Source of the DNA: Echinococcus granulosus
Lineage: Eukaryota; Platyhelminthes; Cestoda; Cyclophyllidea; Taeniidae
DNA: 64,000 nucleotides
Direction of reading: 5' to 3'
Assembly (NCBI RefSeq): GCF_000524195.1
Contig: NW_020170398.1
Coordinates: 556,102-620,101, forward strand
Part shown: positions 1-64,000 of the stretch, one piece after another
Layout: each line of letters begins with the position of its first letter
How positions within the stretch are numbered: position 1 is the first letter of the stretch
Notes under the pieces: model-generated
Seen by the model: the letters and a program-made list of their open reading frames with translations, nothing else
Database searches by the model: none
What the model was told of the DNA's origin: nothing
Translations under genes and position numbers: made by a program

Positions 1-416
1 ACTATAGATGCACAAAGTAAGGCAGAATTAGATGGGAATGTAATATAATCTGAATAAATCGTTTTTGGTTATCATTAATAAGTTAACGATAATGAGAACT
101 TGGCAAATTAATCTAGTGAAGATGATTCGATGCGCAAATAACTCTGCCAGTGCCTCTTGCTAATACAGATGGTGAAAAGTACTGCATTCAATGCATTCGT
201 TTTTCCCTTAAATTTGGTAAAAGTTGTGAGGAAAAGTAGATTTCACTCTTTGTAATAATGTATTTTGCGTTTATAAACAAATTCAACATTACCAAAAATC
301 AGACAACATAAAACCAACATCCGCATGCAATGGATGAAGTTTTGCGTTAGTAAAAATTAAATGATATTGAGAAGGGGAGAGATAATATGGGAGAAAGCGA
401 TGAAGAAATCCTTCAG

Positions 417-3400
417 GACTGCGACTTAGTGCTATCCCAAAGTCCACTACAAATAGCGGTAATATTGTCTCTCAGATTGAAGCCGAGTGGGGAATCACCA
501 GCGCAGTTCTTCAACGCGAAGATGAATTGACAAGCAAACAATACTACTTCACTGAATGGCAATTTGAAGAAGTTAATCAACAAACTTATCGGTGCAGTGA
601 AATCACCTCTTTTCCACCGGCTAAACCTTCTGGTGAGGTGACATTCCAAGACTTATTTAAATGAGTTTCATGCTAATTTGAAAACCCATGGTATTAACTG
701 TGAGCAAGCCGTTCAAATATTTGTGTTAGACAGATACGGTAAACCAAATGGTAAATGAAAGAAAAATTCCATATTGTCAATTATTTCCCACTTTTGTTAT
801 CATCTTAAATGCAGTCACGAAATCTCAATGCATATAAGAATGGTACAGAACCAAATCCCTTTCCTTAATTATAGTGCCAAACTATTTAGCTAATAAGAAG
901 TGAACAGTGATAAAGTTTTCCTTCGCTATCGTAAAAGTTATTAACAGAGCTTTGGTGCTTAATCCTCTCTTCCGTTTATTTCCAGTGACATCTTATAAAA
1001 TTCGGATAAAGACATCGGATTTGCCGCATGCTAATACCAATGCGAATGTCTACCTTCGTTTGATCGGTGAAATTGTTGAGTCGGCAGACATTCACTTGAA
1101 GGAGTCAGAGACAAATAGGACTTCCTTTGAAAGAGATCAGGTTTGATAAATAAACTTGTTTGTCTTGCTTATATTTTATCATTTCACGCAAAAATCCGTC
1201 TGGTACGCATTCCAATGACTAAACTTTCATTGTCTAGATGTCAAGTAATTGGTAAATTTGTCTGTTCTAGCGTCCAAATTCCCCAAGAGGTCAATGGCAC
1301 TCTTACAAGAAATTAAAATTCATACCTTTGAAGAGATCACGTAAAACAAATACAATTCCTTTTGGCAATCCACATTTAATAAATAGATTTTCTGCTAGAC
1401 AACGTAGTTCCTCTGGTTTTTAGTCATCTCTGAACACGCTGTAAAGTATACAGTTCCAAAAGTTCAGAAGAATTGGGAAATAAGTAGCATGGATATTGCC
1501 AACATGGAGATCACATCACAAGAGACTTGACGTTTCATCAAACCTAATAATAGAGGATAAATTGTTGCCTTCTTTTTAGATAGATCAATTCACAATCAAA
1601 AACTTACCCAATCTTGGCGAACTGACAGGCTGTCGTCTATGGCATGACAACCGAATGCCTGCTGGAGCATGGCATTGCAAGTGGATCTACGTGGTCGAGG
1701 TGCCTCCAGAAGGCAGCCACCTGTCACCTCAAAGCTGGTACTTCCCTTGCAATCGATGGCTGCGAGGTGACGGCCGTTCTCAGGTCGTACCTCTTGATCT
1801 ACTGCCTCTAGATGCTAAGGCGGCGCCTGCTCTAGCTTTTTGTGAACCCGAAACCAGTAATTCACCCCAAGCGGAAGAATTGAAGATAGCTCAGCATCCC
1901 TCTGAAAGGATTGATGAAACAGGTTTGCGAAGTCATTTGTCATCTTCCATATCGGCGATTTTAACCAATGTTGAGATTCGTACCAGTTAATTCACAGTAG
2001 AGAAATGGGAACAGTGTTTCATTTTACACAAAAAAGGTACAGCCTTCTATAAAGGCAGTTTGCAAGTTAGAAAAAGGGTATCACAGATGAATTTGGTGCA
2101 AATCAACTTTTAAGGGCTCGAATAATTTAAAATAAGCAGTTTAAGAATAGTTAATATTTTAACAAAAAACAGGTCATTTTACCGGTTAGAAGTTAGCAAG
2201 ACACTGGAAAAAGTGTCTTTAAAAGTGCTATAATTTTTTCTAAAATACCTGCTCATCTAATGCGCTAGTACAAAGTGAATAAGTGTTCACCGAAGTCAAC
2301 AGGTTCTAGGTAAAGCGAAATCATATTTTAATTTAACGAAACCTCCCCAAATGGTGACGTTTTTGCCTAATTGTTGATTGACTTATCCAATGCACATGAC
2401 ATGGGTTGTCACCATTGACACCTTAAGCTGATTGGAGATTATCGTGTGAAGAACAACATAGCAGCTACATCGTATGAATGGTGAAAGCCATGGAAGGAAA
2501 TTGACCAAAGAAGTGAAGGCGAGGTGGAAGGTGTCTGGTCCACCGCAGACAAAGGTAGTGTTCACGGCGACTTGGCCACTTACAAGGGTCCAAACAGAAA
2601 TTTTGGCTGAGATCTTACTATCTCATACAGTAAACTAAACAAAAAGCTTCTTTTATCAAATCAATGGGAAACGTAGTCCCATTCCTGTCATAGAACAGTT
2701 CAACCCAAAACATAACCCCATGTCGCCTACCTTAGAAGGAAGGCAATGCTGTCTCTGCCTTATTCTTTATTATGTCGTGTCGGTATCTTACCAACTGATT
2801 GATATCACCATTTCTTGAGCCAAACACTGGTCAATAGCATGATCATATGTGAAATAGAATGGATACTTTTGTAAATAAGCTTTAGATAGGTGGGGGGTGG
2901 CTAGAGTTTAGATGCGCCTATTGTTTATTTGAAGTGGAACGTTTGATTCACAGCTGATATTTCCTACTATCTACACAAAATTTACTCTATCTTAACAAAC
3001 AATTTAAAGGTACACCCTACTTTTAAGTAGCGACATATGAACTTGACTTAACGATTCTTGAGGTGTAGTATGAGCTCAAATGTGTAATTACTTCTTTACT
3101 AGATTTTACTACCTTTAAGATTACTTTATCGATGTGGAAACGAGTAATGCAAATGAAGCTGGCACAAGGTACACAGGTTGGCTTCAAATCAAAGGTCGGA
3201 ATGGCATCTCTCCCGTTCTTAAATTGATTGATCCCGATGGTAATCCTGTCCTACAGACCGGATCTACTGATAGATTTAGGTAAGGCGAAGAATGGAATAA
3301 TGCTGCAAATTCTTTGTTTTCTGTGAATGAATCATTTTGGTATGAAGGCACATTCAAAAAGCCCTAATCAATTGTGGTCACTATTTCTACTGATTATTTC

Positions 3401-6400
3401 AGTAGACATTGCCTCTAGCGCTTCATGCCGGCAATTATCCTATATTATATTTCCAGTTATTACTATGAAAGTAACTATGTAATAATAATCCGTTGCTTAG
3501 AAAGGTCGATTACAATGCGATAGTATTTGGTGGGGAAAAAGTGAAAAGAGTCCACTGATTTCGTGGTACTTTCCAACTCTCTCAGCTACTTAAGCATTTT
3601 TTGCGATTATTGGTTATGAGTAAAACAAACTGTCGTTACAACTCAGTAATGAGAAACTTATGTCAAAATTATCTGATTTCTGTTGTCTCCCCTTTCTTAA
3701 GTTTCCATTATGCATTAAAGAAAGCTGGCATGTGATAGCACCAGAGGACCTTGGGTATTCATGGCTAATGCCACTATTAGTCGACAAATAAAGTGCAAAT
3801 TGATTTGACATTATGGCATAATTTTACAGGTCAATACTGTCCTTTTTTTCAGCAACAAAGAAATGTTTCCTATGGTTAATATCCTCACTCTAGATCCTAA
3901 AAATGTTATTATTTATGCTATGCAAGCACCATCAAATAGGGGAATGGAACGGTTATATATCAAATAAAGGATGTCAGCCAAATCTCAGTGGAATTTCATC
4001 ACTGCTATGACTTTTACTTCGATAATGTCACTTTTGATTCACCAACAGGACTAAAACGATATGGTTCTGTAAAAGTGCCTAGCCACACAACTGTAAAAAT
4101 CCTGAAGTTGCCAATTCACTAAATTTCTAAACTTCTTAACCATCTTTTTATAAAAAACAGTTTTGAAACAGTACTTAAGCCCAAGAGAAGCTTGAAATTA
4201 TGCCGCTGATTTCATATTCTTCACTGGAGTAAGCACGCCCTGTTTCAAGATGTAACTGAATTACTAACGCATGATTTGCTGTTCCAATCGGTTTTATTAC
4301 CTCCAGAATGAAGTGTGAGTCTTTGGGGGTCCTACAACAAATCTACGTGGGACTACATGATTCCAATGCCCATTTTGATGAGGACGAAGAGGAGCCGAAA
4401 TACGTTAATCTTCAATTGAGCAGGCGGAATCAATGGAATTGTAGAACCATTCTAGTGACAGATGGTCGCGATGGCGAGACATATCTATTCAATATAAATC
4501 AGTGGATAATAGCCACACCTGAAATTGACCGCCGAATGTGCATCGCTGCCCGACCTGCTGAGTTACGAATCATCAAACAGAAGAAGGTAGAAAATGTAAA
4601 AGGTAATTTCTCAGTTTACTGGATTTTGCTCGGAGAGGAAGTAAGAATACGTGTATAGTTGGTAGCTTGTCTTTGTTAATCAAATCTGTGTTAAAGTATT
4701 TAAATATTACTAAAACTTCTTATTTAGTTGCGTATTTCAACGTGCGTATGGTGAATTTCGAGCGATTCTTTATGCAAGGAAAGCTCAAATCAAATCGGTA
4801 CTTTTCAATTATGTTTTTTGCCTAAAAGAATGCTATATTTCAAAGCCTATAAACTGCTTTTACTTTGCAGCAGTTATACACTCAATCCAGTGTTAGTCGA
4901 ACACGTGAAAAGCCTCTACATGGAAAGGTCTTTCAGTACAACAATCATTTCCTATCAGCTTGTTTGTCTTAATGCCTATAGTAAAGTACCACTTTGAAAT
5001 TAGCAAATGGTTGTGTTCATTGATGGTGCAGAAAAATTGGCCCCTCAGGCATCCGGGATTGTTGATTTCACGCATTGGATAATTGTTCAAGATTTGCAGG
5101 AGCTTTGACTGTAGTGTGCTGGGATTGTCAGTGACAGCCGTGCGTAGGCCCACCTACGATGTGTTGACACTCTGATGGCCTCTTGGTGAGCAAAAAGCTA
5201 TTGAGCATCACAGCTATCATAATCACGAAGTGTAGTTTAAGTCTTTTATAGGTATGAGTAGATATTTTCAGAATTGGGTTTGATGCCTCTGTTAAAAAGG
5301 TACTATTTTTATCACCAAGTGCGTTGAACGCAATCAGACACTACCTGTTCCTAAGGCTGTGGTTACCACAGTTGCCCGCCATCTTGTTGAAGGGCGTTTA
5401 AACCAGGGTGGACTGGCCATTAACATGAGGTTTCACTTGAACGTTCTCATCTGAGCAGTTTGTGCAATCCCTAAAAACGTATAGATCCCTTAATCCTGTT
5501 CCAGATAAAGGAGTGTTCAAATTACTATCGCCTTCAAAGCACATCATTAAGCATCTCTAATTTTCCACTCTTATAGAATTTTTAGATTATAGCACGGCTC
5601 CAACAGTGACGTATAAGATTAGCATCGAAACGGGTGCTGATGTGAACGCTGGAACAACAGCAAATGCCTACATCACCCTTTATGGCAATCAGAAGGGTGC
5701 AACTTCGGGTTCGCAACGACTTCAGAGAATTTCCAATCAGACGTTTGCACGAGGAAAAGTAGATGTATTTTTCATTTCATGCGCTAAATTAGGTATGTCC
5801 TGCTTTTAACATCTCAATTTTACCACTTCCTAGCATTCAAATTTTCCTCTAGAGGATTGTCTGGCTTTGACTAAACCGAAAAATTACTTGATATGATGGA
5901 TGAAACTTTAGGTTTTGTGCTAAGACAATGGCATGACATGTATGACATGGATTTCATGAGTCATCGCTACAAATCCTATCGCAGGGTTCGAAAAAGGGAC
6001 ACAAAAGGCTTTAGATGCATTAATCTAATGAAATTCCCAGAAGTTAAAACAAAATCTCGACTCATTTTATCACTGCAAATAAAGAATGGGAGCACCATTG
6101 ATAAAATTTTTGAAGGATGTCTCTTCCCAGGGCTATGCTAATACTTTACGTTCTTTTGAAATATTTAATCTTTTGGTTGGCAACGGATTTTACTCAGTAT
6201 TTACCAAACCGGTAACTTAATCCTTTAAAATAATGACCAGCCTGTAGCGTCCCGAGACTCCCTGAAGACGAAAGAAGACACAATACTCGTGCAGAATATA
6301 TATATATTCAGCACGGAGAAGGTGTCTGGGCTATTGGCATGGCCCGAAAGGCCGGCCCACCCAGCGAGGTACAAGGGTGCTAATTCAAAGTAAAAAAGTG

Positions 6401-7953
6401 GCGCCGAGGGATAAACCACTACCGTATTGCATAGCCTCCCTCCTCTTTTGAGCGTCGTCCCCGGCGCTCCCACAGGTCAACCTCCCGCGTCAGCCATTAC
6501 AACGTAGTCGGTGCAGTAAAGAAACATCCACGAGCCAGTCACCAAATTAGCGCGCAACTTGACCTCAACGTCACTGATCCCTCTTGGCGGCTTGACTGGA
6601 TCTGGGGTTTCGTCCGGTTTAGGGATTTGATTCAGGACGAGAACTGCGCCGGCCATTATGCGTGGCCATAGGTGTCTGGGCTATTGGCATGGCCCGAAAG
6701 GCCAGCCCACCCAGTGAGGTACAAGGGGGCTAATTCAAAGTCAAATGTGGCGCCTCACTAGAACCGAGGGATAAACCACTATCCTATTACAAGCCTATTC
6801 AAAATTTGCACAGAATTCTGAGATTATCAATTGTGCAGTTTCTCTACCTCGGCGACTCTATTTAAACAAGGCGTATCCGTTTCTTCACTCCGTCGAACTT
6901 TAATTTGTTGCCTTCGAAGCTTACATTAATTGGGAGGTTCGATGCTAACATTCAATTCCTAGAAACAGCCTTTTTTGCACTTTATGCATATACATGTACT
7001 ACAAAAACTTATTCTTTTTTAATTAGACCCCCTCAAAAGGTCGTTTTCAAAATTTTTTGCAGCTTCAGAAATGTTATGCAAAAAAGTTGGAGTTTAGGCT
7101 CTTCCCTACTCATAATTTATTCAGTCATTTGGTATATTGCCCTGAGGGGCTGTAAGCGTAACGAAAATATCTAAAAACCGCCTATTTTTGGTAAAATAAA
7201 ATATGAGAATGACTACCGAATAAAAAGTTATAATCTGACTCAGACCAAACTGAGTGTTACAGAATGCGCTCATTTAAAGCCCAATTTAACCCGCAAGTTT
7301 CGAATCTGAGGTTTACAAAGAGGTGGAAGAAGAAGCTGGCTTCGCTTTATTCAAACAACGAATTTCGCCTCTGTTGCTTGTTCTATGAGGTAGGGAATTT
7401 TTAGCATTCTTTCGCTTGCAGACAGTGCGATTCATTTGAGGACAATAATGTAGCTAAAACCGTAGAGCTCTCTCCTATTTCACAATTACCCTTTGGAGGA
7501 AATACAAGGAATGCATGTGTAGAAATCGACTTCGACATTCTCCGGTATTTGGTCAACTTTTGTAGAAAGAGATTCCCAACAACTCATTGTTGCACATATA
7601 TTTGTCTCACAAATGTTAGAAGGACTTAGAACATTCACGATGTTTAATGTGTCTCCTTTTCTGCGTAGGTGCTGCTCAATGCGTTTCAGTGTAAAATCGT
7701 AAAAAATGATGATGCTGCTTAGAAGAAAACCCCCTTTTGGCACTTGAAATAATTTTTTGTTTTAACGTTTTTAGGTGAGGTGAACCGCATTCAAATTGAG
7801 CATGATAATGCGGGAGGTTCACCGGATTGGTTCATTAAGGGTGTCACGGTAATGGATACAAGTACTGGTGATGTGTGGACATTCCCATGTGATGCCTGGA
7901 TTTCTCTAACACAGGGATCCAAATCCCTAAGGAAAGAGTTAAAATCCTCGTGA
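417..7953 (+). CDS. LOXHD1: LOXHD1-like PLAT-domain protein, 3' part (5' end outside window)
   Basis: Seven exons are supported: 417-632, 986-1140, 1580-1979, 3120-3279, 4307-4602, 5577-5792 and 7775-7953 (TGA at 7951-7953). Phases agree at every junction and give about 540 codons. Three PLAT (lipoxygenase homology) domains are visible. PLAT 1 spans exons 2-3 (motifs YKIRI, LGELTGCRLWHDN, WYFPCNRW). PLAT 2 spans exons 4-5 (YFIDVET, LGVLQQIYVGLHDSN, YLFNINQW). PLAT 3 spans the last two exons (YKISIETGADVNAGTTANAY, VNRIQIEHDNAGGSPDWF, WTFPCDAW). The first exon encodes a non-PLAT linker. Chains of PLAT domains with no catalytic lipoxygenase domain are typical of LOXHD1, which in vertebrates has about 15 and is needed by hair cells; PLAT domains generally bind membranes or proteins. 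The acceptor of the first exon and the donor at 1980 are weak. The family call is strong; strict orthology to LOXHD1 is inferred. Confidence 0.85.
3852..4132 (+). pseudogene. Degenerate PLAT-like half-domain inside a LOXHD1-like intron
   Basis: A good acceptor (pyrimidine tract then AG at 3850-3851) is followed by an open frame reading NKEMFPMVNILTLDP. It hits a stop near 3967. In the next frame, from about 3945, the text continues as VIYQIKDVSQISVEFHHC and FYFDNVTFDSPTG, which has the spacing of the second half of a PLAT domain. Joining them would need a one-base shift at a GGGG run near 3943-3946. The flanking exons 3120-3279 and 4307-4602 splice to each other in phase without it. It is probably a decayed or sequence-error duplicate exon. 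Confidence 0.4.
6239..6795 (-). mobile_element. Non-autonomous LTR retrotransposon copy, internally deleted
   Basis: A left LTR runs 6243-6431 (TGTAGCG to TATTGCA) and is followed by the family polypurine tract (read on the minus strand) at 6432-6454. Internal sequence reaches about 6668, and then a right LTR missing its first ~75 bases runs 6669-6791 (ending TATTACA). The 4-bp target duplication AGCC sits at 6239-6242 and 6792-6795. It lies in the last intron of the LOXHD1-like gene, antisense to it. No protein of its own is encoded; the short open frames across it are LTR sequence. Confidence 0.8.
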
Positions 7954-9902
7954 ATTCGCCACAATTCTTGCTGGTATTCTAACAGTTAACTACAAATGTG
8001 CCTTTTTGTCTCGTAACACTGAATGAAAGGTTATGCATGAGATTGGTTATTATTAAGTTTTCTCCACCTTGTCAAACTTTGAAATAGATTATTCGGTTAA
8101 GTTGTTGAACTTTCTCTGCACGCAATGATTGCATAAATGGAACTCCTTAGAATATTCCATTAGAATATTTTTAATTTGGTCTTAAAAGTGTGGTATTGCG
8201 GTGGTGCTTTGATCAGTTTTACTGACAATGAGGTAGTGCAGCGAAGCAGGCATGTATCGCTTTAAAACTTCATGACATGTAAGCACATTCATCCTTCGTT
8301 TGAATCAGCGTTGCGATGGTGAATCTGGTGTAGGAGCTTCACAAGTCCCTAATGAAAATAACGAATACTACAAGCGGGAATAACGTTATCTGACCGTAGA
8401 CTATCAGAGTGTAATTATTTTTCAAATTGCGTAGCTCTACACACCCAAGACAGATGAGATTTTGAGAGATTTCTTGTTTAAGTCCTCCTGCACACCAAAC
8501 TTGTTTGCGGTCAACTTGAACAGGTGCATATAGTGTACCCATTGCAGTGTGTTTCTTGTGTATCTGAAAAATAAGAGATTATATTAATCCCCCTCAGTAG
8601 ATGCCTTAAAAATGCTTGACTATTTTGAGCAGTTTTTTTTGCAAAATAATAACCTAAAGTGAAGTAGAACGGAGTAATGTAGTCAAGAATGGGATATTGA
8701 GGTCATGTGAGAAAAATTCTTAAATGATGCTTACAGATAAACAAGTATTGGTTGTAATGCTAATTTTTTTTCTGAGGTTGGGCTAGCAGATATTAAAACA
8801 CACTTTAAAGTAGATGTTTCATCGGAAGTTTTTGCCCAAGAGCACATCTGATCGTGTTTCTGTCCTGAGATGCGAAAGGTACGATACGAAATGAAAATTT
8901 AACCCAACTTTTGCTCGCAATGACCTGTGTTTATCTAAACCATTAAAAAATGGCTCGCAAAAGGGAGAATTATAGCAGAGTTTTTGCATCTTACACAGTT
9001 ACTTATGCACAAGTTTTAGAGGATGTAGCACAGATGTCGACTTATTTAGCTTATTTCAATGCGACTTGGCAGCATGACTTTCTTCCCGATTACAACTTTT
9101 ACCCTTAAAAATGTAGTGTCTAATAGGAAACCGAAAAGATTTTTTTGCGTAGACATTCCCTTATACTTCATAAAAGAGTGAAGTGGTTTTTCGTCCATGT
9201 GTCAAACTTTGATGTGACCAAAGAAGGTCGCGTGGTTTTTGGCAGTCATCTATCGAAACGGCACATTTTAGTGTGTATTAGTTGGCATCTGATGGATGCG
9301 ACTAAAGATTGCTTTGTTCGCAAATTGAGTTTAATACACCTCCAAAGCTGAGGTAGAAGATCACTTCCATCAATGGGCGTCAATGAGCACTTAAAGGAGG
9401 TGGAGTGAGCAATGGCAGAACGCACAGTCCAGAAGAAATGTGGTAAAAAGGGGATTCTGCTGATGAGTTACTCAATGCTAATTGCACCACTTTCAGGGAC
9501 CTTATTGTTTCTTGATTATTGTGAATGATAAATTGACCCGGCAATGTTTACACATCTGAGCAACTGGAAACTAACGTATAAATGACAAATTGCAGTAGCG
9601 TTCAATGCCTGAGGTGTTGATGAAGCGATTGGTTTGCGTCTTCGTCGGTTGTAAAGAGAAAGTATTGAAACTGGCAAAGCGAATGTGGTGTACATGCCAA
9701 GGGTTAACAGATAACAATGCGCTTACAAGACTGTGCATTTGTTCTTCACCTCTTTGAAATATACAATATAAAAGCCTTCTTCTGATTGCTTGTTGACTCA
9801 TCTTTGATAACAAAAGGGATTTTATCCCACCATTAAATAAAAGAATAAACATCTTGTCGGCTATTACCAAACGATCCACCTAAATCACGCCTCTAAAGTG
9901 CT
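7954..9902. other. No gene seen downstream of the LOXHD1-like gene
   Basis: AT-rich sequence with only short scattered open frames. No splice-consistent coding, RNA gene or clear repeat boundary was found. Confidence 0.5.
9600..9770 (-). repeat. Old dispersed repeat, copy 1 of three (related to 15470 and 62165)
   Basis: On the minus strand the stretch reading GAAGAACAAATGCACAGTCT near 9735-9755 matches GAAGAACAAATCGACAGTCT near 15590-15610, and the flanks are loosely similar. It is too diverged to set boundaries, and the element type is not recognised. Confidence 0.3.
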
Positions 9903-10041
9903 TGCAGCGCCCCGAGACTTCCAGAAGGCATTAGGACTACTGGCATAGCCTGAAGGCCAGCCCACCCGGTGAGGTACAATGGCCAAGACAAAGTGGCCCT
10001 TTACCAATATCGACCGTTAAACAAACAATCAAAGTATTGTA
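9903..10041 (-). repeat. Degenerate solo LTR of the same family
   Basis: It begins TGCAGCG, continues with CCCGAGACTTCC, and shares the core GGCCAGCCCACCCGGTGAGG and the following AAAGTGGC with the intact LTRs at 13894 and 14784. About 35 bases are deleted near the start, and the end near ATTGTA is diverged. No target duplication is recognised. Confidence 0.6.
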
Positions 10042-13000
10042 GTGCTCACCTCGTCAGTATCTGACTAATATTACACAGCTATATTTATTAATTGATATTT
10101 AATGTGTGGTATTATTTCTAAAAAGTGCTTTATGAATGAATTCTATTTTTGGTGCCATCTAACTAGGCGATTTTCTGGAGATATGCCTCTTAGCTTGATT
10201 GTCCAATACCTTTAAAGTATTAATGTTTCATCAACTCTTTTTAGATTTTCTGAGCATCGTTTAAAGTTAAATGACTTTTTTTTTGCGATCACTTGACAAG
10301 TCTTAGTTTATCACATCCATCTTCCAATTTCTTGAGTTTTTATACAGATGATTTTTACGTTATTACAAGAGTGTATACTTCTAAAAGAAGGATAACGATA
10401 CACTGTAAAAACATAACTAGAGTAGTTACGTATGCTTCTTTCCGCTATAAAAGATTAATCTGTGTTTCATCTAGGCTACTTTTAAGTAGATTTGTTTTCC
10501 GATGTTAATATGCAAAGGCTTTGAAATTTTTTTCACTGTACACTTATATTCCTCTCCCTAATGAAGCCATATCTAGCATAAATCGAATAAAAACTTGAGA
10601 CACTAGGAAATACCGGGAAAACACTTTTCACTTTTTAATCTGTGAGTGCAAATACTCAATTGTTTTTAATAAAATCCAGTATCGGTTTCCCCTTTTTTCA
10701 GAGTAACTGCAACTAAATTCAAAAAACACATTGGTATGATGAAAATTTAGTCAGAAATATAAATTGGAGACAGCGTATTTCAAATCTTTTTTTATAGAGG
10801 AAATGAAAAACCACTGGAAATGCTATCAATTTCAGAAATTCTGACCTATTAAGTAAGTAATCTTTTGTGGATAGTCTTAAATAAATCAAATTTATTTTAA
10901 ATGCTAATGGCAAACCAATGCATAGTTAACAAAAGGCAGAAGTGAATTACCTTTGTAAAAATTTTTTCTTTTTTTAAAACGGCAATAAGTTGTGTATTCT
11001 CATAGTTTGAAAAATCTAGTTGTAACAAATACTGGTAGTCTTGAATTGTTGTAGTCTAAGACAAAGATTCGATGACTGGGGCTGGGAAAGAGAACTAGAG
11101 GTTATCATAGCTTTGCATTAATATACGGGTTTGATTGTCTACATTTTGTCCCCTTCTTCCACTGCTGTTCCAGTATGAATGAAGCAGAAAATTGATGATG
11201 CGATTTCATGTCTCGATTCTCTCCCACTACATGTTGTATCTTGATTGGATTCGTCCTGTGGGACCCCCTTATGGCTTTCAAAGGCAGAAAATGGACCCAG
11301 CATCACTGCAGAAGGCAACTGGTCATCGTCTTCACCTGCCAGTTGCGATCTGATGGCAGACTTTAGAGGGCAAAATTGCGTTTGAATTCTCTGCTAATTT
11401 CTCTAACGGCGAAGAAGGAAGTAAGCAATTGTTACTAAGATACAGATAATGACACAAATAAAGCTAATAGCTGTTGCACATGAAATCTTCAGACCTTCAC
11501 ATTCTCGAAGGACAGGAGTCTTTTAGGAAAACCGTTTTGCGAATGGATGGAACTTATTTCATCAACAAAGTCAGATAGGAGAATGCCATCCTGTATGCTG
11601 TATTGTGTTGACATCATTGAGATTTTGATTAGTACTCGCTGAGGAGCCACAATCATGAGGGCAAAGGCATTGACTCTGATGTCTTCTGACGTTGTTTGAA
11701 CAAAATAGTAGGAGAATTTGGGAATTACACACTTCCTATCATCAATTTTTTTGTATGTAAAGCGTAGTAACTCTTCTTTACCATCATCGATAGGTAACTT
11801 AAAAAATTTTTTGCTGCTGTGTTTTGTAGAAATTCAAAATAAAAGGTCTTTTTAGGCTTAAATTTGTCTTCAAAAGATTTTTAGCTTATAGACGTTCTGT
11901 AGAGCTGTGAATAGTCAAAATATCAAATAATCGCTCATCCGGGGCAAACCCTTTCCCAAAGGGAACGTAAGCGCTTTAAACCACATCAATGGTTTGGTGA
12001 TTACAGGAAATACAATAGTTGCAAGAGGTTGTATTGTTAAAATGCAAATTCTACATTATCCAACAATAGTAGACCTAGAACAAGTTTCAAAGTCAGATGG
12101 AATGTTTCAAACATCCGGTATCCTTGTCCAAATGAGAGAGAAATACCTAATTTTGAAGCTATGCATGGAAGATCTTAAAAAATCTTTTTAGTGGGAAAAA
12201 TACCGCTTTGGACCTGCGAAAATTGTACATTAAAGAAAAATTCTGAATACTCTGTGCAAATAACAAGGGGGAAATCATCTTGTAAAATGTCGAAATTAAA
12301 CTTCCTGTTTCTTTAATAAAGTACCGAGCATTGATCCAAATGAAACGCACTAAACAAGCAAGATAAATTCCACTATAGGTAGGAAAATTTGCGTGAGAAT
12401 ACATAGCCCCTTCAATTTTGTCAAGTGGTTTGGAACTTAAGTACATCCAAGCCTTATTCATTGTTACCCGGACGCTACTTTTCACTTCTGCATTTGGAGA
12501 GGCCGACTTCCTCTGCGTACAACGATTGGCATCGTTAGAATTGTAGAACATGACTTTCCATTAGTTTTTAACATAGCCTTTTAAGTCATCAAAACAAATC
12601 TACTTTGACTTGGTTCATAAAAGTAAATAATTAAAGCGAAAAAAAGCAAAATATTTATGCATTTTAAATGAAATAGTGTCGAGCATACCACAACAACGTG
12701 TGAGCTTGTACACGGTTGAAATTTTGGCACACAGATGCGTTATCCTTTGGCTAAACATAAAGTAGGAAAAAAGGTGAATTGTTTATTTTCATTAAGCAAA
12801 AATGCAGTAGCCTGCGGGATCGCTCAAACCCTTGCCATATATTTGCCTAAAAGAATATATATATATGCATATATACTAGATTGGAAGTCAAGTTCAACGA
12901 AAAGATGATAAGGGGTATATCCTACATTAAACATCTTCACATTAGTCAGATGCAATTCCTGTGAATATGCAAGACTTGTACCACTAATCTCGTGGATGTC

Positions 13001-13889
13001 ACCTCTGTTCCTTGGACGAATGATGACGTTCATTTTTTTGTTTCACTGACATAGATGGTATCTGATATGTGACCCATTAATCGGCCATTTAAATGAACTA
13101 CCGCCCTGTTTAATGCAAATGAAGGACATGTCAAATGGATTCGGCCACGATAAATGTCACACTAGAAAGTAAAATCGTCAATGCTATGATGTAAGACGTT
13201 CGACTCAAAAACTGCAGCTGCGAAATCAGCCAATCTGTTAGAGATACAAGTAGGCCAAAATAATCATTATTAAGTGCTATATAACATGGTAGCAACAAAC
13301 GTTACCGTTTCAAAATCACTAGCTGCTAGTTTTAAAAATATACATCAAGTTGTGTGCAATGCGATAACTTTCATAAAATGGGACCAAAAAGAAATTCCAA
13401 CGCTGTTCTATTTTAGGCAAATGGTTTTACTTTCTTAATTGCTGGTAAGCTTTAAAAAAAAGACGAAAAAGGCTTGACGATGCATCAGTCTATATTCTTT
13501 TCTGTTAGTGCGAAATCATAAATGCCCTTTCATGACAAGGAAGGCAAAAAACTGCACTGCCAGAAACCTTAGTACAAATACTCTTTCATGATAATTACTG
13601 AAACCTAGAACCAAAAGATGTGTTTCTTATTGTCCTGCATATTTTGATAGTAAAAAGGGGGTAATTTATGTGTTTTAGAGACATAACTTACCTGTAAAAA
13701 TGAGTCTACACGTGAAGTAAACACTGAATACCGCCTAACCATTTTATTACACAAAGTAGCAGGATAATATATGCGCATTCAGAATTGCAAAAAGTACATG
13801 TAAATCACCATATTCGCAGGCTCTAATCAAATTGCAGACAATGATATCATTCAAATGAATAACAGCATTGATGTTTGCCGTACTGACTT
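10042..13889. other. AT-rich region, no gene seen
   Basis: Short open frames occur on both strands (for example minus 12159-12551, 130 codons) but show no family motifs and no splice partners. An alternating TA tract lies at about 12858-12876. Nothing else is supported. Confidence 0.45.
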
Positions 13890-14089
13890 CTTATGTAGCG
13901 TCCCGAGACTCCCCGAAGGCGAAAGAAGACACAATACTCGGGCAGAATACATATTCAGCACGGAGAAGGTGTCTGGGCTACTGGCATGGCCCAGGAGACT
14001 AGCCCACCCAGCGAGGTACAAGGGGGCTAATTCGAAGTACAAAAGTGGCGCCTCACCAGAACCGAGATATAAACCACTATCGTATTACA

Positions 14090-14112
14090 TAGCCTCCCTC
14101 CTCTTTTGAGCG
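14090..14112 (-). other. LTR element polypurine tract
   Basis: Read on the minus strand, a 15-base all-purine run (AAAAGAGGAGGGAGG) sits three bases from the start of the 3' LTR. This is the expected place for priming of plus-strand DNA synthesis. The same tract is conserved in the copy at 6432-6454. Confidence 0.7.
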
Positions 14113-14635
14113 TCGTCCCCGGCGCTCCAACAGGTCAACCTCCCGCGTCAGCCATTACAACGTAGTCGGTGCAGTAAAGAAACACCCACAAGCCGACCGT
14201 GCCAGTCACCAAATTATCGTGCAACTGAGGGGATACTTAACCTCAACGGCACAGATCCCTCTTGGCGGCTTGACTGGATCTGGGGTTTCGTCCGGTCTAG
14301 GGATTTCATTCAGGACGGGGAACTGCGCCGGCCATCATGCGTGTCCATAGATAGATGCAGGAACACTGGCCTAAAAGCAGATTTGAGTAAGGAAGTACAA
14401 GATTTAAAACAGGTCCATGGGGGACGGTAGGGGAAATCCGTAACGAAACTTCCAGATGGTTCACGGCTAGTGTCACTTCAGTTGTTAATAGCTTTTCTGC
14501 AGAACACGGGACTGGGAGAGATGCCGAAGGTAGACGTCAACATCAACCCTTCTGTTAGGGGTCATCACCATTCTACCATCCGTAGCATATGTACTTCTTC
14601 CACCCTGCTAAGGCTTATCACGCAGAAGTGAAAAA

Positions 14636-14735
14636 NNNNNNNNNNNNNNNNNNNNNNNNNNNNNNNNNNNNNNNNNNNNNNNNNNNNNNNNNNNNNNNNN
14701 NNNNNNNNNNNNNNNNNNNNNNNNNNNNNNNNNNN
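14636..14735. other. Assembly gap of 100 N
   Basis: A run of exactly 100 N inside the interior of the LTR element. The round length suggests a scaffolding placeholder, so the true internal length of the element is unknown. Confidence 0.98.
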
Positions 14736-14759
14736 TCAGGATTCATGTCCTCTAAGATA

Positions 14760-14782
14760 GGGTTCGCTTTCCGCTGCCACCA
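14760..14782 (-). other. LTR element primer binding site (tRNA-Leu type)
   Basis: Read on the minus strand, TT then TGGTGGCAGCGG follows the end of the 5' LTR. The 12 bases are complementary to a tRNA 3' end of the form CCGCTGCC-A-CCA, as in animal leucine tRNAs (known from family sequence). This fixes the element's direction. Confidence 0.7.
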
Positions 14783-14985
14783 ATGCAGCGTCCCGAGACT
14801 CCCTGAAGACGAAAGAAGACAAAGTACTCGGGCAGAATATATATATTCAGCACGGAGAAGGTGTCTGGGCTATTGGCATGGCCCGAAAGACCAGCCCACC
14901 CAGCGAGGTACAAGGGGGCTAATTCAAAGTACAAAAGTGGCGCTTCACCAGTGCCGAGGGCTAAACCACTATCGTATTACACTTA

Positions 14986-17900
14986 AACTAAAGATTAAAA
15001 AAACCAGGGCTTTAAGTGTGATGTGATAAAAAAAACTGTATTAAAATAATTTGCGTCGTTCTTATGCTCCACTGCGTACTAAACGTATCGTAAATCAGCC
15101 ACTAGAAGCAGAAAAACAAATCTAACACCCACCGTCTCTCAACTGTCGATTATGCTTGGTAAATGTTCATATGGTTGCTTCATGCATATGCTAAGAAAAG
15201 GTGATATTCTTCTCTTAAAAAAAAAAACTTTCGTTGGAATGAGGAGAATAGAACTGTGTCTTCCTACTCTTCATTCTAGAGTGCAAATAGTCTCACGCCT
15301 CGCTTTTACCAAGGGGTGAAATATGAAGTCTTATGCCGTCCTAATTTGTCTCGCAATTACTAAGTTCCTACGGGGTTGTTGTCGCGTTGTTGTCGTTTTA
15401 TTGACAAGCTAAAAAGGCGTGGAGATTAAAGCATGCGGACGAGGTTTCAGAAGTATTTATTGTGATCAAAGGTGACACAGTTAATTGACACCTACACCAA
15501 CTGGAATGGCAAAGTCGTGGAAACTACAATCCACATGTCCGCCATATGTCAAGCTCAAACAGTTGGCGGGCGGCAGTAGACGGCGAAGACTGTCGATTTG
15601 TTCTTCACTCCTCCACCTACTAAGAACGTGCCATTTTCGCACGGCTTGGTGACACTCGCACGTGATGTGAATGGGCTTTTGTGTGCCAATATGAAGCAAA
15701 CCCAGGAACGGACACATTAGGGATTTGCCCAAAGCGATTCACCACCCACACTACCCACCCCACAGTTCTGATGCACGCACAATTTCACCCCATCAGACTG
15801 TAGATTGGAGTGCTCAATTGGTGAAGGCCAAAATGCAATTGCGGCTGAGATCCATCTCCTCGATCCGATACAACAACCCGATGCAACTGGAAGGTGAGCA
15901 AGCAGAACTTCTCCTTAGGAATTTAGTGAAGTATTTGGTACAAAGCCCAATGTTTATAATTAAGAGAGAAGTAGGACGGCATAAGGCCTCATATTTCATC
16001 CCTTGGTAAAGCAAGGCTTGAGAAGGAGAAGGACACCGCCTCATACCTCTTCTTCATCCAGCGGACCACTGTCATTCTATCTTGACATGCAAAATAAGTT
16101 TAACAGTTCTTTTGATAGGTGCTTTAGAATAAAGTTGACTAGACCTGTTTCTCTGATTATATAAGCAAATGTTATGCAAAAGCAGGGATCTATTCTCTGT
16201 AGTGCTTTATCGGGTCATGTGCTATTTGGTATCAGTGAAACTCTCTTTACGCAATCTAATTTATAAAGGGAAGAACTCTGGACAGAAATGAACCAAGGGG
16301 ATGCCTCACTGCCTTTGGAATTACATGTCTTTCTTTTTCATGAAAATTTAATGACTACATTTCCTGACCCGTGATAAGGCGTTTTGAAGCGCCGGCTCAC
16401 TTGTGTTAACCTGAAGCGGAAGTTCCACGGACGGAGGTCAAAAGTAGAGGAGGGCTATCTAATTACGCATTATTTGTAACTGCACGGATTGCCCTTACAC
16501 CTGACGATAGGGCTGGAAGATCGTGTTTGTAGCCTTGCAGTCCTTCCTTCCATTAAATAAAAGGACCTCGTTCACACTGGTATGGTGTATTGCGAATTGA
16601 AAAAAAGACTCGAGATGTTAAATTTGTGCACAAAATATGCGTTAAGATGTTGTACTATGCTTGTTTCGAGATTTCGTCAAAGTCACCACAATCTAGGAAT
16701 GGTAGATTGAGATTTCAAGACTTTATTTTGATATAAAATTTAACAAAAAATTAAATGTTTACCCCACTATACACTACCTTACCACATAGTTTGGAGGTTA
16801 TTCGAGTAAATTTTATAAGACATTTTGAGGATTCAGTTTTGTAAATTAAATAAATTATTCACTCTTTGAGCTGTCACCTCACGAGTCACCAATTTCAACA
16901 TAAAGGGACCTGATCTACTTTCCCATGCAGGACTAATGAATTTATGCCCAAGTGAAATCGTCTTATAAAATATTTCTACAGCCAATCCCTTCCTTTTAAG
17001 TCCCGAATCCATAAGTTTGGATAATAATTTTACTGAATTTTAGAATTCCCCACATGGGTAGCAGTTGTTTGATGCCTTCTACAATTAAATTGAAAGTTAA
17101 ACAAGGCCTGTCGACTTTGTTGCTTTCCCTGGCAAAGTTAATTCACCGCCTTACATGCAATTTATCATTGGTAACACATTTTAGCCTGTTAATTGAAAAT
17201 ACTGCCATAAAAATTGTTAATTTTGTTAACTGGCGGCATTCTACACTTTTAAAATGCACCATTGAATTTAAATAAAAATATGCCCAGACTTTAAGGCTTA
17301 CCTTGTAGCATAAAATGACTTTAAACAAGGACAATTTTAGCCAAATTCGAGTGACAAGATAGCATTACACTATATTAGGAAGGAAGAAGATTTATTAATA
17401 ATGTATGAAAATGACACGTGTAGAGGATGGAAGAGCCCCAGTGGCTGGGCAAATTCTTGCGAGATCTAAACCTGGTAGTCTAACAGAAGTGAAAATAACA
17501 TCGATGAATTGGAGTTTCTGGGCAAATACCACTTCCTAATGCTAAATCTTTTTGGAAGTGTAGTAGAGATTTTCTGAATATCACATCCTCTGCAAGGCAA
17601 ACTATTTAAAAAATAATTCATTTTCAGTTACTTTCACAAAAAACACATTCTATATGCTAATTGCATTTTGCCGTAATAGTTGATTGAAGGCAACATAAGG
17701 AGGGATAATCCCACTTTTTCAGACTGTGGTATGAACCGATGTTTGGAAGGAGGAAGGTAAGATATTCTTCAAAGTCAATTGCCATTTGTTAGAATTTGAT
17801 GGCACTCTATTAGCTGTTCCGTTATTTATTATCCAAAATTAAGAATTTGTTAAAAGTCTACATCATTTTAGCCCTTTTTGGTGAGTGTTCATGCAATTCA

Positions 17901-20900
17901 GATGTAGCTCTGGACTGAATTCGCCTACAGCTGACACCAAAGTAGCATTTCGGTTCTTTTCCGAAACCGTATTATAATAGGAAGCTCGTTATTTGCACTC
18001 AAGAGGACTGCGTGGCCATGGACATGACCAACTACCTGTACTATTAAGCTGTGAGTAAAGAACCTGTGTAATTAAATGTGCAATAAAACACTGCGTAAAA
18101 TCCCCTGCTGCCAAAAATTTAAAATGATTGGAATGATATTGTTTGCCTCTTTTACACCCCATGATGCAATGTCAACTACTTATCACCACTAATTAGAATG
18201 AGGGCTAAAAAGAAGAATGCAAGTGTATACCTGAGAGGTAGCAGGCATTCCAATGGTTTTCCTCAGCCCATCATCATTGGTCATTTAGACTTACAGAAAT
18301 TTGACATTTATTTTTCAAGTTCCCTTACAGCCAGGTTAGTGAAAGTATCTTTAAAAAATTATAGGCGGATCCAAGCGGTGATCTCACTGGATTCATCAAT
18401 TTTTCACCAACTACTCTATGTTAACCTATTCCTTTTTTCTGCAAAATGCTTCCAGTAAAATAGTTATTCCAAAACAATACTTCATTTTGTTGCGTTTTCT
18501 AGTGGAAAGGATGCTCTCCTCGACACAGTCAGCATAAGGGATTTACTTATTTTTTTTTGTAAAAAAACAGAGGCAATAGAATATGTTAATGAGTACAGAT
18601 TTCTCTCATCCTCTCCTCTGTCCCTCTCTCCTCTCCTCCCCACATTCTTCTCTTTCGCGTGAAATAAGTAACTTTTCAAAATCTTACTACTACGGCATTA
18701 AGTGGTTTATAGTGTGCAGTTGTTGACAGTCTTAGAAGTAAATGGACCTAGTTTATTCCTCCTCTGACCGGAAAAAGGAGTACCTGCAACCATCTAAGTT
18801 CCCTCTGTCGAATTCTTGAGCTCATAAAACTCAGTTTATCATCTCATGCATTTGACATTAGTCTTTATGCAAGAATTTTTATAATTTCTGTTGATTTTCA
18901 AAGTAGGAAACATCTGACCTTCTACTTTGCCAAATAAACAGGAGTTTGGAGGAAATTTGACAAGTAGAAATAATGGTAGAATCAAGTTGTTTTGGTTGTC
19001 TAGCCTCTTCTTAAAATATATCCAATTTAACCCACAATTTTGTATTGCGAGGAAGAGTGGTTGGCACAAGACATTGCAGATGATTTGATCACGATATCAT
19101 GCAAAAGGTGCAGCATTTCATGTAAACTCGGAACATTTTCTCGGTCGTGAAAGTGCTCCAGTCCGCGCGCTTACTATCGAAGAGGAAGGTTCCAACAAAC
19201 GTGCATTACAGGTGGCATCAGAGTTGCGTCTACAAAAGTCTTAATTAAATAGCTTTCTTTCACTCTCAAATTCTTTTAAACAAAATCTCGAAAACTACTT
19301 TCTGAAGGCTGTAACTGAAGTTCTTCCTTTTACTTCTTTTATTATAAATAAGCGTATTACACAAGTAATGATACCTTAAGTCTTTAGGCCCAAAAATAAT
19401 AGAAAAATATAGCTATTTGGGATTCCTTTGCACTTATGCGTGGGTCATACTTTAGTTCTCTTAGCTGATTGCCGAATTGAGGCAGGCTCTTTTTTTGTGA
19501 CACCTCTTTCGGTTTCATGCCCTTGGTTTATTTATTTATTTATTCACTTTCATGCATAACCTTTCGTCGAACTAGTGGATAATCGGAAGCGTGGGTCTCC
19601 TCATCAAGTCGTGCTTGGATTTTGTGTAGAAAAATAGCTACTTGCTTCATGTCCAGTAACCATGTAGTACTAGGTAAATAATTCAAGGAAGAGAACAAAT
19701 TCCAAGCGTTGCCACACTTCTAATTTAAACTAGTGCTTTCACATGTGCTACTTAGTATTTATTAGCGGAAATCATATCCCTGGGTTTACTGGGACATAAC
19801 AAAGCCTTCCTCAGGGCATCATCACGTGAATGAGAAATCCACCAACAGAAATTTGCTTTGACTGCTCTGATTGCCCGAACCGAGAGTGGTGCAAAACTTT
19901 TTTGAACGCAGTCATTTGTCTTGCCTTTTTTTCAATTACTTTGACCAATAAATGGCAAAAGTGTGATCTCCTGTACCCTCGTAGGAGGGACTAAAAAGAT
20001 TTTTGATTATCGGGCTAGACAGACCAGGAGACGTCATCCAGACGAGACCATACACGAGGTCACAGGCAGGAGTAAGCTTCCGTTTGACAATTGGGCAAAT
20101 GTCGAGGGCTTTTCAAAGGGCACAAAATCGAAGTCTCAGTTCCAAATGGATACCAGATTTTCCCTTTGAAATGAGTGCGAAATTCGCATCATTTGTTTTT
20201 CAGGCTTTGCACTAGGAGTATTTACTTCAGTGAGCTCGATTTCAGTCCACCTTTTGAGCACTAACATTTGTGGTTTTGCATTAAAATACTGGTTTATATG
20301 CGAGTGAAGGAGTTTAAACCGAATTTCCGTGAAACGTGCTTTATCGGTATGTTGGAGAATGGAAAAATATATATATACATTTTACGTTATTAAAAAGCTG
20401 CCTTCAAGGTGTTCACACTTTCAAATATCTCACTTTCATTTTTTGCCATCTTTTAGCCTCGGTCACTCTTTGGATGGTAATGTCTCATCTAAAAAATATT
20501 TTTGTCATTTTGAGGAAGTTTCACCCCCTTGTACATTTGTATCCTCCACCATAATGCCTGTGTTCCAAATACGACTGATTTGGTTATAATGCACTGCGTC
20601 TGCATTTTCTTCGATTAAGTTTCGTTAAGTAGGGCCCAGTATATTACGGATTCACTTATTTGTCTATTTGGAATCTTAGTTACATACCTATGGAGAACGC
20701 TGAAGAACATCATTGCATCACAGGTACGTAGCATGAGTAACCACCACGGGAAGTGTACACCCTAGTAGCATTTGCGCAAAAACAAATCAGACAACTCACA
20801 TACCTTCTTTTTCTCGTCCAACGAACGTTTCGTACTGGGTCATAAGTGATGCATTTCTTTTTTAATAGCAAAAACCTTGAGTAAATATCCTACATTTGTT

Positions 20901-21100
20901 AAGTACTTCTATGAAAACCAAAAAAAAGTAATTCCTTGTGAAATAGCCTGACGAAATAACCAAAAGTAGTTGACTATCTAAAGAAATCATTTAGTTAATA
21001 ATAATGGTAACTAACCTCTACAGAGGTTCTGTGCAAAAAATATTCTTATAAACAGTAAATGTTTATTGTCACAGCTCTTTCCCACAAAATGTAACAATAA
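14986..21100. other. Gene-poor AT-rich region
   Basis: Besides the repeat at 15470-15725, I see only short open frames and simple tracts: a pyrimidine-rich CT stretch at 18600-18650 and a TTTA tandem at about 19526-19542. The 94-codon plus frame at 15725-16009 and its antisense frame have no motif that I recognise. Confidence 0.45.
15470..15725 (-). repeat. Old dispersed repeat, copy 2
   Basis: It shares CACCAACTGGAA plus GT(C/T)GTGGAAACTA with 62205-62232, and the GAAGAACAAAT block with 9735-9755. The minus frame at 15481-15732 (83 codons) falls inside it and shows no known domain. Confidence 0.35.
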
Positions 21101-21179
21101 TCATAGCTACAACTCCAGTCCGGTGCAATGAAATCATAACTGCGAGAATCTGTACCATTTTTTCACAAGCCTCCCATCG

Positions 21180-21440
21180 TTTCCCTACAAATGCGGGCCA
21201 ATTAAGACGTGCGTGTGCGCTTGGATGCGTGCGTGGAATTGGGCCAATGGCAGGGCAACTGGAAATGCGTACGTGCAACCTGATCTGAGACGGCGCGTGT
21301 GGGGTCGTGGCACATCCGCTCAGACTGCCTACCCGACCTCCTCCAGCCGACAAAAGCGCGCGCACTAGTTCACGAGTCCAAATTGGGGCTCCTCCTTGCT
21401 TCACATCTGGACCTTGGATATCTTTGACGCAAGTGAGCGG
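21180..21440 (+). promoter_or_regulatory. GC- and CpG-rich patch, possible protocadherin promoter
   Basis: A marked rise in GC and CpG within AT-rich DNA (repeated GCGTGCG and GCGCGCGC words), with two CCAAT-like boxes near 21195 and 21241. It lies about 2.7 kb upstream of the acceptor at 24078-24079 that precedes the protocadherin start codon, and a donor-like GTGAGC follows near 21432. No TATA box was identified, and no transcript evidence can be drawn from sequence alone. Confidence 0.3.
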
Positions 21441-24079
21441 TTATTGTTCCGTCGCTGCATCATTCTTGCAATTCGTGTCTTCCATTGATAGCACTTACTA
21501 AAAAAATATTTACAAGCATTTGGGATCCCCAATATAACTACTTGTAATTTTGCCAATGAAGAAACGCCTATTTTCATTTCCTCCTTGAAAGTGAATACCG
21601 ATTCAAGTTCAAGTAAAAGCGTCCATCACTCTAAAAAGATACAACTTACAGATACCTTATGTTGCTTTGCAGTGTTCAACATGTAGGAAATGTAGGCTTT
21701 GGCTTGTGTATCACATGTGCAAGTTTAGTCTATTCATGTGAATGACAGATTCTGTCTTACAAAGCTTTTTTATGGCAAAACGGGCAAAACGGTGGATGTA
21801 CCACCGCAGCCCATTTAACTTGCAAAAGACAAAAGCCTTGTATGCATCAGTTTATTTATGGGCGCGCTGGCTACGGCGAATGAATGGCTACTGGGGTTCT
21901 AGAGGATCAGTAAACGTTCTCTATTACGAAGATTCATTTGTGACTATCAAACCCTGCCTAATATGAGTGTTGTCGGGATCTTCTTGATTCGTGGCTAGTT
22001 TACTCGTTTCATGCTATCATCAAAGAAAGTAGAAAGCTTGTCTGCTTTTAGATAAATTGGGTTAGAGGCATTTTTTCTTCGCTCTTTTACACTTTTGTAA
22101 ATATTTATGAGAATCCATTTTATAAGCAAGTGTGAACCAGCTCCCGTCTCTCAGCTTTCTCTCTTTGCTACACTAAAAACTCCATTGTCTTCCGCCATCT
22201 CGTGGGAGGGGCTATTTTTGTGGCTTGTGGCCATACCTTTTTTAACCCGTTCCTCTTTAACGATAACAACAACAGAAGAAAATAACATTTGAAAATAATG
22301 GAATGATCTTTTTCAAGCACTGCGTATGATACTTGCCTTTGCCTTCAACAATTTGTGTTCACCTATGATTTCATTTTATCCACATTCATTTTTGATTGGC
22401 ATGTCTCCATTAAGGAGACTCCAGCAGAGTTATGTGACGCTGTCATTTGATCTGGAAAGGCATTCACCTTCTTAAGAAGAAATAACAATAATGCTGGGAG
22501 AAGTTGTCTCATTAAGTTGGTTGTTACAGTTTATAGGCTTCACTGAAGTCAGCATTTTCGTCTGGACTAAGTTTACCGGATAAACAAAATATTATGCGTT
22601 TTTACTCTCGGTTCTTGATGTTTGTAAAAAGAGAACTCATATCATAGCCTCCATACAACGGCTATTATTCAGGAAAGTTTGTCATGCAGAGAGTTTTCAA
22701 GGCCTTTACTCTGTCAATCCAAGTTCACTTTTCGTGAGGCATCAGCTCAACTGTAATATACTATTTTTGTTTCTTTTCTTTCTTCTCTCCATCTTTATTT
22801 CCTCTTGACTCAGTGTAAATAAAAAAAGGATTTACGGAGTAGATGTTTTTATACTTTTTGACATCATCGTGCTTCACTTAATTTCAGTGTACTCACCTCC
22901 TGCCCCACCATTCCTCGGTTGTGCCATATCTTCCCACGGAAAATCAAACTTGTACGACCTCAAGACTCATACGTTTCCTCCCCTCTTCCCCTCTATTTTT
23001 GTATAAATAGGTCGGAAAGTCCAAATTTAAAACATTTTAGGCGAAATTACCACAACACTCTATTGGCCAATTAAATTTACTCTGGTAATGTATTCTAGCT
23101 CATACTTTTTGCGTATTTATGTTAGTTTTTAATTACCTGTAAAATCTGTCAACTTTGGATGACCTCTGTGACACGAAACTTGGTATGTGGGTGGTCGTTT
23201 CTGAATGTGTCTGTGACACCTATGCCACAGTGGATGTTAAACATTAAGTTACTCTGACCTTACAAAATTTACAGGATTTACTACTACCGTGTGCACATCT
23301 TCCATCAATTGATCATTCCTGTTATGAAGTACACACATTCTCAATTCTGTATGTCTCAACGCAGATTCCAACCGTTCTATTTTATTTCCCGTCTTTTATA
23401 AATGACTATCCCTAAGTATTTTGAAATTGAAGTTGTTTGAGCCAGCAGTCTAAACCACTCTCAATCGCCAGGTTGACTATCTATCCACCTCGCCTCGAGT
23501 AGATTAAATAAGCAGGGCTTTTTTGACTTCCTGGGGTGAAGTCGTTTCCTCCACTTCCTAAATTTGTAGAGAAATAGCCACTTTATTGTGTGTGTGTATG
23601 CAATCACATCAATGCTTACCGCCTGCCACCCAGGTGGACTAATTTAAGTCAAGTAGGTCTTTTACTAGCTTAGCTAGAAAGGTCTCTATTATGCATCATG
23701 TGGGTAGATTTCGTGTCCTACGGTAGTGTCTAATGCGCTGTGGCAAGATTTTGTCCCGCTAACAGTTTGTGCGATCTCCCACATTTTTAACGCTGACAAG
23801 ACGTAGCCCCTTGTGTAAATCTACAACAATCTACTTTTATTTAATCCAAATGACTTTTATTGGATCACGATTTATAATTGTAGGTTTTTCGACAAAAAAC
23901 CCACCGTTTTTACTAGTTTTACCAACCAACGAGTCTTTTTCTGAGTAAATTGAAGCTAGAAAACTTGGGAAATCGTCAAAAGCCTAATCCATACCAATAT
24001 GTAAGCGCTAGATTTGATTGAATATGATAGATTCTGTCTACTAGAGTAAATAACAATAAACCCAACTCTCTTTTTTTAG
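21441..24079. other. Presumed upstream or 5' UTR intron region, no coding seen
   Basis: AT-rich with short open frames only and a short TG run near 23589. If the patch at 21180-21440 is the promoter, this is the first intron of the protocadherin gene. Confidence 0.35.
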
Positions 24080-24098
24080 ATCATTACAGTTTCAAGTC

Positions 24099-24110
24099 AT
24101 GGTACCATGA
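24099..24110 (+). promoter_or_regulatory. Three-codon upstream ORF overlapping the protocadherin start
   Basis: ATG GTA CCA TGA lies in the leader, and its stop codon overlaps the main start codon (ATGA arrangement at 24107-24110). It could allow termination-reinitiation or lower translation. This is only relevant if the transcript begins upstream of 24099. Confidence 0.35.
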
Positions 24111-27100
24111 ATTCGAAGGTGCGAATTCGATGTACTTTCTTACTTATTCTCTGGTCACTTCACGTCACCTTTGCCTGCAAATATCTGCAATTATTTCAAA
24201 TTTTGGAGACAAATGCACTGCAGAAATCCAACTTGCCCTCTTATGTTCCATCACAAGCTGGAATTGCTCAAGACGTTTCGATTAATCTAACTAAACTCTT
24301 CCAAACCGAACTGTCCATCTTAGGAGATGAGGCTCGACAAATTGCCATCTTTTTTACCGATGCGACGGAAAGTCGTCCTTTTACTATCAAACAACTTAGA
24401 GACGGTTCGCGTATACTGACCAACGAGCTACCCGTTGATCGGGAGGAAATTTGCAATCCATTCAAGTTTCCCCATCATACTGCCGTGTCTCGTAAGTGTT
24501 GTGCAAAAGGGGATAGTGATGATGGATACAAGGAGAATCCGTTCAAATCTCAACTTGATTTCCCGTGCTGTGTCTTCTTGGGTATCACAGTTGAAAGTTA
24601 TGGGACTTTTGCCCTTCGCATTGACGTAATCGATGTGAACGACAACCCTCCTCGATTCAACCTACTGCCAGAGTTTACTCTGAGTCGTGCTGGTAATGAT
24701 TTTCCAGGAGTAATTACGATAATGGAGAATACAGCACAAGGAACTATTATTTCCCTTCCACAGGCATTCGATCTAGACGAAGGCAAGAATGCTGACTTGC
24801 TGTTCCATGTAGAGAAGAATAGCCCACTGGAAGCTTGGGAACAACATTTTAAGTTACTGTCCGGACCAGACGATCGTTGCATCACAAATTCACTTACTGA
24901 GTCACCACAAAGGGATGGGACATTTCCAGCTCTGTGTCTTCTTGGAACAATTGACAGAGAAACTGTCAGTGGCTTTACCTTTGATTTAATCGCAAGAGAT
25001 CAAGGCGAACCCATGGCTTTAACAACCACTCTCTCAATGTCAATTGTTGTGAGTGTTTTTACTCTATCTGCAAACACGACTCATTAATTATCTTTTTTTG
25101 TACATTATGGACAGCTGGAATTAGTAGCTGGTGTTTTTTAGATCGCCAAACCTTCATCTTTATCTAGTTCAGTGTACTGGATAATTAAGTCCAATGCGAA
25201 GCTCCACCTTCAGATAATGCAGTTTGATGTTCAAGATCCTACAGCAAGTGATTCAAAGCCAAAAAGATGTTGAGTTCAAGTCCAACTTTTTGATTAGGTG
25301 ATAAGACTGATAGGTAGAAGCGATTCCCTATCAAGAATTGTCAATTACTTTGACATAATCCCTTGAAATTTATATACGCGACTCAGTTATTTGTTCTGAT
25401 CTCGACTACCGTATTATTAAAAGAAATTGAATTAGGACTTTTGCCTGTGAGAAAGAATTCGTTTATGTAATTGAATAATCTCCTCTGGAGTAGTGATTTT
25501 TAAGGCCTGAGGTTGATGTCGGACTACTTGAAAGAAGAGACGTATCTGCCTGGTTAAAAGGAGAGTATCCATCCCTGGGTAAAAGTCACGAACTGTTGGA
25601 CACACACACGCATACCAGACTCGCCTTAAAGGTATTTTGTCAGGAAAGGGTTATTTCACACCTAGAACTTGTTAGAGGCTCTCGCCTTCCAACAGACTTT
25701 CTTTAAACTCTGCTATTTTTAGGACGGTGCCCTAATATCATGAAGGCATAAAAACTCTTGTGAATATATATTTCCCAGGTAATAGTCGTAAAAGGTGTTG
25801 TCTAATGGCTAGCAATGCCCATTCAAAGCTTTAGCCCACTCTGTCTCCTTGGGGTTTTGACAGCTGTCAAGCCCAGTTGATGGCTTTATTTACGGCTTAT
25901 CATTCGGGTTACACAGCCTTCTGTTTATAAAATGTAACCTTTTCTTAGACTTTTAAACCATCTCGTTTAAGTAGGATTACTGGGTATTTTTCATGGCAAA
26001 GGCAGGACTTTTTTCTACGCAAATTCTAAATCACGCACTATTTGTCAAAATTTATGCTGATTTAGCAATAGTAAAATCCCAATTTTAGTCGTTAAAACAG
26101 AATAAACCTCGAAAATTTCCATTTTTAATGCGTCACCTTCCTCCGGATACGCCCATCACTGTTTCTCGATTACTAATAACAGGAGTTAATATCTCCTTCA
26201 CTCTTCCTCACGTCGAAACCTTTTCATTCTCCTCTTTTTTTCCATGCTATCATAACATTCCAACCCTACCCACTTAATGTTAAAGTAAACCGGTCATTTT
26301 AATGAGTCCTCAAAAAAAGGAAATTTGACAGATTTTTACACTAGAGATGGTTTCAACCTAACCTTTATATTAGAACTGCTTTTGTGATTTTGAGATGTGG
26401 TAATATATCTTCCAAATTAGTGTCTCTAATGTGAATAAATTATGGCAATATCCTTTGAAGTTTATGTCTCCCACGTTTTATTAAAGACAGGTAGTTCGTA
26501 TCGGTGCTTTGTCTCTTCCCCTTTTTTACGAGCGAAAAACGGGACTCCCACTTTACCGCCTTGCCTTAAAGACGTAAGGTAAATCGAGGAGAAACAGAAA
26601 GTAGTTCCTGTAGGCAAAAGCAAAAATAACAGAAAGAGAAAATGCTAACTGACGACTTTTGCAGTCTTTTCTTCTTAAAGATGAGTAGATTAAACTAACT
26701 AGGACTCTTTCATACCTAAAAATCGACAAGAAGGCAAGAATTATTAAAGGAAGTATCAAGTCTGCTATTTCCGCTTCACAAATATGATATATGACAATTT
26801 GTTTAGATTTCCATTATTTGGTGGAATTAGAGGCGCTGTTAGGTCAGCACGCAAGCATGCCTAATCACTGGGTCGCTTGAGATTGGCAATTCTTTATCTA
26901 CTTTCCCGACACGTCACTCAGACAATCCTGTTTTTTACCGGAAGAAATGCACTTCAAAATAAATGTCTCGTTGTTAAAGGGTAAAGTAGAATATTATAAG
27001 TCAAGTGGTTCCTCTTTGTTATGGTGGGAAAAAAAACATTCTTTGCCGTCATTGCTTGAGCTTTCTCTGAGCCAAGGCGACGCCTTGACAAACATTGTAT

Positions 27101-30100
27101 GAAAATTTTGTTGAGATGTAGGATATTTGAAATATTGATGTATTTTTTTAGCCCGGTTCCTAGCTTTAATATATGCTTGTGTTAGATCTTGCCATTGTTG
27201 CAAATGACTGTCAGGAAATCAAACAAAACCATTCCACTGTTGTCATTAATGGAATTCTCAAGGATAATTTAGAGGTTGGTAATATTTCCAACAAAGTTAT
27301 GGAATTCTTTCCTTCCCTTTTAACTATTCCAGTCATTTACCCATATTTTCGCCATTTCCATTAGGTTTTGGATGAAAATGACAACGCACCGACTTTTAAG
27401 CAGAGTGAATTCAAAGTTTTTGTGAAGGAGAATGAAGTTGGCAAGACTTTGGTCCATCTACGCGTCACCGACTTAGATTCGGGTGAGAACTCGCGTCTGA
27501 GTTACTCTCTACGACCTGGCGGTCATTTTGCGACAAATCAGAAGCCCCCCAATGAGTTCCTTCTAATGCATGTCCTCGCCTCTCCAGCTCCAGATGGCGT
27601 TGTCCTTCGACTTATACAACCCCTGGACTACGAGGCTGTCAGCTCTTTTGACTTTGAGGTGGTGGTTCAGGACCATGGAACACCACGGTTAGCTTCCACT
27701 GCTACGGTTTCTGTGGAAGTTCTCAATACCAATGATCAGCCACCAGTTATTCGATTTTTTAACAAGGGTAATTTACTCAACTTTGACTATGCCAGTCTTG
27801 AACGGGAAGAAGATACGGACGACCAGTCGCCTAAGGTCATTTGCCACGTTCATGTCCACGATCAGGATACTAGTTTGGATGAGGTTTTTTGTGAAATTAG
27901 CTCGCCTCAACGACTGTTTGATCTGCGTGAAGTAAGGAGTGAGAATACAATACAACGAAGGAAGGTTTACGAGATGATAAGTTTGGCTCAGTTGGATAGG
28001 GAAAGGGCGCCCAGCTACTTAGTTAATGTTCGTTGTGTTGACGGACGAACAGCCACACGATTAATTGGACAAAGTCAAGTACGTATCATCCTTAAGGATG
28101 CAAATGATAATCCACCATTGTTTGAAAAAGATCAATTCTTTGGAACGGTGGGAGAGAATGAGGCGAATGCTCTGGTAGATTTCAGGGACTCATTTATCAA
28201 TTATGGCCAATCTTCTACGCAATATGTGAGTACATCCCACATTCATGCAACTGATGCAGACGTCGGACCGAACGCTGCAATAAACTATTCACTTGCTCCT
28301 TGGAATCGTGAAGGAGATACTAATTCGACAATATCAAAAAAGGAGGATTACGAGTTCTTTCATATTGACAGAATCACTGGACAATTAAAAACACGTGTAC
28401 CATTGGATTTTGAAGCGAAATCATCGTACTACCTACTAGTGGTTGCTACTGATCAACCTCTGAACGCCTCACAGGCTCTTTCCTCCACAGCAAAGCTGAT
28501 AATTACGGTAATTTACTTTTCATTTTGCCTTTCTATCTATTTTGGATGGCCGGATAGTGGGTATTACAATTATCATTACTTCTAGGCAAAAAAATCACTT
28601 TTTCGGTGTATTAGTTTGTTTACTTGTTTATTTTTCTGGCTCTCAGATTATGAGAACTCATAACATCATACTTTGTTATTCCTAACTTATGGACAGTCGA
28701 AGCTGACAGGTTGTTAAATGGGAAACAAGAGTGAGAGAGTTGGTGGATTTATATCCCTCAAACACAACGCTTTAATTATTTATGTGTGAAAATTCGTCAC
28801 ATTGAGGTTCTATCAGATTCTCTCATTAACCTTTTTCTCATTTTTAGTTTTGATTAGTGCATCGACCCCTTTTTATGTTAAAAATGGGGGCTTATCCTCT
28901 TTGTCTAATTGGAAATCCACGTATGGCTTTTATCAAAATCTCACTTCACGTCATTTATAGCCTTTTCAGTATGCTTGATGTGCTTATGCGGTAAAAAAGA
29001 TGCTCAGTGAAGAGAAATGGATATTAGTGTAGCAAATTTAGGAATTTATACGATGTACAAATTAATAAGCGTGCAGTATTGAAGCTTTTTGTGTTTCAAA
29101 TAGACCACTTTGTTAAGAACTACGGGAATTAAGTGAAACTCACCCCACTTTTATCTCCTTGGGATTTCTGTCAAGGTAGTGTTGGCAAACAGACCCCAAC
29201 TGGGAGTCATTTACCAATTACATTAGGTTAAAATAAGGAATAAGTTTATTGCCTAGTCACCTGTTTGAAAATGAGTCGTATTAGTTTTTACGGCTCCAAA
29301 TGCTAATGATTGCTGGGTTGAGATACAAAAAGGCTGCTATAAGAGAGAAAGACGTTAGTTTACTAAATGAGCCAAAAATCTGTTCTCCTTTGCAAAGAAA
29401 TAATAAAATAAAGTAAGAGTCCTTCCAGTCTAAATTAGGAATTTTAGCTCCAGGTCAACTAGCACTCGGAATAAATACACTATCTTTTTGCCTATTATCT
29501 ACTGATTTCATGGTTGTGGTTGTTTTGATACCTTGGCACAGCTTCTACCCTTTTTCACATTTGTTATGGGACAGCATGCATCCTTGTACTGACATCACCC
29601 CTTTGAATGATAAGCAGTGTCTTTAAAACACCCAAAGCTTCTCCCTATGACAGGTGAAAGCACCTATAATCATCAAGTACCTCCCTTTGCATCACATTCT
29701 TCATGTTTTACTTTTTAAAATTAAAAAGAGGGAATTCCTAAGCCTAAATTCAGGAGATTTAGCGTTTGACCTAATTATGTATACCAATTGATCATCTTTA
29801 CGGAAATGGGCGTGTTTGCATATCATAGAAACTAGAGGTTTATTTTCCCCTTTCGTATTAGCCGTTTTTATCAAACCACGGAAGCATGGTCTGACCGATA
29901 CAAGGGACCATTAATGCCCTCTTTCAACCTGTCATGGCAACACTAGATTTGTGTACTGACTCATTAATGCCCAATCTATTACTATTGTCCTCCATATTTT
30001 AAAGTGTGATTTTTCTCCAAAAGGCAGTTATAGCTTTAACAAAGACGTTGACAAGACTTATAAACGCAAATCCCCATTTGATTATAATTTGTGTATGCCC

Positions 30101-33100
30101 TTCAAATTACCTTTTCCATTCTATAAAACGCTCCTATAGGTAATCTTACCAACCGTCCAAAAAGTAAAATCCTTTCCACTCTTTTTCTTTGTACTTTAAG
30201 TGAATTTCTTCTTTCTTTTATGTGATCAAACTATATTAAGGTGATTCACTCCTCTTACAAAATACACGCAGTCATTCAGTTAGTACTCCAAAATTGTGTT
30301 CATAAAGAAAAATTTTTGTTATAAAAAACCCTCTTTACTCCAGCTAGCCTTACTGTTTTTAAAATTTGCAAAAATGTGCGGAAGTTTTAAATGCTTCTCG
30401 TATCAATTTCCGTGTTTCGTGATCTCAATTTTCAGTAAATTAGTGTGAGCACGGATGTTGTCAAGACCTCAACCTGAGCAAATGAGACATAAGAACGTCT
30501 GTATGGAAACCTTTTATGCCGAGCAAGTGCCCACTCCATTCACTGATGCAGTTCTTTCAAGTGGTAAATCTTCTCATACCATTTTGGATGGCCTTCACCT
30601 TGCAATGATCAATAAGGAGAGTACCTGATGACAGGGCAAAAGGGAAGTGCTCTGGAATGTTTGAGAATTGGTCATGAAAAGAGGAAATTCGAGTTACCAA
30701 CAGAAACCTGTAGAGCTGTAGTTATCCTCATCAGAGACACTATTAAAATGGAATTAAATAACTTCATATGCATTGTCATCAATCCGGGTACTAGATTTGT
30801 CCATTATACTAACTGCTTGGCATGCGTTTAGAAGATGTTTGACTTTTTGAAAGCAAAGTCTCAAAGTAGAGGTACTAATCTGGGGATTGTAGGGTGTGCA
30901 TTATAAATTCATGTTTAACGCCAAGCAGTCATTACCTCTGGGAGCTACACATTTCCTCGACTTGGTCGAGTGACTTCGTCCTTCGTGCCAGAAGATGGCG
31001 CTTATTGAAACGTGGAGACGGTAAGCCCAAAGCAAGAGCAGCGTGGAATGCCGCACTTCCAACTCTCGGCAGATAGCTAAATGCTCCGATTTCTATCACC
31101 CGAAAAATACCCTTTGACTCTCATCATCATTCATTGTTTAATTTTTTCCCCAATGGGTGTTTTTTGTTAGTAAGCCCCTTTCCATATGAGTACGGGAAGT
31201 TATCAAAAAATAGAGCAATTTTCTGTTTAATTTCTCGTGGCGGTATGAAGTTGCGATGACTTTTAGTTGTTTTAATCATTCAAAAACCAATTACTTCCAC
31301 TCCTTTTGCGGTTGTTACCTTTACTTAATACTTCGTTCCACTTTCCTTATAGAGGCTGCTTTTTTTTATTCCCACTACCTCAATTTGCGTGATTACGCGC
31401 CTTCCATGTTCTACCCTAACAATGTCACAAACTTGTTTAAGTCAATGCGATTACCGATTAAGTTATTATGGAATGCAATGGAAAGTAGTTCCCACTAATT
31501 TTATCGTAAAAGTGACGTCCGCAGTAGTAGTAGTAGTAGTAAAACTTGAACTCGGGAAAGGCAAAAACGTTGCTAAAACTGGCCACATTTTGCTCTGCGA
31601 TTCACTCCATATAGTAAACATCAGGTGCCTAGCCGCTGTCATCTAGTGGTGACTGGAGGTAAAACGGAAAACAGATGATGTCGAATAGATTTGTGCCCCG
31701 CGATTTAGAGTTTCACGAATCTGAATGCAAATGTCGAATTAAACCACAACTTCACCAGGACATCCATGAAAAGTTATTTGAAAGTTGTACAAGCCCCTTT
31801 TGAAGTAAGAAAAACAAATTCAACTTGATAAACGCTTGAGCTACTCTTTTTGTAAAATCAAATGTGCATCACTTGTGGACCATTTTTAGTTTATCCGATG
31901 TATACTTAACAGGTAAAAGACTTGGATGACAACCCACCCACAATGCTGCACCAAAATTACTCCTTTGAGGTGACAGAAAGCATGCCAAGTCACACTATCG
32001 TCGGTCGAGTTGAAGCCACTGATGCTGACAGTCTGCCCGAGAATCGTATCATCAGCTATCAACTGCGGACACCCACCGTGCCTCTGCCAGGTGATGACAG
32101 TGCTGTCTCCTCTGCAGCTGCTAGTGCCACAACTTCGACTGCTTCTACTACTGCTGCCCTTCACTTCTTCACTATTGACAGGCTAGTTCGGCTTATTCTA
32201 CTTGATTTACTGCCTGATTGTATGCACTGCCTTCTTTCCTTTTTTCAAGTCAGTGGTTTAAATCAGTTGGGGTTGTCACGTGGAAAAAAATGCGCCAATA
32301 GGTCCATCACTTCATCCTTCATTTTGCTTTCTTCTGATAATCTAACTATAAAAAGCAAAAAATAGGTCTGTTGTGCGTACATCTACACTTTTCAAGCAAT
32401 TATTTAAAAGTTTAATACATTAACTTTGGGCGATTTGTGCACGCTCTGATATTATCTAAGTAGGTGATTGCTGAACTTCCTGATGTTTGCATGATCCACG
32501 GTTTCTAGCTTTTCTCAAGTCATAGAGGTAAGCTCCCGTTTTATTACTCATTTGCTTTTAAAAAGGATCCCGTACCTCAAATTTCTTCTCTGTCAAGTGT
32601 CCTCTTGTTCTTGTCACAAATAAGTGGAAATTAATCCTACATCTATTTTTGGCCGTAATCTTCCGTATCCTCATTGCCAATTGGATTATTCACAACCACT
32701 GGGCAAAAGCTGAAGAATGGGTAGCCCTAAAACTATAAAACACTATTTTTCAGGCATTCTGGCGTTATTCGCACGAAACGTCCACTGGATCGTGAACAAA
32801 CACCAAAGGTGACGCTGGAAGTTGTTGCTTACTCGGGATCCCCTGGACGGTTTCGAACTAATAATATCAACCCATCGTCTTCCACAGCAACTGTTGTTAT
32901 CACCATCCTGGATAAAAATGACAACGCGCCCTATATGGTTTCACTGGCTTCACCAGATAAAAAAAGAGTCCCCCTTGCTGAGGTGATTATTCCTTCGGAC
33001 AAACTTCAAGGTAGACCGCCCATTTGCGTTCCCTTTCCTTATGCATTCACCGATGATGACGAAGAGTTCAGCGGTAATGGAAATGCCACTGTAAGTCTGG

Positions 33101-36100
33101 ACAGCAATCCAAACTTTGAACTCAGTGAGGACCGAAGCAGACTATGCCTTAAGGTGGATAATAGGAAGGGTAAGAAGAAATCTATAACACCTCCACCCCC
33201 CGGTCAGTATTCGTTGAATCTGCTGGCTCAGGACAACCCCAAGGAGATCATCCACCGACTAACGAAGCGATTTCCCCTACGTGTGATTATTCAAAGCCCT
33301 CTGCAGGATTTCACTACATCACTGGGTACACCGAGGCACCAAGAGTCGGTATCATTATTTAAGTCGTCACGAATGGTGGAGGAACCTGTGAAGCGACAGC
33401 CAGGGAAGTCAACTGCAGCAGGTCGCATCCTTGGTACAATTCAACGACCATCTTCTACAACATCCAACCGAGGTGTAGGCAGTAGTTGGGAGCACAGAAA
33501 TGTTACAGTTATTGCCGTTTTAGTGTGTATGGCTTGCATCCTCTGCGTTATCCTCTTGGCTATTCTTCTCTTCATGAAGAAGTGTACACATATGAAAAAT
33601 TTCATCGTCAAAGGTAAGCACCATTGCTTTAGCTACTAGTGATCCGTATCATATCAACGAGTGTTGTTTTTCTTACAACAATGTGTCACATTGGAAGTGA
33701 ATTATTTGACGATTGATCAGATTTGTTACGATTAACAGGTCTTTTCATGATCATACTTCTGATAATATGGTTAACTTAATGCTTCTATTAACAAGTGTTC
33801 CTCTCGGCTTCTTTATCACTATTGCATATTAGACTGAGGATACCAATTACTCAATACAAAGTTTGGGTCTTAAAACAGATATAAACTTTTGAGTAAACTG
33901 ACAGAAGAGTAAATATTTTCACCCAAACTTTTATGTATCTTAAATGGTGTTGACTCCATGCAAAGTAGTCTTTTCCTTTAACCTAGTCATCTATAAACTG
34001 CACAAAAAGGCTGAGTTCCGTTTCTTTATAATTTGCAGCTTTAATATATATTTTCGTTTGAAACAAAAACTGATATAGTGTCGTACATTATTGCCAGAAG
34101 GTACTAGGGATGTCTGAAACCTCAGAGGTTGTGAATGTGCGATTGGTCCGACTACCATCTCCTTCATCCTCTTCATCTCGATTTTTGAGCTCGGCTGTGT
34201 CAAAGGCTTTGTAATGATGAGAAAGGAGCTTTCCATGGTGGGGTGGCTTCTGCTTCATACGGTGGTGGATGCAGATTTCACAATAGATAAGACCATACTT
34301 TTTGTGAATGTGAGGTGATTTCGGCAGCTATGTGAGTGTTATGTTTTTAATATTCACGCTTGAACGCAAATTTCTTCAGAATAAACTATTTCATCATGCT
34401 AATCAAAACAAAGGCCTCGATTCAATAACCAGGTAAACGAATGTAATGAACAAATGCATTGGGTCTAATAAACACAATACTAAGGTGATTAATAGCTCCC
34501 TTGGAGTTTGTAATCCTCTCGAAGTGGGATAAATGATATTCGAAGTTTTAGGCAGGGAAGTTTCCTTCAACGAATTAATTTTGGTATCCTAATCACGAGA
34601 TGGTAGGCGTTTTGTTGATTAATGTTGAGCGGTGCAGTATGGCTGAAGAATTGGCAATTCATAACCGTGGGTACATTCGAAAGTTTGTATTTTCTCTAAC
34701 AATATTTCATCACATGGAGGGAGAGAGAGGGAGATAATTATCACCGACCCGTTTTACTGCGTGCATGCCAATGTGGAGAAAATGAGTGTGATTAGAAGCA
34801 GTTTCATGCAGAAGAGCAGCTACGGCTGCAACAATGATGGCCCTATTTCCCTCACCCAGCGAGTGTCAATGACGGCCGCTGGCTCCCACGCCCATATCCC
34901 TTTACGTGCCTCCTCTCAACCCCACTGCCTCCCCCAACCCCCATCTTCCCCTCTCAGTTATTTTGACGTCTCTTTCGCCGGGGTGATGCCATCGTCTCTG
35001 TCTCACCTCGCCACCTCTTCGCCTTCTCCTACCCTTACATCATCCCTCCTGCATTCTTCCATCCTTTAAGCTATTTCCTGTGATTGACGAGAGTGAGTTC
35101 AAGATAAATTTAAAGATGCTTTACCTTCTGAGTGTAGTCAGCAAAATAACTCAACTTCGGGATTTGTATTTGTAAAATTAACTTCAGATTGACAAAAGAG
35201 ATTTTCCTCACCTCCCTTTTACACGCGTTTCTTTTGGAATTTTTTGCAATATGCAAGAGAGAGGTTTCACCCACTAGATTTGAGTAGTCTCCACTGCCGT
35301 AGAATTGCTAATATTTTAGTCTTAAATGGCCAGCTGGAATTTGGAATGTCGTAGGCCATGGTTAATTTCTTTTTCTTTTCCGTCGTAATTCCCTTTCCAC
35401 TTCTTTTTAAACAAAAGTTAATTCTATGAGATTTTTCAAATTCTCAAACAATACCAGAGAAAAAGGGAAATTTTCAGATCAAACAAGGTGGTCTTCAGGT
35501 GTTTCGCTTTCGTTTCAGATCATCACCGACCTCAATCGCAGACAAGTGGTCTTAACGCTCCAATCTCCGTGACACTGCACGACCTTTCCCCTAAGGCTGG
35601 AAAATTTACTACCATTGGTCGTTATCCTCCCTTCAAAACGGATCTCTATCCCTGTGTAAGTGCAAAACTCTGCTTACTCCCTAATTTGACCACTTTACTA
35701 GTTAATCTCTCCTATTGTGACAGAGAACTTTTTAGAACCTGACCCAAACTATTTTGATTTTAAATTGGGCAAAGAGCTTTTGTGGTGTCTCGCCAGACAT
35801 TGCGAACATGATTTTGCTACCGCCAGAGAAGACGCCTGTGGGGGGGGGGGGACGGGGTGGGGAGGAAGCGATAAAATCGAAAAAGGCGTTTTTTTACATC
35901 CTAAAAATCGACTTAATTTTACTGGTTTCTAAGACGTGTCTCACTGCCTTACTGCCTCGATTGATGAGTAAGGGGGGTCTCCACGTCTACTTGAAGTCTT
36001 CTAAATTTAAAGACTTTCCAACAGGTACGACCCGTCTTCTATGCGGTTAATCAAGTTTAATTACTCAACCGCAAACTTGCTCACTCATTATTTATGTTTA

Positions 36101-38527
36101 CAACATCTTAACTTTGTGAATTAGATCAGTAAAAAGTACCACCATCTTTTTTCCTTTAAACAGATATTTATTCTATAACTCTGTTTCTGTGTCCCACCAT
36201 CTTTATCCATGTTGCTGAATATATGTGGTTGTCAAAGATAATATCTCATATCATCGGGAGTAAGTGGTGCACCTCGAGGGAAGGGCAGACCCAGACACAA
36301 TTTTTCTTCTACCTTGGCGGGAGAACGATTTATTAATCTGCAATTACCTATCAAATTCAAATGAAGTGTTGGATTATTAGTTAACTTGAATGAAAGCAAT
36401 GCTCTGAGGTCTTGCAAATCACACTATCGCGAGCTTTTTTTAAGTAGTCTGTGGAGGCGTGCCTACCTTTTAGTTCCCAGCGTAAGGTAAAGTGAATGGC
36501 ATTGTTTTAACAGTCAAAAGTCTCGGTGTAATGGAAAGGGACTTTCTTTTCTTTAACTGAATGGAGTGGAAACATGTCTGGGAGTTTTATGATTCACAAA
36601 CAAATTCGATAAGAATGTCTCCTTTTGGGCATTAATTCTACACCAAAAGCACTGTATACGCTAAAATTCCGTTTTTTTACCACCAGGAATGAGATTTAGT
36701 TATTAAAATACATTCCCTTAGTTTGATCCGTTAGTGTCTCTGGGTAAAATTGTGGTTTCGCTGGCTAGAGAGATACAAAAATAATTACTAGCTAGGAAAT
36801 TTTATTACCTTTTGGTTAACTCATAACTTCTATTGGCGTTTTTGTTCCATTACGTGAGAAGTGCAGCATTAAGGAAGACATTTCTCCTCCCAGTAGCGTA
36901 GCGATTACCCATCCATCTCGCCTTTGTGCTTCCGTTCCTCCCTTTCTCCCTATTACTGCATCGGAAAATGATTTAAAAATAGGCATTAAAATGACAAATT
37001 CCTGATCTTTGCAACGTTTCGAGCTTTGTGGTCAATTATCGTACACAGGCTTCAAATTTCCCAAGTTGTTCCTGTCACCCACATTCCAAACATTTGATAA
37101 CCGGTTGTACTCCATCCTTCTATCATTTACTTTACCATTCCGTGGTGAAGGGTTATCTGCAGAAGTTTTTTGATGAATCAAAAAGACTATTTAAAAGCAA
37201 GGAATAACCACTTGACACTTAGTATTCCTTAACTTAATTCCGAAACTGACAAATTGCCAATTGAGCTGACTTTATGCAGACAATCGTGTAAATTTTTTCC
37301 TCTCCTTCAATTACATCATTCAGACACGAGTTTTTAACGTCGGATTTTTAATGAATACTTTGACTATTCAATCATTTCCATGATCAGTCCACTTTGTTGT
37401 CTGACATAGATGACATGACATCGCATTCGATGACTTTCTTTTCAAATGGCTCTCAACTCTCTGACCACATTTGATTGTAATGAATGCTTTGCTGTGTTTT
37501 GTTGTCTTGATGGGACAAAAGACTGGTCTCATTAATTTGAGTGAGAGCTAATAAGGCTAAGATGAATAATTTGCAGGTTGTGCTGACTGCATTCTCCTTT
37601 TACCCCAGATAGTGTTTCCATCAAAAAGACTTGGAGCTTATAAAATAAGTGTTGGTCGTTTTTGGTCATTTTGACTTTAGCTTTTCGAGCATGTTTGAAG
37701 TTTTTTCATACGTGGAATTACATATTTGGATGACCTTTTGGTTTTCCTTACGTTGTCAGAGACGATGTCCGTAAATTACTAGAATTGTTGAATTTCATTT
37801 GGTTTCGGATCATTTTTAAAAGGTAAATGACTTATCAAGCCTCTTTTGTCTAAGCGCAAAATGCATTTCCCTTCAACAGATTGACATCCAATCCCAAATG
37901 CTAGTAACAGTACCGCCTGGATCGGAGAATAGTTTCACCATATCGCCAACCGGACAACTTATGGGAAGCGCGGTTTACACTGACGATGCTAGCCAAATGA
38001 CCCCTCTTCTTACTCAAAAGAACAATCTCATGATACCTGCTTGTCATGGAGATAGCTTACAAAAGGTTTCTTTCGGTCCCATTTATGGGACCGCCTGTGT
38101 GTCTGGGCCACGTCCTCCCACTGCGTCTGTCGCCAAGTCGTCCATGTGCTCTATTCCCCTTGTGGCTCAGTATGCCTCCCAGACTCCAGTAACCACCACA
38201 TCACCATCTAGAACCCAAACGTATAGCGCTCTTCTTCCCTCAAAGTCATACAATGAATTGCTTCACTGCTCTTCAACGAAAACTAGTACTCTTGGTCGTC
38301 AACAGCAACAGCCATTGCTAGCTGCCTACAACAATGTTGGAAAGAAATATCAAGAGGACTACCAGATCCCATCGGCACAGACAGCTGCTCCTGATGACCT
38401 CAATTCTGCTTCCCTGAACTACAATTCAACTGCTTCCTTCACTCCTCTTCAGCTGACTCCGTCCTCTAGCCGATCACCCTCTCGTGTTACAGACCCTTGC
38501 GGCTGCGGACAAACTAGTTTTGTCTAG
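24107..38527 (+). CDS. Protocadherin, seven cadherin repeats, complete
   Basis: Six coding exons: 24107-25048, 27365-28507, 31913-32181, 32754-33613, 35519-35655 and 37880-38527. All junction phases match, giving about 1332 residues. Residues 1-23 form a signal peptide. Seven extracellular cadherin repeats follow, marked by calcium-binding linkers: DVNDNPP, DENDNAP, NTNDQPP, DANDNPP, DLDDNPP and DKNDNAP, with LDRE/LDYE/LDFE and DxD motifs. A 25-residue membrane helix lies at about 1035-1059 (VTVIAVLV to AILLFM). The cytoplasmic tail is about 273 residues, Ser/Thr/Gln-rich, ending TSFV. Such proteins mediate calcium-dependent cell contacts. Seven repeats resemble the delta-1/non-clustered type, but I see no conserved tail motif that fixes the subfamily. 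An acceptor at 24078-24079 puts an exon start 27 bases before the ATG. Confidence 0.92.
25049..27364 (+). other. Protocadherin intron 1 (2316 bp)
   Basis: GTGAGT donor and ATTAG acceptor, phase 0, joining cadherin repeat 2 directly at its DENDNAP linker. No other gene is seen inside. Confidence 0.8.
28508..31912 (+). other. Protocadherin intron 2 (3405 bp)
   Basis: GTAATT donor and TTAACAG acceptor, phase 0. A short AGT triplet repeat lies at about 31520-31541. The short open frames within have no recognisable domain. Confidence 0.8.
32182..32753 (+). other. Protocadherin intron 3, GC-AG type (572 bp)
   Basis: The coding frame runs to ATTGACAG, followed by GCTAGT rather than GT. The acceptor is TTTTTCAG at 32753. 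Joining AG to G keeps phase and gives FFTIDR-HSGVIRTKRPLD, the standard end-to-start text of a cadherin repeat, so the GC donor is well supported. Confidence 0.8.
33614..35518 (+). other. Protocadherin intron 4 (1905 bp)
   Basis: GTAAGC donor and TTTCAG acceptor, phase 1. Contains the GC-rich open stretch at 34725-35069, described separately as a possible alternative tail exon. Confidence 0.75.
34725..35069 (+). other. Possible alternative exon for the protocadherin tail
   Basis: An open frame of over 100 codons in clearly higher GC than its surroundings. It includes ITDPFYCVHANVEK and a Ser/Pro-rich end, and stops at 35067-35069. No convincing acceptor in the required phase was identified, so it may be non-coding GC-rich DNA. 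Confidence 0.2.
35656..37879 (+). other. Protocadherin intron 5 (2224 bp)
   Basis: GTAAGT donor and TTCAACAG acceptor, phase 0. Contains a run of 12 G followed by two GGGG blocks at 35840-35865. No other coding seen. Confidence 0.75.
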
Positions 38528-39051
38528 CCATTCTGTCCGATCATCTTACTACGCGTCAATTTGTGCTACCTTTGAAAGTGTGCATTATGTATATACATCC
38601 TATCGAATCCTATTTTGAAAGCTTGATAATATCGCTAGCCTAACTACATTTTCGGTCGTGTCTGTTGATCCAAGACGAAAATGTGAGTCCGGTTATCTCT
38701 TAACTTTGATCTGCCCTCCTTTGTTCTAAATATAAAGCATAATACGGGGTTTGGAAAGTGATGTTCATCGTACATACCAGTTACGTGAGGGCCAACCATG
38801 TTATCAAGGCTTTCTTTTTGCTTTCGTGAAATACATTTGCAACGATAGCCCACTTAAGCTGTTTTCTTTTTTTTCAATTTTTAACTACCTAGATGACCTA
38901 CTTTTGTGTCGTTCAGTGTCGAATTTGTTTCAAGAAAAAGTATGCTCAAAAAATGCCCCAATCTTGGCACGCCGATTGATGAAAGGAGGGGCAGCGTTAA
39001 AGTTTTAACGCACATAGATGTATATGTAAATTTTTTGAAACCCGCTACCGT

Positions 39052-39066
39052 AATAAAAGCAATAAA
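39052..39066 (+). terminator. Tandem AATAAA signals downstream of protocadherin
   Basis: AATAAA occurs at 39052-39057 and again at 39061-39066, about 530 bases after the stop codon, with no closer perfect copy noticed. A plausible cleavage and polyadenylation signal for the protocadherin transcript. Confidence 0.4.
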
Positions 39067-39179
39067 ATGCAACTGGAAATCTCCGAGAAAGGTTGGATGT
39101 ATGCGTAGAGACAAAATATACATTCTGCCTCTCCGCAAAAGTGGCCGTGTTTCCCATAGGGAATAGCACGAAATTCGGA

Positions 39180-39500
39180 ACCTCTGCAGCCCCTTCAGCC
39201 CCATGCCCCGATTACCATCTCACACACATTTGGCAAGTGTGGCACACACACACACGTGCTCCCTCTCTCTTCCTCGCCTCCTCACACACGCGCTCGTCTT
39301 TTGGTGGGACTGCAGCACACGCGAAAGCTTTTAGACCACCTCACTCCCGCCCTCCCTCCCTCCCACCTAAACCGCCTCCCACTACCGCCGCCAGTGCCGC
39401 CGCCGCTACCGCCGTCTCTGCGACTCAGGCCACGATTAGCAGTGCCTTCCCATCTGGACGAACTAAATGGCGCCGCCGGTTGTTGTGCTTTGTAAGCATG
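39180..39500 (+). promoter_or_regulatory. GC-rich patch with CA repeat and possible short first exon
   Basis: A sharp rise in GC, with a CA repeat (39240-39256), CCCTCC runs and CCGCCGC-type CpG-rich sequence. ATG GCG CCG CCG GTT GTT GTG CTT lies at 39467-39490, and a donor-like GTAAGC starts at 39492. This could be a promoter plus the first coding exon of a plus-strand gene, but no second exon was found. It may equally be simple GC-rich sequence. Confidence 0.25.
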
Positions 39501-40899
39501 TGTGTGTGTATGAATTACTTGAAGTGCTTGTGCTCTGAAGCATTTTCCGAGATGCGCTTATAGACAAATGCGTGGAGTGTAGTGACACGTTGCGGAGTAA
39601 AATCTGAGTTTATTAGTCATACCGAGAGAAAGTTGGGAAAGTCTCACAGCAGGTCAGTCATGGATAAACTTCCGGGGTGTAATTTAGTATGTTCTGCAAC
39701 TGGACTATTATGCGACAGTGTTCATGGTAAACTAAGACTGGATTTTTAAATACGAAGTTCAGAGGAACAGTAGTAAATAATTTCGTAAACGAATCAAACA
39801 ATTCGTTTTGAGAAAACCAAGGTTCATACAAATTAAAACAAATTTGTCAGCTATGTACTGTATAATTAATTGATTGTTTAGTTTCCATTTTTTTTATTTC
39901 TACACATTGTCTTCATTTTAAGGTCACTTTTACAAGGTGATTAGATAAATACCTAATTATTAAGTGTTTAACCAATCTACGGTTTGAAATGCCCCGCCTT
40001 TAGTGTCATCATATCAAACGCAGGATCATGTTGACATACGGTAAGGAAAGTAGTTTTGCTGTCCTCAAACATTGGAAAATCCAATATTTACCCTTTTTAA
40101 TAGAGAATGAGCCATAAGTTTTGGGTATCATAAGCCAGAGATGCCTATTTAAAGGAAATGATTCACTCGCAACAAAGTTAAATAGAACTGGCTAAATCTG
40201 ACACTATTATGCACGGCTTGCCAAAATTTTTGTTCTAAAATCGGCCTATGTTGAATGAGACAACTAAAAAGGAAGAACCGAAGGGAAGGATCAATTAACA
40301 ACACGGGTGTGCTGTGCTCTCAACATCTGCTTCTGGATTTTCCAGTAGTCTGGCTTCTAGGAATTTCAAGTCAACCAATTTACAGGTGGAATGTTAAATG
40401 TAATCTAAAGTGCTTGTTAAATAAATGTACGAAATGTGTGTCTAGTCTTTTTGCCAAATCTGTAGTGTACACTTTGTGGAATTTTGTTCTTTTTGGCAGA
40501 CAGGATTCACACCATGTCACACATCTACAAGAAGTCGGTTTGAGAGAATATTCGGGTATATGCTGGTGCCTTGGATTCATGGTGTAGCCTTTTTGTCTCC
40601 TTCATACACCTTCTTTATTTTGGATTTTTAAATTCTGTTTTCGCTCTTCACTTGCGTGACTCATTTTGCAGGCGTTATATCGCTTTTTTGAAAGAAAATA
40701 CAACAAGAAGAAACAAGTAGAATGTCAATGTTACCGTTCTCGGCCCAGCCATTCTTCACCCCATTCGTTAACTCGGTGACACTTTTGCGGTAAATCTGTT
40801 TAAAATTCTGTTATGATCTAGTGTTTATGTGAGTGAGCCTAAATCCTGTTGTGCTCCCAATCCGAGTCTTCAGGAAAGCAAGCTACAATAGGAAAGTCT

Positions 40900-41220
40900 C
40901 TAGTTGCCGACACATGTGAATAGACAGGGGACAGGCCTCGTGTCTACATGACAGCTGGTCGACCAATGGAGATTTCTGGGGGCACAGGGTGGACCCTAGT
41001 TTCGCAGCATCGATTGGCCTTGATCACATAGTGATTATTAGAACGCTTAAAGTCTATCTGCACATTATCATGGCCGATCAAGGAGATTGGGGGAGATCAC
41101 GATATTCTAGAATGTTAGAAAATTGAACGCGAAAAGAAGGCCTCAAAGAAGTCAAAGTAGGAACGATTTCTGTGGTTGCGGACAGCCCCAGCGAGCGTAT
41201 ATTTGCATTGTGCAGTCAAA
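40900..41220. repeat. Diverged dispersed repeat, copy A (partner at 48130-48480)
   Basis: Shared words in the same order include GATTGGCCTTG (near 41009), TAATGGCCGA/TCATGGCCGA, AGGAGATTGGG and a tract ending in GCGCG or GCG. Many substitutions and indels point to an old repeat. No coding or terminal structure is recognised. Confidence 0.5.
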
Positions 41221-41885
41221 ATCTTTTTTTCATAAAATACAGCGAAATGTGAAGAACAATGAAGATTATACAAAAGAGTAAACGCAATTTAAACCGGAAT
41301 GACGAAATTACAAAAGGCAGTTAAAAATGCTAATGCACTTGCCTATTTGGCACAGGTAAGAAAGAGGGAGGTAATTAGCACAGTTCGTCGTCAACAGCCA
41401 GATTAATATCAAATGACCTACCAAATTTTTTTGTAAAAAAAGCTCGATGGACCATCGATGACAATTAATGACTAATTCTTCTGCCAAGTCTAATGTTAAG
41501 ACGTCTTACTTAAAAGAGAGTAATTTCTCAAAATCAAAAATGTGTGTTATGGGGCTTGAATCACTCCCTAGAGGACAGTTTCATACACATCTGCACTCAC
41601 ATTAAAAATGTATTAGGTGAGGTGGTTGATACTTCGTATTTGTTTGTGCATCCCAAAAATCACCTTTTCACATAGGTATTATTGTTTAAGACGCACTAGA
41701 AGTGCGAATTTATGCTACATCATCGAAATTTGGTAAATGCTGCCTGTTGATTTGCGCTCTATGCCTATCTTTTATTGCAATTGTAAGTGCTCAACGAGAA
41801 ATTGGCTTGCTTTCAGTGTATCACTTTGCTCCTAGAAGCTGCCTTTTCTTTTCTCTTTTGCACGTTTTCATGGCATTACCCAACC

Positions 41886-42317
41886 CTTGTGCCAAGAAAA
41901 GTTTGATAAGCATCGAATGGTAAAACATCAACAGGGCGACATGGAGGCCGAGGATGAGGACGAGACAGCATCCTCCTTCCAATAATAAAGTACAAATCTT
42001 CTCAAGGTTGGGCTTTGCGGCGGTTTGAGGTATGGGGACGTGTTGCTGTGCTGTGTCGTTGGTATAAGAATGGTATCTTCCTCCACTGGCTGGATGGTTG
42101 TGACCAAAAGAGGCGTTTGGCTTGCATAAAATCAAGACATATCGAGCAGCATCGAATCAGGTCGATGGATCTTAGACGCAAATGTTGTTGAAGTCTACAT
42201 GAAGTGAACAATTCGTGATCGAACAATTGCGTCTGCAGTGTGCTATGCGGTACCCACAGAAAGACTAGTCTTGCCCTGTGGAGATGGAGTGATGTCTATT
42301 TTATAAGTAGGGCATGG
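41886..42317. repeat. 430-bp dispersed repeat, copy 1
   Basis: Nearly identical to 50086-50515 over its whole length, starting CTTGTGCCAAGAAAAG and ending GGCATGG. I count only a handful of substitutions and a two-base indel near the end. Flanks on both sides differ, so the borders are sharp. There are no terminal inverted repeats or target duplications that I can confirm. The 74- and ~100-codon minus frames inside both copies are identical by descent but show no known domain. Confidence 0.9.
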
Positions 42318-45300
42318 GTAGCGAGATAGATGGTTTGGAGATAATCTACGGTATGTCTGAGTCATTCATAATCGAAACCACCGGTTTAAATTATTCTAGA
42401 CAAATAGTTACACTACTGTGTACCGTCCCTTCTCCAAATACTCTGCAATTTTTACAAAGGAGCTTTAGAATGGAATCGGAATTCTCAAAACAGACAGATT
42501 AGAACTACATTCATAAAGTTCAATCTGCGTACTGCAATCCAGCGGCGGATTGAAGTAAACTACAAATATAGACTGATATGTCCATAGACTGACATTAATC
42601 CATGCTTCATAAAGCATCCGAACAATGCGACCCTCTAAGTCATTGTTAGGGAGTGATGCAAAATGCCACCTTTCATAAATGCGTTAGGATAGTTTTGCTA
42701 GGTTAGTCTACCATTATCATTTGCCTACCAAACTCAGTATGCACATAGAAACTGACTGTTTTATAATAAACAAATTAGTTACCAATCAGTTTTTGATCCA
42801 GTTTTATCTGAGAAAAAAGACGAATGATGGTGATTATGCGTTTCTAGTATTAGGCTAATCATTCACTCACCCTTCCAATCTATAAAAGCATTTTGCCCAC
42901 AAAAATGTAGGCAAAAAATGCGAATCTTAGAATGGAAATGTATTGTTAAGATGAAAAAGTGGAGGCCAAAAAAATTAAGTTATATTTGCCACCCTGTAGA
43001 TAAAATTTTATTGTGCCTCTTCAGTAAGCCCAGTCTAGAATTAAGTAATGCAATGAACCAATGAAATGGAACAAATAAATGAATGAATTTGCAATATTTT
43101 AGTCGAGCAAATTATAGGGAAGTTAAATATTGCGCTTATGTGATGATAGTGGCAATCCTGTGTTAATGCAACCACAGGCCATGAATTCAACCGAATTGCT
43201 GTGGTGATGGCAAAGATCGCTCAATCTATCAGCCATTACTTCGGCATTGTAAATTTTAAATGCCTTGCAATATTAGCACTGACTCTGAGGGCTTAAAAAT
43301 TCCATTCAAAGATTATTTAGCCGCACACGCGAAGGTGGTAATTCAAGAGAGTCAAAGTAAATAAGGCGCATGGGCCTACTTTAGGCGCTTAACTCGTCCG
43401 GAAGGGTGGCCAAGTGGTTTATAACGCCTCCCCTCCACTTACCCTTACACCTCTCTGTCAGAACATAAAGGTGCGAGCCTGATTGACCGCCTTAACACAT
43501 CATCATAACAGGCTTTTGAAGAGTCTTCTTCTAAACGCATTAAGTCTTTCACCTCCTCCCCCCTCCCCTCACCTTCTCTTCCCATTCCGTGCCCTCTCGT
43601 CAAGACCTTGTGTTAATGCCCACCTGTAATTAGCTAGGCGCCAGGCTATTGTTGGGTTGGGCCATTCATGCAAGCAGAGCACAATCGTAACAAATTAATT
43701 TCACCTTTTCATCTAACTTCTAGGAGCGCTTTCTTAGAAGTCAGTGATTTTTACGCATTCTAATGAGACGCGTAAACTTTCTTTAGCAAGGAAAAGTAAT
43801 GCCAGGAAGTATTTTGATGATCACATCGCGAAGGCTACGAGGGTTTTGGATGAAATACGTAAAAAGAGCCATTACGGTCTTTAATCCATTTTAACTCTAG
43901 AGGCAAACAACCGAACCTAGCTCTTGGACACCTCTCCCTTTCCATCCCACTTTTGTCTCCCAAATGTCCATTCTATTTCGCGCCTATTCGTGTCCACAAA
44001 AAGGCCTTCCTAAAGTGGCTCTAGAGGCGCCAATAAATGCGACCAGTGTATATTTCTGTAATGCAATACCAGAATTGCTATTTAAAGTTATTTTTAAGTT
44101 GATTAGCTACCACGTACTGGACATTTCCCAAATACCATACACACTTAAAGGGAGGGGCTTTTGAACCTCTTCTCATTGCTCTGACTCATCCGGCATATTA
44201 AAATATAGTGGAGGGTCAAAAATAAGTAAAAGGGTTTAAAGACACAATGTGGACTGGTATACCGATGGATTAATGCCATTTCAATAACGGACCCCTAATT
44301 ACACAACGTCTTTGTAGCAGGCTATACCAAAGCCATTGCCTTGGAAACCCACCTTACAGACCTCCCTTCCCTATGGTATTAGCGAGAGTAACTCGAGGAT
44401 AATTGCAAAGATTTCTTACTTCTAGGTAGATGGTTTGATCATAGATGGTTTGGTATAGAAGGTAAGGTGTCCGCTTCGGGCAGCTAAAATTGCTCAAAAT
44501 CGCCGCAGCAGTGTCTAAGTAAATATTTTAATTGCTTGTTAAATGCGGAGCGTCGAGTTCAGGAAGCGGAATGGCGAGATCTGACGAATGAATTTTAGTG
44601 GTCAGTGGAGAGGATCTATTACCTAGTCAAAAATTGACTGTAATTAAAAACTGAAATAAATTGTTAATGAGGTAAAGCAGGAGGGATCAAATAGGGACGA
44701 TATGCTGATAGACTGTTCTAATACTGTGCATGGGTGCTTGGTGGTTCCAGAGGTCTCCCCACTGTTAATGCAAAGCTGTTACCTGACCCCCATTTGTTTC
44801 ATGCGCTTAATTTGGGGGCGGTCCAGCTAAGGAAGGGACACCTACCGGTAGGCGAGAGTTGTCCACATCTCTCACACCATGATTAAGCTACTTTTATGGA
44901 TCAGTATCACCACCACTCATCTAGCATATTTACTACTTTCTATTTTATTCGTAAACTGCTCCATTTTTTGGTTTAAATCTACTTGAATTTTCGGAGACGA
45001 ATTCTCAAAGTGTAATGGTTCGTTAAGACTGAACGCGTAAGCAGTGATGGTTAACGGCTTGCCTGGGACAAATCATACACCCTTCTCTAACACTAAAGAA
45101 ACATTAATTCACAAATTACTCAGTCACTAATGTTGGCTGCTGGTCGTTTGCTTACTAGTAGGTGGGTCAGTTAATTGCCGTCGCCTTTTCTATTCTTTTT
45201 ACAACGCACAGTCAGTATGCACAACTAATACTTGATTTTATAATTGAAAAGCGTCTACAGCATTCTTGGACAGACATTTCCTATTTCATTCACAATATGT

Positions 45301-48120
45301 CAAGCAGTAGTACACCAATATTGGGCATCCCTAAGTCTACAAAAACGGTCCCGTTTTAAATTTTTCGGAGTTTCCCTTCCATCGCGTTTAAATTACAAGC
45401 ATTCTAAAGCATCCGAAAACTCGCGTAACATTCGATTCCCTGATTAGTTATTATCACTTGTAAATAGACCTTTAAAACTCGCTGGAATGGTTGGAAGTTA
45501 AAAATGATAAAGGCAAAATTCTAAAAAAATCCAATTAAGAGCGTTTTCTGGGGTTTTGGACCTTCCTAGCAAATCATCTTCACCTAATAGGAACAATTTA
45601 TATCTTTTTAATGCTAATGCTTGAGCAACCAGATTTGTTAAAGAAAAGAAAATTGGCGAATGAACTTTTACTGTCCTGTTGCAGTAGTGAAATTACCCAC
45701 CTTGCATTAATTCACGAGGTATTCAGTAAAATTGAAATATAGTGGATATTTTTAGACAATAATAATACTTTAAGATGAAAAATACATATATCCATTCAAT
45801 GGCCTTCGCGAATAAAAGAGGGTACAATTTTATGTCTCAACAAATTTCTATCACTAAGCCAGATTACTGTCCTGGACATGAGTAGAACATCGTCTGGGTA
45901 ATATTCCACTAAATCAACTAATTTCGTCATGATGATAATGTTGTTGGTTTTTTATTATTATTCACTATTTATTATTCAAAAAGTACTCACGAATTGACGC
46001 TCCAAATGTCGTGTTAGGAAAAAGTGAAACTAACTAACCTTCTCTTTGATCTGAAGGCATACTGGGAGTATTAAAACTCCACTTATCGCATTGTGCCTAA
46101 CTTTAACATTACATACGGTGACATCTTAGAGGAGCTATGAAAACAGATTTTAGTAGCACAATCAACACTACTGCCGGTATACAGTGATGTGACGTTAATA
46201 CATCCGCTTCTAGAATCTCATAGTAATATTAACCAACATAGCTCTAGATGCCAGATCAAATGTTGCTCAAAAAGTGGGAAAAAAGTGGCATTCCTGCTGA
46301 ACAAAAATATTCTATTCCAGTTTTATTGTTTAAAAATCATCAATCATGGTTGTCGCACAGGATTTGGTGCAAACAAGAACTATAGAAATGACAAAAAAAT
46401 TACCTCACTTATTCATGACCTCAGGGTCAGATGATAAAATTTAGACGTCGATAACATTTGACGTTCGTAGCGAATATGATGGTCCAAATGGAGATTGTCA
46501 GATCAGCACTTCATTTATTGTCTTTTGAATAAAAAAAAAATATTTGGTCTCAACACCTATGTTATAGCTTCCTTATGAGCACAGGAAATGTAAGTGATTT
46601 CAGTACAAATGCCTGGTGGAAATTAAACTCTTAATACCGCTTCCCTTACTTTAAAAAGACTAATCTTTTGAGTAAATGTGTTGAAATTTTAGAAATTTTC
46701 CCATTAAAATAGCCTAGTTAGAGTTTGGCTTTGAATGCACATAACTATTAAATGTATTACCAGCTTAAATGGGAATTTAGGAGTTTAATTTATAAATTTG
46801 CATATTTTCTCCTTCCTTTCGAAACGATTGCTTCTTTTTTAGTCTAGTACTACAAAAATCATTTGTCGTAACAATTCATCAATAAAAACCTGTCCTTTTT
46901 GTATTTTGGACAAAATTGAGGTGTAGCGTATAATTAAAGATGGAAAAGTCTAGAGGAACATGAAAGCTTCCATAAATTAGCACGAGTTCTTGTGACCATT
47001 CCTACTCAGATAACTTGAGATGTTTGTTTAAATATTCTTTATATTAGCAAATCGGCCTATTTGACAAACCTAGTGATGGAAACAACAAATCACCCATCCT
47101 TGATAAGAATAACAATCTCGACTCTTGTATACTTCCTTTTTCAAACAGCACATGATTTCCTTAACAAATCAATCCTTTCCATCAAAAGTATGAAGAGTCC
47201 GGATCCTTAATTTTCCTGAGTGATGTGCGTACTAAATTGCGTTGCAAATAGTTTAACAATACATTCTGAATTTTCACTCAATATCTCTTACATAGAAGAC
47301 AATTTGGTTAATGTCTTTACCACGAAAATGGAAAGGATTATTTTCTAATTATTGAGTAAAGCTTGGTGGGGTTAAGGCTCTCAGTTTAGCCCACCCCAAA
47401 ACCAATATGCAAATGGACTGTAAACCTCCACTCTTTCCCTTCTGAAGGAACGCATGAAGAAAGTTTGATTAACGCTGGAATTAGAGTGGATGAAACTTTG
47501 AAGACGAGATAAAAAGAATAAAATGCAAACTAAATAGGACTTTACTGTACATAATTTATACAGGCATGATTCTAGCCTTAATGAGTAAACTGCACTGAGG
47601 AAGTAGTTGAGGTGGCTATAAAGCAACGCATATTGCCTCCTAAGTTGGGAAACGCAAGAAAATAGAATGTGAAGGTACAACCAATTCTACAAGTGCACCA
47701 AAAAGGGAATACGATAAATTGCCATCTCCAATTCTTTAATTGCTCCAGGAGTAAAGCAGTAGAGACGTTTGAATCACTGATATCCAATTTTGCCACTCTT
47801 TTGCAATATGTTCTTATACAATCGTAGCATGACTCTTTCGTTGATTCGAAAGAGTCCCTTAAAACCATTGCGTTTTTTTTCACGTCTTCTGAGTTTGTAT
47901 GTGAAGAAAATGTGAAACTTACTCCGGCAATCTGTAGGCGAATGCAAAAAAAACCAACCAAACACCGCTTCTCCGCCCACTGTTTATAAGCCTCGCACAG
48001 GTTACGAGGAAATCGTCTGCAAAGTTAAAATACCTAGTTTCGAAAAATATACGTATTTAAAGAGCTCTATGCAGAAGAAAATGAAAGCATCAGACTGTGT
48101 GAACGCGGGTCCTGTCGAGT
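42318..48120. other. AT-rich region without a supported gene
   Basis: Short frames only. The tRNA-like stretch at 43396-43490 is listed separately. A C/T-rich tract lies near 43550-43585. The minus frame 47578-47961 was considered as an exon and not accepted. Confidence 0.45.
43396..43490 (+). repeat. tRNA-like stretch (class II), degenerate
   Basis: TGGCCAAGTGG at 43407-43417 matches the pol III box A of Leu/Ser tRNAs, and GGTGCGAGCCT at 43470-43480 resembles box B. The spacing suits a tRNA with a long variable arm. Acceptor and T stems do not pair, so it is a tRNA-derived pseudogene or SINE fragment, or chance. Confidence 0.3.
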
Positions 48121-48129
48121 TCCCAACTC

Positions 48130-48480
48130 AAACGTCCAAAGAGATAAGGACATCAACTCGAAGTTCTTGACTATCGACCAGTCTAAGTAAGCTAGCTGAC
48201 CGGAGGAGACATTTAGTAGTTCCGTCCTCACTAATTTGCGGTATTTTGATTGGCCTTGGGCTTATCGTAAATTATCAGCACACCGAAAGACTACACCCGT
48301 AGGTGATAATGGCCGAGAGAGTAGGAGATTGGGAATACACTAGACTGTTCGGAAGTTAGGCGCGTAACAAAATGAAATTTTCAGAAAGTCGGAATAGAAG
48401 CGCATTCTGGGATCGCAGTCATCTACAACGTCCACTAGGGCAAATACATTCAAATTTATAAAGTACTGGGCCTAATGTGG
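48130..48480. repeat. Diverged dispersed repeat, copy B
   Basis: Partner of 40900-41220: GATTGGCCTTGGG near 48250, AATGGCCGAGAGAGTAGGAG, then GGAAGTTAGGCGCG. Same orientation and order of blocks as copy A. Confidence 0.5.
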
Positions 48481-50085
48481 TTGTGTTCGTGACCGTTTCT
48501 AAAAAAACTGTCGAAATGTACTTCAAGTTATTTTCACGAAGCTTCCTCTGACGCTGAATCAGTCAAAATGTGTATTTAAAGTGTAGGCAAGCGTAAAATA
48601 GCATTTTTTGGTTACTTGGCAGGTCAGCAGCGAGAGTAAGGCAATGTGTACTGTGAAAGAGTCTGCAGGCTATAACAAATAATATCCTCTGTTACCGGTT
48701 GCATTTCCCACAGTCGCTAGAATGTGGTAGTACTGCAAAGGATCAAAAAAATTAGAACCATTTCTTTATAGCTAAATGTCTCTGCCCACTAAGAGGAGAC
48801 AGTAGTCTGCATCTTCACCTAGATTTATTGTGAAAGCCTAGAGTGTTTTCATGAAGTCTTGAGATCTATCGAGATGTTCCACATAAATAGCCTCAAAGTC
48901 TAGGAAGTCTTCTATTTTTTGCTTATAATGGAGCACAAAGCCACTCATTTTCCACTTAGTACCTGTGGCATTGCTCGATTTTCACATCATTAGGACCATT
49001 TTCAGTTGTTCGTTGACTTGCCTTAATTTATTACTACTTCTCGCAAAGGCTCTAAAACAAAATAATTCTTGAAGGGACGTAACTTCAAAATTGGAGCAAG
49101 TCTGAGCGTATTTTACTCAGTTAAGCAAACAAATCGTCTATTTTAATCATAATTTTTGCCGACCTTTAAATGACTTCCTTATGTTTGCCGTCACTTACAA
49201 AGGGTTAAGGTGGTTAGTCCTTTACCAAACAATAAATGGAAGAATTTAACGCTGGAATAAATTGTTCAAATGTTGGCTAATATTTAAAAATTGAATTCAA
49301 GGTTTTGTTTTAGGCCTCCGGAATACCTTAATGCGAGTGCAAACTTAACATAAATTTCCGGGTAAAAAGGTAAACAGCCCACATACGAATATATTATTGC
49401 TTTTTGTCGATAAGAGTTCTACTTACCTTTAAATTATCTAACTTCGCTATTTTATGAGCACTTCATTTCATTTCGACATTTATACAAATGGGAACACTAT
49501 GCTCAGGTGACAGCAGATTGATAAATTTTACAGACAAAATCCCAAGCATTGACATTCATCCACGTTTTACGCCCATGACTTGAGCTCTCACAATATGTAT
49601 GTAGTCTTTTTCAGGGCAGACAAACGTGCTTTCTTAAAAGCAGCTACACTTTCACTACTTTTATCCATTTTAAGGCATGTCCAAATACTCCTAGTGACTT
49701 AAGTGGAGGCATAAATGCAAAGTACATTTGGTAATTAGAAAAGCCTGCCTAAACTCTATCCTAAATTATTTTTCTACGGGCTAAAATGCCCAGTTTTGAG
49801 AAGCTAATAAAATCTGTAGAAAAGAAATTTGTCAAAGTTTTGCAGATTTTGGGCTCCATTCAATAACGCTGCACTATTTTAAGCCAGGCTATTGTGATCA
49901 AAAAACTTAATGGTAAAGCCTTTTAAGGACTTTATTCACTGATTCGATCAGGGTTAGAGACAGACTGACGAATCCCAATTTCGGTGCAATGCTTTGCCTT
50001 GAGAAGCAAACGATCAAATCTATGTTCTATCCCACCATCACTCAATTGTTTTTCTTTTACACATTTTTTTTGTAATTTTTAAACG

Positions 50086-50515
50086 CTTGTGCCAAGAAAA
50101 GTTTGATAAGCATCGAATGGTAAAACATCAACAGGGCGACATGGAAGACGAGGATGAGGACGAGACAGCATCCTCCTTCCAATAATAAAGTACAAATCTT
50201 CTCAAGGTTGGGCTTTGCGGCGGTTTGAGGTATGGGGACGTGTTGCTGTGCTGTGTCGTTGGTATAAGAATGGTATCTTCCTCCACTGGCTGGATGGTCG
50301 TGACCAAAAGAGGCGTTTGGCTTGCATAAAATCAAGACATATCGAGCAGCATCGAATCAGGTCGATGGATCTTAGACGCAAATGTTGTTGAAGTCTACAT
50401 GAAGTGAACAACTCGTGATCGAACAATTGCGTCTGCAGTGTGCTATGCGGTACCCACAGAAAGACTAGTCTTGCCCTGTGGAGATGGAGTGATGTCTATT
50501 TTATGAGTGGCATGG
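50086..50515. repeat. 430-bp dispersed repeat, copy 2
   Basis: Direct repeat of 41886-42317, offset by exactly 8200 bases for nearly all of its length. Preceded by a T-rich stretch, followed by unrelated sequence. The high identity implies recent mobility or gene conversion. Confidence 0.9.
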
Positions 50516-52465
50516 ATGATGAATAAATATTTTTGAAATAACTATGAGGTGCCAGCTTACTTAACAGGTCTCTTCTCATCAAAAGTGCACCAGTGGTTCA
50601 GGCCTCCAATCTAACACGGAATTTGCGCACCTCTTAGAGGGAATCTCTATTAACCTTCTAGGTTGAATATTTTGAAATCAAATCAAAATTTTACATAAAG
50701 GGTTCAGCTTATTGGGATATTTTACTAATTTTCATTACTTAATTTTAATCTACCATTCGAAACAGACTAAGGCAGCACTACCCTGTTTATTATGGCAGGG
50801 CCATTTGACAAAAAACTGGACTTTCCGGTGCGAAATTATAAAATATAGCCCTTTTAATTTTTTTTTACCTAGCTGTGTTTTACTACTTTGAATTACTGAG
50901 GTTTGTTTTGGGGAGAGGGAGGGGCAGAAGTGACGACCAGGATTAGGAGCTGCCGTGGTCCTGTCGACTGTAGCGGCGGCATGTACAAGCGACCGTCCCA
51001 AGAGTGTCGCCAGCAGAGCTGGACTGGTAGAGAGGATGCCGAAGGTGTGACAAATTGTTACTGCTCCCTCCCTCCCTCCCCTCTACCAACCCACACCCTA
51101 CCCTACCCCACTCGCCGGACAGGGGCAGTTAAACAGTTAAAAACACACTGGGGGTGCTGCTAAATAATTAGGGAAAAAAAAATCTTCACTCACTCACCAG
51201 CTCGCCCTTTGGTCCAAGCTTCTGTGAAATTCATTAGTGCAATGAAAGGCTCCCAAGTGGGCAATTAAGTGGTCCCACTTCTTGATGAAATTAGCTTTTT
51301 GCGCAAAATTTATTACCTAATTAAAGAAACTAAATGTTACAGTGAAGAAGGAGCCGAAATGCAGCCAATAGACCGTTTAAAAATAGTAGTTAACTGAATA
51401 TAACTGTCTAAACGAAAGTCAATCCTGGGTGTATTATCAAGTATAGCAAAAATTTTTTGCTATACAACAAACAAACAAACAAGCAAACAGAGTGGCTCTT
51501 TTGCTTTACTGTCCCTTCGTGGCATTCTGCTACTGTCCAGTCATCCACCTGAATTAACCACAGAAACTTGTCATAATTAACATGGAGTTATTTAGCTGCA
51601 GTCAAATCTGTCAGCCTTCCTCAAAGCAAGAGGAAAAGGTATTGAGCATACTCATTCAAGCTGAGTGGAAACGCGTGCTGGAAAATGCGGTCAAAAAGAC
51701 AAAAATTTGGTAAAAAGCAGATCCTTAAGTCACCAGATTGAGAATTTGATCTGAGAGGATTGAATGACATCAATCAAACGCAAGTCAGCCACGCGGCACT
51801 GTCACTGTGAATGCAGGCGATCCAGAATGGATGGAATGAATCGGCGTGCAGATCTTATTATCCACCTTAGAAGAATGAACAAAGGGTTGCACTGAATGAG
51901 GCTAAGTAAAAAGTAAAAAAGGGAGAAGGAGGGAAGGAGAATTGATCGAATTTCCAAATGCATTTACATTCTTTTGGTCTATTTAAATACCATAGGATAT
52001 TTGGGAGTCACAAAGTTTAGTAAGTTCATTGTGGAAAAACAGACCTTTTACTCGACTTCTAAGAGCAGTTTTATGCAAGTTTAAATATCTGCATTCAAAG
52101 AAACAAAGACCTACATCTTACCATTTTGAAAAAGCAAAAAAACAGAACGTTAGATTGAGGGCTTTTTGATTGATTTGTCATTTGACTGCAAAGAGCGATT
52201 AATGAACGAGTGAGATGGGGTGCATCACATCCCATACACCATAAGTGATCGTAAACTTGGAAGGAAATTTAAGACTACAGTTTAATTTAGAAACAATATT
52301 TACTGATAACTCGATTCAACAAAGTTCACAAAAGGAGATCCTTCAACCACCTTAAGAGCTGAGAAAAGAACCGATTAGCATTCAAGGACACGAGAGCACT
52401 TTCTTTACGAATCGATTCTGTACACAAGGTAAAAAATTCTACCCATTGTATCACACATTCACAAC
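50516..52465. other. Region downstream of MRPS27 without a supported gene
   Basis: A GC-rich C-tract area at 50900-51120 and an AAC-type tandem at about 51466-51488. No splice-consistent coding found. Confidence 0.4.
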
Positions 52466-55400
52466 TTAACTATCGGCCGCTGCATCTCGACTCCCCTGCT
52501 GTTTCTCTTGATACTCCCGAAGATCCTTCTTCCACTCCTTCAGTCGCGACCACCGGCGCTCACTGCGAGTGCGCGGTGCCAGCCACGCTTGATGTTCGAT
52601 AGTATCAGCGTGCTCAAAGAAAGTCAGTCGTTCTTCTTCGTCAGCCAGACCACGCAAACGACTCTTCACCGTCTCCAACACCCCCCGACGCCGTAGGCTC
52701 TCTGCCTCCTTCTGCCAAACCGTGGCGCGCGTCACCTCGAAGGTATCGTAGAGGCGCATCACCCGCTCGACCTCCGCCTTTTGGATTGATGTATCAGTTG
52801 TGATGGAGGTAACGAGGCTCGCTAGAGCGGTGTAGAAGGACTTCTTTAATGGTGTTATAGTCGATACGATCGCCTACAGTGAGATGAAAGAATGTTAGTC
52901 CAGTTATTTCAACTTATAAGAAAAAAACCCAAATCATAGTATTTACATCACATGCCAAATTGGTTACCATAAAATGGAATAACGTTTGTTTTAATAATAC
53001 TATCTCAGGATTAAATTATTTCATATCAGTTCTAGAAAGTGCGTTCTACTACAGATCTTCTTTTTCCCGGGGAAAAAACCCTATAACAGATGATTTCGTT
53101 CGGTGAAACACCAGTGAAACACAGCGGATCCTCCAATTTGAATAATGAAACAATCCTGCAACTACTGTAAGTGTTTATTAATCCGAAAACAAACAAAAAA
53201 CAAAATCTTACTCACTAGTCAAAAACTGAATGAGGCGTGATTTGATTTAAGCTTACTTCCGAAACAAAATAAGTCTGTCTCATGAAGTCTGTTTTGAGCT
53301 AGCTGATGCCACAACTCCTGAGAGGGTGTAGAGAAGACAAATTTAAGGTGTTGGAAGGACGAACAGAAATAAGTTCCGAAAGGAGAACTATGACCGCAAT
53401 CTTGTATCACATTCGACTGCCTATGGTGACGTTTCGGGCATTTCACATCAATAGTCAAGGGAAACATATTTGATTTTAAAAAATGCATCGGCAAGCAGGA
53501 ATTTATTCTACCCCAAATCTCAAGCAGACAAATTAGTGAATGGGTCGGCTAGAAAACTGTGTAGAGAATGATAAAAAGAACATTTTAAAATGCTACAGGA
53601 GAAAAGGTATGGTAATAAAAATGCAGGTAACACAAGAACGTCTGACCAAACTGGAACACTACTCAAACAGCGGATGAAAACGAAAAAAAGGAGTAAAATT
53701 CATTTGCGTAATGAATCGACGTGTCAATATCTACCATTGTTACCGTAGGCCAATCAATACTGGTAACGCAACATGGATGTCAGCTGCCAGAAATACAGAA
53801 ACCATCATAGAGAGGTAATTGACTCAAATTAAAACACGTTTACCTATAAATAATGACAATTTGTAGTCATGGCTCATGTGTCAATGCGCAGTGAATTTCA
53901 CAGCTACGAACAGAGATGAGAGATCGAATTAACGATATGGGAATGGAAAACGGAGACGTCTACCCTTAGTTGGAGAGGGCGAAAAGGAAAAAAGCATTCC
54001 CGTTTAGTAGATTGGACGAAATGACCGGACAAAGCTGACACGCAATAACATTGGAAATCGCATTAACTTGAGGCAAACGAAAAGCAAATTGAATGCCCAA
54101 GACAGTTCTACATGAATACGGTCTAAAAAGGATCAGAAGACAAACAAGAGTAAAAAATTGCAAATTTCAGATCAAACATTGATGATAGAAAGGTATGGAA
54201 ACTACTCTGAACTGCAAGCACACACAAAAAAGGGCATTGTTATCTTATATGTCCACTGAAAAGAAGCATCAAATTTTCCGGTATCCAAAAAAGCAATAAA
54301 GCGGGTGTTATATGGTCAAGCGAAGTGGAAAAATAGTAATAAAGGAAGCTACAAAGCACCTCAAGTTTACAAAAGAAATTGGAAACAAAAAGACCTTGTA
54401 TTTTTGCCAACCTCAACCATCGAAAAGAAAGCTTTGGTCAGGAGATGGCAGGCAGTAGCAGGAATCGACTGAATGTCCAATGTAAGTAAAATCACAGGTG
54501 GTGTAGATGTATGTGTAGGGTAAAGAATAAGCCATTTTATTGTAAGTTCGAAATTAAGGAACGAATTTTTAACGGGAGATCTCCTCAGTGAAAGTGAAAG
54601 TCTACCTCAATCAAGAGCTATCACCGGCCTTTCAACTACTGTGTAGCACTTTTAGTACAGAAGAATAGTGACAAAGCTCAAATAAAATACCATAGGATAC
54701 AAATGATAAGCTAAATGGGAGCAGAAATGTATGTCACAAAAAACTTTCCTCTCACCGAAATACGTTAGAAACGATTGACGGAAGGCCACAGTGGACACGC
54801 AGTGTTGACAACGAGGCCAAAAAAGGCAATGGGCGTCATATCACAATGCAAAAATTAGTTGATACTTCAGAACCTTCTTGAAGTGTCCAGAGTTTCATGA
54901 TCGTGTTAAAGTAGTGGCCTAACCAATATGAAGAGGGTGCACATAGCAAGCCGAACAGGAAGGAAAACAGACGTTAGCTTAAAATGCCTGTTTGGGAGCC
55001 TATTTCAGTAGCACCCTAAACTAGATCGTGCCGTGAAGTTGTAGGACAGGGGAAAGGGGTTCGTGATTGACCACGATTACCTCATTCGAGAAGCAAATGC
55101 AAGTTAACGATACCAAGAGCTTAGAACAAGCATTGGGATGTATTTTCTCACAGATACTTGGAAAAGGCAGCTAGTTTCATTTTCATGGCAAAATAGTGCA
55201 GTCCTAAAAAGAAACCCTTTGTTAATGATTAAATGAGTAGGAGAATTTGTCGATGGATAAAACTAAAAAATACAATTACTGGAATTCGTCAGTAGAAGGA
55301 AAGCTAAATTTTCAAATTTATGCCTGATTGGCACACTAGGATTCTCTTTGGTTAGATTTATTGCAACCGTACTTTGAATTTCTCCAACGTTGAGTCGACC

Positions 55401-57093
55401 TCTGATTCAGTTAAAAGTACTGGTTCACCGCGCCTTGTCTCGGAGTTGTCAGGGCGACGATCACTCGACTTAATCAGCTTTTCCACTGTCGCCAACTGAA
55501 AATAAAAAAACATAGGAATGTGTGTCCAGATCGAAAACAATACATAGCTATGCTCTAAATGAGAAACCCGCTAATCGGTTTAGAACGAGTCAACTGGGGT
55601 AAAATACCTCTAGTCCAAGTTTGTAGCTGTCATAATAAGTAGACTACTTATAATTCTTAAATAAACATTTTAGGATAAACGTACGACATCACCGTGGACG
55701 ACCAAGGATTTGCTGGATGCAAAGGTCAAGAGTTGATTAGCATTCTCGAGGAGTGCGAATCCAAGAAGGCGAAGACTGGGAGCGATGGCTTTCAAGTCAA
55801 TTGCCAAGTTATTTTGAAGTAACGGTGGCAATTTCCTCTCGATCGAACTAGCCAGTGAAAGAAGACAGTGTCCCAGTTGGAGACGAGGTCGGCCAATATC
55901 GAACCAGCCATCGTAGTTCGGATTTCTCAGGTAGGCCACGCTCCGATAGTCAACCTGAGAATTAGAATACGTGTAAACAACCCTTAAAGTTTGTATAATC
56001 ACTGCGTACTGACATTATCAAAGATTTTTGACATATTTTAACGAAATTAAAATCTAGGTGATTGTAGTAAAAAAGTACAGGAATCACAACTAAAGTCACC
56101 AAATGAGTGATACGACTAAATCCAGCGTTCAATAACTGCTGCTCTGGCCCAACGAAGCGAAGCAACGAACAAAAACAACGATAAAGTACTACATGAATGA
56201 ACCAAGCTTTAAGAGAACTTAGTGTGAGTGAGACAAAATTAGTCATAAATCACTGTCTACGTTAACGGAAGTCTGGAACTGACGTCAACGTCGTCCTCAT
56301 TGTCACTTTCACCGACTTCCTCAACACGCTCAAAGAAGACACCGGATTTGATTAACTCGCCAGTCGTGTATAGCCAGAGAGCAGTCACATAAGGTGTAAG
56401 GGGCTCCTTTTCCAAATAAGACTGAAGGCAGAGTTCCCACATGACGGACAATCCCGCTAGATAGTTCCGCTTTTTGATGAAGCATTCCAGTAGAAGATTC
56501 GCTGACACTTCGTCTAAAAAAACACCGGTTTTAGCCTGTCTATTATGTGGCTGGGAAGCAACGTACTCTTTCTTTCAACAACTTCAACACACGAGATTCC
56601 TCGTTATGGTGAATATAGTTTCTCACCATCGCATGGCGCGTTGAGTCAAGAATTTTTAAGGAATTTTGTGTCTCGTGAAACCTTAAACAATACCCTTAAT
56701 AAAAGCATAAAAAAACTTGTATGTGATGTCTTCGAGAAAGTTGAGAAACGTTTTGTCTGTCTGTTGCACCTTGTTTACAAACTGCAAAAATCGGGGGTTA
56801 GATTAGTAAAACGCGTACAATATCGTAATCTAAAGGAGTCACGGGGACTCGGTTTGAGAGTCGATGTAAAATATGTGCCCCAATATCACCTGGAATCGTA
56901 AATAATGGGGAAAATCCCTCACTTGCTGAAAGATTGCCAAAAGTCCTTGAGGAAAAACGGGAATTCCATTTGTCAGCACAGCTATAAGCCTCATTCAAAA
57001 TGAAGCGCGCAAAAACTTTAAAAGGAATGGAAGAAGCTATTAATTACCTCTAAGAGGGAGCTTTGGAACATCGAATCGCAAAAGCGGTACCAT
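52466..57093 (-). CDS. MRPS27: Mitochondrial ribosomal protein S27
   Basis: Eight exons on the minus strand: 57093-57048 (ATG), 57015-56819, 56781-56717, 56681-56583, 56539-56284, 55954-55685, 55495-55373 and 52873-52466 (stop). They sum to 488 codons in consistent phase; the human protein is about 414. Matches to family text from memory: AYSCADKW (human AYVDSHKW), RVPVTPL (KLPVSSL), ITYKF (YLYKF), the helix MVRNYIHHNEESRVLKLL (WIRQCLKYDAQDKALYTL), TGVFLDEVSANLLLECFIKK ([20 protein letters not shown]), and a charged C-terminal coiled coil (WSRLKEWKKDLREYQEKQQ). MRPS27 is a PPR-like helical protein of the mitochondrial small subunit. The N-terminus is basic and hydrophobic, suiting mitochondrial import. 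The exon 4/5 junction is the least certain, since a strong GTACGT donor nearby is out of phase. Confidence 0.85.
52874..55372 (-). other. MRPS27 last intron (2499 bp)
   Basis: GTACGG donor and CTGTAG acceptor, phase 0. Short frames inside (for example 53219-53494 minus) match nothing I recognise. Confidence 0.65.
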
Positions 57094-58106
57094 GGGTGGT
57101 GAGCATTCAGGTTAACTAAATAACTTCAGTGTGAACTAAAATAGAACCGAATCAACTAATTATCCACTTCTCTTTGTGTAAACTGGTCACGTAATCCGTG
57201 AATATTAGGGCTTTAAAAAATTGGTTGTATAGCATGTCAAATAAGTTGATCTCGATCCTTTTTAATTCGGCAAGTTGACGTACCTGTCAAAGTGCCAACA
57301 ACTAGACCTCTTCTAGGAATGCGTCTACCAGTTGTTTCACTAAAATCAAATCCCAGACCGTGACTAATATCTCCACACCTTATGAGTTTCATAATCCGAC
57401 TTTAGGGTTAGAAAACTTGCCAACAAAACAAACAACTCGAATTTAACGTCGAGTATCCTGCGCTGACCTAACCAGACGTCATTCACTTTGTGTAACTGTA
57501 ACAACTGTGGGAACCCCAATTCTGCCTGAACTCGTAAGAAGCCATAGTAGTATGGTAGAAATTACATTACCAGTCCACAAAGGGGCTGAGGGGCTACCGG
57601 CACGACCCGTAAGCCACGCCATCCAACAGAGATAAAATTCGTACCCGCGCTGTCAGACACAAAGCTCACCGAGCTACCAAAAGATCGCAGTTACTATGCC
57701 CACCCTACTTTGCGCATCAAGACTGGCTTCTAACTCCACTGCCAGCCCACTCCTCTCCGACTAAACCAAGGATAAACCCACCCTCACCCGAGCTCGTTTC
57801 TGAATACCTAAACAGACCTCGTGGAGCATTACACATCCAGAGGCTTCCAGTGTCATTTACCTCCCGGGCACACGCTAGAGGGCTAATGCAGGAAAAGAAC
57901 CACCCCAAATACAATCGTTATCGAAGAAAAGTGCTGAAGTTGCAAATGTCAAAAATTGATGCAAACCCTGTATTTGACGTGAGAATAATGCTCCAGAGAT
58001 AAAATAATCGATCAAAGAGACATATGACAAGCAAGACGGAAGCATTCAACGTATTTGCGGAGATTTGAACGATGCGGATCAGTCTGAAATTTATCCTAGG
58101 AGAAAT
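57094..58106. other. Spacer between MRPS27 and the upstream gene
   Basis: Includes 57580-57690, whose GGGGCTACCGGCACGACCCG and CCACGCCATCCAACAGAG words look like a strongly diverged piece of the LTR family core (GGGCTATTGGCATGGCCCG). An acceptor-like TTTAG near 57116 could receive a leader or 5' UTR exon of MRPS27. Confidence 0.35.
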
Positions 58107-59507
58107 TTAAGCAAGCTTTATACAGTTATATTGAGCATATTCCAAAACGGAGTCCTTTAGTTCAAGGATCAATTTCCGAATACCTTTATCAACTCTAGTC
58201 CTAGTCCTAGACAATACACTTTGGACAAAGAATAGCTCTTACTTACTACGCGTATATATGGACATAATGTGGAAGATTTGCGCTGAATAAACATACTTTG
58301 TATAGGGCCTTGGATAGGGCAGCAGTGAACGCGGACGAAAGGATGGAATTCTGTCCACAGATGTCACGAAGTCTCCCACATGAGTGTTTAATAAATTCAA
58401 GCAATCTGTCAATCGGAAAAGACAGAAGATCAGGTTAAACGAGTAATCCTAACAATACTTGTCGGGAGTTTCGCATACATCTACCTTCAACTATGCATTT
58501 CAGTGATGTCACCCAAAGAACTTAAATTGGCATCGAGACCTGTTATGAAAATTAAGCAGGTAATCAGTTTCTATTGTGATGGTTCCAATCATCTTGGCAG
58601 AAAGTAGAAAGGTGAAATAAGATTATGAAAACCCAAAACTAATCATTTTTGATGCTAAAACCTTCATAATTGAAGAAACTGTAGTTCCTAACTCACACAG
58701 CATCTTCTAAGTAGAGTGCACCGACTATCCAGGATACAAATTTGTCCTTCGGCAAATCGTTGTCGTACTCCAAGAGTTCCACTAGAACACTAACGAAGGT
58801 AGAGGGATTCAGCTTCCAGCACCAGTCCATGTATGCTATTGCCGTATTTAAAGGAAAATGCTGCACCCTTAACCACAAATGAGAAATATCAATGAAGAAA
58901 GGAGTATCCTTTGGGATGGCAAGCTAAAATAGGATTTTCAAAACATTTGCAGTGTACGAAAAAAAGACTACGCATACAGGATGTACTATTAGCGTTACAA
59001 TTATTATTAACGCCTTCTTTACTTCAAGTACGAATATCACGTATTCAAACTAACAATATAGGTCACGGATGTTACAAAAATAAGCGGACTTCATCTCTCA
59101 CCTCCCGTGAACAACAGCTCTCAATGTGAAATGGGTCGTGGTCCAGGCTAGCAATTCCCAAATGAGGGAACAGTGCATGATGTTTCAACAAAAATGCGTC
59201 AAGTAAACGTTTCTCATCTTCAGGAATTCGTGAAAATTCCTACAATTAGAATGTTACAATATACATACCCTAGAGCAACTCGCGACGAACCGTTTCAATT
59301 GTGCTATTTGACTTTGAGAAAATCCGGACTTTCTAAACTGGAGATACTGTAGGCACTTTAGGTAGGCAAAAACAACGTTTAGTTCAGATTCCATTGCAGG
59401 AAACCGTCTAAGCAACTGTGTATTGAACGCGTTGTACAAAATAAAACGCCGACCTACATCTGAACCAATGGGTGATTTGTAGACTCGTGAGCTAGTTTAT
59501 TGATCAT
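58107..59507 (-). CDS. Unrecognised helical protein, about 263 residues
   Basis: Six exons: 59513-59466 (possible ATG at 59507-59505), 59415-59269, 59239-59102, 58923-58697, 58405-58297 and 58235-58107 (TAA). All phases agree across introns of 50, 29, 178, 291 and 61 bp, which is strong evidence for coding. Text includes LLRRFPAMESELNVVFAYLK, FPHLGIASLDHDPFHIE, FPLNTAIAYMDWCWKLNPST, VSWIVGALYLEDAVLLEFI and VDKGIRKLILELKDSVLEYA. The composition suggests mostly alpha helices. No signal peptide or membrane helix is seen, and I do not recognise the family. It lies in the same direction between MAU2 and MRPS27. The start is uncertain: an acceptor sits just six bases before the ATG, so a 5' UTR exon, a trans-spliced leader, or further coding exons upstream (59514-60451) are all possible. 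Confidence 0.65.
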
Positions 59508-59513
59508 ATTCTT

Positions 59514-60451
59514 CTAAAAACAAGGTTTTTAAGGCAACCTATCATTACCCTTTTGCTACTTGTTTTTTTCATTTCAACAAAATCAACGCTGTTTTGTGAT
59601 CTCATATCCTAATTTTCATGGATAAAATTGCTGATGTTCGCAGCTATATATTCAAACATTTCTCGTGGATGCTCAGGAGGTATTTTTGGTCTTATTGCTG
59701 ATCACCTCCTAGATGACAACTAAAAGTTACCCAATTTAATGTCAAATACATTCCACCGCCTCCACCAAACCGATTGCGATGTCCGAGCCGCCTCTGAAAA
59801 ATATAAAGTCATTTTTTATCCAACGGCTTCTTATCCACAATGAATCAAATGCACCCGTGTCGTCCACCTTACTCCCGGCGCAGAAAAAACGACAAACCCA
59901 CCCCAAAAATTGGCCTAACCACCCAGTGCGACCCACCTCGCGCCACCAGACAGGTCCAACCATCGTCATACCCAAAACTCTCTCCACTGCCACCGCCTCC
60001 AGCCCAAAACCCTCTGATCGCTTGCCTACCCAGTCACCAGTCCAGCACCAGGATACCCGATCCATGTCCAGACGGACAGATTAGGACGCGCCCTGGGCCG
60101 CCACATGAGTAGACAATGCCGTAAGAGTACACGCTCAATGGAGCGTTAAGCAACAGACATGGATAACTCTCACGAGGCAATAAGAAAAACGCCTTTGACA
60201 TGATTAGTTAGACAAAGGGATGCTTGAAGTGATGGTCAAACCTAAAATGATAATGAATGCAGTAACGCTTTTGGGTATAGGCGTGGGTATACACACTACT
60301 CGGGTGTCTGTGTGCGAAAAATGTGCGCAAGGAAATTGTAATCGGTGTTCCATTCCCCTTTTTACAGGGCTGTTGTTGATGTTGGCTGTTCGGTTAGCCA
60401 GCTAGGCAGCGGTCCATCAAACCACTAAAGGGGAGACAAAAGACGTGAGGT
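59514..60451. other. Spacer downstream of MAU2
   Basis: GC-rich block at 59750-60110 with overlapping open frames on both strands, a sign of composition rather than coding. The rest is AT-rich. Could hold missing 5' exons of the unrecognised gene, but none was found. Confidence 0.35.
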
Positions 60452-63400
60452 TTAATATGCGTCGTGGAAGAGGGAGAAATAGAATATGATGAATTCAACA
60501 GTTCCGCCTACGTTGATAAGACTGTGTTCAGGCGAGCAGTTAGCTTGCATATGGTCGTTGATTACCATTTTGGAGAACTGGTCATGCTCAGCAAACCAGT
60601 GACGCTCCTCATCGGCTACTCCTCGAATATTCGCAAGATCCTTCAAAAGGGCGGTAGCCCATAGTTGAATGCCTATGTCTGGAAGCTTTTTGGCAACAAT
60701 GATAGCCTTGGTTATTAGGTCGTGAGCGTCCTGTAGACAAGTAGATAGGAATAAGCCAATCAAATCAGATGGTTAATAAGATTACTGACGTGCGGAAAAA
60801 ACCTACACGGATGTTTCGTTCATTGAGATTAATCTGGCCAAGGGTTATGTAAGCGGAGGTAGAGAGGCGATTGAGCTCCTCCTCATGACTCAGACGAACG
60901 GTTTCACGAAGGTTGGCCTTTGCATCTTGCAGATGACCCTCAATGAAGGCTTGGAACCCTCTCACGTAGTCTGCGGCTGCTCGCAGACAGTAGCATCCCT
61001 CCAACACTTGTAGACCCGATGTGAAGACCTCTTTTACGATCATCTAATGAGAGAATAAAGCGGGTCGATATCAGAAAAACCCAACACATTGCTAGACTGT
61101 TTTATTTTTTGTATTACAATAGACACCGATCAAATCACTTAAATTGTTTAGGTATTGAGCAGACAAATTTTTAAAAAAATACAAGTTTGGAAAAGTACAA
61201 AGTCGTCCACATGAGGATTTCGCCACATCCCCTAAAACAATCAAGCTGGCATAAATAATGTTTATGATGAATGGAAATTCACTAATACAAAGTCTAGCTA
61301 TCACATTGGTTTGGAAGATATAATGGTGCCTCAATCATCAATAGCTACCATTGATTCAAATGGAATCAGTGCGTATTACTTCTAAACAGTACAAATCAGA
61401 ATGTATGGCAGTTTATAAATCACTTCACACAGGAATCAATGCGGCCAAATCTATCGACAACTATGCAGTATGGTCGTAGAAAGTCCCTATTCGCATAAGG
61501 AGAGTATGATCGTAACAGACTCGTACTCTAGGTTCTAAGGTTTATTCATAGTCATTAACTTAGGGAGAAATCCGTTCCCATTACAACATATGCACATCAG
61601 ATGTGACAAACGACGCAAAGATTGCGACTTTTTTCGCCTAAAATAACTTAACGTTATTGGATCCCTCGTGAGAAAAATCAAACCCGATATGTTGGGTAAA
61701 ACAATCACTAACTGATCTTCTGCAAACCAAAAGTGCAAATTCAGAAGACATCAATCCAGATATTTTAGTTGAATACAAAAGCGGATGAACTAGTAATGCA
61801 CTCAAAATATTCAAAAGGAAGTCGCAGTAGTGATGATAAATTTGACTGGACAGTTCAGGAAAGATACCAAAGTTGAGTTTTATCAGGTGGCCAAAAAGAT
61901 TCATGAAAGTTTTGGTTGGGATTGAAAAATAAGTTTCATGCTTATCTGCTTAAATAGATTAAACTACCTGGGCTCCAAGGCTGCAAAATACAGTTTCTTT
62001 GTAGAATTTGAAGGTGGCTGAAATACTTTGGTCTTGACAATTATCCATTCATACATAAATTAATCACATTCAAGAAGGTCCGCTTTTCATAATCATAAAA
62101 GGACACTCATTGCCATTGGCATATTAGTCTCAAATTAAAGTGTGAAGAACAACTTTCACGTATGCTTAATGCGAGGCATGGAACAATTCGTTTACACCGA
62201 CACCAACTGGAAAGAAAAAGTTGTGGAAACTATCAACTAGGTGAGTGCATCAGGCTATCCACTGCCAGATGTTGAGAAGATGCAAAGATTACCAACTTCT
62301 TCTCCGAAAGTTATAAAAACTTGCAGTGAAAAATGGCTTTTGCCCTTTAAGGTAACAACGTTTGTCAAATGAACGAACCTATCATTTCTGGGACTTGCAC
62401 AGCTTCATCCTCATAAAGCAAGGCAGTAGATGGAATTGTTCTCCATGTTTTTTGTTGAATGACAAATACCAACTACGGCCCGAGACCTACCTAATCCATA
62501 GAATAAAAGTCGAAAATGGGCAAGAAAAACCTCACCTTTGGAAGCAGTCTGAATCGACCGCCCTACTTTTACGAGGTAACGCAAGACCTCCTAACGTATA
62601 CTCATGCTCAACTTACCTTTGATATTTGCAATCTAGAATTGATGTGAGGGGCCATTTCCGAACATTGTCATGGTGTCGAGTATGATAGTAGTGGTTATGA
62701 CAGTACTGTCGAGGAAAAAACTAGTCAAACTCACCTCACAGGCCTTGATATCCCCCTTGCGAATGTAGACTAGGGCAAGGTTGAGGCAGATGAGTACGGA
62801 AAGAGAGTCGCGGGGTCCGCCGGACAGCGTGGAGGCGAAGTCGGTGGCTGCCGCGCTGCCACCCTCGCCTTCACCGCTGACACTACCTGTACCTACTCCG
62901 CCAGCTACTACGCTCTCTGTGGACCTTGACTCACCCACCCCGACTGTGGAGGGATGGGTCAGGCTCGTTGAGGTGGATGAAGTCGACGCTGGACCTGTTC
63001 CTGGCACGCGCGCACTAAGGCCTGCCTGTGAGGCGGCTATGTACTGATGGAATACAATTAGAGGAGATAGCTTTTGCTTGCATATTTGCTCACATTACAT
63101 TTTTTAACCAAAATGCCTCCATTTTATCTACACAAACTGAAGCGATCTTTCAAATACCTTGAATGTTATTTTAAAATGCAAAAAACAGAATAATTGTGGC
63201 TACTTATAAGGATAAATACTATCTAAAAACAATTACCAATTAGGAGGATATAGCTTGGGGAGAATGTTTTGGATACGGAAAAAGCGAATATTAGTGCAGC
63301 CGACTAAAAAATGACAAATATAAATAAACCCTACATTTAGTATGAGAACATACACCAAATAAGCTTCAATATGTGCCTTACTAGTCTGCCTTTAATGTGC

Positions 63401-63975
63401 AATTTAGAGAAAAGGCTATATATAGTTAAAAGCCTAATACAAATAGCAAATCGAAAGACTAGACAGTCGGTGACAGATTAGATGACAGATGCGAAATTAG
63501 AAGGCATGTTGAAGCAAATGCCAATAATTCACTGAATTAGAGAAAAGGACCGAGTTTACCCGAAGCGCAAGCTTGAATTGTTCCTCTGCCTGATTCATGC
63601 AGTTCATAGACATTGCATAGAGTCCAATGAGCGTGTGCAGTTGAGGGCGCCGACGATGCATGAGAGCGGGCGTGGCGTAGCACAGCTTACAGGCGAGACC
63701 CACGCCCTCCACGGCCTTGGTCTTGTCGCCCATCACCAGCCGGCACATGATGGTGTGCTCGAGGAGACTTAACTTGAAAACAGTTAGGAGAGGGTTGGTG
63801 TCGAAGTCAGAGAGATTCTCGATCCGCATGAAGGCCTTGTCAGCTGCATGCTGAGCGCGCTGCAGCGAACCCGACTGCATGTTCAGCATCACAGTGATAA
63901 GGTAGATGAGGATGATTATGTACTCCCGTGGCATCCATTGGAAACGATCTACCTCTTGGGTCGATGCAACATTCA
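60452..63975 (-). CDS. MAU2: MAU2 cohesin-loader subunit (Scc4), C-terminal part; gene continues past window end
   Basis: Four exons on the minus strand: 63975-63560, 63043-62735, 61043-60807 and 60730-60452 (TAA). Phases are consistent and give about 412 residues. Family matches from memory of human MAU2: FQWMPREYIIILIYLITVM (FEWLPKEHMCVLVYLVTVM), EHTIMCRLVMGDK, LHTLIGLYAMSMNCMNQAEE, LALVYIRKGD, CLRAAADYVRGFQAFIEG, LRETVRLSHEEELNRL, KLPDIGIQLWATALLKDL and CSPEHSLI. MAU2 is a TPR helical protein that binds NIPBL (Scc2) and helps load cohesin on chromosomes. The exon at 63043-62735 carries a Ser/Thr/Gly-rich insert of about 65 residues before the LALVYIRKGD helix. The C-terminus ends in about 18 unfamiliar residues read straight to a stop. 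The first exon seen starts at an acceptor, so at least one 5' exon lies beyond 64000. Confidence 0.92.
61044..62734 (-). other. MAU2 intron (1691 bp) with an old repeat
   Basis: GTGAGT donor and CATTAG acceptor, phase 0. Positions 62165-62350 hold a third copy of the old repeat also seen at 15470-15725 (CACCAACTGGAA and GTTGTGGAAACTA). Confidence 0.6.
62165..62350 (-). repeat. Old dispersed repeat, copy 3, within a MAU2 intron
   Basis: ACACCGACACCAACTGGAA at about 62193-62211 and GTTGTGGAAACTATC at 62220-62234 match ACACCTACACCAACTGGAA and GTCGTGGAAACTACA at 15487-15535. The homologous stretch continues weakly to about 62340. Confidence 0.4.
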
Positions 63976-64000
63976 CTGTGAGGAAAGGAAACCGAGACCC

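Follow-up and report, generated by a model that had tools for sequence, protein, structure and literature searches.

The window, a stretch of 64,000 nucleotides of the Echinococcus granulosus genome, contains a pair of long terminal repeats (LTRs) that enclose a short interior interrupted by a run of 100 N. This locus raises the question of what kind of element it holds and by what means such an element could have moved. As set out below, the element is almost certainly a copy of ta-TRIM in an Echinococcus genome, the RNA of which would be mobilised by a lennie-like element of the Ty3 type. The ta-TRIM family is already known, and the window copy is an ordinary one for the tapeworms of Echinococcus and Taenia; what is new is modest, the younger LTR pairs and a 3' stretch common with elements bearing reverse transcriptase (RT) being small additions.

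Anatomy of the element and its surroundings

The initial annotation had described paired LTRs, a CTTA target site duplication (TSD), a 12-base match to the 3' end of a leucine tRNA just inside one LTR, and a polypurine tract (PPT) just inside the other. The LTRs, the TSD, the 12 bases and the PPT were found again at the same positions (Table 1), and both LTRs were bounded by TG...CA. Since the element lies on the minus strand, its right-hand repeat is the 5' LTR. The primer binding site (PBS) occurred only once in the window, and the mean for the same 12 bases in shuffled sequences, with one mismatch allowed, was 0.03. The LTR pair showed 18 differences over 196 aligned bases (14 transitions and 4 transversions), and from this divergence of 9.2%, at a rate of 7.1e-9, the window copy is estimated to be old, at approximately 7 million years.

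Table 1. Positions of the ta-TRIM element, its parts and the other ta-TRIM pieces in the window
Feature	Position	Strand	Description
ta-TRIM element	13890-14985	minus	LTR pair, TSD, PBS and PPT
TSD adjoining 5' LTR	14982-14985		CTTA
5' LTR	14784-14981	minus	198 bp, TGTAATAC...GCTGCA
PBS	14771-14782	minus	TGGTGGCAGCGG, 12 bases, 1 base off 5' LTR
Interior	14090-14783	minus	594 known bases and 100 N
Scaffold gap inside interior	14636-14735		100 N
PPT	14093-14107	minus	AAAAGAGGAGGGAGG, 15 bases, 3 bases ahead of 3' LTR
3' LTR	13894-14089	minus	196 bp, TGTAATAC...GCTACA
TSD adjoining 3' LTR	13890-13893		CTTA
Second ta-TRIM copy, internal deletion	6243-6791	minus	flanked by GGCT (6239-6242 and 6792-6795)
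Old ta-TRIM LTR remnant	9923-10022	minus	83% over 47 bp to 5' LTR

The view that the element is TRIM-type, non-coding and parasitic on an autonomous LTR element was likewise supported. The only open reading frame (ORF) above 120 aa listed at the element was antisense, on the plus strand, and spanned the N gap, and the longest ORF in a sister copy (L015) was 91 aa. Across positions 13500-15500, Rfam returned nothing at E up to 1, nor did the window contain any match at gathering score; because neither a tRNA nor a 5S match appeared in 13500-15500, there was no sign of a pol III type of element. The fold of the 546-base interior RNA was no better than those of shuffled sequences (z = -0.05, with 51 of the 100 shuffles equalling or bettering it).

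Two other ta-TRIM pieces were present in the window. The copy at 6243-6791 consists of LTR positions 1-123, then the interior from position 286, and then the 3' LTR; for the old remnant, a second comparison gave a span longer than the 47 bp listed. Elsewhere in the genome, ta-TRIM LTRs were seen beside or inside older ta-TRIM LTRs at C220:141217, C223:457386 and C245:659336, and further at C155:225085 (inverted) and C266:1391069 (same strand). Such neighbouring copies suggested self-nesting, that is, insertion beside older ta-TRIMs, for which enrichment was not established. The proportion of ta-TRIM-like bases in the flanks was 5.6% at 29 loci selected by the interior and 5.7% at 7 loci selected by the LTR, and the control flanks gave 0, 1.7, 2.6 and 3.1% (groups of 7, 20, 12 and 5 loci, respectively); after subtraction of the loci's own interrupted LTRs from the 5.6%, about 4.5% was left, to which L011 and L012 contributed approximately half.

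Several observations concern neighbouring and other genes. The ta-TRIM element lies about 9 kb upstream of, and in the opposite orientation to, cadherin-like ORFs on the plus strand of the window (24107-33639, with ORFs at 24107, 27368, 31922 and 32809, the later ones recognised by eye), of which the 24107 ORF had Protocadherin alpha-4 of Taenia crassiceps as its best named match (78%) and an unnamed protein as its best match overall (80%). More telling as to the host was a single-exon receptor of 513 aa, whose nearest match in the database was a protein named E. multilocularis (97%, 15 residues different), followed by Taenia asiatica (85%) and Hydatigera (79%); relatives closer still may be hidden among the seven sequences, clustered at 90%, that this match represents. 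Separated by 14 kb, two GPCR loci (L077, C190:351198, and L078, C190:365175) gave identical match statistics and each carry a ta-TRIM remnant at 958-1078; either the region was duplicated recently or the assembly contains it twice. COX1-like, frame-broken fragments (L071 and L072, C84:42156-43243) probably derive from mitochondrial DNA copied into the nucleus. A published gene primer of E. multilocularis (PMC4558846, accessible part) matched here with 2 mismatches of 21, and the surrounding 3 kb contained no ta-TRIM. Together with the receptor, this primer indicates an Echinococcus genome that probably does not belong to E. multilocularis.

Family identity, integrity and age of the copies

Genome searches with the LTR and the interior yielded 1,550 and 1,263 candidates, respectively, in keeping with a family repeated genome-wide, and the best 40 of each were scored. 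With the interior query, 30 loci were fetched, namely the window's own, 24 complete copies and 5 incomplete ones that were left out (L021, L023, L025, L028 and L030). Among the complete sister copies, TG stood at both LTR starts in 22 of 24 and CA at both LTR ends in 22 of 24; TGTAATAC opened both LTRs in 19, the exact 12-base PBS was retained in 18 and the exact 15-base PPT in 20, and TG, CA, PBS and PPT were all intact in 14. An exact TSD flanked 13 of the 24 (11 of four bases, and 2 only when five bases were compared), and four-base flank matches were found in 11 of 24 true pairs versus 6 of 552 mismatched flank pairs taken as control. The genome copies thus have target duplications and, for the most part, the same ends, contrary to the first of the two refuting conditions set in the initial annotation.

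Its suggestion that the family could be undescribed, on the other hand, did not hold. ta-TRIM was described by Koziol et al. in 2015 from Echinococcus and Taenia (PMC4558846, cited here and below from the accessible part of that paper). As given there, its two LTRs measure about 198 bp and have TG and CA ends, and it possesses a leucine tRNA PBS, a 15-base PPT located 3 bases ahead of the 3' LTR, and an interior of about 590 bases without ORFs longer than 120 codons; the TSDs in E. multilocularis are mostly of four bases, the family criterion being 4-5 bp. The window element agrees with this description in LTR length and ends, PBS position, the PPT and its spacing, interior length, the want of a long ORF, TSD length and its taeniid host, of the genus Echinococcus. 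The U5 sequence also agrees: two published U5 primers (PMC4558846) matched the 5' LTR with 1 and 1 mismatches, the 3' LTR with 2 and 1, and the 6243-6791 copy with 0 and 0, and for each primer the plus strand beyond the element offered nothing better than 8 mismatches.

A TRIM family not yet described and only similar to ta-TRIM would have to coincide with it in all of these features, the genus and U5 included, and is very improbable, although the published sequence compared consisted of primer-length pieces and the primers placed mid-LTR in individual E. multilocularis loci (loc21 and loc60) matched less well, with 6-7 mismatches in ungapped comparison. Just as improbable is an autonomous element that only looks shortened, with gag-pol hidden in the 100-N gap. 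The record does not give the true length of the gap, but in all 29 sister copies readable across this position the two gap flanks abut, exactly in 26 and with a one-base overlap in 3 (36 loci were examined, 7 of which lacked one side or both), and the interiors of the 24 complete copies measure 590-595 bases; nothing corresponding to the gag-pol that the initial annotation had named as its second refuting condition was found there in the 29. Since the two sides abut in all of these copies, the gap probably hides nothing, and comparison with them makes it most likely a scaffold artefact with zero bases missing, though the window copy might carry a private insertion. The element is hence treated below as a ta-TRIM copy.

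The tRNA that pairs with the PBS is presumably a leucine tRNA, by likeness to animal leucine tRNAs. The leucine assignment was also made for ta-TRIM, for which 9 complementary bases beginning 4 bases from the LTR are given in the accessible part of the paper (PMC4558846). Animal tRNA genes generally lack the terminal CCA, which tRNAs gain after transcription; counting it would extend the complementarity to 12 bases beginning 1 base from the LTR, the 12-base match noted in the initial annotation. A leucine tRNA gene ending in CCGCTGCCA had no exact occurrence in the assembly, and with up to 2 mismatches this ending was found at 4 places, none of them called a tRNA by ARAGORN. In a general tRNA search of the assembly, 63 of 4,447 candidates were scored. 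A locus without an ARAGORN call (L085, C8:7880-7901) resembles an intron-bearing tRNA-Leu(CAA) gene, the anticodon having been read by eye, and its end, CCGCTGACA, is one base off the PBS complement.

The LTR divergence of the sister copies ranged from 0.5% to 16.3% (gaps ignored, n = 24), with 6.1 and 6.6 as the two middle values. Nine of the 24 lay below 6.1%, which is the minimum among 21 E. multilocularis elements in the accessible part of the report (PMC4558846), and two were at 0.5%, which is about one difference and which the published rate of 7.1e-9 converts into roughly 0.35 million years. Exact TSDs were found in 6 of 6 copies at 3.5% divergence or less versus 7 of 18 older ones (Fisher P = 0.016), this line having been drawn post hoc, after the data were seen. 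Because nine copies fall below the E. multilocularis minimum and all six of the least divergent have exact TSDs, these comparisons suggest that ta-TRIMs probably moved more recently here than in E. multilocularis; the sample, drawn by its resemblance to a single copy, may be biased towards young copies, and gene conversion between LTRs can imitate youth. For E. canadensis G7 and E. granulosus G1, evidence of active retrotransposition is described as lacking in the accessible part of another report (PMC5327563). The present genome adds a second Echinococcus lineage for the comparison of LTR ages. If the youth of the 0.5% pairs is true, the published halt of ta-TRIM movement in E. multilocularis would not be genus-wide, and insertion polymorphism between isolates would become testable in worms reported to be without the canonical PIWI pathway.

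RT-bearing loci and the candidate helper

The RVT_1 profile had 26 matches in the genome; the 20 loci read include one overlapping pair, L058 and L067. CA-N-TGGTGGCAG was present upstream of RT, on the RT strand, in 5 of the 20 (L051, L055, L060, L063 and L068), with one more match on the opposite strand of L068; it was found in none of 30 control loci, some of them overlapping, and the reversed pattern was absent from both sets. Genome-wide, CANTGGTGGCAGCG was counted 180 times versus 6 for its reversed pattern, the first 100 places being listed. The LTRs of L068, a shortened element with RT, lie at about 490-724 and 2573-2796, are 72% alike and begin with TGTTATAC and TGTAATAC; L068 also has a PPT and the 12-base PBS. 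LTRs of this family were present as well in L014 and 7 more RT loci; the RT of one locus with this LTR family (L050), the one RT tested, was of the Ty3 type.

The initial annotation had proposed a search for an autonomous element sharing LTR ends and primer site. RT loci with the PBS, the CA ends and, in L068, the LTR start exist; those bearing the PBS are broken or partial. As 4 of these 5 had stops inside the RT match and the match in the fifth was partial, no working helper was seen among them. Conversely, no stop interrupts 6 of the 20 RT matches, and one of these 6 belongs to another locus with the L068 LTR family, which opposes a blanket claim of broken helpers. An element named lennie has been proposed as the helper of ta-TRIM; in the accessible part of that paper, it shares the first eight LTR bases and the PBS with ta-TRIM and has a 4-bp TSD and a broken pol (PMC4558846), and it is placed among the Saci2-like Ty3 elements in the accessible part of another (PMC12471100). 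The sequence features of the RT loci appear to be in agreement with lennie as the helper candidate.

As to the origin of ta-TRIM, descent from a lennie-like element by internal deletion, rather than convergence of the ends, would be compatible with the ta-TRIM identity, and we regard the chances as evenly balanced. Aligned to ta-TRIM, the 45 bases ahead of the L068 3' LTR outscored every one of 2000 shuffles, and still did so without the PPT, when the last 18 bases were omitted; the similarity extends about 25 bases past the PPT in L068 and more weakly in L058, the 3' stretch of which scored 10.5 against 10.0 for the best of 2000 shuffles. Moreover, L068 holds a second element on the opposite strand, to which the last 16 LTR bases and the PBS of ta-TRIM aligned at 82% in 28 columns (E 0.009). 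Against descent, the remaining LTR had no significant similarity, no ta-TRIM LTR among the loci examined matched the L068 LTRs at 1e-4, the RT loci with a readable 3' end that were compared numbered two, and a candidate hairpin in the common stretch was not supported over shuffles. In this hairpin, of six pairs and located ahead of the PPT, slid versions scored lower, but shuffles often equalled it (126 of 500 for percentage paired, 84 of 500 for covariation score and 56 of 500 for cells changed on both sides) in a sample of 14 sequences, comprising 13 of 41 rows picked by hand and L058. The stretch in common with RT elements ahead of the 3' LTR gives the question of the helper a definite piece of sequence to start from.

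The proposed life cycle of ta-TRIM builds on what was observed, namely the anatomy, the ends, the TSDs, the copy family and the cis sites common with RT-bearing elements. Transcription from the 5' LTR would yield a non-coding RNA of about 0.9 kb, as published for the family, for which expression in germinative cells is reported in the accessible part of the paper (PMC4558846). This RNA would be packaged by proteins of an autonomous, lennie-like Ty3-type element and primed at the PBS by a leucine tRNA; reverse transcription would proceed through the PPT, and a lennie-like integrase would insert the copy, generating the 4-bp target duplication. We further suggest, tentatively and at slightly less than even chances, that ta-TRIMs were mobilised here until very recently, though the five RT loci with an exact PBS are broken or partial, and that the helper is either elsewhere or replaced, i.e., that a working one is among other or missing copies or that another element took over the role.

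Comparison with known elements

Compared with ta-TRIM of E. multilocularis, as far as the accessible part of its description goes (PMC4558846), this genome differs in that several copies have LTR pairs younger than the minimum published there. The RT loci share the PBS and CA ends with ta-TRIM, L068 and L058 also the PPT region, and L068 the eight-base LTR start; in this they may be likened to lennie and the Saci2-like Ty3 elements, as described in the accessible text (PMC4558846, PMC12471100). They differ from ta-TRIM in carrying RT and in that most of their LTR is unlike it. Other animal TRIMs, as described in the accessible parts of the respective reports, namely those of bivalves (PMC6934838) and Helenus and Ajax (PMC10886601), are likewise short and non-coding with LTRs, a PBS and a PPT, a likeness to the window element that is one of description and not of sequence relation.
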